Below, piece by piece: positions 1 through 64,000 of a stretch of DNA of 64,000 nucleotides. This DNA comes from Psychromonas sp. psych-6C06 (GTDB lineage Bacteria > Pseudomonadota > Gammaproteobacteria > Enterobacterales > Psychromonadaceae). Every line of letters begins with the position of its first letter. Position 1 is the first letter of the stretch. The stretch spans positions 1-64,000 of the forward strand of contig NZ_PIZM01000009.1 in assembly GCF_002835465.1 (NCBI RefSeq), read 5' to 3'. The notes below the pieces were generated by a model. That model had not been told where the DNA came from. It made no database searches and worked only from the letters and a program-made list of their open reading frames with translations. The translations under genes and the position numbers were made by a program.

Positions 1-57
1 GTAACTGGTGTCATTTGGGGAATGGGTTTCAGACGTGTCATCTTCCCATCCGTATAA
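1..57 (+). CDS. C-terminal end of an unidentified protein (partial)
   Basis: The window opens in a reading frame that runs 18 codons (containing GMGFRRVIFPSV) to a TAA stop. The upstream part lies outside the window, so neither start nor family can be determined. It could be chance; no downstream terminator was seen to support a gene end. Confidence 0.25.
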   Translation, partial: VTGVIWGMGFRRVIFPSV

Positions 58-359
58 TTCCGTACCTTTGAAGCTTGTCAATCGTTTATTTTAAATTACT
101 TTAAAATGTTTTTTATGACTCAAACTCATTGAGCTTGTTGCTTCGGACTTGGTTGGTAACTTGCGTTGCCGTCCGTGTCTGTGGGGTCGCATTATAGGGA
201 TTGAGATCACATTAGCAAGCGTTAATTACTAATTATTTCAATTTAATGACTGAGTGAATAATAACTAAACAATGTGAGCTTAATTTCATCAATCATGTCT
301 ACTTTGTTCCCTATTTTATTTTTACCTATATAGTAGAGAAAATTTTATTGGAGAATACA
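58..359. other. Intergenic region upstream of mioC
   Basis: This 300-base stretch has no convincing gene. It becomes AT-rich toward mioC, and a TATATAG-type sequence lies about 30 bases before the mioC start and could be a -10 element. There is no clear -35 partner and no terminator hairpin that I can defend. Confidence 0.4.
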
Positions 360-821
360 ATGAGTCAAATTCAGATATTAGTCGGAAGTACATTAGGTGG
401 TACAGAATATGTTGCAGAAGCAGCTCAAGCTTTATTAGAAGAATCTTTTTTTGATACTGCACTACATTTACAACCAGATCTTAATGATATGTCTTTACAA
501 GAAGAGCAAATATGGTTGGTTTGTCTGTCTACACATGGTGCTGGCGATTACCCAGAAAACTTTAAAGATTTTGTTGAGCAGTTACAATCTGTTAATTCGG
601 TATTAGATGGTGTTCGTTATGCAATTGTTGGTATTGGCGATTCTAGTTACGATACCTTTTGTGAAGCGGCAAAAAACTTTGATTATATTTTAGAAGAGAT
701 GGGCGCGACACGAATTGGTGAGCGTCTTGAGATAGATGTTGTTGAGCATGCTATGCCTGAAGATAAAATGGAAACTTGGATCCCTACCTTGATCGAAGAT
801 CTAAATGAAATAATTGATTAA
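360..821 (+). CDS. mioC: MioC flavodoxin
   Basis: This is a short-chain flavodoxin of 153 residues, close to the family's usual ~147. It binds FMN; in E. coli MioC is linked to biotin synthase activity and its transcription runs toward oriC. The FMN phosphate loop is visible at residues 10-15 (STLGGT), followed by STHGAGDYPENF near 57-68 and GIGDSSYDTF near 91-100, which form the isoalloxazine-binding loops. The ATG is chosen because GGAG lies 7 bases upstream; a TTG four codons earlier overlaps this ribosome-binding site. It sits directly left of the putative oriC, as in enterics and vibrios. Confidence 0.92.
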   Translation: MSQIQILVGSTLGGTEYVAEAAQALLEESFFDTALHLQPDLNDMSLQEEQIWLVCLSTHGAGDYPENFKDFVEQLQSVNSVLDGVRYAIVGIGDSSYDTFCEAAKNFDYILEEMGATRIGERLEIDVVEHAMPEDKMETWIPTLIEDLNEIID

Positions 822-848
822 ATATAAATTAAGTTACCCACAGCCTTT

Positions 849-929
849 TGTGTATAAAGCATTTATAACTACTTAATGGATTATGTTTAAACTATGTGTA
901 AACCTGTGGTTAATTATGACTGTGTATAA
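849..929 (-). promoter_or_regulatory. DnaA box cluster of oriC
   Basis: Two exact TGTGTATAA sequences (reverse complement TTATACACA) bracket two weaker boxes, TGTGTAAAC and TGTGGTTAA, all in the same orientation. This is the strongest DnaA-binding signature in the window. Same-strand clustering is typical of DnaA filament-nucleating arrays; occupancy is inferred. Confidence 0.75.
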
Positions 930-980
930 CTAGCTAAAGTATCCCCTAGTTAAACGCAATTAGATCCACAACTGCACACA

Positions 981-1008
981 GATCAGGATCCAACTTAAGA
1001 TCCTGATC
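981..1008. repeat. GATC-rich inverted repeat inside oriC
   Basis: GATCAGGATC and GATCCTGATC form a perfect 10-base inverted repeat around an 8-base spacer, so four GATC sites lie in 28 bases. Such paired GATCs are preferred SeqA targets; a cruciform role is also possible. Confidence 0.7.
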
Positions 1009-1186
1009 TTTAAGATCTAATAACCTTTTTACACAGATTTTCAATTACTTAATAAGTATAGTAATAAAAGATCTTTAAAGATCTATATATACTACTAATA
1101 CTATTGTTTCGATCTTAGTAGTGTCTTATTTCTGTGGAAGTAGGTAAAATATGTTTTTTATTTTTAACTGTAATTTTGGATGAGTA

Positions 1187-3076
1187 ATGAATTACCACGA
1201 ACATTTTGATGTGATTGTTATTGGCGGTGGCCATGCAGGAACAGAAGCAGCCGCTTCCTCTGCTCGTATGGGCATGAATACATTGTTGTTAACACATAAC
1301 ATTGAAACTCTAGGGCAAATGTCTTGTAACCCTGCCATTGGTGGTATCGGGAAAGGACATCTTGTTAAAGAGATTGATGCATTAGGCGGTCTTATGGCTA
1401 ATGCGATTGATAAAGGTGGTATTCAATTTAGAACACTTAACTCTAGTAAGGGACCTGCCGTTCGCGCAACACGTGCTCAGGCTGATCGCTTATTGTATAA
1501 AGCGGCTATTCGAGAAAAATTAGAAAACCAAGAAAACTTGAAAATTTTTCAGCAAGAAGTCGAAGATTTAATTGTAGAGAATGACCGTGTTACAGGTGTA
1601 ATTACCAAAATGGGCGTTAAGTTTTCTGCTAGAACAGTCGTTTTAACTGTTGGAACTTTCTTAAATGGTCTGATTCATATTGGTATGAAAAATTACAGTG
1701 GTGGGCGTGCTGGTGATCCTGCTTCGATAGGTCTAGCTGATCGATTAAAAGATTTACCTATCCGTATGGGTCGTTTAAAAACTGGAACGCCTGCACGTAT
1801 TGATGCTCGCTCTATCGATTTTTCAAAACTTGAAGTACAACATGGCGATACACCAATTCCTACATTCTCATTTTTAGGAAAAGCCAGTGAGCATCCACGA
1901 CAAATTCCTTGTTATATAACTCATACAAATGAAAAAACGCATGACATTATTCGTAACAACTTAGATAGAAGTCCTATGTATGCAGGAGTTATTGATGGCA
2001 TTGGCCCTCGTTACTGCCCTTCGATAGAAGACAAGATCATGCGTTTTGCCGATAAAAACTCACATCAGATCTTTGTTGAGCCTGAGGGGTTAACAACGCA
2101 TGAAGTCTACCCTAATGGTATATCGACTAGTTTACCTTTTGATGTACAAATAGACTTCATTCGTTCAATGAATGGGTTTGAAAATGCATTTGTTACACGA
2201 CCTGGATATGCCATCGAATATGATTACTTTGATCCGCGCGATCTTAAATCTAGTTTAGAAAGTAAATTTATTGATGGTCTCTTTTTTGCAGGGCAAATTA
2301 ATGGCACAACAGGTTATGAAGAGGCAGGTGCACAAGGCTTATTAGCTGGTATGAACGCAGCGCTTCAAGCACAAGACAAAGAAGGTTGGTGTCCTCGTCG
2401 CGATGAAGCATATATCGGTGTGCTTGTTGATGATCTATCAACGTTAGGTACTAAAGAGCCCTACCGTATGTTTACCAGCCGTGCTGAATATCGTTTGTTA
2501 TTACGTGAAGATAATGCTGATGCACGTTTAACTGAAAAAGGACGTGAATTAGGCCTGGTTGATGACATTCGTTGGCAAGCTTTTTCTGAAAAACAGGAGA
2601 TCATTGAGAAAGAGTGTCAACGCTTAAAGGAACAATGGGTAAATCCTAATTCAGTTAATGCGACAGAGATTAATGCATTATTGAAACAACCAATGCAACG
2701 TGAAAGTACATTAGAAGCGATGATTCGTCGCCCTGAAGTTAATTATATTGATCTTATGAATGTAGAAGGCTTAGGCCCTGCGGTTGAAAATAAACAAGCG
2801 GCAGAGCAAGTTGAAATTAAGATTAAGTATCAAGGCTATATTGATAGACAACTAGATGAAATTGCTAAATTAAAGCGTTATGAAGATACAGTACTACCTG
2901 TAGAGCTTGATTACTCTGAAATTAAAGGGCTCTCAAATGAAGTAGTGGTTAAATTGAATGATATTAAGCCACAAAGTATCGGTCAAGCCTCACGTATTTC
3001 AGGGATCACTCCTGCTGCGATCTCTATATTATTAATATATTTAAAGAAAAATGGTTTAAAGCGAAAGGCAGTTTAA
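1187..3076 (+). CDS. mnmG: tRNA uridine 5-carboxymethylaminomethyl modification enzyme MnmG (GidA)
   Basis: Together with MnmE, this FAD protein installs the carboxymethylaminomethyl group at U34 of several tRNAs. At 629 residues it has the same length as E. coli GidA. The dinucleotide-binding [10 protein letters not shown] motif is at residues 13-22, and the family signatures [19 protein letters not shown] and [15 protein letters not shown] are all present. The C-terminal helical domain that contacts MnmE is complete. It is the first gene of mnmG-rsmG-parA-parB, with only one base before rsmG. Its partner mnmE is also in this window, at 37.9 kb. Confidence 0.97.
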
Positions 3077-3077
3077 A

Positions 3078-3704
3078 ATGAGTTTATTAGCACAACTTCA
3101 AGCGATGTTAAATGAGACTGAATTATCGCTTCCAATAGAACAACAAAATAAGTTAATTCAATTAGTTGAACTACTCGCTAAATGGAATAAAGCATATAAT
3201 CTCACTTCAGTTAGAGATCCACAGCAAATGCTCATTAAACACATCATGGATAGCATCGTTGTATCTCCTTTCCTGCAAGGTAAACGTCTTATTGATGTAG
3301 GTACAGGTCCAGGGCTACCTGGTTTACCATTAGCTATTTTGAATCCAGATAAACAATTTGTTTTATTAGATAGTTTAGGTAAAAGGCTTCGCTTTATTCG
3401 TCAAGCTGTATTAGAGCTTGGTCTTAAAAATGTCGAATTCGTACAAAGTCGTGTTGAAGAGTATCAACCTGAAGAAAAATTTGATGTAGTCCTAAGTCGT
3501 GCCTTCGCATCCTTGGAAGATATGCTTTATTGGTGTAAACACTTACCTAATAAAACTGGACACTTCCTTGCGTTAAAAGGCCAATTTCCTGAGCAAGAGA
3601 TAAATATACTCGATAAACAGTTCAAGTTTATTGAGTCTATCGCATTACAAGTGCCTAACCTTGAAGGCGAGCGTTGCTTAGTAAAGGTAGAGCTTGTTGC
3701 ATAA
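3078..3704 (+). CDS. rsmG: 16S rRNA (guanine-527-N7)-methyltransferase RsmG (GidB)
   Basis: It methylates N7 of G527 in 16S rRNA using S-adenosylmethionine. The 208 residues match the family length. The SAM-binding motif [15 protein letters not shown] lies near residues 73-87, and LSRAFASL near 138 is the conserved post-motif segment. It starts one base after the mnmG stop, so translational coupling is likely. Confidence 0.96.
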
Positions 3705-3726
3705 TTAACTATTTAAGTAGGTATTC

Positions 3727-4530
3727 GTGGGTAAAGTAATTGCAGTTGCAAATCAAAAAGGTGGCGTAGGTAAAACAACAACCTGCGTAAATCTAGCTGC
3801 CTCCATGGCCGCTACAAAGCGTAAAGTGTTAGTGATTGATTTAGATCCACAGGGTAATGCAACCATGGGCAGCGGTATTGATAAGTACGAAGTTGCGCAT
3901 AGTGCTTATGATCTCCTTATTGATGATCTTCCCCTAGATAAAGTTATCGAAAAGAGTACTTCGGGTGGTTACGATCTAGTGGCTGCTAACAGTGATGTAA
4001 CGGCTGCTGAAGTTAAGTTGATGGAACTATTTTCACGTGAAATGCGCCTGCGTAATGCGTTAAAAAACTATAAAGATCACTATGATTACATTTTCATAGA
4101 CTGCCCCCCTTCTTTGAATATGCTGACTATTAATGCAATGAGTGCTGCTGATTCAGTTTTAGTACCTATGCAATGCGAATATTATGCTTTAGAAGGGCTA
4201 ACAGCATTGATTGATACGATCAGTAAGCTTGCTTCTGTGGTTAATGAAGATCTTAAGATTGAGGGGATTCTGCGTACAATGTATGACCCACGTAATCGTC
4301 TTTCTTCGGATGTTTCTGATCAATTAAAAAAACATTTTGGTGAAAAAGTCTATCGCACTATCATTCCCCGCAATATTCGTCTTGCTGAGGCACCTAGTTT
4401 TGGCACCCCAGTTATGTATTACGATAAATCATCAAACGGCGCTAAAGCTTACCTTGCTCTTGCAGGGGAGATGTTGCGCCGAGAAGAGCAGTTTAAAGAA
4501 GCCAGTATTGAAAGTGCTTCCGTAGGATAA
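3727..4530 (+). CDS. parA: Chromosome-partitioning ATPase ParA (Soj)
   Basis: This is a MinD/ParA-family ATPase that drives ParB-parS complexes apart during chromosome segregation. The deviant Walker A box KGGVGKTT is at residues 11-18, and the Walker B region DYIFIDCPPSLNML is near 120-133. The length of 267 is typical of chromosomal ParA, which lacks the N-terminal HTH of plasmid ParA. Start is GTG; an ATG in this position is absent and upstream sequence is non-coding. It lies between rsmG and parB, the classical origin-proximal arrangement. Confidence 0.96.
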   Translation: MGKVIAVANQKGGVGKTTTCVNLAASMAATKRKVLVIDLDPQGNATMGSGIDKYEVAHSAYDLLIDDLPLDKVIEKSTSGGYDLVAANSDVTAAEVKLMELFSREMRLRNALKNYKDHYDYIFIDCPPSLNMLTINAMSAADSVLVPMQCEYYALEGLTALIDTISKLASVVNEDLKIEGILRTMYDPRNRLSSDVSDQLKKHFGEKVYRTIIPRNIRLAEAPSFGTPVMYYDKSSNGAKAYLALAGEMLRREEQFKEASIESASVG

Positions 4531-4534
4531 AATC

Positions 4535-5455
4535 ATGTTAGGAAAAAAAAGAGGCTTAGGTAAAGGCTTAGACTCATTATTAAGTAGCAGTACGGTAAAT
4601 CGTAATAAACAAGTCTCTCACGATTTCAATGCAGAAAAAACACAACAACTTATCGATGAAGTAAAAGGTGCGTTACAAGACATTGATGTAGGGTTGCTTG
4701 AGCCTGGTAAATATCAACCTCGACGAGATATGTCAGAGCAAGCACTTGAAGAGTTGGCACACTCTATTCAAGTACAAGGAATTATCCAACCGCTCGTAGT
4801 TAGAGAAACCGGTCATCAAAAATATGAAATTATTGCCGGTGAACGACGCTGGCGTGCCGCTAAAAGTGTTGGCTTAGAAATGGTTCCCTGTTTAATTAAA
4901 AATGTTGAAGATAATGCTGCGATTGCGATTGCATTGATTGAAAATATTCAGCGTGAAAACCTTAATGCGATGGAAGAAGCGATCGCTTACAAGCGTTTAC
5001 TTGAAGAGTTTGAGCTGACTCATAATGAAGTTGCAAGTGCGGTTGGTAAATCGCGAACCACGGTTAGTAATTTATTACGTTTGAACAATTTAAATACAGA
5101 TGTAAAGGTGTTACTTGAAAAAGGTGACATTGAAATGGGCCATGCACGTGCTTTATTGAGTTGTGAAGATGAAAAACAGGCTGAATTTGCTGCAATTGTT
5201 GCAAAAAAACGGTTATCAGTAAGGGAAACTGAAAAACTGGTAAAAAAATCTAACGAGGTAAAAAAAGTCAATGTAGAGCTACCTCTTTGTGATGATTTTA
5301 TAAATGTTGTGAATACCTTTCAAGATAAGTTTGGTTTGCAAGTTAGCGCTAAAGCAGACAAAAAGGGAGGAGGTAAACTGGTTATAAGTTATGACTCTCT
5401 CTCTGATTTAAATGCTTTAATGGCTGTTGTTGATAAAAATGACAGTAATAACTGA
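4535..5455 (+). CDS. parB: Chromosome-partitioning protein ParB (Spo0J)
   Basis: This CTPase/DNA-clamp protein loads at parS sites. The N-terminal LGKGLDSLL segment contacts ParA. The CTP-binding box GERRWRA is at residues 102-108, box ENIQRENLNAMEEA follows near 133-146, and the HTH (VASAVGKSRTTVSNLLRL) is near 168-185. The C-terminal dimer domain is present, for 306 residues in total. It starts four bases after parA. Its likely targets are the parS-like 16-mers found at 21.5-30.9 kb. Confidence 0.96.
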   Translation: MLGKKRGLGKGLDSLLSSSTVNRNKQVSHDFNAEKTQQLIDEVKGALQDIDVGLLEPGKYQPRRDMSEQALEELAHSIQVQGIIQPLVVRETGHQKYEIIAGERRWRAAKSVGLEMVPCLIKNVEDNAAIAIALIENIQRENLNAMEEAIAYKRLLEEFELTHNEVASAVGKSRTTVSNLLRLNNLNTDVKVLLEKGDIEMGHARALLSCEDEKQAEFAAIVAKKRLSVRETEKLVKKSNEVKKVNVELPLCDDFINVVNTFQDKFGLQVSAKADKKGGGKLVISYDSLSDLNALMAVVDKNDSNN

Positions 5456-5563
5456 TATCAAAACTAAATCACGCATTAATTCGTGTTACAAATTTAACAA
5501 AAATTTAAATTTTTAAAACTAAGACATAAGCCGTAAAACGTATCGAAGAAGTGCGCTGAAATA

Positions 5564-5591
5564 TTGCATTGGGTCACTTTGTCGGTATAAT
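5564..5591 (+). promoter_or_regulatory. Predicted promoter of the atp operon
   Basis: A TTGCAT -35 element and a consensus TATAAT -10 element are separated by 16 bases, placing the start about 80 bases before atpI. It is the best sigma-70 match in the parB-atpI gap. No terminator is visible after parB, so read-through into atp is also possible. Confidence 0.55.
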
Positions 5592-5675
5592 TTGCGCATG
5601 TTTTAATCTGGGTCATTAAAGTTGTTAATAAAAGAAACTTTTTTGTCACAAATTAAATAATAAAAGGGAATCATA

Positions 5676-6891
<1,216 letters not shown>

Positions 6892-6926
6892 TTTTAAAAA
6901 AAAATTTTATTAATCAATTTCAATAA

Positions 6927-7208
<282 letters not shown>

Positions 7209-7246
7209 TATCGGATCTTAATTAACTAGATTATTAAGGAGCCGTT

Positions 7247-7717
7247 ATGAATATCAACGCAACCCTATTAGGCCAAGCAATCTCCTTTGCGTTTTTTGTT
7301 TGGTTCTGCATGAAGTTTGTGTGGCCGCCACTTATCGCGGCGATCGAAGAGCGTCAGAAGAAAATTCAAGACGGTCTAACACAAGCGGAACGTGCAGGAA
7401 AAAATCTTGAATTAGCACAAGCTAAAGTTGCTGAACAATTAAAAGAAGCGAAAGCGCAAGCTGCTGAAATTATTGAACAAGCAAATAAACGTGGTGCACA
7501 AATTGTCGATGAAGCAAAAACAGAAGGTGAAACTGAACGTAATAAGATTATTACGCAAGGTAATGCTGAAGTTGAAGCTGAACGCAATCGCGCACGTGAA
7601 GAGTTACGTCATCAAGTGGCAACTCTAGCAATCGCTGGTGCAGAAAAAATTATTAAGCGTTCTATTGATAAAGACGCAAATAGCGACATTATTGATAAAT
7701 TGGTCACTGAACTATAA
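7247..7717 (+). CDS. atpF: F0 ATP synthase subunit b
   Basis: This peripheral stalk subunit has one N-terminal membrane helix (about residues 5-26, ending [14 protein letters not shown]) followed by a long Ala/Glu/Lys-rich right-handed coiled coil. The 156 residues equal the E. coli length. AAGGAG precedes the start. It lies 11 bases from atpH, consistent with stator subunits made together. Confidence 0.96.
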
Positions 7718-7728
7718 GGATTGAGCTT

Positions 7729-8262
7729 ATGTCTGAATTGACTACCGTAGCTCGTCCCTATGCAAGAGCTGCTTTTGAATTTGCTGTTGATAATAAGTGT
7801 ATCGATAGCTGGTCAACCATGTTGCAGTTCTCTGCTGAAGTGGTTAACAACCCGGTGATGGCTGAGCTATTAACACGTGATAAAACAGCAACAGAGTTAG
7901 TGAACCTATTTCTTAGTGTATGTGATGATCAGCTCGATGAGCACGGTCAAAACTTCATTAAAGTAATGGCTGAAAATGGACGTTTGAGTGTTTTACCTCG
8001 CGTCGCTTTATTGTTTTCTGAGTTAGAAACAGCACAAAATATGCAGGTCGACGTTGATGTCGTATCCGCATATGCGTTATCTAGCAAACAGAAAACAGAG
8101 ATAAGTGAATCGCTTGAAAAACGCCTCGCACGAAAAGTAAACCTAAATTGTAGTATTGATAAGTCGCTAGTTGCCGGAATGGTAATTACTGCGGGTGACT
8201 TAGTGATTGATAGCTCTGCTATTGGTCAACTAAACCGCCTTTCAAATACTTTACAATCTTAA
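7729..8262 (+). CDS. atpH: F1 ATP synthase subunit delta
   Basis: It joins the b-dimer stalk to the top of the alpha3beta3 head. The 177-residue protein starts with the usual TVARPYARAAFEFA helix, and the C-terminal part contains MVITAGDLVIDSSAIGQLNRL, the conserved delta motif that contacts subunit b. Confidence 0.95.
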   Translation: MSELTTVARPYARAAFEFAVDNKCIDSWSTMLQFSAEVVNNPVMAELLTRDKTATELVNLFLSVCDDQLDEHGQNFIKVMAENGRLSVLPRVALLFSELETAQNMQVDVDVVSAYALSSKQKTEISESLEKRLARKVNLNCSIDKSLVAGMVITAGDLVIDSSAIGQLNRLSNTLQS

Positions 8263-8274
8263 TGGGAAATTAGC

Positions 8275-9816
8275 ATGCAACTGAATTCCACTGAAATTAG
8301 CGATCTTATCAAGCAACGAATTGGAAAATTCGAAGCGGTAAGCGAAGCGCGAAATGAAGGTACAATCGTTTCTGTAAGCGATGGTATTATTCGCATCAAC
8401 GGCCTTGCTGAATGTATGCAAGGTGAGATGATCGAATTACCGAATGGCAGCTTTGCTATGGCACTTAACCTTGAGCGTGACTCAGTAGGTGCAGTAGTAA
8501 TGGGACCTTACCGTGACCTTAAAGAAGGTGAAAAGGTAAAATCAACTGGTCGTATTCTTGAAGTACCAGTAGGTAAAGGTCTTCTTGGTCGTGTTGTAAA
8601 TACAATGGGTGAGCCTATTGATGGTAAAGGACCAATCGAAAACGATGGTTTCTCTCCTATCGAAGTGATCGCACCAGGTGTAATCGATCGTAAATCAGTT
8701 GATCAACCAGTACAAACTGGTTGGAAATCAATCGATTCAATGATTCCAATCGGTCGTGGTCAACGTGAGCTTATCATCGGTGACCGTCAAGTAGGTAAAA
8801 CTGCTATTGCAATCGATGCAATCATTAACCAAAAATCAACAGGTTTATACTCAATCTACGTAGCGATTGGCCAAAAGGCATCAACAATTGCAAACGTAGT
8901 GCGTAAACTTGAAGAGCATGGCGCATTAGAAAATACTATCGTTGTTGTTGCATCTGCTTCAGAAGCTGCTGCACTACAATACCTAGCACCATATGCAGGT
9001 TGTTCAATGGGTGAATACTTCCGTGACCGCGGTGAAGATGCACTGATTGTATATGATGATCTTTCTAAGCAAGCTGTTGCTTACCGTCAAATTTCACTAC
9101 TGCTTAAACGTCCACCAGGTCGTGAAGCATACCCTGGTGACGTTTTCTACCTTCACTCACGTCTTCTTGAGCGTGCTTCTCGTGTAAGCGAGCACTACGT
9201 TGAGACCTTTACTAAAGGTGAAGTGAAAGGTAAAACGGGTTCATTAACAGCATTACCAATCATTGAAACACAAGCTGGTGACGTATCTGCATTCGTACCA
9301 ACAAACGTAATCTCTATTACTGATGGTCAGATCTTCTTAACGACTGAACTATTCAATAATGGCGTACGTCCAGCCGTAGATCCAGGTATCTCTGTATCTC
9401 GTGTTGGTGGTGCTGCTCAGTGTAAAGTGATTAAAAAGCTTTCTGGTGGTATCCGTACTGCACTAGCGCAATACCGTGAATTAGCGGCGTTTGCACAGTT
9501 CGCATCTGACTTAGATGATGCAACACGTGCTCAGCTTGACCATGGTAAAAAAGTAACTGAGTTAATGAAGCAGAAGCAATATGCTCCAATGTCAGTTGTT
9601 GAACAAGCGTTATCACTATTTGCTGCAGAGAAAGGCTTCTTAAACGATGTCGATGTTGAAAAAGTATTAGACTTTGAATCATCTTTAATCTCTTACGCTA
9701 AAAATGAGCATGCTGAATTCTATGCTCAAATTAATGAATCTGGTGATTACAACAAAGAGATTGAAGGGCAATTCAAGTCGCTTTTAGAATCTTTCGTTGC
9801 AACGCAAACCTGGTAA
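8275..9816 (+). CDS. atpA: F1 ATP synthase subunit alpha
   Basis: This is the non-catalytic nucleotide-binding subunit of F1. The 513 residues match E. coli exactly. The Walker A box GDRQVGKT is near residues 169-176, [11 protein letters not shown] carries Walker B, and the ATP synthase signature [14 protein letters not shown] is near 365-378. The N-terminal helix [16 protein letters not shown] binds delta. Confidence 0.98.
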
Positions 9817-9864
9817 TTAATTAACGGCATTAGTCGTTAATTAAGCATTAATTAGGAGTTAGAG

Positions 9865-10731
9865 ATGGCCGGCGATAAAGAAATTAGAAATAAGATCGCG
9901 AGTGTAAAAAACACTCAAAAGATCACTGGCGCCATGGAAATGGTTGCTGCATCAAAGATGCGTCGTGCGCAAAACCGCATGGAAAGCACCCTTTCTTATG
10001 CAGAAACTATGCGCAAAGTGATTGGTCATATCGCACTTGGTAAACTTGAATACAAGCACCCTTATGTTCTCGAGCGAGAAGTAAAGCGTGTTGGTTATAT
10101 TGTCATTTCAAGTGATCGTGGATTATGTGGTGGTTTAAACATTAATTTGTTTAAAGAAGTTATTAAAGAGATGGAAGCACACTCAAAAGCGGGTGTGGAA
10201 GTTGATTTAACCGTTATCGGTTCTAAAGCAACTAGTTTCTTCGGTAATTTAGGCGCTAATATTATTGCACAAGCTACAGGCTTAGGTGATTCACCAAAGG
10301 TTGATGATTTAATCGGCTCGGTGAAAACAATGTTAGATGCTTACGACACTGAACAGCTCGATCGTTTATATGTAGTGAACAATAAATTCGTAAGTACCAT
10401 GGTACAAGAACCTACTATCAATCAACTATTACCACTGCCAAAAGCAGAAGATGATGAAGCAGTATCTTCACATCTATGGGACTACATCTACGAAGGTGAT
10501 CCGAAGAAATTATTGGATACGCTATTTGTGCGTTATGTAGAGTCTCAAGTATATCAAGCGGTAGTTGAAAACTTAGCGTGTGAACAAGTTTCACGTATGA
10601 TTGCAATGAAAGCTGCAACCGATAACGCAAGTGACTTGATTGATGATTTACAACTTGTTGCCAATAAAGCACGACAAGCTGCAATTACTCAGGAGTTATC
10701 TGAGATTTGTGGTGGTGCTGCTGCGGTATAA
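9865..10731 (+). CDS. atpG: F1 ATP synthase subunit gamma
   Basis: This is the central rotor shaft. It has 288 residues, against 287 in E. coli. The N-terminal coiled-coil helix ([18 protein letters not shown]) and the C-terminal helix ([28 protein letters not shown]) form the shaft and carry the family signature. TAGGAG precedes the ATG. Confidence 0.97.
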
Positions 10732-10735
10732 ATAG

Positions 10736-12157
<1,422 letters not shown>

Positions 12158-12172
12158 TAGCTGGAGGTTACT

Positions 12173-12592
12173 ATGACTAAAGCAATGACCACACATTTAG
12201 ATGTTGTTAGTGCGGAAGCATCTCTGTTTTCAGGGCGTGTTTCTCATCTTTCAGTATCTGGTCAAGAAGGTGAGCTAGGTATTATGCCTGGTCACACACC
12301 ACTACTTACTGCAATTAAACCAGGAATGGTTCAATTGGTTAAGCAAGGTGGTGGCGAAGAGGTCATTTATATCTCAGGTGGTTTCCTTGAAGTACAGCCC
12401 GGTGGTGTTACGGTATTAGCGGATACTGCTATTCGTGGTCAAGATCTTGACAAAGCGAAAGCAGAAGAAGCAAAACGTGCTGCTAAAGAGCAATTATCAA
12501 ATCCTGGTAAGGATATTGATTTTGCTAGGGTAACTGCACAACTTGCGCAAGCAGTTGCACAGTTACGTGCGATTAAGTTAACACGTAGGTAG
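12173..12592 (+). CDS. atpC: F1 ATP synthase subunit epsilon
   Basis: This rotor subunit inhibits ATP hydrolysis. The 139 residues comprise an N-terminal beta-sandwich (to about 85, with [19 protein letters not shown]) and two C-terminal helices rich in Ala/Lys. It is the last gene of the operon and is followed at once by a strong terminator. Confidence 0.96.
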
Positions 12593-12611
12593 ATATTTTA
12601 ACTTTCGTTAA

Positions 12612-12639
12612 AAAGGCGACCAATAGGTCGCCTTTTTTG
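12612..12639 (+). terminator. Rho-independent terminator of the atp operon
   Basis: A perfect 10-base stem AAAGGCGACC/GGTCGCCTTT closes a 4-base loop and is followed by a T run, 20 bases after the atpC stop. Confidence 0.9.
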
Positions 12640-12681
12640 TATCTAATTGTTTTTAAGGTTTATGAAAATCATCTTTTATAA

Positions 12682-12835
12682 TACCAAATCCATTAAATAA
12701 CTGATCAATCTTACTGGTTAAAAGAAGCTATTTCAGCGTTAACGTAAAAGGGGACAACCATTTGCATCAATTTTCGCCTTGAACTAACTCCTTTTTCCTG
12801 CGTAATATTTGCTCACTATATTAGCGGAATTGGTA
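12682..12835 (+). mobile_element. Miniature inverted-repeat element, copy 1 (TACCAA family)
   Basis: This 154-bp non-coding element runs from TACCAAATCC to GGAATTGGTA, so its ends are inverted repeats. It is flanked by TAA on both sides (12679-12681 and 12836-12838), a 3-bp target duplication. It shares its whole length with copies at 21.6, 37.5 and 40.7 kb. No protein is encoded; mobilisation in trans by an unidentified transposase is inferred. Confidence 0.8.
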
Positions 12836-12838
12836 TAA

Positions 12839-13055
12839 CGTTAAATTTAATATATTAAATGGATATTAATAGGGTGTTTTTTTATATTTACATTATTATT
12901 TTATAACTTTGTTTGTCTAGCTATCATCATCTGTGTTATCTTGCGCCCTTGTCATTTCATAGACATAAAGGTGATTTTTTAACCTTAAACTATAGATAAC
13001 TTCTAAAATTAAAAGTTATCTTTACAACAAACATATAATTACAGGATTTATATAT
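12839..13055. other. Intergenic region before the DUF3015 gene
   Basis: An AT-rich 217-base leader that probably carries the promoter of the next gene. Several T/A-rich tracts are present, but no single -35/-10 pair stands out. No gene is seen. Confidence 0.4.
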
Positions 13056-13538
13056 ATGAAAAAGTTAATCGCAATTGCTGCTATCTCTCTATTACCATTC
13101 ACTCAAGCAATGGCTGACCAAGACATCGGTTGTGGTCTAGGCTCTATGATTTTTGCTGGTAAAGAAGGTAAAGTATTTAAAGTATTAGGTGCTACAACTA
13201 ACGGTACATCTGGTAACCAAACTTTTGGTATTACTTTCGGTACTTTAGGTTGTGATGGAACTGGTACTATTACTTCTTCGGAAAAATTAGCGTTATTCAT
13301 TGACGGTAACATGGACAATCTAGCACGTGATATGTCTAAAGGTGAAGGTGAAACATTAGCAACTCTTGCTGAAGTTTGGGGTGTATCTGCACAAGATAAA
13401 GCTGCATTCAACGAATTTGCTCAAGCTAACTTCTCAAGCGTATTCACTTCTGAAAACGTTACTTCACAAGCGGTTTTAGAGAACTTAAATAGCTTACTTG
13501 CTGCTGACGCGCAACTTGCTACTTACACGCTTTCTTAA
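13056..13538 (+). CDS. DUF3015-family secreted protein
   Basis: Function is unknown. A Sec signal peptide covers residues 1-20, with cleavage after AMA. The mature part begins with QDIGCGLGSMIF and has a second cysteine in FGTLGCDGTG, so one disulfide is possible. A conserved Thr/Gly-rich N-terminal half and a helical C-terminal half (TLATLAEVWGV onward) match the DUF3015 pattern. At 160 residues it has the usual length. It is monocistronic with its own terminator. The codon choice is strongly biased (GGT, GTA, AAC), suggesting high expression. The family name is from memory, not a search. Confidence 0.75.
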   Translation: MKKLIAIAAISLLPFTQAMADQDIGCGLGSMIFAGKEGKVFKVLGATTNGTSGNQTFGITFGTLGCDGTGTITSSEKLALFIDGNMDNLARDMSKGEGETLATLAEVWGVSAQDKAAFNEFAQANFSSVFTSENVTSQAVLENLNSLLAADAQLATYTLS

Positions 13539-13562
13539 GCACTTCTCTATATCTTTATAATA

Positions 13563-13585
13563 AAAGCCCCGTAAGGGGCTTTTTG
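13563..13585 (+). terminator. Rho-independent terminator after the DUF3015 gene
   Basis: Stem AAAGCCCC/GGGGCTTT with a GTAA tetraloop and a T tract, 25 bases downstream of the stop codon. The next gene starts only 11 bases further on, so that gene may depend on read-through or on a promoter inside this region. Confidence 0.9.
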
Positions 13586-13595
13586 TTTAAGTATT

Positions 13596-15446
13596 ATGAC
13601 TAAAAATAGTAAAATATTAGCGTGTTTACTGACTCTATTATCTACCCCAGTATTGGCCTCATCAAACACTATTACCTCTCTTGCACAACACAGTTATTGG
13701 TTGCAACTCGGTCACTATCGAAGTGCCGTATTAAGTGATTGGAAAAGTGAAGTTGATGATAATGCCTTTTTCATTGCGAAAAATGGTAAAAAAGATCCCT
13801 TAGCTGAACTTAACGCCACAGTTGATGCTTTTAATGGTAAAGGTTTAACAGCAAAAGAGACTCAGCAAATCATTTGTCGATTTCCTGCCCGTTTTAATTG
13901 GTTAAAAACTAAAATAGAAAATAATTGGGGAGAGTTAGATTGCCCTGAAATGCAACAATGGCAAACAACGATTGACCCAGCAGGAATGACGTTAGTTTTT
14001 CCTACTGCATTTATGAATAACCCCTCTTCGATGTTTGGCCATACTTTGCTGAGAATCGATGCCAAAGATCAAACTCGTAATAAAGAGTTGGTTGCATTTG
14101 CTGTGAACTTTGCTGCACAGCCCGATATGCAAGACAATGCTGCTACCTATGCATTTAAAGGATTAGTGGGTTCTTACCCTGGGCTATTTACTTTAATGCC
14201 CTACTACCGAAAGGTACGTGAATACAACGATTTAGAGTCTCGTGATATCTGGGAGTATCGATTAAATTTGACACCAGAAGAGGTCGATAAAGTACTTTTA
14301 CATTTATGGGAGTTACAATCTGCGGATTTTGATTATTACTTCATTGATGAAAACTGTTCATATCAACTATTAGCATTATTACAACTTGCAAAAGAAGATC
14401 TCGATCTAACCTCTCAATTTTCGATGCAGGCTATTCCCTCAGATACCGTCGCAGCCTTAAGAGATAGTCAATTATTGCAAGAGCCGAATTACCGTGCTGC
14501 TTTTGGAACTAAGCTATACCACTACTCAGAACAATTAACGGATCATGACTTAATAGTGGCGCGGGAAGTGATGCAAGGTGCTGAACTCGATAGTACTGAT
14601 TATACGCCTGAGCAACAAGCCGCTATTCTAGAAATGGCCTACGAATGGCTTAATTTTGAATTTTATGATCAAGCCCTAAATCGTGAAGAGATAGCACCAC
14701 AGTTAACGAAGTTATTGATAAAAAGAAGTAAAATCAAGTTGCCTTCACCGTTATCACAACCTTTACAGCCAGAGGTTTCACCTGAAAAGGGGCATGCATC
14801 ATCGCGTTTTGGTATTGCTTATACTGGATCTAATCATTACCAAGATCGCGTAAGTGTTGCCTATAGGATGGCTTATCATGATTTATTGGATCAATCTGCT
14901 GGATTTATTCCGGGTGCACAGATTAGCTTTTTAGATATCGAGGCGAGTGTTGATAAACATGCAAATAGCCGTGTAGAAAAGTTATACTTAATTGATGCAA
15001 TGTCGTTAGCCGTTGATAATCGGATATTTGACAGTTGGGCTTGGAATCTACGTATTGGTTATGATCGACAAGCGGATACAACAAAACAAAGTGGTCATTG
15101 GTTTACACAAGGTGGTTATGGCAAATCGCTGGGCGACCCTAACCATTTACAAACCTATTTATTGGGCTCTTTTGCATTAAATGCTGGTGATATTACCAAC
15201 GACACACTCGAAGTTGGTTTAGGTGCTGAGTTTGGTGCGATTTGGCAGGTTAATTCTGTTAATAAAATTGCGTTAACAGGTAATGTTATGTATTTAATCG
15301 ATTCAGATATCGATTACCACTCACAGATTGATCTCGGCTGGAATTGGTCCTTTGAGCGCAACTGGGCATTACGTAGTCACCTAAAATATCAACAGTGGCG
15401 AGAGAACGATAGCCAATTTAAAATCAATCTTTACCATTACTTTTAA
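13596..15446 (+). CDS. DUF4105 (Lnb-type) periplasmic domain fused to an outer-membrane barrel-like C-terminus
   Basis: A signal peptide occupies residues 1-21. The DUF4105 core holds a conserved His149 (SMFGHTLLRID) and Cys254 (DENCSYQL), the invariant pair of this papain/NlpC-like fold. The family includes Lnb, reported as a lipoprotein N-acylating enzyme; whether this member acts on lipoproteins is inference. After about residue 400 the sequence alternates aromatic and polar residues and ends in HYF, typical of an outer-membrane beta-barrel. At 616 residues it is the full-length form. It starts 11 bases after a terminator and overlaps the convergent DUF2161 gene by 4 bases. Confidence 0.8.
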   Translation: MTKNSKILACLLTLLSTPVLASSNTITSLAQHSYWLQLGHYRSAVLSDWKSEVDDNAFFIAKNGKKDPLAELNATVDAFNGKGLTAKETQQIICRFPARFNWLKTKIENNWGELDCPEMQQWQTTIDPAGMTLVFPTAFMNNPSSMFGHTLLRIDAKDQTRNKELVAFAVNFAAQPDMQDNAATYAFKGLVGSYPGLFTLMPYYRKVREYNDLESRDIWEYRLNLTPEEVDKVLLHLWELQSADFDYYFIDENCSYQLLALLQLAKEDLDLTSQFSMQAIPSDTVAALRDSQLLQEPNYRAAFGTKLYHYSEQLTDHDLIVAREVMQGAELDSTDYTPEQQAAILEMAYEWLNFEFYDQALNREEIAPQLTKLLIKRSKIKLPSPLSQPLQPEVSPEKGHASSRFGIAYTGSNHYQDRVSVAYRMAYHDLLDQSAGFIPGAQISFLDIEASVDKHANSRVEKLYLIDAMSLAVDNRIFDSWAWNLRIGYDRQADTTKQSGHWFTQGGYGKSLGDPNHLQTYLLGSFALNAGDITNDTLEVGLGAEFGAIWQVNSVNKIALTGNVMYLIDSDIDYHSQIDLGWNWSFERNWALRSHLKYQQWRENDSQFKINLYHYF

Positions 15447-16147
15447 TTTATTGGGCCTTGATAGCTTTGCATCATGAGTTGCCATTCGGGTAACTCATTT
15501 TTACCTTTCTCCGTCAGCTGGTAAATACCTCGCTCAACCTTATCAAACCATCCATAATAATCTTTCGCTAAAAATTGCGTCGCTTGTGGTTCATTAATGG
15601 CATTTTTAATATCCGATCCTTTAGCTGAGGGGTTATCAATGAGATATTCAGCAACACGAATGCAACGTTGTCGATATGCCGTTAAGCCAGATTTTTGGCG
15701 TGTTGAACCACCCTTTTGAGTATCGCCCTGGCGTAAAGTAAACTCCTTTAATAACGTACCTTGCTTGCGTTTATTTTGTCGTGGCGTGTAATCCTGTGGA
15801 TCAAAAATAACTTCAACATAGTGTCTTGTTGGTTGCATATCGATAACCATTAAACCAATACCTAAACGTTTAACGAGTTTTTTAATCTGCTTATGTTGTT
15901 TTTTGTATATTGTACACTGCTTAGGAATGGCAATATAAACGATATCGGTTAAGGAAAAACGGTCCATTGCTTGTAATAAAAGCGTTAGATTGAGGGTTAA
16001 TTTAAGCTCGATAATAACTACCTCATCTCCTTTTTTAGCTACAACATCACAGTTAACAATTTCACCTTTTACCTCATAACCGATATTTTCTAGGTAACTT
16101 TTTATAGCGGGATAAAGGTCGCTTTCTTGTTGTTTTTTACTACTCAT
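15443..16147 (-). CDS. DUF2161-family PD-(D/E)XK phosphodiesterase-like protein
   Basis: The first 60 residues contain a nuclease-like core: an N-terminal helix, Asp34 in VNCDVVAKKG, and Glu47/Lys49 in VVIIELKLT, the D...ExK triad of PD-(D/E)XK enzymes. The central part (PRQNKRKQGTLLKEF) is basic, and the C-terminal 70 residues look like a winged helix. DUF2161 proteins are uncharacterised. The gene converges on the DUF4105 gene with a 4-base overlap. It is single and no toxin or restriction partner is adjacent. Confidence 0.65.
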   Translation of the reverse strand: MSSKKQQESDLYPAIKSYLENIGYEVKGEIVNCDVVAKKGDEVVIIELKLTLNLTLLLQAMDRFSLTDIVYIAIPKQCTIYKKQHKQIKKLVKRLGIGLMVIDMQPTRHYVEVIFDPQDYTPRQNKRKQGTLLKEFTLRQGDTQKGGSTRQKSGLTAYRQRCIRVAEYLIDNPSAKGSDIKNAINEPQATQFLAKDYYGWFDKVERGIYQLTEKGKNELPEWQLMMQSYQGPIN

Positions 16148-16333
16148 TGCAGATACCTTTAATTATTAGTTGTAGCCTAAGAACCTACTATAATAACTGC
16201 CTTTAGCATTGCAAAAAAGTTGCTCGGTATATTAAAAACTTCTCTCCAGTAATCTTACGCTAGTAATAATACCTTTATGCCTAAATATGAAAAAATCAAA
16301 TATAAGTGAGACGATTGTCGCTGCCATTTTCTG

Positions 16334-16459
16334 ATAGCTTCTGTGGTAGAAGAGCAATCAAGTGTCGCTAAAGATATTAATGATACCGCTTATGAAAATC
16401 TGGCTACTGTTAAAGAGATATCAACCACCAGTCAATCTATTCATAGCATTGCCGTTTAA
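16334..16459 (+). pseudogene. Remnant of a methyl-accepting chemotaxis protein C-terminus
   Basis: A 41-codon open frame reads IASVVEEQSSVAKDIN and continues in heptad style to a TAA stop. This is the conserved end of the chemoreceptor signalling domain, where (I/S)A..EEQ...I is near-universal. The 5' side lacks any start, ligand-binding domain or methylation helices, so this is a decayed gene end, not a functional protein. Confidence 0.65.
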
Positions 16460-16495
16460 ATTTTGTTTAACACAGCGCGTGTTGATTAAGGCAGA

Positions 16496-16642
16496 CGGAA
16501 TGTAGCTTAGTCATTCTAAGCGAGTGTCGTTTAACAGATAGCAAAACGCCTTTTAATTTTGCATTGCGTGGTATTAAAGAAGTTATTACAGCAATAGCCA
16601 ACAAATTGTTGCAAAAATAAACTCGAAAGATCAACATATTCT
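16496..16642 (-). repeat. Second dispersed repeat family, internally deleted copy
   Basis: About 147 bases here match both ends of a ~310-base sequence at 42.0-42.3 kb (shared blocks AGATAGCAAAACG-type and ACAGCAATAGCCAACAAATT) but lack roughly 155 central bases of that copy. The remainder of the gap up to the next gene shows no coding potential. Origin is unknown; it may derive from an insertion sequence. Confidence 0.6.
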
Positions 16643-16829
16643 AGAGATTTAAATCGCTTAACCATACAATTTAAATTTCCTTCCTTTTATCGATACATTA
16701 TGTGCATCTTTTTTATGTTGATATTTTTATTGGCTTTTCCATATTGGCACTAATCCCTATAGAATGGTTATCACAGGCATTAAAAAAATAACAAATTCAG
16801 AATGTGAAATTATCCATAGGGAATGTGGT

Positions 16830-18389
16830 ATGTATCAATTGTCTCTTGGGCTAGCCTTAGCCTTTTTATTAACGGCATGTAGTAGCTTGCCGGAAAATAG
16901 CAGTGAACCAAGTTATACACTTGATAATTTAGTAAATAATCAGTTAGAGCAAAAAATAATATCAGCTAATCGTGAAATAGGCTTTGCTGATAACGCTGTT
17001 ACTATGCTGTTATTAGATGATGGTACAGACGCATTTATTGCACGTTTATCACTATTAAATAGTGCTCAAAACAGTGTTGATCTTCAGTATTATCTTTACC
17101 ATTCAGATTTAAGTGGAAATTTATTAACCATGGCATTGTGGCAGGCAGCTGAACGTGGCGTACGTGTTCGTTTGTTGTTGGACGACATGGATATGGCAGG
17201 CAAAGATAAAACCCTCAGTGCACTTGCATCACACCCCAATATTAATATTCGTCTTTTCAACCCTTTTGTTCGTGGCAAAAATCGCTCCAGTCAGTTTGTT
17301 TTTCAGTTCGGTGCGATTACTCGACGTATGCATAATAAGTCGTTCACAGTGGATAATAGTATTAGTATTTTAGGTGGACGTAATATTGGAGATGTTTATT
17401 TTGGCGCCGATGAAAATACCGTTTTTGGCGATTTAGATGTTGCACTAACAGGGCCTGTCGTGACTGAAGTAAGTCACTCTTTCGATGCCTATTGGAATAG
17501 CCCTCTTGCTTACCCTATTCAGTTATTATCAAGCTATGAGTGGGAAGCACAAACAACCGAGTTGATTTCCCAAGCGCTAACACAGAAATGGGAAAATAAA
17601 CAACAACATGCTTACGTTAAGCAGCTTAAAGCTAATAATTTAATGGAGCTTATACATACCAATCAAGTCAATATATATACTGGAGAGGCTAAGATATTAG
17701 TGGACGATCCCGCTAAAATAACTGCTTCAAGATCAAAACAGCAATATCATCTTGCGCCTCAACTTGCACCTTACATCCATGGTGCCGAAAATGAGTTGAT
17801 TATTGTTTCTCCTTACTTTGTACCAGGTAAGGAAGGTGTTGAATTTTTTGCTGATCTAATTAAACGTGGCATCACAGTAAAAGTATTAACTAATTCATTA
17901 AAATCAAACGATGTCATGGTAGTGCATGCGGGTTATAGAAAATATCGAAAAGCGCTCTTAGCTATGGGGGTAAAACTTTATGAAATGGACAGTAAACTGC
18001 TTACTTCTGATTATGTTTTTAGCAAAACGGACAACAAAAAATCTTCTATTTGGGGTAAGTCTAAAGCGAGTCTACATGCAAAATATTTTGTGATTGATAG
18101 AAAATCGACATTTATAGGGTCATTGAACTTGGACCCACGTTCACTCTATGAGAATACTGAGATTGGGGTGATATTAGAGACAGAAGCGCTCTCTGAAGAT
18201 GTCGCAGAGCAGTTTGATAACCACATCAATCAGATTGCATTTGAATTGTCGTTGGTAGATAACAACATTATTTGGTCGAAAATAGAATCGGGTGAAACCA
18301 TCACCTATGATAAAGAGCCGTACAGTAGCTGGTGGGAGCGATTTAAAGTCGGTTTTATCAGTTATCTGCCCGGAGAGTCACAACTTTAA
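16830..18389 (+). CDS. Phospholipase D-like lipoprotein, ClsC/YmdC-type cardiolipin synthase homologue
   Basis: It is a member of the phospholipase D superfamily with two HKD motifs: His168-x-Lys170-(x4)-Asp175 (MHNKSFTVD) and His416-x-Lys418-(x4)-Asp423 (LHAKYFVID, followed by GSLNLDPRS). These make one composite active site for phosphatidyl transfer. The layout and length (519) resemble E. coli ClsC, which makes cardiolipin from phosphatidylglycerol and phosphatidylethanolamine. The ATG chosen has GGGAA upstream and gives a lipoprotein signal with lipobox LTAC (Cys17); an in-frame ATG 22 codons earlier would spoil the signal. A true ClsC partner protein (YmdB type) is not adjacent. Confidence 0.82.
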   Translation: MYQLSLGLALAFLLTACSSLPENSSEPSYTLDNLVNNQLEQKIISANREIGFADNAVTMLLLDDGTDAFIARLSLLNSAQNSVDLQYYLYHSDLSGNLLTMALWQAAERGVRVRLLLDDMDMAGKDKTLSALASHPNINIRLFNPFVRGKNRSSQFVFQFGAITRRMHNKSFTVDNSISILGGRNIGDVYFGADENTVFGDLDVALTGPVVTEVSHSFDAYWNSPLAYPIQLLSSYEWEAQTTELISQALTQKWENKQQHAYVKQLKANNLMELIHTNQVNIYTGEAKILVDDPAKITASRSKQQYHLAPQLAPYIHGAENELIIVSPYFVPGKEGVEFFADLIKRGITVKVLTNSLKSNDVMVVHAGYRKYRKALLAMGVKLYEMDSKLLTSDYVFSKTDNKKSSIWGKSKASLHAKYFVIDRKSTFIGSLNLDPRSLYENTEIGVILETEALSEDVAEQFDNHINQIAFELSLVDNNIIWSKIESGETITYDKEPYSSWWERFKVGFISYLPGESQL

Positions 18390-18463
18390 ACTGTTAGTGG
18401 TATAGATGCCGTTGAATAGGTATAATATCAATCAATTTTTATAATCAACTCGAAGCCGAAATC

Positions 18464-19372
18464 ATGCAAAAATTCGATACAAAAACATTCCAAGGGCTGA
18501 TTCTTGCACTGCAAGATTTTTGGGCTCGACAAGGTTGTGCAATCGTACAGCCACTTGATATGGAAGTGGGCGCAGGTACATTCCACCCACAAACATTCTT
18601 ACGTTCAATTGGTCCTGAGCCGATGAGTAGTGCATACGTACAACCATGTCGTCGTCCGACAGATGGTCGTTATGGTGAAAACCCTAACCGTCTGCAACAT
18701 TACTACCAGTTCCAAGTGGTATTAAAACCTTCACCTAAAAACATTCAAGAACTTTATTTAAAATCACTTGAAGAGATAGGTATCGATACTTCTATTCATG
18801 ATATTCGTTTCGTTGAAGATAACTGGGAATCTCCAACATTAGGAGCTTGGGGACTAGGTTGGGAAATCTGGTTAAACGGGATGGAAGTAACGCAATTCAC
18901 CTATTTCCAACAAGTTGGTGGTTTAGAGTGTGCACCAGTAACCGGTGAAATTACTTATGGTCTTGAGCGTATTGCAATGTACATTCAAGGCGTTGAAAGC
19001 ATTTATGATCTTGTTTGGACAGATGGTCCAATGGGTAAAGTGACCTACGGTGACATTTTCCATCAAAATGAAGTTGAGCAATCAACTTACAATTTTGAGC
19101 ATGCTGATGTTGATGCACTTTTCACACAGTTTGACCAATGTGAAAAAGACAGCCAAAAATTGATAGCATCAGATCTGCCTCTACCTGCCTACGAGCAAGT
19201 GATGAAAGCATCGCACATCTTTAATTTACTTGATGCACGCCATGCCATTTCAGTTACGGAACGTCAACGTTACATCTTACGTGTACGTGCTTTATCGAAA
19301 GCAGTAGCCGAAGCGTATTATGCAAAACGTGAAGCGCTTGGTTTCCCACTATGTAAAAATTTAGATAAATAG
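18464..19372 (+). CDS. glyQ: Glycyl-tRNA synthetase alpha subunit
   Basis: This is the catalytic subunit of the heterotetrameric bacterial glycyl-tRNA synthetase. The class II core is intact: [24 protein letters not shown] near residues 17-40 and [22 protein letters not shown] near 149-170. The 302 residues match E. coli (303). It lies 9 bases from glyS. Confidence 0.98.
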
Positions 19373-19381
19373 AGGCTAATG

Positions 19382-21448
19382 ATGTCACAAGAAAATTTAC
19401 TGATTGAACTGGGAACCGAAGAGTTACCACCGAAATCATTACGCCAACTTGCTGAGTCTTTTGCTAGCAACGTTGAAGCAGAACTTCAAAAAGCGGAACT
19501 TGCATTTGAAAGTGTTAAGTGGTTTGCATCGCCAAGACGTTTAGCATTGGTTGTTAGCCATTTAGAAGCAGCTCAAGCTGATAAAATTGTAGAAAAACGT
19601 GGACCTGCTGTCAGTGTTGCTTTTGATGATCAGGGGAATGCAACGAAAGCAGCTGAAGGCTGGGCGCGTTCAAACGGTATAACTGTTGCACAAGCTGAAC
19701 GCCTTGTTACTGATAAAGGTGAATGGCTACTGTTTAAGGCAGAAGTAAAAGGCCAAGAAGTTGCGCAACTCATTCCTGAAATTGCCGCAGAAGCATTAGC
19801 TAAGTTACCTATCCCTAAACCGATGCGTTGGGGAGCAACGGCTACTCAGTTTATTCGTCCTGTTCATACTGTGTGTATGTTATTCGGTCAAAAACTGATT
19901 CAAGGTGAATTGTTAGGTGTTCAATCCGATCGTACTATCCGTGGACATCGTTTCCTTGGCGAAGCAGAGTTAACCATCAACCACGCTGATGAATATGAAG
20001 CACTTTTAGATGACAGCGGTAAAGTCATTGCCGATTATGAGCGTCGTAAAGCGATTATTCGCGAGCAAGTTGAAGCGCTTGCTGCGCATGAAAATGGCGT
20101 TGCTGCGATTGATGAAGGATTACTTGAAGAGGTGACTTCATTAGTTGAATGGCCTGTTACCCTTGCGGGCTCATTTGAAGAGAAATTCTTAGACGTTCCT
20201 TCAGAAGCACTTATCTATACAATGAAAGATCATCAAAAATACTTTCCTGTTTTAGATAAAGCTGGCAATTTATTACCACGTTTTATTTTTGTTTCGAATA
20301 TTGTTAGTCGTGATCCTGCACAAGTAATCGAAGGTAACGAAAAAGTTGTTCGTCCTCGTTTAGCGGATGCAGAGTTCTTCTTTGAGACCGATAAAAAGAA
20401 AACTTTAGAAAGTCGTCTTGAGTCACTTTCAACAGTACTTTTCCAAAAGCAGTTAGGTACATTAAAAGAGAAATCTGAGCGTATTGCTAATGTGGCAGAA
20501 AGTATTGCGCTAAAAATTGATGCTGACGCAACACATGCAAAACGTGCTGGCCTACTTTCAAAAACTGATCTTATGACTGAGATGGTTTTAGAATGTCCAG
20601 ACGTGCAAGGTATTATGGGGATGTATTACGCGCGTTTTGACGGCGAAGCTGAAGAAGTTGCGGTTGCATTAAATGAGCAATATTTACCACGTTTTGCGGG
20701 TGATAAATTACCAACATCTTTAGTTGCTTGTGCCGTTTCATTAGCAGACAAACTAGATACATTAGTCGGTATTTTTGGTATTGGACAAGCTCCCAAAGGG
20801 GCTGCTGACCCATTTGCACTTCGTCGTGCTGCTATTGGTTTACTACGTATTATTAAAGATAAAACACTTGATTTAGATATCGTTGAATTAGTTGAAATAG
20901 CTAAGACACAATATGTCGGTAAGCTAAATAATGATAATGTAGTGAACGATGTGGTTGACTTCTTATTTGCGCGTTTCCGTGCAACTTATCAAGCAAGCGG
21001 CTTCACTGCAGAGCTAATTCAATCTGTTCTTGATCGTCGTCCAACTAAACCCGTTGATTTTGAAAAACGTATTCAAGCTGTTGCTAAGTTCCAAGAACTT
21101 CCGGAAGCAGAGCCAATTGCAGCAGCTAACAAACGAATTTCAAATATACTTGCGAAAGTAAAAGGCGAAATCAATATCGATGTTGACAGTAATTTGTTTG
21201 AAGAGGATGCTGAGAAAGCATTAGCTGAAAAATTAGGCTCTCTAGAAAGCAAGCTAAGCCCTTTATTTTTAGTCGGAGACTACGAGGCAGCCTTGTTTGA
21301 ACTTGCTTCTCTACGTGCGCCTGTGGACCTGTTCTTTGATAACGTGATGGTGATGGCTGAAAATGAAGCGGTTAAGCAGAATCGTCTAGCACTTTTAAAT
21401 CGATTACGTAATTTATTTTTACAAGTTGCAGATGTATCTGTTTTATAA
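19382..21448 (+). CDS. glyS: Glycyl-tRNA synthetase beta subunit
   Basis: The beta subunit binds tRNA-Gly and carries an HD-like domain and a C-terminal anticodon-binding domain. It begins [20 protein letters not shown], the family signature, and is 688 residues (E. coli 689). The second of two adjacent ATGs is preferred because GAGG then has proper spacing and the N-terminus aligns with the family. Confidence 0.97.
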
Positions 21449-21490
21449 AAAGAGTGGCTTCTTGACTAGGTAGCCCTACTTTATTATTTA

Positions 21491-21518
21491 AAAGCTCAGT
21501 ATATACTGAGCTTTTTTG
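21491..21518 (+). terminator. Rho-independent terminator of glyQS
   Basis: Stem AAAGCTCAGT/ACTGAGCTTT with a short ATAT loop and a T run, about 43 bases after the glyS stop. Confidence 0.88.
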
Positions 21519-21536
21519 TATCTATTTAACCAATAG

Positions 21537-21552
21537 TGTTTCACGTGAAACG
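21537..21552 (+). promoter_or_regulatory. parS-like site 1
   Basis: TGTTTCACGTGAAACG matches the ParB-binding consensus TGTTTCACGTGAAACA at 15 of 16 positions. It is intergenic, just after the glyS terminator. Confidence 0.85.
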
Positions 21553-21562
21553 TTATTGGTTA

Positions 21563-21721
21563 TACCAATAACGCTAATATAGTGATCAAATATTACGCAG
21601 GAAAAAGGAGTTAGTTCAAGGCGAAAATTGATGCAAATGGTTGTTCCCTTTGCGAAATTTTTAACGCTGAAATAGCTTCTTTTAACCAGTAAGATTGAAC
21701 AGTTATTTAGTGGATTTGGTA
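21563..21721 (-). mobile_element. Miniature inverted-repeat element, copy 2
   Basis: A 159-bp copy in the opposite orientation to copy 1, with ends TACCAATAAC and GATTTGGTA, flanked by TTA on both sides (21560-21562 and 21722-21724). It lies 10 bases after parS-like site 1. Confidence 0.8.
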
Positions 21722-21787
21722 TTAAATAGATTTATTGTTAGTCATTAATTATGAGTTAAATTAATTCATTAATGAAAAAATATTTTG

Positions 21788-21899
21788 AGCTAACAGCTAA
21801 CAGCTAACAGCTAACAGCTAACAGCTAACAGCTAACAGCTAACAGCTAACAGCTAACAGCTAACAGCTAACAGCTAACAGCTAACAGCTAACAGCTAAC
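21788..21899 (+). repeat. Perfect tandem array, 16 copies of a 7-bp unit
   Basis: Sixteen uninterrupted copies of AGCTAAC span 112 bases with no mismatch. The array ends directly at a degenerate parS-like site. There is no spacer, so it is a variable-number tandem repeat and not CRISPR. It lies about 40-150 bases upstream of avtA; a change in copy number could shift promoter spacing. Confidence 0.97.
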
Positions 21900-21915
21900 G
21901 GTTTCACGTGGAACA
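21900..21915 (+). promoter_or_regulatory. parS-like site 2 (degenerate)
   Basis: GGTTTCACGTGGAACA differs from the consensus palindrome at two positions; one of these, the TTCC/GGAA form, recurs in sites 4 and 5. It abuts the heptamer array and precedes avtA. Confidence 0.6.
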
Positions 21916-21941
21916 TCAATAAAATTTAACTAGGAAAGAAA

Positions 21942-23192
21942 ATGCCCTACTCAATATTTGGAAATAAATTTACACAGCATTCTGGCATTACGGAATTGAT
22001 GGATGATCTTAATGCGGGCGTACAAGGTGGCGATGATATTCTAATGTTAGGTGGTGGTAACCCTGCCTCTATCCCGGCAATTAATGATCGATTAACTGAA
22101 TTAATGCAACAGTTATTGAGCGAAGGTAATTTAATAAATACATTAGCTAATTACGATGGTCCACAAGGTAAGAATACATTTATTGATGCCTTGGCTACAT
22201 TGTTTAATGATCTTTACGATTGGGATTTAAGTAGTGAAAATATCATGCTAACTAATGGTAGTCAGAACGCTTTTTTCTATCTATTTAACCTATTAGGGGG
22301 GAATTTTAGTTCTGGTAAAAAGAAAAAAATATTATTTCCACTTGCACCAGAATATATTGGATATGCAGACGCTAGTGTTTCTGAAGATGCATTTGTTGCA
22401 GTTCGGCCTAAGATAAGCGAGTTAGATAATGGCTTATTTAAATATAATGTAGACTTTGATGCATTAAGTATTGATAAAGATATTGGCGCTATATGTGTGT
22501 CGCGTCCAACTAATCCTACGGGTAACGTGTTAACAGATGAAGAGATTGTTCATTTAGATCAATTGGCGCAGGATAACAATATTCCATTGATTATTGATAA
22601 TGCTTACGGCACACCATTTCCTAATATTATATTTGAAGAAGTCACCCCTTTTTGGAATAGTAATACTATCTTGTGTTTAAGTCTTTCTAAGTTTGGATTG
22701 CCAGGGGCTCGTTGTGGCATTGTCATTGCAAATCCAGCTATCATCAAAGCAATGTCGAATCTCTCAGGTATCATGGCACTTTCCCCCGGAGGAATCGGAC
22801 CAGAAATAACATTGCCACTAGTAAAAACTAAGGAGATTTTAACGCTCAGTAATGAGGTAATTAAACCCTTTTATTATAAAAAATCTCAGCAAGCGATTAC
22901 TCTATTACAAGAAAAAATTAACACCCCAAATTTTAAAATTCATAAAGCAGAAGGTGCGCTGTTTTTATGGTTATGGTTTAAAGACCTGCCAATAAGCTCT
23001 AATGAGTTATATAAACGATTAAAAGCTAAGGGACTATTAATCGTTTCTGGACATTATTTTTTTCCAGGATTGGACCAGCAATGGCCACATACGCAACAGT
23101 GTATTCGACTTAATTATGCTCAGGATGATGACGTCGTTTTGCGTGGTGTTGAGATTCTTGCTCAAGAGATTAATGAGCTTTATAAAAGTTAA
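21942..23192 (+). CDS. avtA: Valine-pyruvate aminotransferase AvtA
   Basis: This is a pyridoxal-phosphate aminotransferase (fold type I) that interconverts valine/2-oxoisovalerate and alanine/pyruvate. The N-terminus (YSIFGNKFTQHSGITELMDDL) matches the AvtA signature. VSRPTNPTGN is near residues 187-196, and the PLP lysine is Lys250 in SLSKFGLPGARCG. The 416 residues fit E. coli AvtA (417). AGGAAAG precedes the start. parS-like sites flank it on both sides. Confidence 0.93.
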   Translation: MPYSIFGNKFTQHSGITELMDDLNAGVQGGDDILMLGGGNPASIPAINDRLTELMQQLLSEGNLINTLANYDGPQGKNTFIDALATLFNDLYDWDLSSENIMLTNGSQNAFFYLFNLLGGNFSSGKKKKILFPLAPEYIGYADASVSEDAFVAVRPKISELDNGLFKYNVDFDALSIDKDIGAICVSRPTNPTGNVLTDEEIVHLDQLAQDNNIPLIIDNAYGTPFPNIIFEEVTPFWNSNTILCLSLSKFGLPGARCGIVIANPAIIKAMSNLSGIMALSPGGIGPEITLPLVKTKEILTLSNEVIKPFYYKKSQQAITLLQEKINTPNFKIHKAEGALFLWLWFKDLPISSNELYKRLKAKGLLIVSGHYFFPGLDQQWPHTQQCIRLNYAQDDDVVLRGVEILAQEINELYKS

Positions 23193-23234
23193 GTTTACTC
23201 TATATAGTGATTCAAGCTTAAAAATAGGTCATAG

Positions 23235-23250
23235 TGTTTCACGTGAAACT
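23235..23250 (+). promoter_or_regulatory. parS-like site 3
   Basis: TGTTTCACGTGAAACT matches the parS consensus at 15 of 16 positions. It lies between avtA and the next small gene, just ahead of that gene's ribosome-binding site. Confidence 0.85.
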
Positions 23251-23266
23251 ATCATGGAGAATAAAA

Positions 23267-23509
23267 ATGAAAGAAGAGTTTAAAGTTGATGGTAAAGGTA
23301 TTTTGTACTTCTTAACATCGAGAAAATTAGTCTTAGAAAATAAAAGCAACGTAACTATCTTTGATTTACAACTACTCTGGTTCTTAGTTGCGATGGTTTT
23401 CCTGTCAGGTTTTATCGTTGTAGGCTTAATTATAAGCTTGTTGTTAGGCTGTAAAATTAGCATTATTGATACCAGTTCGATGCATGTACGAAAAGATAAT
23501 GCTAAGTAA
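23267..23509 (+). CDS. Small DUF4342-like membrane protein
   Basis: This is an 80-residue protein with a charged N-terminus (MKEEFKVDGKG) and one strong hydrophobic span near residues 34-60 that ends in LLLGCKISII. The pattern EEFKV.G followed by a late membrane helix resembles DUF4342, but the match is from memory and uncertain. The ATG is chosen for its GGAG at good spacing; an upstream in-frame start would fall inside the parS-like site. Function unknown. Confidence 0.6.
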   Translation: MKEEFKVDGKGILYFLTSRKLVLENKSNVTIFDLQLLWFLVAMVFLSGFIVVGLIISLLLGCKISIIDTSSMHVRKDNAK

Positions 23510-23588
23510 TTCATATTTAGAAAAATAAGGTATTACAAGACGACCATTTTTAGTTAAAGCATGTGTAAATCAGAGTTGGATTAAGTAG

Positions 23589-24080
23589 ATGCCACCAATA
23601 ATACATCTTCGTAAGCTTAAGGCGATAGATAAACCCTACGTATTTGAATTGCTATTAGATGCCGAGGTGATGCGTTTTATTGGACCGAGAAAAGCGCTTT
23701 CTCGATTAGAAGCGGAGAAGTGGTTTAACACTGAGATGACAACTGCTTATCGTTATGTAGTTGCCTTATCTGCAACAGATGAATTTGTGGGCTTTTGTGG
23801 TATGAAAAAAATCGATGGTATAATGGATTTTGGCTATTTTATACGCCAAAAATACTGGGGGAAAGGTTATATACAATTAGCCTGTGAGCTAGTTTTAAAT
23901 GAGCTCAGTAAATCCTTCGATATTAGCCATTTTCAGGTTTTTATAGCTAATGATAACTTAGCAAGCCTAGCGATAGCCCGAAAGATGAATTGGTTACCAC
24001 TTCAAGAAGCCAGTAATAATTTTGGTGAAAAAGGCCACTATTTTCAACTGGTACAACATCTGCTAATTGAAGGTGTTTGA
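23589..24080 (+). CDS. GNAT-family N-acetyltransferase (RimJ-like)
   Basis: This is a GCN5-related acetyltransferase of 163 residues. The start IHLRKLKAIDKPYVFELL and the acetyl-CoA binding segment FIRQKYWGKGYIQLACELVL near 91-110 (Q/R-x-x-G-x-G/A form) are typical of the RimJ/RimL branch. NDNLASLAIARKMNW near 119-133 is the usual C-terminal motif. The substrate cannot be read from sequence. The stop overlaps the following cupin start by one base. Confidence 0.8.
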   Translation: MPPIIHLRKLKAIDKPYVFELLLDAEVMRFIGPRKALSRLEAEKWFNTEMTTAYRYVVALSATDEFVGFCGMKKIDGIMDFGYFIRQKYWGKGYIQLACELVLNELSKSFDISHFQVFIANDNLASLAIARKMNWLPLQEASNNFGEKGHYFQLVQHLLIEGV

Positions 24081-24421
24081 TGGATATAATTGAAAAGAGC
24101 ACTGCTATTCATTATCAGTGGGGAGATAACTGTGATGGTTGGCATTTAGTAAAATCAAAACAACTAAGTGTTATACAAGAACGAATGCTAGCCGGTTGTT
24201 GTGAATCTAATCACTATCACCAAAATGCAGAACAGTTCTTTTATATTATTTCCGGCCTTGCTACGATGAAGCTTAAGAATAAAACATTAACTCTTAAAGC
24301 TGGTGAAGGTGTACATATTGAAGCCGGTACCGCACATCAACTATGTAACGAAAGTGAACATGAGTTGAACTTTATAGTTACTTCAGCCCCACCAAGCCAT
24401 GGTGATAAACAAGAAATATAA
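24080..24421 (+). CDS. Small cupin-domain protein
   Basis: This is a single cupin barrel of 113 residues. Motif one is CCESNHYHQNAEQFFYIISG and motif two is GEGVHIEAGTAHQLCNES, which provide the His/Glu metal ligands. Substrate is unknown. The ATG shares its A with the TGA stop of the acetyltransferase gene, so the two are probably translated together. Confidence 0.8.
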   Translation: MDIIEKSTAIHYQWGDNCDGWHLVKSKQLSVIQERMLAGCCESNHYHQNAEQFFYIISGLATMKLKNKTLTLKAGEGVHIEAGTAHQLCNESEHELNFIVTSAPPSHGDKQEI

Positions 24422-24455
24422 AGGTTAAAACGTAGATAAAAACTAAATTATCTAC

Positions 24456-25031
24456 TTAGATCCCCCCCAATAGTTTACCTGCTTCTTTTCGAGTAGAGCA
24501 CAATAGAGTAGAAATATCGTCTTCAATATCCATTGTTCGAGCGATTGCAACAGTACCAATAATCATCGCTGTGACTGCCATTACTTGTGCCTTACTACAG
24601 TGAGAGTATTTGTTAGCATAGTAATATATTAAATCGTTCATACCTTTATAAGTTTTCGAGTAAGCTATTTTTGCTTCGCTATTTTGAGTCACAACATCAG
24701 TAACTAAAAAGGCCAATGGGCAGGCCCTTTCACCTTTTACGTGTTCAATGCTTAAGTAGAAGTCTAATAATTGGATCAGCCATTTTTGATCTGAAATTTG
24801 AATTGGTTTTAACTGTGCTAATTGACTATTGTTTGCTGCGAGTTCGATAGCTTTACTATATAACATTACTTTACTATCAAAATGAGCATAGAAAGCACCG
24901 CGGGTTAATCCACAATTCTTCATTATGTCGTTAATGGTGACACACTCAAAACCTTTTGTTGTAAAGAGTTGAAAAGCACTCCTGAGGATCCGTTGGCGAG
25001 TTTTATCTTTATGTTGTTTGGTATACGGCAT
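24456..25031 (-). CDS. TetR/AcrR-family transcriptional regulator
   Basis: The N-terminal HTH covers residues 9-53 (TRQRILRSAFQLFTTKGFECVTINDI, then LTRGAFYAHFDSK), a clear TetR signature. The C-terminal ligand domain (residues 80-180) resembles the TetR_C_13/YjdC kind, with a Cys at ERACPLAFL. It is 191 residues. It is transcribed divergently from the GFA-type gene, with 75 bases between, so that gene is the likely target. Confidence 0.85.
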   Translation of the reverse strand: MPYTKQHKDKTRQRILRSAFQLFTTKGFECVTINDIMKNCGLTRGAFYAHFDSKVMLYSKAIELAANNSQLAQLKPIQISDQKWLIQLLDFYLSIEHVKGERACPLAFLVTDVVTQNSEAKIAYSKTYKGMNDLIYYYANKYSHCSKAQVMAVTAMIIGTVAIARTMDIEDDISTLLCSTRKEAGKLLGGI

Positions 25032-25106
25032 TAGCGACTCTTAATATGATCTTTAACATATATAATATGCCATCTATGATAGCTTATTAAGTAAAAGGAG
25101 CCTTTC

Positions 25107-25481
25107 ATGGAAAAAGCTAACGGTAAGTGTCATTGTGGAGCAGTAACTTGGGTAGCGACTTTACCAGTAACTACTGTTATTCAGTGCCACTGTCAAAATT
25201 GTCGTAAATTACAAGGCAGTGATTACAGTAGTTGGGTTGTGGTAGCGGAAGAAAATTTTAAAGTTAAAAGTGGTATCGCTTGTATATCACATTATCACTT
25301 TAATGATCGCTCTCAAAAATCATTTTGCCGGCACTGTGGGAGTGTTGTTTATGGCGTTAATGGCAAACATTTCCCTAGCCATAAATTATTTTCTTTAGGT
25401 AATATTATTGATTACTGTGAACAATTAAAGCCACAGCTTTCTGTCTATAAAGAATATGCTGTGCCGTGGTGCAAAAGTTAA
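25107..25481 (+). CDS. GFA/CENP-V-fold zinc protein
   Basis: This is a glutathione-dependent-formaldehyde-activating (Gfa/CENP-V) fold protein of 124 residues. The zinc ligands are visible: Cys8 and Cys10 (CHCGAV), Cys27, Cys29 and Cys32 (CHCQNC), and Cys74 and Cys77 (FCRHCGS). Many Gfa-like proteins have no proven activity, so formaldehyde chemistry should not be assumed. AAGGAG precedes the start. It is divergent from a TetR regulator. Confidence 0.82.
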   Translation: MEKANGKCHCGAVTWVATLPVTTVIQCHCQNCRKLQGSDYSSWVVVAEENFKVKSGIACISHYHFNDRSQKSFCRHCGSVVYGVNGKHFPSHKLFSLGNIIDYCEQLKPQLSVYKEYAVPWCKS

Positions 25482-25623
25482 TAATTTTACTGTTTTAGTT
25501 ATTTATCCGAGAAGTTGTAATAAAGTGAAATCATACTTACATAATTATTTATGAATACTCGGTTTATGGATGCCAATTTAAAAATATTGTTGGTTTATAT
25601 TTCTAAAATTGACCAAGTACATA

Positions 25624-25639
25624 TGTTCCACGTGAAACA
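25624..25639 (+). promoter_or_regulatory. parS-like site 4
   Basis: TGTTCCACGTGAAACA matches the parS consensus at 15 of 16 positions. It lies 14 bases upstream of the DUF1801 gene, inside its likely leader. Confidence 0.85.
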
Positions 25640-25653
25640 GGTATGGATATTAT

Positions 25654-26058
25654 ATGGAGTTATCAGTACAACTAAAGTTTGACCAATACCCGCACAGGGC
25701 GAAGCAGGTATTATTATTATTACGTGAAACTATTTTTGAAGTCGCTGAGTATCACGGTATCGATGATCTGCAAGAAACTTTGAAATGGGGAGAGCCAAGT
25801 TATCTTAGTAAAAAGGGAAGCACTGTAAGATTTGATTGGAAAAGTAAATATCCCGATCAATTTTGTATTTATTTTAATTGCAAAACCTCTTTAATTGATA
25901 CTTTCAAAGAGCTATATGGAGATGTATTTATCTTCGAAGGGAAACGTGCTTTAGTATTCAATTTGAATGCTGACGTGCCTTGGGAACCATTAAAACACTG
26001 TTTATCACTGTCACTTCGATACCATAAAATAAAGCATTTACCCTTGCTAGGGGCTTAA
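25654..26058 (+). CDS. DUF1801-family protein
   Basis: This small alpha/beta protein of 134 residues has the YdhG/DUF1801 pattern: a helical N-terminus, ETLKWGEPSYLSKKG near 44-58, and a late VFNLNADVPWEPLKHCL segment. No enzymatic motif is evident and the family has no settled function. TGGAG lies just before the ATG. A parS-like site sits in its promoter-proximal leader. Confidence 0.75.
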   Translation: MELSVQLKFDQYPHRAKQVLLLLRETIFEVAEYHGIDDLQETLKWGEPSYLSKKGSTVRFDWKSKYPDQFCIYFNCKTSLIDTFKELYGDVFIFEGKRALVFNLNADVPWEPLKHCLSLSLRYHKIKHLPLLGA

Positions 26059-26116
26059 ATAATCATTCGAAGAAAATGTTTAACCATTCTTACCCCAAAT
26101 TATAGATAGGTTATTC

Positions 26117-28057
26117 TTATCGCTTTAATTGTGTTACTAGGCTATTCAAAACCTCACTAATGCTTTTGATCATGTCACTAGAGTCATCGATTTTTTGCAT
26201 GTTTCTGGTGACCTTTTGAGTGTGTTGTTCAATCGTTTTAGTATTTTGAGCGACTTCATTGATGGTCATCGCCTGCTCTTCAGTTGCAGAGGCGATACTG
26301 CTGTTATACACGTATATGTTATCAATTATCTCTGCAACGGATTTTAATTCAACCTTTACAGCTAAGCTATGTTCGGCACAATCAGTTGCTACACGACTCT
26401 GCTGTAAAACATAATCATTAGCCTGTTTTGCAGTATTGGTTAGTTGGTTGATAATCGCTTGTATCTCACCAGTAGAGTCAGCTGTGCGAATAGCTAAGGC
26501 ACGCACTTCATCTGCAACTACAGCAAAGCCTCGGCCCTGCTCACCTGCTCTTGCTGCTTCTATGGCTGCATTTAGTGCCAGTAAATTAGTTTGCTCGGAT
26601 ACATTATTAATCACATCCAATACATTATTAATAGAATGGGTATCAGTACTCAACTTTTCTACTAATTTGCTTAAAGAAAGAATGTTATCTGCAAGCTGTC
26701 TTGTTTTGCCGGCTTCAATATCAAGGGCCTGATCAGCTTTACTCACTAATTTAACTGCTTTATCGGTTTGTTGAGAAGTTTCAGATGCATTTTGAGTGAC
26801 TTCATTAAATGAATTAGATAATTGTCCGATTGCGACAATCACTAGCTCTGTTTGTTGACGTTGTAATTCACTGCTTTGGTTGGCTTGTTGAGTGCGTTTT
26901 TGTAGCTCATTGCTCGCAGTTAATGCCTGCTGTGACTGTTGTTGTAGTGAATTAGTCAATGTTGCTAAATACTCTTGAAGGTGCAAACTGCGTTTCTTAA
27001 CACTTTTAATTTCAGAAAGTTGGCTTTCAATATTAAGTGATTGACTAAAATCGCCACTGGCAAGGCGGTTAAAAAAGGGCGTTAGCTGTCTTATAAAAGC
27101 GAGGCTTTTTAGTTGTAAAACAACCATTAAAGTTATCATGATAATAAAAAGTAAAAGCGCGATTGCACCGATTATTTTCACTTTGTTTGTAATTTGTTGT
27201 TTTTGTAATTCAACTACAGAAGCAAATTGTGCGAAATTATTAGTTAAATTATCAAAGCTTTTACTGAGATCTAGACGACTTTCTGTTACCGCTTTTAGCA
27301 TGTTAATCGTATTGACTAACTCTTTTTCATATCGATTACTGAGGCTGTATAGTTCGTCAATATTTAGTAGCGCTAAATCGATAACTTCAGGATCATCAAA
27401 GCTAAACTCATCAACTTCTTCGCTTTCTATTACGCCTAAATCAGGTAGCTGATACAGCGATTTGACGCTCTTTTTAATATCATTATTAGCATCGAGCAAT
27501 GTCGCTTTGATGGACTCATTGTTATCACTTATATAACGTTGCCTTAAATGCCCAACTTTCTGGAGTTGTAGGCTGACAGTTAACAAGATTGTTTGGTATT
27601 CACTTTTAACAGTCAAAGGTTCGGATGACTTACTGAGAATATTAATAAAGTCATCAATAATATTTCTTCTCTCTAATTCATTATTTACTAAAAGCGCTTC
27701 TGGTTGTGCTGCTAATTTTCCAGCCGCCCTAGCCTCTTGAATCGCAGTTTCTAGATGAGTTATTGTTTGGTTTATCGTGTTTAATTGTTTTTTTGATAGC
27801 CAATTAATAGGTTGTTTTTTTAACTCGTTAAGCTGTTTTTCAGCATGTAGCAGTATCCCTGCATCACCAGAGTTGAGGTATTGCTCCAACGGAATTGCGA
27901 TATTTTGGTTTAAGGTAGATTTTATTTGATGATATTCGTTATTAATTTGATAGGGTCTGTCCATTGCCTGCCAAGCCCATACGATAAAGATACTGATAAA
28001 TAATAATAGGATGGCGATGCTTGTGGTGATTAATTTCGTGAGGAAGTTTATTGACAT
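26117..28057 (-). CDS. Methyl-accepting chemotaxis protein
   Basis: This chemoreceptor has 646 residues. A first membrane helix is at residues 9-28, a helical periplasmic sensor follows to about 290, and a second membrane helix is near 292-312. The cytoplasmic part ends with the highly conserved hairpin [24 protein letters not shown]...[13 protein letters not shown] near 490-525, and [13 protein letters not shown] follows. The ligand is unknown. No CheB/CheR tether pentapeptide is visible at the C-terminus (VTQLKR). It stands alone. Confidence 0.92.
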
Positions 28058-28351
28058 AAAGTACGCCCAATTTTAGTTTTTTAAAATCATACGTAACAAC
28101 TGCTGCGGAAATATTTCAGTTGTAATTCCAGTCCCACTAAATAGTTAATCAACTTTTTTATCGCTTAACTTAAGTTTTGAATAAGCAGGCAATACAATAA
28201 CGCTATTTCCGCGAACATTTTTGTTAAGTTATCTAACCATAATCAGTTGTTGCAGCGAAAATTCACCTCGAATTACGCAAAATTTATAGCACCGTACATT
28301 AAAAATACTTTAATGCTTTTACTGATCAGGATGAGTTTTTTAAATGGAGAT
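28058..28351. other. Intergenic region between the chemoreceptor and gyrB
   Basis: About 290 bases that should contain the chemoreceptor promoter (reading left) next to the gyrB terminator. No gene, repeat or clear promoter pair was found. Confidence 0.4.
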
Positions 28352-28380
28352 ACAAAAAAACCAGCACGAGAGCTGGTTTT
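28352..28380 (-). terminator. Rho-independent terminator of the dnaA-gyrB operon
   Basis: Read on the minus strand, stem AAAACCAGC/GCTGGTTTT with a 6-base loop is followed by a T run, 30 bases past the gyrB stop. Confidence 0.88.
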
Positions 28381-28407
28381 GGTTTGTTAGTGAAGCTTAG
28401 CTATTAA

Positions 28408-31940
<3,533 letters not shown>

Positions 31941-31986
31941 CAAAAAACTCCGTTAATAGAGGCAATTTTATGTATCTGATAGTGTA

Positions 31987-33090
31987 TTAAAGGCGCATTG
32001 GCATAAGTACATAAAGTGAGTCATCGCTATCGGTAGACTCAATTAATGTACTGTGGTCTGAACTGCTTAGTGTGATTTTAACCTGATCACTTTTAAGTGT
32101 ATTTAATACATCTAAAACGTAGCTAACGTTAAAGCCTATTTCGAGAGGCTCAGACTGATAACTAACATCAATATACTCTTCTGCCTCTTCACGTTCTGGA
32201 TTGTTTGCAGTAATTTGTAAGAGGTTTTCAGAGAGCGTTAAACGCACGCCTCGAAATTTCTCGTTTGATAATATAGCAGCACGGGTAAATGCTTGCTTTA
32301 AAGAATCTCGACTTGCAAGTAGCTCTTTATCGCCATTACGTGGAATAACACGACGATAATCAGGAAAACGCCCATCAACCAATTTAGTGGTGAAAATAAA
32401 GCCACCAATAATTGCTCGTAAATTATTCTGACCTATTTGAAGAGTAACGTTATCTTGCTCGTTATCTAATAGTTTAACCAGTTCTAACACACCTTTTCGT
32501 GGCACGATAATTGATTGTGCTTCAATCTTTTCTGGTAATGTTATTGCAGAGGAAGCTAAACGATGTCCATCCGTTGCAACACTGCGTAAGCTGTTTTCAC
32601 TCGCCTCAAAGTACATACCATTAAGGTAATAACGAACATCTTGGCTTGCCATTGCAAACTGGGTAAATTCGATAAGTTTTTTAAATTCACCCTGCATAAC
32701 AGTGAGTTCAAGTAAGCTGTTCCATGATTCAATGTTTGGAAAATCGATAGCTGGTAACGAAGAGAGTAAGTAGCGGCTTCGCCCAGAGCGAATGGTGACC
32801 TTTTCATTTTTCACTTCAAAGGTAATTTCACAGGGGTCTGATAAACCGCGGCAAATATCTAATAATTTACGTGCAGGGACGGTGATCACTCCATCCACTG
32901 AAGGTTGTTCGAGTGCGATTTGAGTAATTAACTCAACTTCTAAATCGGTTCCCGTTAAGCTTAATAGGCCCTGTTTCACTTCTATTAATATATTACCCAT
33001 AATAGGCAATGCTGGTCGTCCGCCAGCTACTGATCCCACAACCAATTGCAGTGGGCGTAAGAAAGCTTCACGTGAGATGGAAAATTTCAT
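31987..33090 (-). CDS. dnaN: DNA polymerase III sliding clamp (beta subunit)
   Basis: This is the processivity clamp, with three clamp domains in 367 residues (E. coli 366). The start MKFSISREAFLRPLQLVVG and the C-terminal SSDHSTLIES...YVLMPMRL are standard, the latter forming part of the protein-binding pocket. It is 13 bases from dnaA and 46 bases from recF. Confidence 0.98.
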   Translation of the reverse strand: MKFSISREAFLRPLQLVVGSVAGGRPALPIMGNILIEVKQGLLSLTGTDLEVELITQIALEQPSVDGVITVPARKLLDICRGLSDPCEITFEVKNEKVTIRSGRSRYLLSSLPAIDFPNIESWNSLLELTVMQGEFKKLIEFTQFAMASQDVRYYLNGMYFEASENSLRSVATDGHRLASSAITLPEKIEAQSIIVPRKGVLELVKLLDNEQDNVTLQIGQNNLRAIIGGFIFTTKLVDGRFPDYRRVIPRNGDKELLASRDSLKQAFTRAAILSNEKFRGVRLTLSENLLQITANNPEREEAEEYIDVSYQSEPLEIGFNVSYVLDVLNTLKSDQVKITLSSSDHSTLIESTDSDDSLYVLMPMRL

Positions 33091-33103
33091 GATTAGGTAA
33101 CCT

Positions 33104-34480
33104 TTACATCGAAAGTGTGCGGATCAGGATTTTGTAATCTTCTTGAATATCGTTATTTTCATTACGTAACTCTGCCACTTTACGACAAGCGTGTAAAACT
33201 GTTGTGTGGTCGCGACCACCAAAAGCTTCACCAATTTCTGGCAAACTATGCTGTGTTAACTCTTTTGCTAAGGCCATGGCAATTTGACGTGGGCGAGCAA
33301 CGGTTCGTGTACGGCGTTTTGAAGCCATGTCGGAAATTTTAATACGGTAATGTTCTGCCACTACTTTTTGAATGTTATCAATCGTGGTCTGTTTGGTATG
33401 TACAGCAAGCATATCACGCAGTGCATCTTGCACTAACGAGATAGTGATATCTTGTCCTGTAAATTGTGCTTTCGCTGAAATATTAGCAATCGCCCCTTCT
33501 AGTACACGTACATCGGTAATAGTGAGACGTTTAGCAATAAAGAAGGCCACATCATCAGGCAATGTTAAACCACGCTCTTCTGCTTTGCTGATTAGGATTG
33601 CAACACGCGTTTCTAGCTCCGGTGGATCGATTGGAATCGACAGTCCCCAACCAAAACGAGTACGCAAACGTTCATCGATACCTTCAATCTCTTTAGGGAA
33701 GCGATCACTGGTTAAAATAACCTGTTGATGGCCATCTAACATAGAGTTAAAGGTTTGAAATAATACTTCCTGTGAGCGTTCTTTACCGGCAAAGAAGTGA
33801 ATATCATCAATAAGTAGCGCATCTAACGAAGCGTAATACTCTTTAAATTGCTCGATAGTGTTATTACGAATTGCGTTGATCATATCCTGTACAAAGCGTT
33901 CTGAACGAATATAAACAACTTTACTGTCAGGGTTTTCGGCAACAATCGCATTACCTACTGCGTGTAATAGATGTGTTTTACCTAAACCTGGATGCGCATA
34001 TAAAAACAGTGGGTTATAAACGCCACCCGGATTTTCAGCAATTTGCTGTGTCGTAGCAATCGCAAAGTTATTCGATTTACCTTCAACAAAGTTATCAAAG
34101 GTAAAACGTTTAATGAGATTACTTTTATGTGCAACCGGATCCGCTTTGCTGACGCCTTGCCAAGGGTGATTGGTATTTAATTGAGGTGCAATTGGTGTCG
34201 CTGTTGGTGCCGTTTCAGTCGATTCTGGTTTACCAACTAATAAGCGGATCTGAATACTGTGGTTTGGATCTTCAACTTGTGCGAGTAACTTTACTTTATT
34301 TTCGATAATTTCCATAAAGTTATTACGTACCCAATCGCTAGTAAATTTGTTTGGAGAGTATAGCGATAGCACGGAATTAGCGTATCCGGCTTGTAATGGG
34401 CGCAACCATGTACTGAAGTCACTCTTTGACAATTCATCTTTTAATTGTGCTAAGCACTCTTGCCAAATAGCGAGGGACAT
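33104..34480 (-). CDS. dnaA: Chromosomal replication initiator DnaA
   Basis: This is an AAA+ initiator that binds DnaA boxes at oriC. Domain I (residues 1-80) starts [18 protein letters not shown]. The AAA+ core has Walker [16 protein letters not shown] near 163-177 and Walker [11 protein letters not shown] near 223. Domain IV ends with the DnaA signature [17 protein letters not shown] near 417. It is 458 residues. GGAG precedes the ATG. The gene lies about 33 kb from the putative oriC, as in enteric bacteria, rather than next to it. Confidence 0.98.
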
Positions 34481-34678
34481 GACTAACTCCAGTTGTGAAA
34501 TTCAGGGCGGATAATTCTACAGACAAGATCGAGATCAATCCACAAGATCCTGCGATCTTTTTGCAAAAATAGATCATTAAAGTCATTGTGATTAGAGGGG
34601 CTATATAAATGCTAAACAGTGGCGCTTCCTACTATGTCGTAAATTTAAACAAATATACAAAGATCACCGATAGATCCT
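34481..34678. promoter_or_regulatory. dnaA upstream region with GATC cluster and DnaA-like box
   Basis: Seven GATC sites lie between 34527 and 34676 (34527, 34533, 34545, 34554, 34572, 34661, 34673), far above chance for 150 bases. On the minus strand TGTGGATTG (34538-34546) is a two-mismatch DnaA box, and TTATCCGCC lies between it and the start codon. This fits an autoregulated, SeqA-sequestered dnaA promoter, as in E. coli; the exact -35/-10 is not clear. Confidence 0.55.
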
Positions 34679-34705
34679 TGCTTATTAATGGTGCTTCTAT
34701 ATAAT
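34678..34705 (+). promoter_or_regulatory. Predicted promoter of rpmH-rnpA-yidD-yidC
   Basis: TTGCTT and a perfect TATAAT are 16 bases apart, reading toward rpmH. The predicted start leaves a leader of about 250 bases, long for this operon; it contains the inverted repeat TTGACT/AGTCAA near 34812-34828, possibly a regulatory hairpin. Confidence 0.5.
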
Positions 34706-34963
34706 CCACCCACCCAAACTTTCGAGTATGGCAAGCAATTAATATCTACCTTATTTAAGCGAATGCTTTTTAAGGGAATTATTTAATGTGCGTGAAAGAG
34801 GTATCTGTGATTGACTTTTAGTCAATCAATACATAGAATTCGCTCTCTTTTTAATCGGCTAACCTTTTAATTTTATTCTTTAAGCTAACTTTTTAAGTTA
34901 ATTTAACGTTGTAAAGTGAAAATATTAGCTACTGTACAGTACTTAACATAAGTGGAAAAGAGC

Positions 34964-35098
34964 ATGAAACGTACTTTTCAACCAAGTAATCTTAAGCGTA
35001 AGCGTTCACACGGTTTCAGAACTCGTATGGCGACTAAAAATGGTCGTAACGTACTAGCTCGTCGTCGTGCTAAAGGCCGCGCAAGCTTAAGCGCATAA
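34964..35098 (+). CDS. rpmH: 50S ribosomal protein L34
   Basis: A 44-residue, very basic ribosomal protein with the universal start [19 protein letters not shown] and end [21 protein letters not shown] element precedes the ATG. It leads rpmH-rnpA-yidD-yidC, divergent from dnaA. Confidence 0.98.
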
Positions 35099-35108
35099 TT
35101 TCCCAGAC

Positions 35109-35465
35109 GTGGAAAATTATTCGTATTCTCGGGAGTTACGTCTGTTAACTCCTGAAGATTTTCAACCTGTTTTTAAGAATGCTATTCCAGCAGTCTCACC
35201 GCATCTAACTCTTCTCGCTCGAAAAAACACCTTAGATCATCCTCGAATTGGCATGGCTATACCTAAAAAGCATATTAAACTTGCTGTTGGGCGTAATCGT
35301 ATCCGTCGTGTAGTAAGAGAACAGTTCCGCCATCAACAACACCAACTTCCTGCAATTGATATTGTTGTCATTGCAAAAGCGGGTATTGCGGATTTATCAA
35401 ATCAAGAAATTAATAAAGTTTTGGATAAATTATGGCGAAAATTAGTGCAGCGTTGCAGTGGATAG
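35109..35465 (+). CDS. rnpA: Ribonuclease P protein component
   Basis: This is the protein subunit of RNase P, which matures tRNA 5' ends. The 118 residues have the RNR motif region [16 protein letters not shown] near 58-73, which contacts the RNA subunit. The GTG start lies 10 bases after rpmH. The 3' end overlaps yidD by 34 bases. Confidence 0.96.
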
Positions 35466-35713
35466 TCATTAAATTCATTCGTGGTTATCAGTTAATTATC
35501 AGTCCGATGATTGGCCCACGATGCCGTTTTACACCAAGCTGTTCACATTATGCGATCGAGGCGATAAAATTACACGGATTAGTAAAAGGATGTTGGCTAG
35601 CAGGCAAACGTCTTATAAGATGCCAACCTTTAAGTGAAGGTGGTTACGATCCTGTGCCTACTTGTTGTCATAAAAGTTGTCAAAAAACAGATTCAATTAA
35701 TAAAAGAGATTAG
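35432..35713 (+). CDS. yidD: Membrane protein insertion efficiency factor YidD
   Basis: This small amphipathic protein aids YidC-dependent membrane insertion. The 93 residues contain [29 protein letters not shown], split here as the RCRF and PSCSHYA motifs with their conserved cysteines, and GGYDPVP near the end. It overlaps rnpA and ends 8 bases before yidC. Confidence 0.95.
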
Positions 35714-35721
35714 TAAACGTT

Positions 35722-37392
35722 ATGGAATCCCAACGCAATTTATTGTTACTTGCCCTACTGTTTGTAAGCTTTTTGCTTTATCAAGCATGGGTGACAGATC
35801 AAAATCCTCAGCCAGTTGCTGCCGCGCAAACGACTGAACAAACAGCAAACACCAGTGACTCAGTACCTTCAAGCAGTAATTTTAGTGCTGATGTACCTGC
35901 ATCGACTGAAACAGCTGCAGTGAATGAAGTATCGACACAGTCAGTAACTAGCAAATCGGTTACTTTAGAAAATGATACACTTCGCCTTGCTATCTCATTG
36001 CAGGGTGGTGATGTTATCTCTGCTGATCTACTTGAACATAATACAGAGTTGGATTCTGGCGAACCCTTCCGTATTTTAGACAGTGGTAATGGCTTTACTT
36101 ATATCGCACAGAGTGGGTTAATTGGCCAACAAGGACCTGATGCTAACAAAAATGGTCGCCCTGTTTATAACGCAAGTATAGAAAGTGCTGTGATTACTGA
36201 GGGGCAAGATGCAGTATCTACGTCTCTCAAGTATGTTGATGCAAACGGTAATATATTTATCAAAACCTTTACGCTTAAACGTGGCGAATATGTGGTTAAT
36301 GTTAATTACCAGATTCAAAATAACAGCGCAGAAGCATTAAATGTTCAATTATATGGGCAATTAAAAGAGACGATCAAAGATACAGGTACTAACATGATGA
36401 TGCCTGTTTATCGTGGTGGTGCTTTCTCGACGAGTGATACGCGTTATCAAAAGTACTCTTTTGATGATATGAAAGATGGGCCACTGACTAAGACAACAGA
36501 GGGCGGTTGGGTAGCGATGCTGCAACATTACTTTGTTTCTGCTTGGGTACCTTCACCAGATCAGAGTAATGTTCTATATAGTCGTATTGTTTCACAAGGT
36601 AGGGATGCAACAATTGGTTTTAAAGCACCTTTACAAACAATTAATGCCAATAGCACTGCAAACATTGAAACCAATCTATGGGTTGGTCCTAAATTGCAGG
36701 ATGAAATGTCACAGGTCGCTAAACACTTAGATTTAACGGTAGACTACGGCTGGTTATGGTTTATCGCACAACCACTGTTCCAATTACTGTTATTCTTCCA
36801 AGGTATTGTAGGTAACTGGGGTGTGGCAATCATCTTAATTACGTTTACCGTTAAAGGGCTTTTATACCCATTAACTAAAGCGCAATACACTTCAATGGCG
36901 AAGATGCGTCTTCTTCAACCTAAGATTCAAGCGTTACGTGATCGCTACGGTGAAGACCGTCAAAAAGTATCTAAAGCGATGATGGAGATGTACAAGAAAG
37001 AGAAAGTTAACCCATTAGGTGGTTGTTTCCCTATTCTTTTACAGATGCCTATTTTCATCGCTCTATACTGGTCATTAATGGAGTCGGTTGAACTGCGCCA
37101 TGCACCGTTTATGTTATGGATTCAAGATTTATCGGTACAAGACCCATACTACGTACTGCCTATTTTAATGGGTGTGAGTATGTTCTTTATTCAAAAGATG
37201 TCTCCAACGACTGTGCAAGATCCAATGCAACAGAAAATCATGAAGTTTATGCCAGTTATCTTCACGTTCTTCTTCCTATGGTTCCCTGCAGGCCTAGTAC
37301 TTTACTGGCTAGTAAGTAATATTGTTACCCTTGCTCAACAGACTTATATTTATAAGCAGTTTGAGAAGCAAGGGTTGAGTGAGAAGAAGTAA
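35722..37392 (+). CDS. yidC: Membrane protein insertase YidC
   Basis: This insertase folds inner-membrane proteins alone or with SecYEG. It has an N-terminal membrane anchor (residues 6-22), a large periplasmic beta domain to about 345, then five membrane helices. The hydrophilic groove Arg lies in [23 protein letters not shown], and [18 protein letters not shown] is the family signature. At 556 residues it is full length (E. coli 548). Confidence 0.97.
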
Positions 37393-37413
37393 GCTTCTGA
37401 CTCTACAGTAATT

Positions 37414-37443
37414 AAAAGGCGACTTATTAGTCGCCTTTTTGCT
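37414..37443 (+). terminator. Rho-independent terminator after yidC
   Basis: An 11-base stem AAAAGGCGACT/AGTCGCCTTTT with a TATT loop, followed by T residues, about 20 bases after the stop. Confidence 0.9.
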
Positions 37444-37482
37444 TTTAGGAATCAGGATAGGTGCAAACTTTATCCTGTTTAA

Positions 37483-37806
37483 TACCAATGGAATTTAGAA
37501 AGTGATACCAATTCCGCTAATATAGTGATCAAATATTACGCAGAAAAAAGGAGTTAGTTTAAGGCGAAAATTGATGCAAATGGTTGTCCCTTTGCGAAAT
37601 TTTTAACGCTGAAATAGCTTCTTTTAACCAGTAAGATTGATCAGTTATTTAGTGGATTTGGTATGATCTAGTATTGCGCAGGAAAAATTTAAACTACCAA
37701 GGCGTGAGATGCAGAAGTTAGTTTCTTTCCCTCCCTTCAAAACTCACAACACAGGTAGGGTAAATTTTAACAAGTAAGACTGATCAGCTTTTTAATTCGT
37801 TTGGTA
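37483..37806 (-). mobile_element. Older miniature element (subfamily B) interrupted by copy 3
   Basis: TACCAATGGAATTT at the left and TTCGTTTGGTA at the right, with TAA on both sides (37480-37482 and 37807-37809), define an element whose inner sequence (TTGCGCAGGAAAAAT) matches the copy at 55.5 kb. It is split at 37503-37666 by a younger element. Without the insertion it is about 160 bp. Confidence 0.7.
37506..37663 (-). mobile_element. Miniature inverted-repeat element, copy 3 (nested)
   Basis: A 158-bp copy nearly identical to copy 2, flanked by TGA on both sides (37503-37505 and 37664-37666), sitting inside an older relative. The nesting shows that the family moved at least twice at this spot. 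Confidence 0.82.
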
Positions 37807-37878
37807 TAATTACACTATCAATTATTGACCTGTGCTTTAGCAGGTAGCGCTTAATCGGACTCAACAGGAAACACTATT

Positions 37879-39246
37879 ATGATCGAAGTAACAGATACTA
37901 TTGTTGCACAGGCAACAGCAACTGGCCGTGGTGGCGTAGGCATCATTCGAGTTTCGGGTCCTGATGTTGAGGCAGTGGCAAAAATTATACTGGGTAAGGT
38001 GCCTAAAGTTCGCTATGCCGAATACTTACCTTTTAATGATCATCAAGGCGATGTATTAGACCAAGGTATCGCCCTGCTGTTTAAAGCGCCAAACTCCTTT
38101 ACAGGAGAGGATGTATTAGAGCTTCAGGGACATGGCGGACCAGTAGTGATGGATATGTTGATTAAAGCAATTCTCACCATTAAAAACATTCGTAGTGCAA
38201 ACCCTGGTGAGTTTTCTGAACGTGCTTTTATGAATGATAAGCTTGATTTAGCACAAGCAGAGGCAATTGCCGATTTAATTGAAGCTACTTCGGAGCAAGC
38301 AGCGAAAAGTGCCCTGCATTCATTGCAGGGAGAATTTTCTCATAAAATTCATGATCTGGTAGAAAGCTTAATTCATTTACGTATCTATGTAGAAGCATCC
38401 ATCGACTTCCCTGAAGAGGAGGTTGATTTCTTAAGCGATGGCAAAATAGCGACCGATCTATATCAGATTATCGATAACCTTGAGTCAGTAAAAGCACAAG
38501 CAAAACAAGGGGCTATATTACGTGATGGCATGAAAGTGGTCATTGCGGGTCGTCCGAATGCGGGCAAATCAAGCCTACTAAATAGCCTTGTAGGCAAAGA
38601 GAGTGCGATTGTGACTGATATTGCAGGCACAACACGTGATGTGATGCGCGAACATATCCATATTGATGGTATGCCACTACATATTATTGATACCGCAGGA
38701 CTTCGTGAAGGTGCTGATGAAGTTGAGAAAATAGGTATTGAACGCGCATGGGCTGAGATAAAAAGTGCTGATCGCGTTTTATTTATGCTGGATGCGACAA
38801 CCACCGAATCTTCTGATCCGCATGAAATTTGGCCTGATTTTATCGATAAATTACCTGAATCCGTAGGGTTAACGGTGGTGCGTAATAAAGCGGATTTAAC
38901 TGGTGAGGCATTAGAGGTCACTGAAGATCATCATCATCCCGTATACAGAATTTCAGCTAAAACAGGTTTAGGCTTAACCCCACTTAAAGAGCATTTAAAA
39001 GATATCATGGGCTATCAAGGCTCGACAGGCGGTGGGTTTATGGCACGTCGTCGCCACTTAGAAGCCATTGATAATGCTGAACGTCATCTGCAGGAAGGGA
39101 AGGTCCAACTCGAAGAGTATAAAGCGGGAGAGCTGTTAGCTGAAGAGTTACGTTTAACGCAACAGTATTTAAGTGAAATCACGGGAGAGTTTAGTTCGGA
39201 TGATCTTTTAGGGCGTATATTTTCTAGTTTTTGTATTGGTAAATAA
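37879..39246 (+). CDS. mnmE: tRNA modification GTPase MnmE (TrmE)
   Basis: This partner of MnmG in U34 modification has 455 residues. The N-terminal tetrahydrofolate-binding domain starts [22 protein letters not shown]. The G domain has [12 protein letters not shown] near 223-234, DIAGTTRDV near 246-254, DTAGLRE near 270-276 and NKAD near 335-338. The C-terminus FCIGK is the invariant MnmE ending with its catalytic Cys. It is monocistronic here, separated from yidC by two nested miniature elements. Confidence 0.97.
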
Positions 39247-39310
39247 CGGATAAGTTCCATGATAAGTAGTTAAAATACTATTTTTTTTCATTTCTTTGTT
39301 AAATTACCTT

Positions 39311-39329
39311 GATATTGATAACAGTTATC
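39311..39329. promoter_or_regulatory. Fur-box-like sequence upstream of the porin gene
   Basis: GATATTGATAACAGTTATC matches the 19-bp Fur consensus (GATAATGATAATCATTATC) at 15 positions, and a second weaker match overlaps it shifted by 6 bases. It is about 200 bases before the porin start. Fur is known to control ompU-type porins in vibrios; control here is inferred. Confidence 0.45.
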
Positions 39330-39526
39330 ATTAATATCGGCTTCGAAATTGAACTTAGATCACTTTTTGACAGAATTTGAAAGGTTGTCATATTTTTGTC
39401 ATGAACAAGCTCTAAGCTTCTTTTTGTCAACAGCGATGAATAGCAATTTGCTAATCGGTATAGCTGCTAAACATAATTGAACCGAATTTACATAATAATA
39501 ACTTTTAAATTAAACACGGAAGAATC

Positions 39527-40429
39527 ATGAAAAAAACTCTATTAGCTACTGCAATTTTATCTGGCCTAGTTTCTGCAACAGCTGGCGCTGCAACTGTATA
39601 CGATAATGATGGAACAACTATGAAAATCGGCGGTCGTGCTGAAGTTCGTGGTGAGTTTGTTGATACAGGTGATCAAACAGTTAAAGATAAAAGCCGTGCA
39701 CGTATTAACTTTAACGGTAAAACACAAATCTCTGAAAACCTAACAGGTTTTGGTTTCATGGAATATGAAATTAAGCCAGATAGCTCACTATCAAACCGTT
39801 ACCTATTCGCTGGTTTTGGTACTCAAGTAGGTGATTTTTCTTACGGTAAGCAAGATACTTCAAACGTACAAATCTCTGATATGACGGATATTGCATCTGT
39901 ACATTCAGGTATTCAACAAATTGCTGATTCTTCTTCAGATAAGCAAAGCAACACTTTCTTATACTCTGGTACTTTTGCTGACGCATTAACAGTACAAGCT
40001 AACTTTACAGCTGATGATGCAGATTCTGATGAAGATGCTTACGGTATCTCTGCACTTTACGGTTTTGACTTTGGTCTAGACCTAGGTGCATCTTTCTCTA
40101 GCCAAGATGAGTTTGATCAAGCAACATTAGGTGCTGCTTACACATTAGACAAATTATACGTTGCTGCAACATATGCAATGGGTTCTGCTGATGCAAACAA
40201 TGACTTCACTTCATTAGAAGCAACTGTTCAATACAAATTCACTAAAGAGTTCCGTTTAATCGGTATGCTTGGTATGGCTGACGTAGAAGATACAGATACA
40301 GAAGATTTCTTTGCATTAGAAGCACAGTACCGCTTCAACAAATCTATCCGTACTTACATTTCATACGCAGTAAACAATCTTGATGGTGCAGAAGATTCAT
40401 TAGTTGCAGGTATTCGTTACAACTTCTAA
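39527..40429 (+). CDS. Gram-negative general porin (OmpU/OmpC-like)
   Basis: This outer-membrane porin of 300 residues has a signal peptide cleaved after AGA/A near residue 22, giving mature TVYDNDGTTMKIGGRAEVRG, the porin start. Alternating amphipathic strands run to the C-terminus, which ends in the required phenylalanine (AGIRYNF). Strand segments such as ISALYGFDFGLDLGASFS fit a 16-stranded barrel, slightly short for the family. Biased codon use (GGT, GTA, GCA) fits high expression. The gene is monocistronic, with a Fur-like site upstream and a terminator downstream. Confidence 0.88.
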   Translation: MKKTLLATAILSGLVSATAGAATVYDNDGTTMKIGGRAEVRGEFVDTGDQTVKDKSRARINFNGKTQISENLTGFGFMEYEIKPDSSLSNRYLFAGFGTQVGDFSYGKQDTSNVQISDMTDIASVHSGIQQIADSSSDKQSNTFLYSGTFADALTVQANFTADDADSDEDAYGISALYGFDFGLDLGASFSSQDEFDQATLGAAYTLDKLYVAATYAMGSADANNDFTSLEATVQYKFTKEFRLIGMLGMADVEDTDTEDFFALEAQYRFNKSIRTYISYAVNNLDGAEDSLVAGIRYNF

Positions 40430-40455
40430 TCACTTTATTTATTAAAGTCATTATT

Positions 40456-40483
40456 AAATCCCAGCTTAGGCTGGGATTTTTTA
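40456..40483 (+). terminator. Rho-independent terminator after the porin gene
   Basis: A 10-base stem AAATCCCAGC/GCTGGGATTT with a TTAG loop and a T tract, about 27 bases after the stop. Confidence 0.9.
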
Positions 40484-40543
40484 TTTCACCGCTTTATTAT
40501 GCTCCACTCTTTAAGATCCTATCAATTAATACTTTTAAACTAA

Positions 40544-40637
40544 TACCAAAAGAATTAAAAAGCTTATCTCTTCGTTGAATTCTCATAAAGAGAAAAACAG
40601 TTACGTTAAATTTCGCCTTGAACTAAGTCACTTTTTT
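40544..40637 (+). repeat. Truncated miniature element (subfamily B)
   Basis: It begins TACCAAAAGAATT with TAA just before it, and shares CTTATCTCTTCGTTGAA and the AACTAAGTCA-type segments with the copy at 55.5 kb. The far end is missing. It is probably a decayed copy. Confidence 0.6.
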
Positions 40638-40722
40638 ACACCAACCAGATTGATGTGCGATAACAAACACAATGTAGTATTTGCCTTGTATAAGCAGTCA
40701 AATAAGACTTTATCTTGTATTA

Positions 40723-40881
40723 TACAAAATCAACTAAATAACTGATCAATCTTACTGGTTAAAAGAAGCTATTTCAGGGTTAAAAATTTCGTAAAGGGAA
40801 CAACCATTTGCATCAATTTTCGCTTTGAACTAACTCCTTTTTCCTGCGTAATATTTGCTCACTATACTAACGGAATTGGAA
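40723..40881 (+). mobile_element. Miniature inverted-repeat element, copy 4
   Basis: A 159-bp copy in the same orientation as copy 1, with slightly decayed ends (TACAAAATCA and GAATTGGAA) and TTA on both sides (40720-40722 and 40882-40884). Decayed termini suggest that it is older than copies 1-3. Confidence 0.75.
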
Positions 40882-40945
40882 TTATTTGCTATTGACCTAT
40901 TTAATTGCAGCATATAACCACAGGGTTGTTTTAAAATTAAGTTGA

Positions 40946-41134
40946 GAGATCAACAGGCCCTAGGCTTCTTCTTCAATACCATTGATATCCTTCTAAAATC
41001 TGTATATATCGCTCTATTGTGACTATCTGTTTATTATATTTAGCTACTGATAGTAAATTTATTTCAATTTTTATAAGCATGTACTGTCAATTGCTACCTA
41101 TTTTGATAAAGATCTTTTTTGTTTAAAAAGTGGC
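40946..41134. other. Gene-free stretch between miniature element copy 4 and the first CsrB-like RNA
   Basis: It opens with a short fragment of the second repeat family (GATCAACAGGCCCTAG) that is also found directly upstream of the second CsrB-like gene. The rest is AT-rich with no coding signal. Confidence 0.45.
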
Positions 41135-41152
41135 TGTAAGAGATCGACCATT
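41135..41152 (+). promoter_or_regulatory. GacA/UvrY-type upstream site of CsrB-like RNA 1
   Basis: TGTAAGAGATCGACCATT carries the left half and centre of the known response-regulator site (TGTAAG-N6-CTTACA type) found upstream of csrB genes. It starts 174 bases before the predicted -10 hexamer. The same 18 bases recur at the second locus at the same distance. Confidence 0.7.
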
Positions 41153-41320
41153 GATCAATAAGGATATCGTGTTTAAAAAGAAATATTATCTACCCTACAT
41201 TTAAATGGTTTTGGTTTAAGTTGTTGATTTTTATGTGTTTGTTTGTTTTGATGTTTTTGTGAATTACTTTTAACTGTTTTTGTATCGTTAATTTTCTTGT
41301 TAACGGCGTATTATCTATTT

Positions 41321-41734
41321 CGTAAACACGACGTCGCTTACAGGATGTAGGTAACATCGGATTACATTGTCAGGATGACAAGTTGGACATTCTCAGGATG
41401 AGAAGTGATAGAACAGGATGTTTTATCGTTAAGGACAACAAAAGGAACAAACTACAGGATGTAGTTAAGGAACACCTTTCAGGATGAAGGGAATATAATA
41501 ACTAGGACGGTTATTATTAGTCAGGATGACAAGTGAAGGACACCTCCTAAGGAAAGGGAGATGATTGATAAGCAGGATGTTTATCTAATACGGATGTAAA
41601 AATGGAAGTGCCCAATGGATTGGGAAGTGGACGCCTAGATAGGCATAGTCAAAAGGATGCGAAGCAGGGAGCACCAACTATCACGGATTAAGATAGAGTG
41701 ACTAAATTAAGGGCAGCTTCGGCTGCCCTTTTCA
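41321..41734 (+). ncRNA. csrB: CsrB-family regulatory RNA, copy 1
   Basis: This RNA of about 410 nt is predicted to sequester the translational regulator CsrA. More than 20 GGA motifs are present, eight in the exact CAGGATG form typical of CsrB. Several sit in loops of perfect hairpins, e.g. TTCTC-AGGAT-GAGAA (41390-41404) and AACTAC-AGGAT-GTAGTT (41450-41466). A TATTAT -10 element is at 41309-41314, and the RNA ends in a strong GGGCAGC/GCTGCCC terminator. No protein is encoded. The start is estimated from the -10. Confidence 0.9.
41711..41733 (+). terminator. Terminator of CsrB-like RNA 1
   Basis: Stem GGGCAGC/GCTGCCC with a stable TTCG tetraloop and a T tract. Confidence 0.93.
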
Positions 41735-41883
41735 TTTCCTGTAAAATAATTTTCTTTTCATATAAATACCTTCTCTTATTAATAACTCTTTTTACAAAAC
41801 TTATTTTATTGTACCTTGTAAGCTTTAATAATAATTTTCATTGTTATCCCACCTACTCATTTATAATTATGATTTATAGGTTG

Positions 41884-41986
41884 AAATTTTCGCAAAGGGA
41901 ACACCATTCACGTCAAATTTCGCCTGGGGTTAAGTTACTTTTCATGCGTAAAATTTAGTTCATATACTTCATTCGATCTGTATCAT
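41884..41986 (+). repeat. Degenerate 3' part of a subfamily-B miniature element
   Basis: Segments such as TTTCGCAAAGGGA, AATTTCGCC, GGTTAAGTTAC and ATTCGATCTG follow the order of the 55.5 kb element. The terminal TTGGTA is mutated and no target duplication remains. Confidence 0.5.
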
Positions 41987-42029
41987 TTTTAAAATTCCAT
42001 TGGCATAAACAATTCAATTGGTTGTTTTA

Positions 42030-42339
42030 TGAATGTAGCTTGTTCATTCTTAGAGGAATTTCTTCTAACGGATAGCAAAACGTCTTTTCGTTTTGCGTAC
42101 TGTTTGACGTAATCAAATAGAGCAAGGAACAGAGCCGTATTCAACCCGTCGGGCAACATTTTCAGACCATTTTTACTGCGTTTTCGCCTGCTGATGTGGA
42201 ATAACCACACTTCATAGGTTCTGCCTTGTATAAAAGCAAAATGGCTTTTTATTTTGTATTGCATGGTATTGACGAAGTCATTACAGCAATAGCCAACAAA
42301 TTGTTGCCAAAACAAACTCGAAAGATCAACAGGCCCTAG
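42030..42339 (-). repeat. Second dispersed repeat family, long copy
   Basis: About 310 bases that share both flanks with the shorter copy at 16.5 kb. An open frame of 108 codons crosses it on the minus strand, but the sister copy lacks its middle and no homology to a known protein is recognised. It ends in GATCAACAGGCCCTAG, the sequence also seen before CsrB-like RNA 1. It may derive from an insertion sequence. Confidence 0.6.
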
Positions 42340-42380
42340 TGTTAGCTAGATCACAACTAATTTTTAGCCTCAAAATAACG

Positions 42381-42398
42381 TGTAAGAGATCGACCATT
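42381..42398 (+). promoter_or_regulatory. GacA/UvrY-type upstream site of CsrB-like RNA 2
   Basis: Identical 18-mer to the site before copy 1, here followed by ACA so that TGTAA...TTACA forms an imperfect palindrome. Distance to the TATTAT element is again 174 bases. Confidence 0.72.
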
Positions 42399-42566
42399 AC
42401 AAGCTAGGGTTATCGTGCTAATTTAAAATTAATTTCACTATAGAAAAAAAACAAATGAATTTAAGTTATTGTTTTATTTGTGAATATTGTTTTTTGATGT
42501 TATTTAGACCGAACATTATCTGCTTATGAGCAAATATCTTATTGTGTAAACGGGTATTATTTATTC

Positions 42567-42988
42567 CGTAGAGAGGAGATACGGTTTTACAGGATGTAAA
42601 GCGATAACGAATCAAATTTTTACAAGTCAGGATGACAAGTTGGACATTCTCAGGATGAGAAGTGATAGAACAGGATGTTTTATCGTTAAGGACAACAAAG
42701 GAACAAACTACAGGATGTAGTTAAGGAACACCTTTCAGGATGAAGGGAATATAATAACTAGGATGGTTATTATTAGTCAGGATGACAAGTGAAGGACACC
42801 TCCTAAGGAAAGGGAGATGATTGATAAACATGACGTTTATCTTATACGGATGTATAAAAGGAAGAACCCAAAGGAATGGGAAGTGGATGCCTTGAAGGCA
42901 ATTAGTCAAACGGATGTAAGCAGGGAGCATCAACTATCACGGATTGGATAGAGTGACTAAAATTAGGGCAGCTTAGGCTGCCCTTTCC
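42567..42988 (+). ncRNA. csrB: CsrB-family regulatory RNA, copy 2
   Basis: A near-duplicate of copy 1. The block from the second CAGGATG to the AAAGGGAGATGATTGATAA segment is almost identical (one base deleted, few substitutions), while the 5' and 3' thirds diverge. One hairpin has changed from GCAGGATGT to ACATGACGT, losing a GGA while keeping its ATAAAC/GTTTAT stem. A TATTAT -10 is at 42555-42560. It is likely a CsrA-binding RNA like copy 1. Confidence 0.9.
42965..42988 (+). terminator. Terminator of CsrB-like RNA 2
   Basis: Stem AGGGCAGC/GCTGCCCT with a TTAG loop and a short T run. Confidence 0.92.
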
Positions 42989-43035
42989 TTTGCCTGAAAG
43001 AAAATAATTTCCCCTATAAACACCTCTTTAATACT

Positions 43036-43917
43036 TTATTTTAACTGTTTATTTAAACTATCCTGTAGCCGTTCGTATTCAAATTGAAACCCTGCTTGTA
43101 AAAGCTTTTGTGGCTTAACCCTTGTACTTGCGAGTAATAGCTCTTTTCCCATTTCTCCAAAGAGTATGTTGACCATAAAAGCGGGCAGTGGAAATAGGCA
43201 GGGACGTGATAATTGCTTGCTCAATGCTTTGCTGAAAGTCTGATTGTCAACAGGGTTAGGAGAAACCAGATTAATCGGACCGGTTAATGTTTCATGTTGG
43301 ATAATGAACTGAATAGCATGACAAAAATCATTAATGTCTATCCAACTCATATACTGTTCACCAGAGCCTATTTTTCCACCTAAGCCAAATTTAAATGCAG
43401 GCAACATTTTAGGTAATGCCCCACCTGCTTTACTTAACACGATACCTGTACGAATTTTTACTAAACGAGTATCGGATGATTCGATTGCACTACAACTAGC
43501 CTCCCACTGTTCCGCAAGTTGAGAAACAAAGTCTTCACCAACTTTACTGGTTTCATCTAGAGGTTGTGAGCCTCTTTCCCCATAAAAACCAATAGCTGAG
43601 GCATTAATGAATAATGATGGAGGATTATTTTTAAATTGTTCAGTAATAAGTTGTGTTGTTTCGATACGGCTACGTATGAGTTGTTGTTTTCTTTTCTCAT
43701 TCCAACGACCATCAGCAATGTTCTCACCTGCTAAATTGATAATGATATCGGGGTGGGAAAACTGTTTTAAATGGAAGCATAGTGGGCTAATCATCCAATA
43801 AGGCTGATGATCTTGTTTGTGGCGGAGCAAACGTCCAACCTCATAACCTTGTTTTTCTAAGTAGGGAACTAATGCACTGCCAATTAAACCAGAGGAACCA
43901 ATTATTAATATTTTCAT
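43036..43917 (-). CDS. TIGR01777-family NAD(P)-binding epimerase-like protein (YfcH type)
   Basis: This is an extended short-chain dehydrogenase/epimerase of 293 residues. The Rossmann motif GSSGLIGSALVPYL is at residues 7-20 and NLAGENIADGRW near 61-72. INASAIGFYG near 104-113 has the active-site Tyr, and the family C-terminal domain (PLPAFMVNILFGEMGKELLLAS) is complete. The physiological substrate of this family is unknown. It stands alone. Confidence 0.85.
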   Translation of the reverse strand: MKILIIGSSGLIGSALVPYLEKQGYEVGRLLRHKQDHQPYWMISPLCFHLKQFSHPDIIINLAGENIADGRWNEKRKQQLIRSRIETTQLITEQFKNNPPSLFINASAIGFYGERGSQPLDETSKVGEDFVSQLAEQWEASCSAIESSDTRLVKIRTGIVLSKAGGALPKMLPAFKFGLGGKIGSGEQYMSWIDINDFCHAIQFIIQHETLTGPINLVSPNPVDNQTFSKALSKQLSRPCLFPLPAFMVNILFGEMGKELLLASTRVKPQKLLQAGFQFEYERLQDSLNKQLK

Positions 43918-44074
43918 GTTATTTTCTCCGTCTCATGGCAAGTCTATACCTATTTACAAATATACGTGCTTAATCTGTAAAAAGATCAGCATATGCTTTT
44001 ATAAAGCGCCTTGATTGGGCGCCTCGTTAAGTTAGAATGCCTGTTTATTCTGACAGATACAGGCTAACCCTTTC

Positions 44075-44650
44075 ATGCTATTGATGATCGATAACTACGA
44101 TTCTTTCACTTATAACTTAGTTCAATACTTTGGAGAATTAAAACAAGATGTTATCGTAAAAAGAAACGATCAAATTAGTCTGCGGGAGATCGCCGACTTA
44201 CAACCTGAGCACCTAGTTATCTCGCCAGGTCCTTGTACGCCAAATGAAGCAGGTATTTCATTAGCTGCAATTGAGCGTTTTGCTGGTGAAATACCATTAT
44301 TAGGAGTGTGCCTAGGGCATCAAAGTATCGCTCAAGTATTTGGTGGGGATGTAGTGCGTGCAAAGCAAGTTAAACATGGTAAAAATTCGCTCATCGAGCA
44401 TGATGGTAAAGGAGTTTTTTATGGCCTTAATAATCCATTAGATGTGACCCGATACCATAGTCTAGTGGTAAAACCTGAGACATTACCTGACTGCTTTGAA
44501 ATCAGTGCAACGGTTGTTGAAAGTAATGAAATTATGGCAATTAGGCATAAAAGCTTAGCACTGGAAGGGGTACAATTTCATCCTGAAAGTATTATGTCTG
44601 AGCAAGGGTTACAGCTCCTCCAGAACTTTATTCAACAAGTTAAAATTTAA
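44075..44650 (+). CDS. pabA: Aminodeoxychorismate/anthranilate synthase glutamine amidotransferase (PabA type)
   Basis: This class I glutamine amidotransferase supplies ammonia for folate (PabB) or tryptophan (TrpE). It begins [22 protein letters not shown], the signature of the group. The nucleophile is Cys79 in [10 protein letters not shown], with the His/Glu pair in FHPES near residue 168. The 191 residues fit PabA. Location just upstream of argD, as in vibrios, favours PabA over TrpG; neither pabB nor trpE is in the window. Confidence 0.88.
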
Positions 44651-44682
44651 CTTGGTCCCATTTATACATTTGTTAGCTCAAG

Positions 44683-44706
44683 CTTGCCCCATAGGGCAAG
44701 TTAAAT
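44683..44706 (+). terminator. Possible weak terminator after pabA
   Basis: CTTGCCC/GGGCAAG with a CATA loop lies 30 bases after the stop, followed by TTAAATT rather than a clean T tract, so termination may be partial. Confidence 0.45.
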
Positions 44707-44874
44707 TGCACCAATCTGTTTTGTTATAAAATATCTATGTTGAATAACGACCCTTCAATTTTATGCCTAGCATGTTGGCACAATTTTTCTTGCTGACTTT
44801 GAATCTTGAAGTATCATGGGTATTTCATTAGCTGTTAATTTATATCTTTTCAATCATTTAAAAAGGATCTTCTT

Positions 44875-46089
44875 ATGTCAAACACACAAATCACTCGTCC
44901 GCTTTTTGATCAATTAATGGTGCCAAATTATGCGCCACTATCTATGATCCCGGTACGTGGTGAAGGCTCTCGAGTGTGGGACCAAGAAGATAACGAGTAT
45001 TTAGATTTAACTGGTGGCATCGCAGTTAATGCATTGGGTCACGCACACCCAGAATTAGTTGATGCGTTAACAGTACAAGCACAGAAGCTTTGGCATGTGA
45101 GTAATATTTATACCAATGAGCCTGCATTACAATTAGCACAAAAGTTAGTGGATAATACTTTTGCAGAAAAAGTGTTTTTTGCCAATTCGGGTGCTGAAGC
45201 GAACGAAGCTGCACTAAAACTCGCTCGTCGTTATGCACAGGATAATTTCAGTGCCGATAAAACCGAGATTATTGCTTTCTACCAAGGTTTTCATGGTCGT
45301 ACATTTTTTACTGTTACGGCGGGTGGACAGTCAACCTACTCTGATGGTTTTGGTCCTAAGCCAGGCGATATCACTCATCTTGAATATAATGATTTAACTG
45401 CCTTAGAAGCTGCTATTTCTGATAAAACCTGTGCGGTTATTTTAGAGCCATTGCAAGGTGAAGGTGGCGTATTACCAATATGTAATCAGTTTGCTATTGC
45501 AGTACGTGCTTTATGTAATAAACATAATGCGTTAATGATTTTAGATGAAGTGCAAACAGGAATGGGCCGTACTGGGCACTTGTTTGCTTATATGGGACTT
45601 GATGTTGTGCCTGACGTAGTCACTTCGGCAAAAGCATTAGGGGCAGGTTTTCCAATCTCTGCGATGTTAACGACGACTAAATTGGCAAGTTGCTTAACGG
45701 TTGGAACACATGGGACTACCTTTGGTGGTAATCCACTTGCTTGTGCGGTAGCAAGCAAAGCATTTGATCTTATCAATACGCCAGAAATGCTTAATGGTGT
45801 TAAACAGAAAGAACAGTTATTGCGTAGTTTATTAACTGATATTAATCAGCAATTTAATGTGTTCGAAGAGATACGTGGTGCAGGTTTATTATTGGGTGCG
45901 GTTCTAAATGAACAATATCAAGGGCGCGCTAAAGACTTCTTCTTAGCAAGTGCTGAGCAAGGTTTACTAGTATTAGTCGCAGGTGCAAATGTGATTCGTT
46001 TTGCTCCGGCTTTAAACATTAGTGAAGATGAGATCAAACTTGCAATGATTAAATTCGGTACAGCAGTAAAGAAAGTTGTTTCTGCTTAG
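44875..46089 (+). CDS. argD: Acetylornithine/succinyldiaminopimelate aminotransferase
   Basis: A PLP-dependent class III aminotransferase of 404 residues that works in arginine (and lysine) biosynthesis or, as AstC, in arginine catabolism. The PLP lysine is Lys253 in [10 protein letters not shown], with [13 protein letters not shown] near 222-234 and [18 protein letters not shown] near 101-118. The catabolic astA/astD genes are not downstream, which favours ArgD, but activity alone cannot separate the two. AAAAGGA lies before the ATG. Confidence 0.9.
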
Positions 46090-46132
46090 CAGGTCGTTAT
46101 TTAGCTGAATATGGTGACGGCCCAACAAAGGA

Positions 46133-46291
46133 TTGTTGATATTGCAGGGTGTCATCAAGCATGAAGATACATCTGCATTTTTAACGGATCTAGGTATAAT
46201 GTCTGACAATTGTCGTGATGGACTATTATTAGTGACTAGCGACACAAAGAATTTTGTAATTATTCCAGGTTTAAACCCTATTCATTGTTAA
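46133..46291 (+). CDS. Possible small or decayed gene between argD and glpX
   Basis: A 52-codon frame starting at TTG reads LLILQGVIKHEDTSAFL and later DGLLLVTSDTKNFVIIPGL, which looks protein-like but matches no family I recognise. There is no ATG and no good ribosome-binding site. It may be the remnant of a longer gene. Confidence 0.25.
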   Translation: MLILQGVIKHEDTSAFLTDLGIMSDNCRDGLLLVTSDTKNFVIIPGLNPIHC

Positions 46292-46396
46292 TAGTCTCTC
46301 TATAGATTGACTATGTTGAGCATTGCGTAACTGGGTTAACCTTGAGCATTTACGGTATATTTTGAAAAACAGATTTTCGAATTGGGAGCTCAAATA

Positions 46397-47413
46397 ATGA
46401 GACGCGAATTAGCAATTGAATTTTCTCGAGTAACAGAAGCCGCTGCACTAGCGGGTTATAAATGGTTAGGCCGTGGTGATAAAAATATTGCCGATGGTGC
46501 TGCTGTTGAGGCGATGCGCCTTATCTTCAATCAAATCGATATCGATGGTGAAATCGTTATTGGTGAAGGTGAAATTGATGAAGCACCGATGCTTTATATT
46601 GGTGAGCATGTGGGTACGGGCAAAGCGGGTTGCGATGCTGTAGACATCGCGGTTGACCCGATTGAAGGTACTCGTATGACCGCCATGGGGCAATCTAATG
46701 CGCTGGCTGTTTTAGCGGTTGCAGAAAAAGGCAGTTTTTTACGTGCACCAGATATGTACATGGAAAAACTAATTGTTGGCCCAAATGCTAAAGATGCTAT
46801 CGACTTAGAACTATCGCTTGAACAAAACTTAAAAGCGATTGCATTTGCACTAGGTAAACCATTAACTGAGTTAACTGTGGCGACACTAGCGAAACCTCGT
46901 CATGATCGTGTAATTAAAGATATGCAAGGGTTAGGGTGCCGTGTATTTGCAATTCCTGACGGTGATGTTGCTATCTCAGTGCTGGCTTGTATGCCTGATA
47001 ACCAAGTTGATGTGTTGTATTGTATCGGTGGTGCACCAGAGGGGGTTATCTCTGCAGCAGTAGTACGTGCATTAGATGGCAATATGCAAGCACGCTTGAT
47101 CCCTCGTCCAATGGTAAAAGAGTCAACGGAAGAGAACATTAAGATCGGTGAAGAAGAAGTGCGTCGTTGTGAAGCTCAGGGCATCGAAGTTAATAAAGTA
47201 TTAAAGCTTGAAGATATGGTAAAAAATGACAATGTTATTTTTGCTGCAACTGGTATTACGAAAGGCGATTTAGTTGAAGGTGTATCAGTTGATGGACGCA
47301 TGGCAACAACAGAAACCTTATTAGTACGCGGTAAATCACGTACCGTACGTCGTATTCATTCGATTCATTATCTTGATCGTAAAGATCCTAAATTAAAAGA
47401 AATCATTATTTAG
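46397..47413 (+). CDS. glpX: Class II fructose-1,6-bisphosphatase GlpX
   Basis: It hydrolyses fructose-1,6-bisphosphate for gluconeogenesis. The 338 residues (E. coli 336) include the metal-binding DGAAVEAMR, GEGEIDEAPMLYIGE and DIAVDPIEGTRMT segments, with the catalytic Asp/Glu residues, and IGGAPEGVISAAVVRAL near 215-231. The ATG is preferred because GGGAG lies 9 bases upstream; a TTG five codons earlier overlaps that site. A shared terminator follows. Confidence 0.96.
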   Translation: MRRELAIEFSRVTEAAALAGYKWLGRGDKNIADGAAVEAMRLIFNQIDIDGEIVIGEGEIDEAPMLYIGEHVGTGKAGCDAVDIAVDPIEGTRMTAMGQSNALAVLAVAEKGSFLRAPDMYMEKLIVGPNAKDAIDLELSLEQNLKAIAFALGKPLTELTVATLAKPRHDRVIKDMQGLGCRVFAIPDGDVAISVLACMPDNQVDVLYCIGGAPEGVISAAVVRALDGNMQARLIPRPMVKESTEENIKIGEEEVRRCEAQGIEVNKVLKLEDMVKNDNVIFAATGITKGDLVEGVSVDGRMATTETLLVRGKSRTVRRIHSIHYLDRKDPKLKEIII

Positions 47414-47450
47414 TTTCTTTGTTAACAATATTTAAGATTATCGACAATAA

Positions 47451-47475
47451 AAAAGGCGCTTTAAGCGCCTTTTTT
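47451..47475. terminator. Bidirectional terminator between glpX and the alanine symporter gene
   Basis: AAAAGGCGCTTT/AAAGCGCCTTTT forms an almost perfect palindrome with A/T tracts on both sides, placed between two convergent genes. Confidence 0.9.
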
Positions 47476-47479
47476 GTAT

Positions 47480-48889
47480 CTATTTTTTCTCCCAAATACC
47501 GGGCTCTAACTTTTTATCTAACGCTGGCATTTTAGTACGGTCAAAAGTCGGTACTTTTCCTGCATTTAACTGTTCGTTATAGTCCTTCGCTAATTTAATT
47601 ACTTCATTAGACAGTAATAAAATAGCGGTCAGGTTAACCATTGCCATTAGCCCCATAGAAACATCGGCTAAAGCCCAAATAACATCATTACTTTGCAAGC
47701 CACCAAATATAATCATGCCTAACACGGCAATGCGTAGGAAAATTAAACCACGAGTATTTTTATGCATTAGAAATACTAGATTTGTTTCGGCATAGGAGTA
47801 GTTTGCAATTAAAGAAGTGAATGCAAAAAACAACAATGCAATCGCCACAAATTGCCCCCCCCAGTCACCAACTTGAGCATCAAGTGCACGTTGTGTGATT
47901 TCGATACCACCCATACCAGAGAATGACTCTAACCCACCTGAAAGTAAGATAATAGACGCCGTAGCAGTACAAATGACAATGGTATCGATAAATACACCTA
48001 ACATCTGTACATAACCTTGAGAAGCAGGGTGTGCAGGGTATGGAGAAGCCGTTGCGGCTGCATTTGCAGCACTACCCATACCCGCTTCATTAGAGAATAG
48101 GCCACGTTGAATACCGGTCATTACCATTGCCCCAAAGGCGCCACCAGCGGCTTCTTGCCAACCAAATGCGGAATCTATAATCAGTTTAATAATGGCGGGT
48201 ATTTCAGTGATATTCATGAGCACAACTATCACTGCGACTAAAAGGTATGCAAAGGCCATAGTGGGGACAATCTTTTCAGCTACTTTAGCAATACCTCGAA
48301 TACCAGTAAAAATAACTAATGCTGAAATAATGACTAATGTGATGGTGATGATCACTTTATCGAATTGAAATGACTCATGCAGAGCGGCGGTTATTGAATT
48401 TGCTTGTACAGCATTAAATACTAAACCGAAGGCGATAATAAGTAAGATAGCAAATAAGCTTCCCATCCAGCGTGCATTTAAGCCTCGCTCCATGTAATAA
48501 GCTGGTCCTCCGCGGAAACTTCCTTCTTTATCATGTACTTTATAAGCCTGTGCGAGTGTGCTCTCTGCAAAGCTTGTTGCCATACCGAGCAGTGCAATCA
48601 GCCACATCCAGAAGATTGCACCTGGGCCACCAACGGTTATTGCAATGGCAACACCAGCTAAATTACCTGTACCGACACGTGCCGCTAAACTGGTACTAAG
48701 TGCTTGAAAAGAAGAGATACCTTCTTTATCTGATTTGCGACTACTGCGCATTACTGTGAAGGTGTGTAAAAAGTGGCGGAATTGAATGAAACCTAAACGA
48801 ACAGTAAAGTAGATACCGGTTCCAATGAGTAGGTAGACAAGTATTTGCCCCCAAAGAACGCCGTTAATACTATTAAATAGAGTGAGCAT
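47480..48889 (-). CDS. Sodium:alanine symporter (AGCS family)
   Basis: This Na+-coupled amino-acid transporter imports alanine/glycine. The 469 residues have about 11 membrane helices. The family signature GGPGAIFWMWLIALLGMATSFAE, cut here as GPGAIFWMW and GMATSFAE, and RGLFSNEAGMGSAANAAATA are clear. The ATG chosen has AGGA 6 bases before it; an in-frame GTG 15 codons earlier adds a non-hydrophobic extension. It is monocistronic. Confidence 0.93.
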   Translation of the reverse strand: MLTLFNSINGVLWGQILVYLLIGTGIYFTVRLGFIQFRHFLHTFTVMRSSRKSDKEGISSFQALSTSLAARVGTGNLAGVAIAITVGGPGAIFWMWLIALLGMATSFAESTLAQAYKVHDKEGSFRGGPAYYMERGLNARWMGSLFAILLIIAFGLVFNAVQANSITAALHESFQFDKVIITITLVIISALVIFTGIRGIAKVAEKIVPTMAFAYLLVAVIVVLMNITEIPAIIKLIIDSAFGWQEAAGGAFGAMVMTGIQRGLFSNEAGMGSAANAAATASPYPAHPASQGYVQMLGVFIDTIVICTATASIILLSGGLESFSGMGGIEITQRALDAQVGDWGGQFVAIALLFFAFTSLIANYSYAETNLVFLMHKNTRGLIFLRIAVLGMIIFGGLQSNDVIWALADVSMGLMAMVNLTAILLLSNEVIKLAKDYNEQLNAGKVPTFDRTKMPALDKKLEPGIWEKK

Positions 48890-49145
48890 AAATTTTCCTA
48901 TATGCCCATTTATAAAAAGAAGTAAGTTGTTCACTAAGATTTATAAATGAGTATGTTTGACTAAGGGAAAATAAATATTAAATCCGTGTAATTTATTATT
49001 TTCATGAAAGGCGCCGATAATAGCATTTTTTATATTGTCATACAATTTGTGGCGTATATGGCTTATAGAAGTGCTGTAACATCACCAGAAGCAGTTAAGG
49101 TTAGGCGCAACTGATGACGCCTTGAATAAAAGGGGGAGGTCGCTG

Positions 49146-50096
49146 TTACTTGCGCAATTTGACACTTGATACTTGGTGGCTTGTCGCTTTTTTTAGAATA
49201 AGATTGGCGCGATCGCGAGTGGGGCGAATGTTCTCTTGTAAATTTAATCCATTGATTTCATCCCAAATCTTTCCCGCTATTTCAATTGCTTCCGACTCAC
49301 TCATTTTTGAGTAACTATGGAAGTAGGCGTTAGGATCAGTAAAAGCACCTTCGCGAAACTTAAGAAAACGTTGTATATACCATCTTTTGAGTAGATCAGT
49401 ATCTGCATCTACAAAAATAGAGAAATCAACAAAATCAGAGACAAAGACACGGTGTGGGTGTTTGGGGTAATTGATCGCTGTTTGTAATACGTTTAACCCC
49501 TCTAAAATAACGATATCAGGCTTTTCTACAGCAAGCTTTTTATCGGGTAGAATATCGTAAGTTAAGTGTGAATAGATAGGGGCTGTTACTGATTCTTTGC
49601 CTGATTTTAATGCGGCTACAAAATTCACTAACGCTTTGATATCAAAGCTCTCGGGAAACCCTTTTTTATGCATTAAATTACGCGCGACTAATTCTTGATT
49701 GGGGCGTAAAAAACCATCTGTGGTGACCAATGCGACTTTTGGGTGTTGTGGCCAACGCGACAGTAGTGCTTGTAATATACGAGCAGTGGTACTTTTTCCT
49801 ACCGCTACACTGCCAGCAATACCAATGATATAAGGGGCTTGATCGTTACTGCTATTTAAAAACTTATCACGGACAGTATGTCGATATTGTTGTGTTTCTA
49901 CATATAGGTTTAATAACCGAGATAATGGTAAATAGATATCTACTACCTCATCAAGGGAGAGCGATTCATTTATACCTTGTAGCTGTTCGAGATCTTGTTC
50001 GGAAAGGGTCAATGCGACATTATTGCGCAATGCAGACCATTGCGCACGTTCAAATTGCATATAGGCAGTGTGGTTAAGTTTTTGCTTGGTTGTCAT
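49146..50096 (-). CDS. coaA: Pantothenate kinase type I
   Basis: The first committed step of coenzyme A synthesis, feedback-inhibited by CoA. The 316 residues equal E. coli CoaA. Walker A GSVAVGKS is at residues 95-102, and [15 protein letters not shown] and RDRANLIL near the C-terminus are family hallmarks. The start shown is the one that aligns with the family. Its 5' end overlaps the preceding P-loop gene by 23 bases. Confidence 0.96.
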
Positions 50097-50745
50097 TATC
50101 TGCTTTTTCTTCTTCGATATAAATCGCTTGCGCACATCCCTGCGGATCATCGGTAAATATATGGTATTGGGCTGCGGGTTTGATTAATCCTTCAAACAAA
50201 TTTACCAATGCTTCTTGTGATTGCTCTATGTCGACTTGACTGTCTAATCTCGCAAAGGCCGCGTCAAAATCACTTTTGACCCAAATGCTATAGTCGTATA
50301 ACTCTAAATAAGCACTTTGTAGAAGGTAAACGCCTTCGATAAGAATGATATCAATTTTTTCAAAGTCATAATCCACTGTACGTGGATTCATTACATCATC
50401 CAGTGTCACCGAAGCTTTAATACTACCAAACAACTTTAATGGCAAAATAAGTTCTTCAACCATTTCATCTAAACGATAAGCATTAAGGTAATATTGCTCA
50501 GGGCTATTCATTACGTTAAAACGTACATTCGCAGCCGCTTCCCAGTCATCGCTATGTACGATAGCAACGGAAATTCCATCTAATTGTAAGGCATTAGCAA
50601 TTTTTTGTGTTAATGCTCGTTTACCGCCACCTTCAATGCCACTAATAGCAACAATCTGTGCTTTATTAGAGCCTTTTCTAGCATGTAAATCGCGCAACTC
50701 TGATTTGATTTGCGCGGCAGTATTAAATACGGTTTTCAAAGACAA
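50074..50745 (-). CDS. P-loop kinase-like protein (uridine kinase-related), degenerate Walker A
   Basis: This 223-residue protein resembles the uridine/pantothenate/phosphoribulokinase fold. A Walker A-like GIEGGGKR occupies residues 36-43, but the expected Ser/Thr after Lys42 is Arg43. [21 protein letters not shown] and [10 protein letters not shown] follow as in uridine kinase. It overlaps coaA by 23 bases, so the two are co-translated. No function is known; it could be inactive or a CoaA-associated factor. Confidence 0.7.
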
Positions 50746-50889
50746 TACTCCATTTATCGATGTGCACGCATTATAACTTTAAATATCAGTGGGCACAAAA
50801 ATGGCCACCGAAGTGACCCTATTGCTTTATATCATTTTTGAAGGAATGCGCCAGTCAGTTTTATGTCATCACTGATTGGCGTCACTACT

Positions 50890-51498
50890 TTAGTCCGTTT
50901 TTTTGGTTAAAAAATCGACTAGTTCAACAAATTCATCAGTGCTTTTAACTGAGTTATTAATTACTTGGTATTTACCATTAACAATGATGGCAGGTACACC
51001 ACGAATTTTAAAGGTTTCTGTATTACGCTTCATCTGTGACGCAATGCCAGCCGCTGGAAAGCTTGCCATTGCTCCTTTTGCTTCTGGATTAGAGATGCCT
51101 GCTTTTTCAAAGATTGCAAGAATGTCTTTTTCGCCATTAATTGCTTTCTTTTGTGTATGAAGTCGATCAAAAATAAGGCTAGCTACTTTCTCTTTCACAT
51201 CTAATAAATCAGCTGCTGCATAGGCGGTTGTTAACTGCGCGCCCATCTCTTTACCTAAAAAGTTAACATGGTTTTTGCTGACTTCAACATTATCACCAAC
51301 TTTTGCTTCTATTTGCGCCATTAGTGGTTCAAATTTAAAACAGTGCGGGCAATAAAATGAGAAAAACTCAAGTACTTCAGGCTTTGCTGTGGCTGTCTCT
51401 TTAACAACGGTGTAGTGCTTTCCCTCTTCAAAATCAGCCGCTTGAATTGAAAGTGGTAGCAATACTAATGCTACGAAAATTGCGAAAAACTTTTTCAT
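50890..51498 (-). CDS. dsbA: Thiol:disulfide interchange protein DsbA
   Basis: This is the primary periplasmic disulfide oxidase. It has a signal peptide at 1-20 (cleaved at QA/ADF) and a thioredoxin fold with active site Cys50-Pro-His-Cys53 and cis-Pro in RGVPAII near 165. The 202 residues equal the E. coli length. It follows srkA by 24 bases, the same pairing as yihE-dsbA in E. coli; the dsbB partner is not in the window. Confidence 0.95.
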   Translation of the reverse strand: MKKFFAIFVALVLLPLSIQAADFEEGKHYTVVKETATAKPEVLEFFSFYCPHCFKFEPLMAQIEAKVGDNVEVSKNHVNFLGKEMGAQLTTAYAAADLLDVKEKVASLIFDRLHTQKKAINGEKDILAIFEKAGISNPEAKGAMASFPAAGIASQMKRNTETFKIRGVPAIIVNGKYQVINNSVKSTDEFVELVDFLTKKTD

Positions 51499-51522
51499 TT
51501 TTATTCCCTTTAATAAGTAATG

Positions 51523-52518
51523 TTAATAAGCAGGCTGAGTGGATAATGATGGTGCTTGCATATTAATGATCTGTTGTTGCAGTGATTGTAACAATTCCTG
51601 CCAGTATTGGTCAGTGGTAAACCATGGAAAGTTCAATGGAAAAGCAGGATCTGACCAACGTTTGTTGATCCAGCTCACGTAATGGATGATACGCATACTG
51701 CGAAGAGGTTCGATGAGGGCTAATTCTGTAGCATTAAATGAAAATTCTTGTTCGTAACCTTCTAAAACAGTGGACAATTGAAGCTGTTTTTCCTGTGTTG
51801 TTCCACTTAACAACATCCAAATATCCTGTACAGCAGGGCCCATTTTGCAATCGTCAAAGTCAACTAAGTAGGGGGTATCGTTATCCATTAAAATATTACT
51901 TGCATGGCAATCTCCATGTAAACGAATAGCGTTAAACGATTGCTTTTCATATAAATCTGCAGCTTGTTGTGCCACGTTATCAAGCGCAATAAATAAGTCA
52001 TCACGAATCATAGCTGGAATGAGTTCGCTTTGTTTAAGTTGTTTAATAGGCTGAGTTAGCAGGGTGTCGACATCCAATATTTCTCGTGATGTGAAGTTTG
52101 ATTGCTCACTACTACTTCGGTGTAATTTTCCAAGTGTAACGCCCACTTCATAAAGGTGATCAAGGTTATCCCCCTCCAGACTACGTGCAGAAAGACTTTT
52201 AAATAACGCAAAGTAATAGCCTTCAAACAGAAACAGCGTTTTTCCCTCGATAGATACGGGTGCCGATAAGCAATTTCCTTGTTCTTTTAATGCCAAGCTA
52301 AAACTATGATCCTCTAGTAATTGTGCTTCACTCCAACGTTTCGGGCGGTAAAACTTAACCACATATCTAATTCTATTTTCATCGGTAAAGAGTGACACAC
52401 GGTTTTCATAAGAGTTGAGTTGCATCAGGCCTGTTTCTGGATAAATACCGATACTTGCAAGTGCATCGAGCTGTAATTCAGGGGTAAGGGAGAGGTAACT
52501 AAAATTTGAGTCGGTCAT
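51523..52518 (-). CDS. srkA: Stress response kinase A (SrkA/YihE)
   Basis: This is a protein kinase of the APH/ChoK fold involved in the Cpx stress response. The 331 residues include the catalytic loop RLHGDCHASNILMD (HGD...N) and the metal-binding LVDFDDC, with the N-terminal NRVSLFTDENRIRYVVKFYRP. It lies upstream of dsbA in the same operon. Confidence 0.93.
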   Translation of the reverse strand: MTDSNFSYLSLTPELQLDALASIGIYPETGLMQLNSYENRVSLFTDENRIRYVVKFYRPKRWSEAQLLEDHSFSLALKEQGNCLSAPVSIEGKTLFLFEGYYFALFKSLSARSLEGDNLDHLYEVGVTLGKLHRSSSEQSNFTSREILDVDTLLTQPIKQLKQSELIPAMIRDDLFIALDNVAQQAADLYEKQSFNAIRLHGDCHASNILMDNDTPYLVDFDDCKMGPAVQDIWMLLSGTTQEKQLQLSTVLEGYEQEFSFNATELALIEPLRSMRIIHYVSWINKRWSDPAFPLNFPWFTTDQYWQELLQSLQQQIINMQAPSLSTQPAY

Positions 52519-52535
52519 AGAGTATCCTAAAAAAG

Positions 52536-52559
52536 AAAATGGAGCCTAAGCTCCATTTT
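52536..52559 (-). terminator. Rho-independent terminator downstream of ccoG
   Basis: A 10-base stem AAAATGGAGC/GCTCCATTTT with a CTAA loop; on the minus strand it is followed by TTTTCTTTTTT, and it lies 25 bases past the ccoG stop and just before srkA. Confidence 0.85.
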
Positions 52560-52583
52560 GATATTGCGCAAATGATTTGTAAA

Positions 52584-53987
52584 TTAGGAGCCAGTAAAGA
52601 AAGGACTTTGTTGCTCAATCTCTTCTACATCGCCTGTGCTACTGGTGAGTTTAATTGTCAGCATTACTTTTTTCTCTTTCATCCCATAAGCATCGACTGC
52701 AATAGAGATTGGCTGCGTTAATATCTCTCCCGATTTGATAATGATTTGTTTAGGGCCAATTAATTGTGCATCTTCAAGGCCTGAGAAAGAAAGATCATAT
52801 GTTTGTGTTTCAACGGTTTTATTGAGAACTTTAAGTGTGTAGGTATTCTCTATTAAACCTTCACTATTTTCACGATAAAGGGCTGTACGATCACGTAAAA
52901 TCTCCAATTCTGCGCTACTTAGGTTCACCAAATTAGTGATAAACATACCGACCATTACCAGTAACATTAAACCGTAACCGATAATCTTAGGGCGTAACAC
53001 GTGAGTTTCTTTGCCTTCTAGTTTTTGTTCAGAAGTATAAGAGATTAGACCTTTTTCATACCCCATTTTCTCCATCGTTTCATCACAAGCATCAATACAT
53101 GCGCCACAGTTGATACACTCATATTGCAAGCCATCACGTATATCAATACCTGTTGGGCAAACTTGTACACATAGGTCACAGTCAACACAGTCGCCTAATC
53201 CAAGCTCTTTTGGATCTGCTTTGCGACGACGCGGACCACGTTTTTCACCACGTGTTGCATCGTAACCAACAATAAACGTATTTTTATCAAACATAGTGGA
53301 CTGGAAACGCGCGTAAGGGCACATATGAGTACATACGATTGAACGCATCCAACCTGCATTTGCATAAGTAATGGTTGCAAAAAAGAGTACGCTTGCTGTT
53401 GTTGCAAAACCGGCATTAAAGGTTAAAAAGTCGAAATAAAGCTCGTTAACCGGGACAAAGTAAGAGCTAAATGCCAGACCGGTTAGTAAAGAAACAGTTA
53501 TCCAGCCCGTATGCTTGGCTGCTTTTCGCCATATTTTGTTGGCATTCCAAGGCATTTGATCAAGTCGTTTACGTTTATTTGCAGTGCCCTCAAAACGTTC
53601 TTCAAACCAGATAAAGATAAAGGTCCAGACAGTTTGTGGGCATGTATAACCGCACCAAACTCGACCTAAGTAGGTGGTAATGAAGAACAACCCAAAGGCT
53701 GCGATAATAAATATCCATGCTAAGAGCGTTAAGTCTTGTGGGAAAAGAGTGAGGTTAAAAATATGATACTGTTGTTTGGCAATATCAAACAATACGGCTT
53801 GGTGCCCATTCCAACGAATCATGGGTAAGGCTAAAAAAAGAATAATCAGTCCCCAGCCAGTATAACGGCGGAGTTTTTGATATAAACCATAAACAGCACG
53901 AACATAGATTCGATTACTTGGGTTATAGCGATCAACATTTGATTGTGTCGATGTTTTGATCTCTTTTACTTTGATGCGTTCAGTCAT
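52584..53987 (-). CDS. ccoG: Cytochrome c oxidase accessory protein CcoG
   Basis: This is a membrane iron-sulfur protein (FixG/RdxA) required for copper delivery to cbb3-type cytochrome oxidase. It has 467 residues with about five membrane helices. Cysteine clusters CGYTCPQ, CTHMCPYARFQ, CVDCDLCVQVCP and CINCGACIDACD define the ferredoxin domain, and an Ig-like periplasmic domain (FixG_C) is at the C-terminus. The ccoNOQP genes are not in the window. Confidence 0.93.
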   Translation of the reverse strand: MTERIKVKEIKTSTQSNVDRYNPSNRIYVRAVYGLYQKLRRYTGWGLIILFLALPMIRWNGHQAVLFDIAKQQYHIFNLTLFPQDLTLLAWIFIIAAFGLFFITTYLGRVWCGYTCPQTVWTFIFIWFEERFEGTANKRKRLDQMPWNANKIWRKAAKHTGWITVSLLTGLAFSSYFVPVNELYFDFLTFNAGFATTASVLFFATITYANAGWMRSIVCTHMCPYARFQSTMFDKNTFIVGYDATRGEKRGPRRRKADPKELGLGDCVDCDLCVQVCPTGIDIRDGLQYECINCGACIDACDETMEKMGYEKGLISYTSEQKLEGKETHVLRPKIIGYGLMLLVMVGMFITNLVNLSSAELEILRDRTALYRENSEGLIENTYTLKVLNKTVETQTYDLSFSGLEDAQLIGPKQIIIKSGEILTQPISIAVDAYGMKEKKVMLTIKLTSSTGDVEEIEQQSPFFTGS

Positions 53988-54051
53988 TTTTCGATACCTA
54001 ACAAGCGATTGAATGATTATTATAAGTTTATATTAGGAAATTCTAAAGTAA

Positions 54052-55389
54052 TTAGTTAAAGGATGTGATCACACCGTGATGATGATGTCTAAGCAGTTCA
54101 CTATTTACCTGCTGACGACTTGATTTTGCTTTTATTGAGTTGCTGTCATTGTCGGTTAAAGTGGATTCGCTAAATGAGTTGCTTTCATCGGTTGAGGAAA
54201 GGCTAATATTGCACCAATTGGTTAAATCAGGAAATGTTTGTGGTGGAGTGAGTTGTGCAAAAAAAGGTGATAAATCTAAATCTGTTAATAACTGCTCACT
54301 CACAAATTGTGCTCGTTGTTTACTCATTGGATCGGCGATACGGTTACGTTGCCCCCAGCCCACAATATAGTCTTCACAATAATTACTGTCGTTCTGTGGT
54401 TTTATTACAAAGGCGCTGTCCATCTCAATACCATAATAATAGTTGAGCATGGTTGCTTGAAATAACATTGCGACATCTTCGGCTTGATGCGAGTAGGCAT
54501 AAAGATGATTTGCCCCCTCCTGTGACATTAAGTCACCAAGATAGCTAGCACTGTGCTGTGTTTCCTCTTCAGTAGCCGTTGTCCCGGTATATAATATTTT
54601 TGCCTGTGATATGAGAGTGCTATCGACAATTGGATAGCGTTGCTTTAATTGTTGATTTAACCGCAACACAGAAAAACGTGCAATTTCGGATCGTGTTGTT
54701 TGATCTAAATGTAGCGAAACCATTAATGAAGCGGGCATAAAATCATTAGCATGTGCTAATTCATGAAAGAGTAAGCTCGCCATTGGAATAATAATATCAT
54801 CAAGAGTTCGCTCTTCGCTGTTGCTTAATGAGTACGTGCGGTAGGCTGCTTGCCCCTGTTTAACGAAGCGATGGAAAAAATCATAGCTCAGATTTGCGCC
54901 TAATTCGTCTCGGTAATCGGAAGTTTGGTCAATAGTGAGCTTTTCCTCATTGGTTAACCATAACGAAGCTGGATCAAGATAGATAGCACCAGAGCCTGTC
55001 CAGTAAAAAGAGGGGCGAATATTATCTGCAATGACTATCGCTGTGACGGAGCCAAGCAAGGTGAGTATCTCTTTGGGAAGATGAGTCAATAGAGCTTCGA
55101 AGCGCTCTCCCATCCAATCATGTGAGACAACAACACGTGACATGATCTGCGGGATTTGTGTTTCAGGGTAGCTCATCGCGATAAAAGGTAATGCTTCAAC
55201 ATGGCAAGAACGGGTGTAGTTGACGCAACTAGCAGGATCTTGCAATGGCTCTTGGTATGTTTGTTCTATGTAGGTATAGATATGGTCTAAGTCGGTTGCA
55301 TTGTTATTAACGGGAGCGGTTGAGTCTTTACAAGCCGTGAGGAGTAAGGTTGCACCAATTAGCGGTAATAGCGTTAATGGATAGATCAT
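54052..55389 (-). CDS. Unrecognised lipoprotein with an HExxH zinc-protease-like motif
   Basis: I do not recognise this family. The 445-residue product begins with a lipoprotein signal, lipobox LTAC (Cys20), favoured over in-frame starts further upstream because AAGGA is at good spacing. HELAHANDF near residues 209-217 (FHELAH) is a classical HExxH metalloprotease motif. VVSHDWMGERFEALL, GSGAIYLDPASLW and EDYIVGWGQRNRI are other likely conserved spots, and the C-terminal 40 residues are Ser/Asn-rich. It could be a peptidase of the outer membrane or periplasm. Confidence 0.7.
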   Translation of the reverse strand: MIYPLTLLPLIGATLLLTACKDSTAPVNNNATDLDHIYTYIEQTYQEPLQDPASCVNYTRSCHVEALPFIAMSYPETQIPQIMSRVVVSHDWMGERFEALLTHLPKEILTLLGSVTAIVIADNIRPSFYWTGSGAIYLDPASLWLTNEEKLTIDQTSDYRDELGANLSYDFFHRFVKQGQAAYRTYSLSNSEERTLDDIIIPMASLLFHELAHANDFMPASLMVSLHLDQTTRSEIARFSVLRLNQQLKQRYPIVDSTLISQAKILYTGTTATEEETQHSASYLGDLMSQEGANHLYAYSHQAEDVAMLFQATMLNYYYGIEMDSAFVIKPQNDSNYCEDYIVGWGQRNRIADPMSKQRAQFVSEQLLTDLDLSPFFAQLTPPQTFPDLTNWCNISLSSTDESNSFSESTLTDNDSNSIKAKSSRQQVNSELLRHHHHGVITSFN

Positions 55390-55488
55390 ATTCATTCCTT
55401 GTTTAATCATATCTACCTTTGTCAATAATCCCTTTTCTGGATAAGCAAAGCGATACAACACCGCTATTTAGGCGGGCTTCTGCGTTAA

Positions 55489-55645
55489 TACCAAATGAAA
55501 TAAATAGCTGACCTATTGTACGCCTTAAAGTAACTTATCTCTTCGTTGAAGTTTTCTAAAAAACAACTATATACGTCGAATTTAGTCTTGAGTTAAGTCA
55601 TTTTTCCTGCGCAACATTTAGATATCATCCTCAATTCGATTGGTG
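55489..55645 (+). mobile_element. Miniature inverted-repeat element, subfamily B (copy 5)
   Basis: A 157-bp element from TACCAAATGAAAT to ATTCGATTGGTG, with TAA on both sides (55486-55488 and 55646-55648). The centre differs from copies 1-4 but the ends, TTCCTGCG and similar blocks show common ancestry. It represents the same subfamily as the interrupted element at 37.5 kb. Confidence 0.75.
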
Positions 55646-55648
55646 TAA

Positions 55649-55838
55649 ATTATCTAATAATAACCCGTTATTGTGACCATAACTCGTCTTCAGTTACGCA
55701 ACACTCATGGCGCTTTATATTAAAAAATCATAGCTGTCTGATTCAAAATATTATCACGCTTGCATTCATCAGGGTTGAGGTTATATAGCGCTTACCACTT
55801 CAGTTGATTAGCTTAGCGCTGATTGTCTAACGAGCTAT
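55649..55838. other. Intergenic region downstream of yihD
   Basis: No gene or repeat recognised; it probably includes the end of yihD transcription, but a clear hairpin with T tract is absent. Confidence 0.4.
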
Positions 55839-56102
55839 TTAAATAAGTCCACGTGCCTTTAGCAATGCTGTTTGAAAGTCATCTTCGCAATCTTTTTTAA
55901 TGCCCGGAATCATCTCGCCCTCTTCGGTTTGATCCATTTTAAGTTGGTAAATGATCACTTCATCACTGAGCTTGTCGATAGGTTCTTTAAAGCCAGCTTC
56001 TTTACTTAATAAAGCTAATACTTCAAGTAGGCTTAGCTCTTTGTTTTTTAACCAGTATGGTTTCAGTAATTCCAACACTTCATTGACGCGATGGCATTGC
56101 AT
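55839..56102 (-). CDS. yihD: YihD family protein (DUF1040)
   Basis: This is an 87-residue protein with the family pattern CHRVNEVLELLKPYW at the start and IPGIKKDCEDDFQTALLKARG at the end. Function is unknown; E. coli yihD lies near the same yihE-dsbA locus. It sits 26 bases downstream of aroE in the same direction. Confidence 0.85.
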   Translation of the reverse strand: MQCHRVNEVLELLKPYWLKNKELSLLEVLALLSKEAGFKEPIDKLSDEVIIYQLKMDQTEEGEMIPGIKKDCEDDFQTALLKARGLI

Positions 56103-56128
56103 AAGTATCTCCTGTTGTTAAATATTAT

Positions 56129-56944
56129 TTATGATAAATTATGTCGTAGCTCGGTTAACACCTGTTTTGCACCGGGCTTGATTCCTCGCCACATCGCAAA
56201 ACTTTCAGCTGCTTGGCCTACTAACATGCCTAAACCATCAATGGTTAAGCGTGCGCCTAACTGTTTAGCCCATGCATTAAAAGGGGTTGCTTGTGCACTA
56301 TACATCATGTCATATATCGCTGTTTCTGGGCGGATAAGCGCATCATTAATTGCGGGAAGCTCGCCATTGATACTACATGCCGTTGAATTAATGATAAGGT
56401 CGAACTCACCCTCTAATTGCGAAAGCTCACTGGCACAAACATTACCCAGCCCTTGGAAAATAGACACTAAGGTCTGTGCTTTGCTAAAAGTTCTGTTAGC
56501 AATTACTAACTCTTTAGGTGATTCTGCCAACAATGGCCCACACACACCTCTTGCTGCACCACCTGCTCCGAGTAATAAAATACGTGCGCCACTGAGGTCA
56601 ACATGGTTGTTTTTAAGGTCTAAGACTAACCCTGCACCATCAGTATTATCGCCAATAACTACATTATCATCGGTTAGCTTTAATGTATTAACTGCACCTG
56701 CGAGCGTTGCGCGATCGGTAAGTTGTTGTGCGAATTGAAAAGCTTGCTCTTTATAGGGCATGGTAATGTTACAACCTTTACCACCATTGGAAAAAAAGTT
56801 GCCTAGGGTGACTTTAAAGTCTTCATCTGAAGGCTCTATTGCACGATAAACAAGTTGTTGTGCAGTTTGTGTTGCAAAAAGTGTGTGGATAAAAGGTGAT
56901 TTACTTTGCTTTATCGGGTTACCAAAAACAGCGTACTGATCCAT
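56129..56944 (-). CDS. aroE: Shikimate 5-dehydrogenase
   Basis: It reduces 3-dehydroshikimate with NADPH in the aromatic amino-acid pathway. At the N-terminus, QYAVFGNPIKQSKSPFIH contains the substrate-binding Ser residues. The catalytic Lys/Asp are in NITMPYKEQAF and GDNTDGAG. The NADPH Rossmann motif LGAGGAARGV is near 125-134. The 271 residues match E. coli (272). Confidence 0.96.
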   Translation of the reverse strand: MDQYAVFGNPIKQSKSPFIHTLFATQTAQQLVYRAIEPSDEDFKVTLGNFFSNGGKGCNITMPYKEQAFQFAQQLTDRATLAGAVNTLKLTDDNVVIGDNTDGAGLVLDLKNNHVDLSGARILLLGAGGAARGVCGPLLAESPKELVIANRTFSKAQTLVSIFQGLGNVCASELSQLEGEFDLIINSTACSINGELPAINDALIRPETAIYDMMYSAQATPFNAWAKQLGARLTIDGLGMLVGQAAESFAMWRGIKPGAKQVLTELRHNLS

Positions 56945-57155
56945 GAAAGCTCCAAAATGGTAGGTAATTTATGCGCTGTAATTTAGCATAAATCTCTCAT
57001 TTTCAACATATGAGCCAATAAAAAAGCGTAATAAAATTAGGGTTTATTGACTGAGGTAGAGATATTGTTTTTTTGAATGATGGTAAAAGCTTTATTTCAG
57101 CGCATAATAAAAAGGTAAGTGTGTATTCATAGCAGGTTTAGAGGTTGAGTAATTA

Positions 57156-57638
57156 GTGAAAAAGCGTATCGAATTTCCACTGTTTGAATTGATTGTCATC
57201 ATTATCTTATTGTTTATTTTGGCTGTTTTTGCACTACCTAAATTTGTGGGTGTCGGTGTAGAGGCACGTATCAAAACGTTGAATGCGACCGCGCTAAACT
57301 TAGATGCGGTTAATCGTATATTATATAGTCGTGCCGTCATTAAAGGGTTACAAGATGAACCGTTATTAAAAACAGAAGTGTTAGGCGAAAAAGATGCTGG
57401 GGGCTATTTAGTATATGGCGAGTTACGTGCACAGGAAGAGGATTTAAAACGTTTTTTAGAGGTTGGCTTATATCACTTTTCTGTTAGCCAAAGCCCGGGA
57501 GTCTTGCGTTTATATTTAGATCCCTTTAAAAATGATGGTTGTTATCTAGATTATATACAAGCAACTAAATTAGTTTCGGTCTCAGGAGAAGCTAAGATAC
57601 AAAAAGCATTTTATCGAATCCAAAGTACCGGGTGTTAA
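57156..57638 (+). CDS. Type IV pilin-like protein with atypical cleavage residue
   Basis: The N-terminus EFPLFELIVIIILLFILAVF is a type IV pilin/pseudopilin helix: Phe7 (+1), Glu11 (+5) and a continuous hydrophobic stretch, followed by ALPKFVGVGVEARIKTLNATALNLD, which reads like MSHA-type pilins. The residue before Phe7 is Glu rather than the glycine that PilD prepilin peptidases expect. The 160-residue protein has two cysteines (GCYLDY and STGC) that could form the C-terminal disulfide loop. The GTG start lies 8 bases after GAGG-like sequence. No pilus operon is adjacent. Confidence 0.7.
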   Translation: MKKRIEFPLFELIVIIILLFILAVFALPKFVGVGVEARIKTLNATALNLDAVNRILYSRAVIKGLQDEPLLKTEVLGEKDAGGYLVYGELRAQEEDLKRFLEVGLYHFSVSQSPGVLRLYLDPFKNDGCYLDYIQATKLVSVSGEAKIQKAFYRIQSTGC

Positions 57639-57718
57639 AGGTAGCGCCACTGGGCTGATTGGATTGTCGCTTATTTATGCACTAAGATTTATCACGCAAT
57701 AGATAAATTGAGGTGAGT

Positions 57719-58558
57719 ATGAAGCTACTAATATTATTCTCCACGCTATGTTTTTCTTTTTTCATCCTACCAAGCCAAGCTTGTACATTGAAGATGGGCT
57801 ACCGGACCACGGCTCGATTACCCAATATCGAAGCACAGCCCAGTAACAAAGGATTATATTTAGATCTATATACTAAGGCCGCGAAACGCATTGGTTGCCA
57901 ACTAGAAGTATCGCGTCAACCTAAAAAACGTATTTTGCGCGACCTTGGTCGTGGCACGTTAGATTTTTATCCAGGACTTAGCTTCCGTGAAGAACGTTCC
58001 CTATATATTCTCTTTTTTGCAAATGGTCTGCCTTCTGCTGATATCGGTTTAACACGAGTAGAGGTACCAGAAATAAACAGTTTCTATGATTTAAAAGGGA
58101 AAAGTATTTTACGCGCCTATGGTGGTACATCGGTTGATGCAAATGAGTATGGCGTTACCATAAAAACACCACCCGAACTGAGTTTTGAAAGTGCCATTGA
58201 TTATATTCTAAATAAAAATGCGGACTTTTATGAAGATGAAATAGGCACGCTTTCTTATTATTTAAAAGATCACCCCAGAGCAAAAGAGTTAAAGTTTCAT
58301 CTTAATTGTTGCGGTGGTTTAACTGAATTAACCGTTGGCTTCTCGCGTGCTTCCCCACATTTAAAAGAGGAAGCAAATCCGGATTATGATCCAAGTAAAG
58401 AGCTTGATTATAACAACTTTCCTAAACGAGTCGCTGAACGTTCAACTGCCTATCGTTTCCAACAGGCATTAATGGAGCTTAAAAAAGAGGGGTATACGAA
58501 TAATCTATTTCTTCAATATTATGGCGTTAATATAGAAGAGCTGCTAAGCAAAAAATAG
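57719..58558 (+). CDS. Periplasmic solute-binding protein (SBP_bac_3-like)
   Basis: A signal peptide covers residues 1-21 (cleaved SQA/C). The mature part has the bilobal amino-acid-binding fold pattern: RTTARLPNIEAQPSN... GLYLDLYTKAAKRIGCQLEV, then RGTLDFYPGLSFREERS and SFYDLKGKSILRAYGGTSVD. No ABC transporter is nearby, so it may feed a sensor or be an orphan. The ATG chosen has GAGG six bases ahead; a GTG two codons earlier is less well placed. The 3' end overlaps the convergent redox gene by 15 bases. Confidence 0.75.
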   Translation: MKLLILFSTLCFSFFILPSQACTLKMGYRTTARLPNIEAQPSNKGLYLDLYTKAAKRIGCQLEVSRQPKKRILRDLGRGTLDFYPGLSFREERSLYILFFANGLPSADIGLTRVEVPEINSFYDLKGKSILRAYGGTSVDANEYGVTIKTPPELSFESAIDYILNKNADFYEDEIGTLSYYLKDHPRAKELKFHLNCCGGLTELTVGFSRASPHLKEEANPDYDPSKELDYNNFPKRVAERSTAYRFQQALMELKKEGYTNNLFLQYYGVNIEELLSKK

Positions 58559-59074
58559 ACGCAACCACATGCCCATTGGCGAAGTAAACCCAGTTGTTAC
58601 TGAGCTTATTTCGCCTTTATCAATAATAAAAATAGTCGGCGTTACACTGACTCCCCAATCACGGCTAATTTCACCTTTGGGATCATTTACCACGTTAAAA
58701 TTATAATCTTTAGCATTTAGGTATTGCTTAATACGCTGCTTTTCACCAGACGTAAGTGCAACACTGACTACTTGATATTGCCCAGAGAGAAAATCAACAG
58801 AGGGTGAAACCGCACTGCAAATAGAGCACCATGTTGCCCAGAAATAGACCATAACTGGCTTCTCTGTGCTCATCGCTATTAAGTCTATCTTGTCACCTAA
58901 TACCGACTCAGTCACAAGGGTGGGCGCTTTTCCTGATGCCATCGATTTACTGCGCCAGAGATCGGCTCCCCAGCCAACTATTACCACAATGATGGTAAAT
59001 ATGAGTATTTCTTTAAGCCAGCCGAGCCATCCTTTGCGTCGCTTTTGGGGTTTTAGTGGTGTTTCTTGGTGCAT
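58544..59074 (-). CDS. TlpA/ScsD-like membrane-anchored thioredoxin
   Basis: This is a 176-residue protein with one N-terminal membrane helix near residues 21-38 and a periplasmic thioredoxin domain. The active site is Cys83-Ser-Ile-Cys86 (WATWCSIC), and cis-Pro is in VSVTPTIFII near 148. It resembles the ScsD/TlpA group. AGGAG stands 7 bases before the ATG. It starts 4 bases after the DsbD/ScsB-like gene, so the two form one redox unit. Confidence 0.85.
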   Translation of the reverse strand: MHQETPLKPQKRRKGWLGWLKEILIFTIIVVIVGWGADLWRSKSMASGKAPTLVTESVLGDKIDLIAMSTEKPVMVYFWATWCSICSAVSPSVDFLSGQYQVVSVALTSGEKQRIKQYLNAKDYNFNVVNDPKGEISRDWGVSVTPTIFIIDKGEISSVTTGFTSPMGMWLRLFFA

Positions 59075-59078
59075 GTTA

Positions 59079-61208
59079 TTACTCCTGTGATTGCGCCAGT
59101 GCGTCGAGTACGGCATCGCTACTTAAAATGGTGGAGAGCTCAATGCCTAGTGGTGTTGTTGGGCCATAAACGATATTAAAAGGTACGCCATAACGTCCAT
59201 AGGATTGAAGATAGTCAGTAACGTTATCGGAGCGAACCGTCCAATCTCCTTTCATTAGAATTACATTATCTGCTTGCAGTGCGCTGTATATTGGATCTTG
59301 CAGTATCACGCCGATTTTGTTTGCTTTACAGGTCACACACCAATCTGCGGTAACATCGACGAACACGGTTTTACCAGCTTCAACATGTTGTTTGAGTCGT
59401 GCAGTATCGAGCGGTTGCCATTGCAAATCTGTTGCTAATGGTGTTGCCCAATGTTTAGCGGTAAGGCTACTGATTAATAAGCCAATAGCACCAAAGATGA
59501 GAAGTGCTGCGAGGCTAATAAGTAATGTTTTTTTACCATGTTTTTTAGCAATTAAAACAAATAATAACACCAGTAAAATAAGGGTGAGCACAATAACATT
59601 AGTTAAGCCGATAAAACTACTCAGTAAGCTTATTAACCATAAGCTGGTGGCTAAAATCATTAAGGCAAAAATAAGTTTAACGGTACCCATCCATTTACCT
59701 GGCTTAGGCAATAGCTGTGCAATCGATGGAAATAGCGCTATTAGCAACCAAGGTAATGCCATGCCTAATCCTAAAGCACTAAAAATAGCAAACAATTCAA
59801 TCGTTGACGCGCCTAAAGCAAACGCAACCGCTGTGCCAAGAAAAGGTGCGCTACAAGGCGTCGCCAGTAATGTGGCAAACATGCCCTGTAAATAATGACC
59901 GAGATAGGATTGATCACCTTTTGTGGCTAACCAGGTTTGCATGCTAGAGGGCAGTTGAATCTCAAAAAGTCCTAACATATTAGCTGCAAACAGGGCTGTG
60001 ATTGCTACCATGGTGGCGATGAAATATGGATTTTGAAATTGGATCCCCCATCCCAATGCTTCACCAGACAGCTTTAATGTGAGCAAAAATAGTGCAAGTA
60101 ACCAAAATGAGGTGAGAATTCCCAATGAAGAGGCTAAGAATTGTTTGCGAATGTGAGACTTTTGAATGCCATGTGCCCCTAATATGGAGCTTAATTTCAT
60201 TCCCAAAACAGGTAAAACACAAGGCATGATATTAAGAATTACCCCCCCCAGTAAGGCGATTAAAAACATAGATAATAGATTATTGGTGGTCGATTGAGTT
60301 GCAAGCGGTTGATCACTACTCATCGCAATTAACTCAGCAACAATATTATTGTCAACAACCGTAGTATGAATTTGGGTCTTTGTTAGATTAACTTCGCCAG
60401 CCCAACTTGAAACATCAAACGTTGCGTTTAAGGTTTTTCCTTGTACTTCAACTTTTGGTGTGGAAAAGAAGATGCCATCTAAATCAGGGTTTTGTAAGTC
60501 GACAAATACATCTGGTTGTTGCCAGTTAAATTGGTTTTTTACCTGTACGATGAGCTGTTGTTTAGTCTGGTTCCAATAAGGGGTAATAGCTGTAATTGAT
60601 GCGCTTTCTTGGCCTGCATTAATTTGCTCTTCGTCGATCAGTATTGGTACTGCGCCCATTGCCTGTGCATAATTAAAGGCGACTGTTTGATCAACGACTA
60701 AATCTGTTGTCGTAAATGCGAGTTCAATATCGTAATCGCTCAGCACACAAATTGTTGTGCATGATGCAAGGGTCAATCGCCCTTTTAATAGGGTCGGTTG
60801 GTTTAAATCCTTTAATTCGAGGCTTAAAGGAAGATGAACTTGGTGTTTATAGCCTAATGTATCAACACCTAGAACTGGATAACGTTGTGGGGCTGGCCAA
60901 AACCAGTTGATATTTTTAATGTTTTTAGACTCATTTTGCCACATAAAAGTAGGAGCGACCCCTCCTTCTCCCGGCGATCGCCAATAGGTTTTCCAATCAC
61001 CCTCGAGATTAATATCTAATAGCAACTCTGCTGTTTTAGCATCAGGATCAACCTGTCCGGTCATTTGTGCTTGTACTGAAACGGGTTTATGCATTGGGCT
61101 AGTTAACCAGCCACTATTGGTTTGAATAAAATCTGCGCTGAATAATGGCCAACTACAGAATATCAGTAGCAATGCTAATAGAGGTTTATAACTGGATAGG
61201 GTTTTCAA
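59079..61208 (-). CDS. DsbD/ScsB-like thiol:disulfide transporter
   Basis: It passes electrons from cytoplasmic thioredoxin to periplasmic partners. The 709-residue protein has a signal peptide (1-24), a large N-terminal periplasmic domain with Cys-Thr-Thr-Ile-Cys (ASCTTICVLSD), about eight membrane helices (310-600) and a C-terminal thioredoxin domain with DWCVTCKANK near 625. Large size and the CxxxC site resemble ScsB more than classical DsbD. The TTG start has GGAG at good spacing and gives a signal peptide. Confidence 0.87.
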   Translation of the reverse strand: MKTLSSYKPLLALLLIFCSWPLFSADFIQTNSGWLTSPMHKPVSVQAQMTGQVDPDAKTAELLLDINLEGDWKTYWRSPGEGGVAPTFMWQNESKNIKNINWFWPAPQRYPVLGVDTLGYKHQVHLPLSLELKDLNQPTLLKGRLTLASCTTICVLSDYDIELAFTTTDLVVDQTVAFNYAQAMGAVPILIDEEQINAGQESASITAITPYWNQTKQQLIVQVKNQFNWQQPDVFVDLQNPDLDGIFFSTPKVEVQGKTLNATFDVSSWAGEVNLTKTQIHTTVVDNNIVAELIAMSSDQPLATQSTTNNLLSMFLIALLGGVILNIMPCVLPVLGMKLSSILGAHGIQKSHIRKQFLASSLGILTSFWLLALFLLTLKLSGEALGWGIQFQNPYFIATMVAITALFAANMLGLFEIQLPSSMQTWLATKGDQSYLGHYLQGMFATLLATPCSAPFLGTAVAFALGASTIELFAIFSALGLGMALPWLLIALFPSIAQLLPKPGKWMGTVKLIFALMILATSLWLISLLSSFIGLTNVIVLTLILLVLLFVLIAKKHGKKTLLISLAALLIFGAIGLLISSLTAKHWATPLATDLQWQPLDTARLKQHVEAGKTVFVDVTADWCVTCKANKIGVILQDPIYSALQADNVILMKGDWTVRSDNVTDYLQSYGRYGVPFNIVYGPTTPLGIELSTILSSDAVLDALAQSQE

Positions 61209-61443
61209 GGTAATGCTCCAAATCGTATGTGTCGATTAGTAAGACAGGTTATTTTACAGAAAAATTTCAATGAATTATCTGTTTTTCATCAGAGTCGAGA
61301 ATGCCTATAAAGTTCACTCTATGCCTTTAATAGCGTGCCCAGATCGCAGTTTCTGTTTATTAAAATAAAATAAAGTGAATCTTTAGAGTGCTTTTGTTTC
61401 ATATCAGTTAACGGTATTATTGCGTTTTAATTGGGAGAGTGTG

Positions 61444-62121
61444 ATGAATTACCAAGCGGCTATTTTTGATATGGATGGCCTGTTATTAGATACTGAAAGA
61501 GTTTGCCAACAAGCTTTTCGTGAGAGTTGTGAGGCATTATCACTTCCTTTTCTAGAAGATACCTACCTATCTATTATTGGTTGTAATGCACAGGGGATAG
61601 AAAATATTTTAACCGCTGGATATGGCGATAAAATTGATTATCAAATATTGCGTAAAGCTTGGATGGATAGATATCACCCCGTTGTTAATACACAGGCAAT
61701 CCCAGTAAAAAAAGGGGTTTTGGCTTTATTAAATTGGTTAAAGTCTGAAAAAATCCCGATGGCAGTAGCAACATCCACACATCGTGAATTAGCGATCACT
61801 AAACTAAAACTCGCTGGAATATATGATTTTTTCGATAGCCTTTCGACAGGGTGTGAAGTGCAGCATGGCAAACCTCATCCTGAAATATTTTTGTTAGCTG
61901 CCGATCGTTTAAAGGTGTTGCCTGCACGATGTTTAGCCTTTGAAGACTCTAACAATGGTGTACGTGCAGCGGTGTCGGCTAAAATGCAGGTATTTCAAAT
62001 TCCTGATTTAGTTGCCCCTTGCTCTGAGGTATTAGCTTTGGGGCATAATGTCCTTGATTCATTAACGATGGTGCCACAGCAGTTAACTAAACATGGCGTT
62101 CTATCTCAGGGCATAGCTTAA
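61444..62121 (+). CDS. HAD-superfamily phosphatase (beta-phosphoglucomutase-like)
   Basis: Motif I is FDMDGLLLDTE (Asp9 nucleophile and Asp11), motif II is VATSTHRE, and motif III/IV is HGKPHPEIF with FEDSNNGVRAA. The C1 cap (helical) fits the YcjU/YqaB/GS1 group. It has 225 residues; substrate unknown. The ATG is chosen over an upstream TTG because GGGAG lies 7 bases before it. The 3' end overlaps the convergent HDOD gene by 35 bases. Confidence 0.85.
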   Translation: MNYQAAIFDMDGLLLDTERVCQQAFRESCEALSLPFLEDTYLSIIGCNAQGIENILTAGYGDKIDYQILRKAWMDRYHPVVNTQAIPVKKGVLALLNWLKSEKIPMAVATSTHRELAITKLKLAGIYDFFDSLSTGCEVQHGKPHPEIFLLAADRLKVLPARCLAFEDSNNGVRAAVSAKMQVFQIPDLVAPCSEVLALGHNVLDSLTMVPQQLTKHGVLSQGIA

Positions 62122-62989
62122 TAAAGTCTAGCCATATTTGTTTATCGATAGACATCTTTGTTAAAAGGTTATCAATAATTTTTTCGTCTAACCCCTTCTT
62201 CTTCGTCAGAAGGTAGGTTTCACTTAGCAGATTACTTTTATATAAAAGTGTCGCCAGTGCTGATTCATGAATATTGTGATGTGCTTGCAGGGCATCGCAA
62301 TAAAGTACTGGTAGGCCCCATTCCTGAGCAATAAAAAAAGAGATGTCTGCTGACATTTCAGACATCAACTCCTTGAAGGTGCGTGTACCCGGTGTGCTAC
62401 CAGGGGGCTCGGTACGCAAGGCTTCACATAGGCAATTAAAAATAATGATTTTGCCCACATCATGAATCAATCCTAAAAAGTAGGCATCAAACTCATCTTC
62501 ATTTTCAGCTTTTGCCAACTCCCGGCATAAAAAAGCACATTGCATTGAGTGTATCCAGATCTGTTTACCAAACATTTTGTAATAGATAGGGGCTACCGGG
62601 CGAATTTTTTCTAATAAGATGGTGGTTGAAATACTGGCTATCGCTTTAACCCCAATTAATGAAACCGCTTTGGGCAAAGAGGTCACTTCGCCTTCACCCG
62701 TGAAATAGAGTGCTGAATTGGCTACTTTCAACACTTCAATAGCAAGTGAAGGATCTTTTTCAATCACTAATGCAATATCTAAAAACTTTGCGTTGTCATT
62801 TTTTAATGTATCGATAAGTTCTAATAATACTGCTGGTAATGGTGGGATTCGAGCGCTTAATTGCTCACTATCGTTAAGAATAAACCTAACATTCTCTAAT
62901 GCTTTTTGCTCAACAGGGTTGATTTCAGTACTGAGTTGCTCTGGACCAAACATCGCATCATAAAAAGCACTGGAAAGTTTTCGTTGCAC
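62087..62989 (-). CDS. HDOD-domain signalling protein
   Basis: The 300-residue protein holds an HDOD domain: IPPLPAVLLELIDTLKND at the start of the fold, then LAIEVLKVANSALYF and SLPKAVSLIGVKAI. The degenerate HD motif is in YFLGLIHDVGKII. HDOD proteins often act in chemotaxis or c-di-GMP signalling. The GTG start, preceded by AAGGA at 8 bases, is preferred to an upstream TTG. Next to a chemoreceptor, which supports a signalling role. Confidence 0.83.
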   Translation of the reverse strand: MQRKLSSAFYDAMFGPEQLSTEINPVEQKALENVRFILNDSEQLSARIPPLPAVLLELIDTLKNDNAKFLDIALVIEKDPSLAIEVLKVANSALYFTGEGEVTSLPKAVSLIGVKAIASISTTILLEKIRPVAPIYYKMFGKQIWIHSMQCAFLCRELAKAENEDEFDAYFLGLIHDVGKIIIFNCLCEALRTEPPGSTPGTRTFKELMSEMSADISFFIAQEWGLPVLYCDALQAHHNIHESALATLLYKSNLLSETYLLTKKKGLDEKIIDNLLTKMSIDKQIWLDFIKLCPEIERHV

Positions 62990-63177
62990 GTAATGTATCC
63001 TTGAAAATAAATTATGAGTGTAATACAAACTCAGTGTTTTATTGTTTTTTTGATGTATATTGCTGAGAAAATGAAGTTATTTTGATTAACTGTGAGCAAT
63101 GATATTGGCAATAATATTCAAGTATCTCTATGATTTGTCGATATATAATTATCTATTTTTTATCTGTGGGGTGTGAT

Positions 63178-64000
63178 GTGTTATCAAAAATAAGTTTAAG
63201 AGCCAAAATGGCTTTGCCGGTGTCATTAGTGTCTATTTTGTTTGTCGCCATTTTAGTGAATGTTTGGTTAGCCTTTAACGATTTGGAAGATTCAGATAGA
63301 TTGCAAAATGAGCAAGTAAAACCTGTTTTATCGCAACTGAATGATGGTTATCGCGATCTTTATCAGATTATGTCCTATACCACTGCCATCGTTTTAGCAG
63401 ATGGCGATCCTAATTTAATTCGTTACTATAAAACCGAGTTCGCTGATGAATTAGAAAAAATAGGCGCTCGCTTAAATGCTCCGCAGAGATTAATCGACTC
63501 AGGGTTTATTGCCCCTCAAAACAATGCTGTCATGCAAAAGCTACGTGATGATTTGCAAGCCTCATTAAATTTGTATGAAGGTTTTTTCGAGCTATCAAAT
63601 GGCTATGAGTCTTATTACGTAAAACATCAATTACAACTTAAATCCCTTTTTGATGAAATAAGAGATGGCATTAAAACGCTTTCTGAGCGTATTGAGCAAG
63701 CGGAAAATAAGCTCCAACAAGAGAAACAAAATTACGTTAAACGAACCACGATTATTATGGAATTAGGTGGGTTGATAGCAGTTATTCTATCCGTCATATT
63801 AACATGGTTTTTATCAGGCTTAATTATTGCGCCTATTCAACGCTTGAGTCGCGCAATGAAGGATATTTCTCAAGGCGATGGCGATTTAACGGCACGTGTT
63901 CAGGTTGAAACAGAAGATGAAATCGGCAGGCTTGCTCGTGCCTTTAATGATTTCATGGAAAAAATTCATCGTACTATTTCAGAGGTTGTTGAAGCTTCAC
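63178..64000 (+). CDS. Methyl-accepting chemotaxis protein (partial, runs off the window)
   Basis: The frame is open from a GTG with GGGG upstream to the window end. Residues 12-32 are a membrane helix; a helical sensor region follows to about 195, with a second membrane helix near 196-220 (LGGLIAVILSVILTWFLSG). A HAMP domain then begins (IAPIQRLSRAMKDISQGDGDLTAR...DEIGRLARAFNDFM). The signalling domain lies beyond the window. The ligand is unknown. Confidence 0.9.
   Translation, partial: MLSKISLRAKMALPVSLVSILFVAILVNVWLAFNDLEDSDRLQNEQVKPVLSQLNDGYRDLYQIMSYTTAIVLADGDPNLIRYYKTEFADELEKIGARLNAPQRLIDSGFIAPQNNAVMQKLRDDLQASLNLYEGFFELSNGYESYYVKHQLQLKSLFDEIRDGIKTLSERIEQAENKLQQEKQNYVKRTTIIMELGGLIAVILSVILTWFLSGLIIAPIQRLSRAMKDISQGDGDLTARVQVETEDEIGRLARAFNDFMEKIHRTISEVVEAS

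Follow-up and report, generated by a model that had tools for sequence, protein, structure and literature searches.

Tandem csrB units with conserved promoter geometry and a probably converted centre in Psychromonas sp. psych-6C06

We studied two neighbouring csrB-type RNA genes in a 64,000-nt stretch of the Psychromonas sp. psych-6C06 genome (contig NZ_PIZM01000009.1, positions 1 to 64,000; the window hereafter). They are very probably separate CsrB sponge units driven by UvrY and IHF, derived from an old tandem duplication after which the centre of copy 2 was converted by copy 1. In the proposed mechanism, phosphorylated UvrY would act from an 18-mer far upstream, IHF would bend the DNA about 82 nt past the start of this box, and UvrY would in this way meet RNA polymerase at the TATTAT -10 element. 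The CsrB-family RNAs made by the two transcription units would bind CsrA and so keep it sequestered, each RNA stopping at its own hairpin. Promoter and RNA would have been duplicated together before several species of the genus split; promoter, leader and 3' end would have diverged since then, and copy 1 would have overwritten the CsrA-binding centre of copy 2 by gene conversion, the outcome being one and the same sponge under two promoters that can be tuned independently.

Both units could be read directly from the sequence, in tandem as the original prediction had placed them and about 1.25 kb apart (Table 1). Each has the same 18-mer exactly 174 nt ahead of TATTAT. The prediction had called this 18-mer a GacA/UvrY-type site, which holds for its left half, in agreement with the UvrY palindrome in print; GACCATT, the right half, deviates. 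The 3.72 Mb genome had two exact copies of the 18-mer, one with a single mismatch, likewise preceding a GGA-rich RNA (see below), and four with three mismatches. A backwards control gave no match at up to three mismatches in the same 3.72 Mb, so the occurrence of the 18-mer is beyond chance. The IHF-like site of csrB1, which fits what we take to be the IHF consensus (YAANNNNTTGATW), was found at the equivalent position in most of the mapped genus copies. Alignment of the two copies also bore out the near-identical centres and diverged ends: 203/206 positions were identical in the common tract, 29/47 in the leader (41321-41368), 110/128 in the 3' part (41576-41705) and 114/185 in the promoter.

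Table 1 Features of the two csrB units and their upstream repeats in the window
Feature	Positions	Strand	Remarks
Repeats D2-D9-D7 upstream of unit 1	40578..40963	+	equal order before unit 2 (41885-42339)
UvrY-type box of csrB1, TGTAAGAGATCGACCATT	41135..41152	+	exact; only 2 exact copies in genome
IHF-like site of csrB1, TAAGTTGTTGATT	41217..41229	+	82 nt past box start; fits YAANNNNTTGATW
-10-like TATTAT of csrB1	41309..41314	+	174 nt past box start
csrB1 RNA	41321..41734	+	start inferred from -10, end from terminator
csrB1 tract common with csrB2	41369..41575	+	203/206 identical; likely gene-conversion donor
csrB1 terminator-like hairpin	41709..41730	+	
UvrY-type box of csrB2	42381..42398	+	18-mer identical to csrB1 box
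IHF-like site of csrB2, TAAGTTATTGTTT	42462..42474	+	1 mismatch; 81 nt past box start
-10-like TATTAT of csrB2	42555..42560	+	174 nt past box start
csrB2 RNA	42567..42988	+	start inferred
csrB2 tract with copy-1-type bases	42626..42831	+	likely converted; 5/6 diagnostic sites type 1
csrB2 terminator-like hairpin	42965..42984	+	weak T run

Other readings of the region were considered. The pair is unlikely to be an assembly duplication: the two copies are not the same (93% identity in the body, 68% in the promoter), and other genomes also have neighbouring units in this gene neighbourhood. A protein-coding reading found no support, as Pfam gave nothing above its cut-off for the three ORFs of at least 60 aa; the best sign was an HTH match for one of them, at 19.2 bits below threshold level. 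The D2-D9-D7 repeats ahead of both units may be left over from the unit that was duplicated, although D2 is found at dispersed sites. D7 (GATCAACAGGCCCTAG), found with up to two mismatches in this window only among the fetched genus loci, was considered as a second regulatory element but is not proposed as one, lying 187 nt from one box and 57 nt from the other. D2 (TTTCGYAAAGGGAACAACCATTTGC...) was seen in the window at 40578-40842, 41885-41942, 37599 (-) and 21657 (-), and also in loci L180 and L189; it could be an element of the MITE or REP-like type in this genus.

Comparison with the Rfam CsrB covariance model (RF00018), the check put forward with the original prediction, gave matches over the whole model (positions 1-356) for both copies: 66.4 bits for csrB1 (E 6.3e-17, over 41432-41740) and 67.3 bits for csrB2 (E 3.5e-17, over 42628-42994). 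These scores are just below the Rfam gathering score of 71, so the copies are unlisted at the standard cut-off; a scan of the window at that score gave no RF00018 hit, and the copies were recovered in E-value mode. Same-locus relatives surpass the gathering score, e.g., the three of genome G009 with 82.6, 79.2 and 77.1 bits, and 12 of the 24 genomes of the genus set, which we take as Psychromonas and which includes the window genome (G000), had one or more matches above this score. The SDR protein encoded beside the pair was 75% identical to that of Psychromonas sp. Urea-02u-13, and at most 50% to those at the rest of 80 loci. These loci served solely to identify the nearest relative; at the Urea-02u-13 locus (L043) the contig stops shortly past the SDR gene. 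Each RNA contained 26 GGA motifs, as compared with a maximum of 22 in 500 dinucleotide shuffles of each; AGGAT was in excess too, and 12 (csrB1) and 11 (csrB2) of the GGA motifs fell in hairpin loops of the minimum free energy (MFE) fold. Both units are intergenic, with their own promoter-like elements and terminator-like hairpin and with no supported protein-coding reading. This evidence supports the assignment of the two loci to the CsrB family.

The promoter geometry was mapped for 53 boxes, 45 before csrB-type stretches and eight before a second type of RNA located near yecH (see below). These boxes came from genus loci fetched for having RF00018 or box matches, and one of the 45 csrB-type stretches (in G006) was without an RF00018 match. 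The csrB of G017, with no box within three substitutions, and the third csrB of the window genome are outside the set. The distance from box to -10 was 173-177 nt in 40 of the 45 csrB promoters; the other five showed 156, 160 and 162 nt or, in two cases, no recognised -10. The 174-nt spacing pointed out in the original prediction is thus a promoter rule of the genus and not particular to the pair. With loose IHF-like and -10 patterns devised for this analysis, an IHF-like core was located 81-83 nt past the box start in 43/53 promoters by first match and 49/53 by any match; 300 shuffles, counting any match, gave a mean of 1.4 and a maximum of 7. Both elements were found in 42 csrB promoters, and in 36 of these the IHF-like site was 90-94 nt from the -10. 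Two csrB promoters (G010 and G004) were about one helical turn shorter, with 70 nt between box and IHF-like site and 92 and 90 nt, respectively, from there to the -10. The yecH-type promoters had 182-185 nt from box to -10 (8/8) and 101-103 nt from IHF-like site to -10 (7/8), about one turn longer.

The right half GACCATT was exact in 33 of the 45 genus csrB boxes and one or two bases off in 12. As many as 43/45 were within two substitutions of a degenerate asymmetric pattern, a count that is partly circular since the boxes were found with this same pattern. No palindromic box with up to three substitutions was found upstream of any genus csrB, and the one palindromic match with three substitutions, in L192, was away from csrB. 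Both flavours of the box are present in other families. The arrays of family f10 (G056 and G076) mix them between units, with TGTGAGATATCTCTTACA in the first and TGTGAGAGATCGACCATT in the second, so that one UvrY probably reads both. A genus-wide box scan with two mismatches was noisy (61 matches against 14 in a backwards control), and boxes were therefore counted only beside RNAs. A conserved box-like sequence, TGTAATAGATCAGCCATT, was observed at one site each in G008, G019 and G020 (L132, L139 and L146) and in G014 and G018, on contigs with no listed csrB match; it may be a further UvrY target or a conserved coding stretch.

Genes for the corresponding pathway were present in the window genome: a single csrA; a uvrY-like response regulator gene with a LuxR-type DNA-binding domain, directly before uvrC, presumably as in E. 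coli; and a barA-like histidine kinase gene with an sCache_4 domain. The latter adjoins a gene that we take to be rlmD-like, which we assume to be the barA neighbourhood of E. coli as well. Among 14 control genomes, sCache_4 gave a match in E. coli only. Together with the fixed places of box, IHF-like site and -10, these genes make the predicted common BarA/UvrY control of both copies well supported, and the best reading of the pair is that of UvrY-driven CsrA sponges, whose redundancy is plausible.

Two other views of how the copies work were weighed. It is highly improbable that a single copy is active and the other is decaying or mainly a read-through product. The weak T run of the csrB2 terminator would fit this view, as would the levels in Shewanella oneidensis, where csrB2 is reported at 3- to 10-fold above csrB1 (PMC3171408); however, no element is missing from either window copy (box, IHF-like site, -10, GGA hairpins, terminator hairpin), and genomes G013 and G016 also possess both lineages. 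It is more likely, though still somewhat less likely than not, that the copies respond differently, through different secondary inputs, instead of being simply redundant. Their promoters are 62-68% identical, depending on the method, the third csrB (C9:83593) combines a degenerate box with a distance of 175 nt, and csrB1 of Vibrio tasmaniensis is described as VarA-independent despite its VarA site (PMC6262261); against this, box, IHF position and -10 distance are equal in the two window copies.

The trees suggested that the duplication is old. In the body tree, copy 1 of the window grouped with its counterparts in two genomes (G000_1+G013_1+G016a_1, support 100/98) and copy 2 with G013_2, G016b_1 and the G009 copies (88/85); the G016 copies sit on separate contigs. 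The promoter tree joined G000_2, G009_2/3, G013_2 and G016b_1 (98/95) and left G000_1 outside the pair G013_1+G016a_1; this tree is weak near its root. The duplication thus probably predates the divergence of these species. Diagnostic sites were those with one base common to the copy-1 orthologues and a different base common to the copy-2 orthologues. Copy 2 of the window had the type 1 base at 5/6 such sites in 41382-41571 and at 5/42 resolved sites elsewhere (Fisher p = 8e-4, a nominal value, as the tract was picked after the identity pattern was seen; the orthologues came from two genomes and the tract had six sites). Because copy-1-type bases concentrate in the tract, the centre of copy 2 looks overwritten by copy 1, with gene conversion as the putative cause.

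The alternative is that no conversion took place, the centres being alike through strong selection alone or through a recent duplication. CsrA-binding hairpins are constrained, the bodies of the within-genome pairs measured are 77-99% alike, and the tract differs little between genomes (88-97%), all of which would fit. We nevertheless consider it unlikely: in its leader and 3' part each copy comes closest to the G013/G016 orthologues, so the duplication looks old; the tract of the window copies is 99% alike, as against 90-97% to those same orthologues; copy 2 bears copy-1-type diagnostic bases there; and the pair of G002 has bodies 99% and promoters 69% identical, its nearest body in another genome being at 90%. 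Homogenisation also seems to have been repeated, since the G002 pair and copies 1 and 2 of G009 (3' part 127/127; promoter 46% in the multiple alignment or 66% pairwise) both combine alike RNA parts with diverged promoters.

Across the genus the csrB neighbourhood is mnmE-(porin)-csrB-SDR-pabA. At least two units were found there in 10 of the 24 genomes (2-4 units): two in G000, G002, G008, G013 (2.5 kb apart), G015, G019, G020 and G023, three in G009, and four boxes, with three units having a 3' anchor, in G022. Eleven genomes had one unit, and in G007, G011 and G012 no csrB unit was seen at the mnmE-porin/SDR-pabA neighbourhood; several of the fetched stretches show one side of it, e.g., those of G004, G013, G016 and G020. 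In G011 two contigs end in csrB matches of equal score, which suggests an assembly break at a csrB array. A scan of 119 genomes gave an RF00018 match in 66. From these genomes 20 loci of 20 genomes outside the genus, in seven families (f2, f6, f10, f11, f12, f15 and f20), were chosen, non-randomly, for neighbouring hits. All 20 had at least two GGA-rich stretches, and in 16 a box preceded every unit (in L211, five stretches make up three units); L204, L205, L206 and L220 had at least one unit without a scanned box, and in L204 boxes with an altered right half were visible by eye. A terminator-like hairpin closed 42 of the 50 units. G032 had five units, in which two adjoining 696-nt stretches were identical at 696/696 positions.

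The original prediction had multiple Csr RNAs usually at separated loci, a view that the data do not bear out: neighbouring csrB units are frequent in the order, and neighbours are in print for Shewanella, Aliivibrio salmonicida and Pseudomonas (rsmX), so that neighbouring csrB genes with UvrY boxes are already known. In E. coli, by contrast, csrB and csrC are separate genes. Like the window pair, csrB1 and csrB2 of S. oneidensis share one locus with a UvrY box before each; they are transcribed separately and are >100-fold lower in barA or uvrY mutants, and the two csrB genes of S. putrefaciens CN-32 are said to be adjacent (PMC3171408). Unlike the window pair, the MR-1 genes have a transposase gene between them, and the box cited there is the palindromic TGTAAGN6CTTACA, whereas the window box has a divergent right half (PMC3171408). 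The csrB of E. coli has an 18-nt UvrY repeat centred at -183/-182 and an IHF site between repeat and promoter, the same far-upstream arrangement as in the window; the right half of its repeat is, in contrast, palindromic (PMC4682653). In A. salmonicida csrB3 adjoins csrB2, explained as a duplication and comparable to the neighbouring copies described here, whereas the other copies of Vibrio csrB1-4 are at different synteny groups (PMC6262261). Pseudomonas rsmX-1 and rsmX-2 are tandem duplicated, GacA-dependent sponge RNAs that differ from the window pair in being ~110 nt long and 75-81% identical (PMC7911923).

Two further Csr-type RNAs were found in the window genome. The third csrB (C9:83593-83899; L004:3594-3900) lies 41 kb further downstream on the same contig, flanked by a LysR-type and a trhO-like gene, and scores 64.1 bits with RF00018, below the gathering score. 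Its 21 GGA motifs exceed a maximum of 18 in 500 shuffles, and 10 of them fall in MFE hairpin loops. Its box is degenerate (TGTGCGAATATCGCCATT) and its distance to the -10 is kept at 175 nt, which makes it a candidate for weak UvrY control. A fluoride riboswitch match is located at L004:7477-7543 (-), with 55.7 bits (cut-off 34).

The fourth RNA has the one-mismatch box at C5:44427 (L038:1501), 184 nt ahead of TATACT; the GGA-rich stretch that comes next is 531 nt long and has a strong terminator, the whole spanning L038:1501-2226, i.e., G000:C5:44427-45152. It is flanked by genes that, from sequence likeness, we take to be ydbL-like and yecH-like. The RNA contains 29 GGA motifs (maximum of 24 in 300 dinucleotide shuffles). 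Relatives were found by DNA search in 9 of the 24 genus genomes, own genome included. These yecH-type RNAs have a UvrY-type box, an IHF-like site and a terminator, and GGA was above the shuffle maximum in 7/7 measured, by one in G009 (28 vs 27); the eighth (G001), in which the script found no terminator, is outside this count. The RNA of the window genome had no RF00018 match at E up to 1, and it is therefore called Csr-like and not a member of CsrB; two relatives had weak matches of 27.1 and 22.4 bits. A model of the 3' part built from seven copies (R1) matched 10 of the 24 genus genomes at 100 bits or more, own included; among them were G001, G003 and G011, none of which was used in the model, and all ten had a box within three substitutions of the pattern. 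Outside the genus, 23 matches to R1 were of full length and had E values no worse than 1e-8. Twelve of these are in genomes searched with RF00018, where 11 fall on places also listed for RF00018; the remaining one (G104:C13) is absent from the RF00018 rows listed. Matches covering only about positions 120-187 of the model resemble terminator hairpins and were left out as RNAs. The coincidence of R1 and RF00018 places supports the yecH-type RNA as Csr-like and probably CsrB-derived. It may be likened, by description and not by sequence, to Pf1-Pf3 of Pseudoalteromonas, which are reported as GGA-rich Csr RNAs found by GGA motifs, promoter and terminator; several per genome occur there too, as separate intergenic RNAs in distinction to the tandem pair (PMC11882849).

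Taken together, we lean slightly towards a wider reading in which the Csr sponges of this group evolve as tandem arrays in concert, gene conversion keeping the CsrA-binding bodies alike as the promoters diverge. In this reading a promoter ruler of whole helical turns (box to IHF 82 or 70 nt, IHF to -10 92 or 102 nt) would also drive a second Csr-like RNA of ~390-550 nt, near yecH and invisible to Rfam. If true, copy number and input wiring could shift without altering the sponge. Tandem arrays with a fixed UvrY-IHF-polymerase geometry would then be a frequent way of making multi-copy CsrA sponges, and the promoters whose spacing naturally differs by about one helical turn would bear on how UvrY activates from 180 bp away. 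The Rfam cut-off misses Csr-type RNAs in the genus, so that sponge dosage is undercounted. A search of the open-access literature found no paper on tandem csrB in Psychromonas; it also found no report of conversion between csrB copies, of helical-turn spacing in csrB promoters or of the yecH-type RNA, which for these three does not prove absence. To the tandem csrB genes already known, this analysis adds the pattern suggestive of conversion, the fixed ruler of the promoters and a fourth RNA that is not annotated.

Some Csr RNAs of the genus were lengthened, seemingly through copies of internal hairpin modules (L178, L168, L174, L170 and L200). The long csrB bodies measured 828 nt in G019b, with 16 CAGGATG motifs, 748 nt in G008b and 649 nt in G015b; a 90-nt module was doubled in G013_2, and the yecH-type RNA of G001 contained a repeated module.
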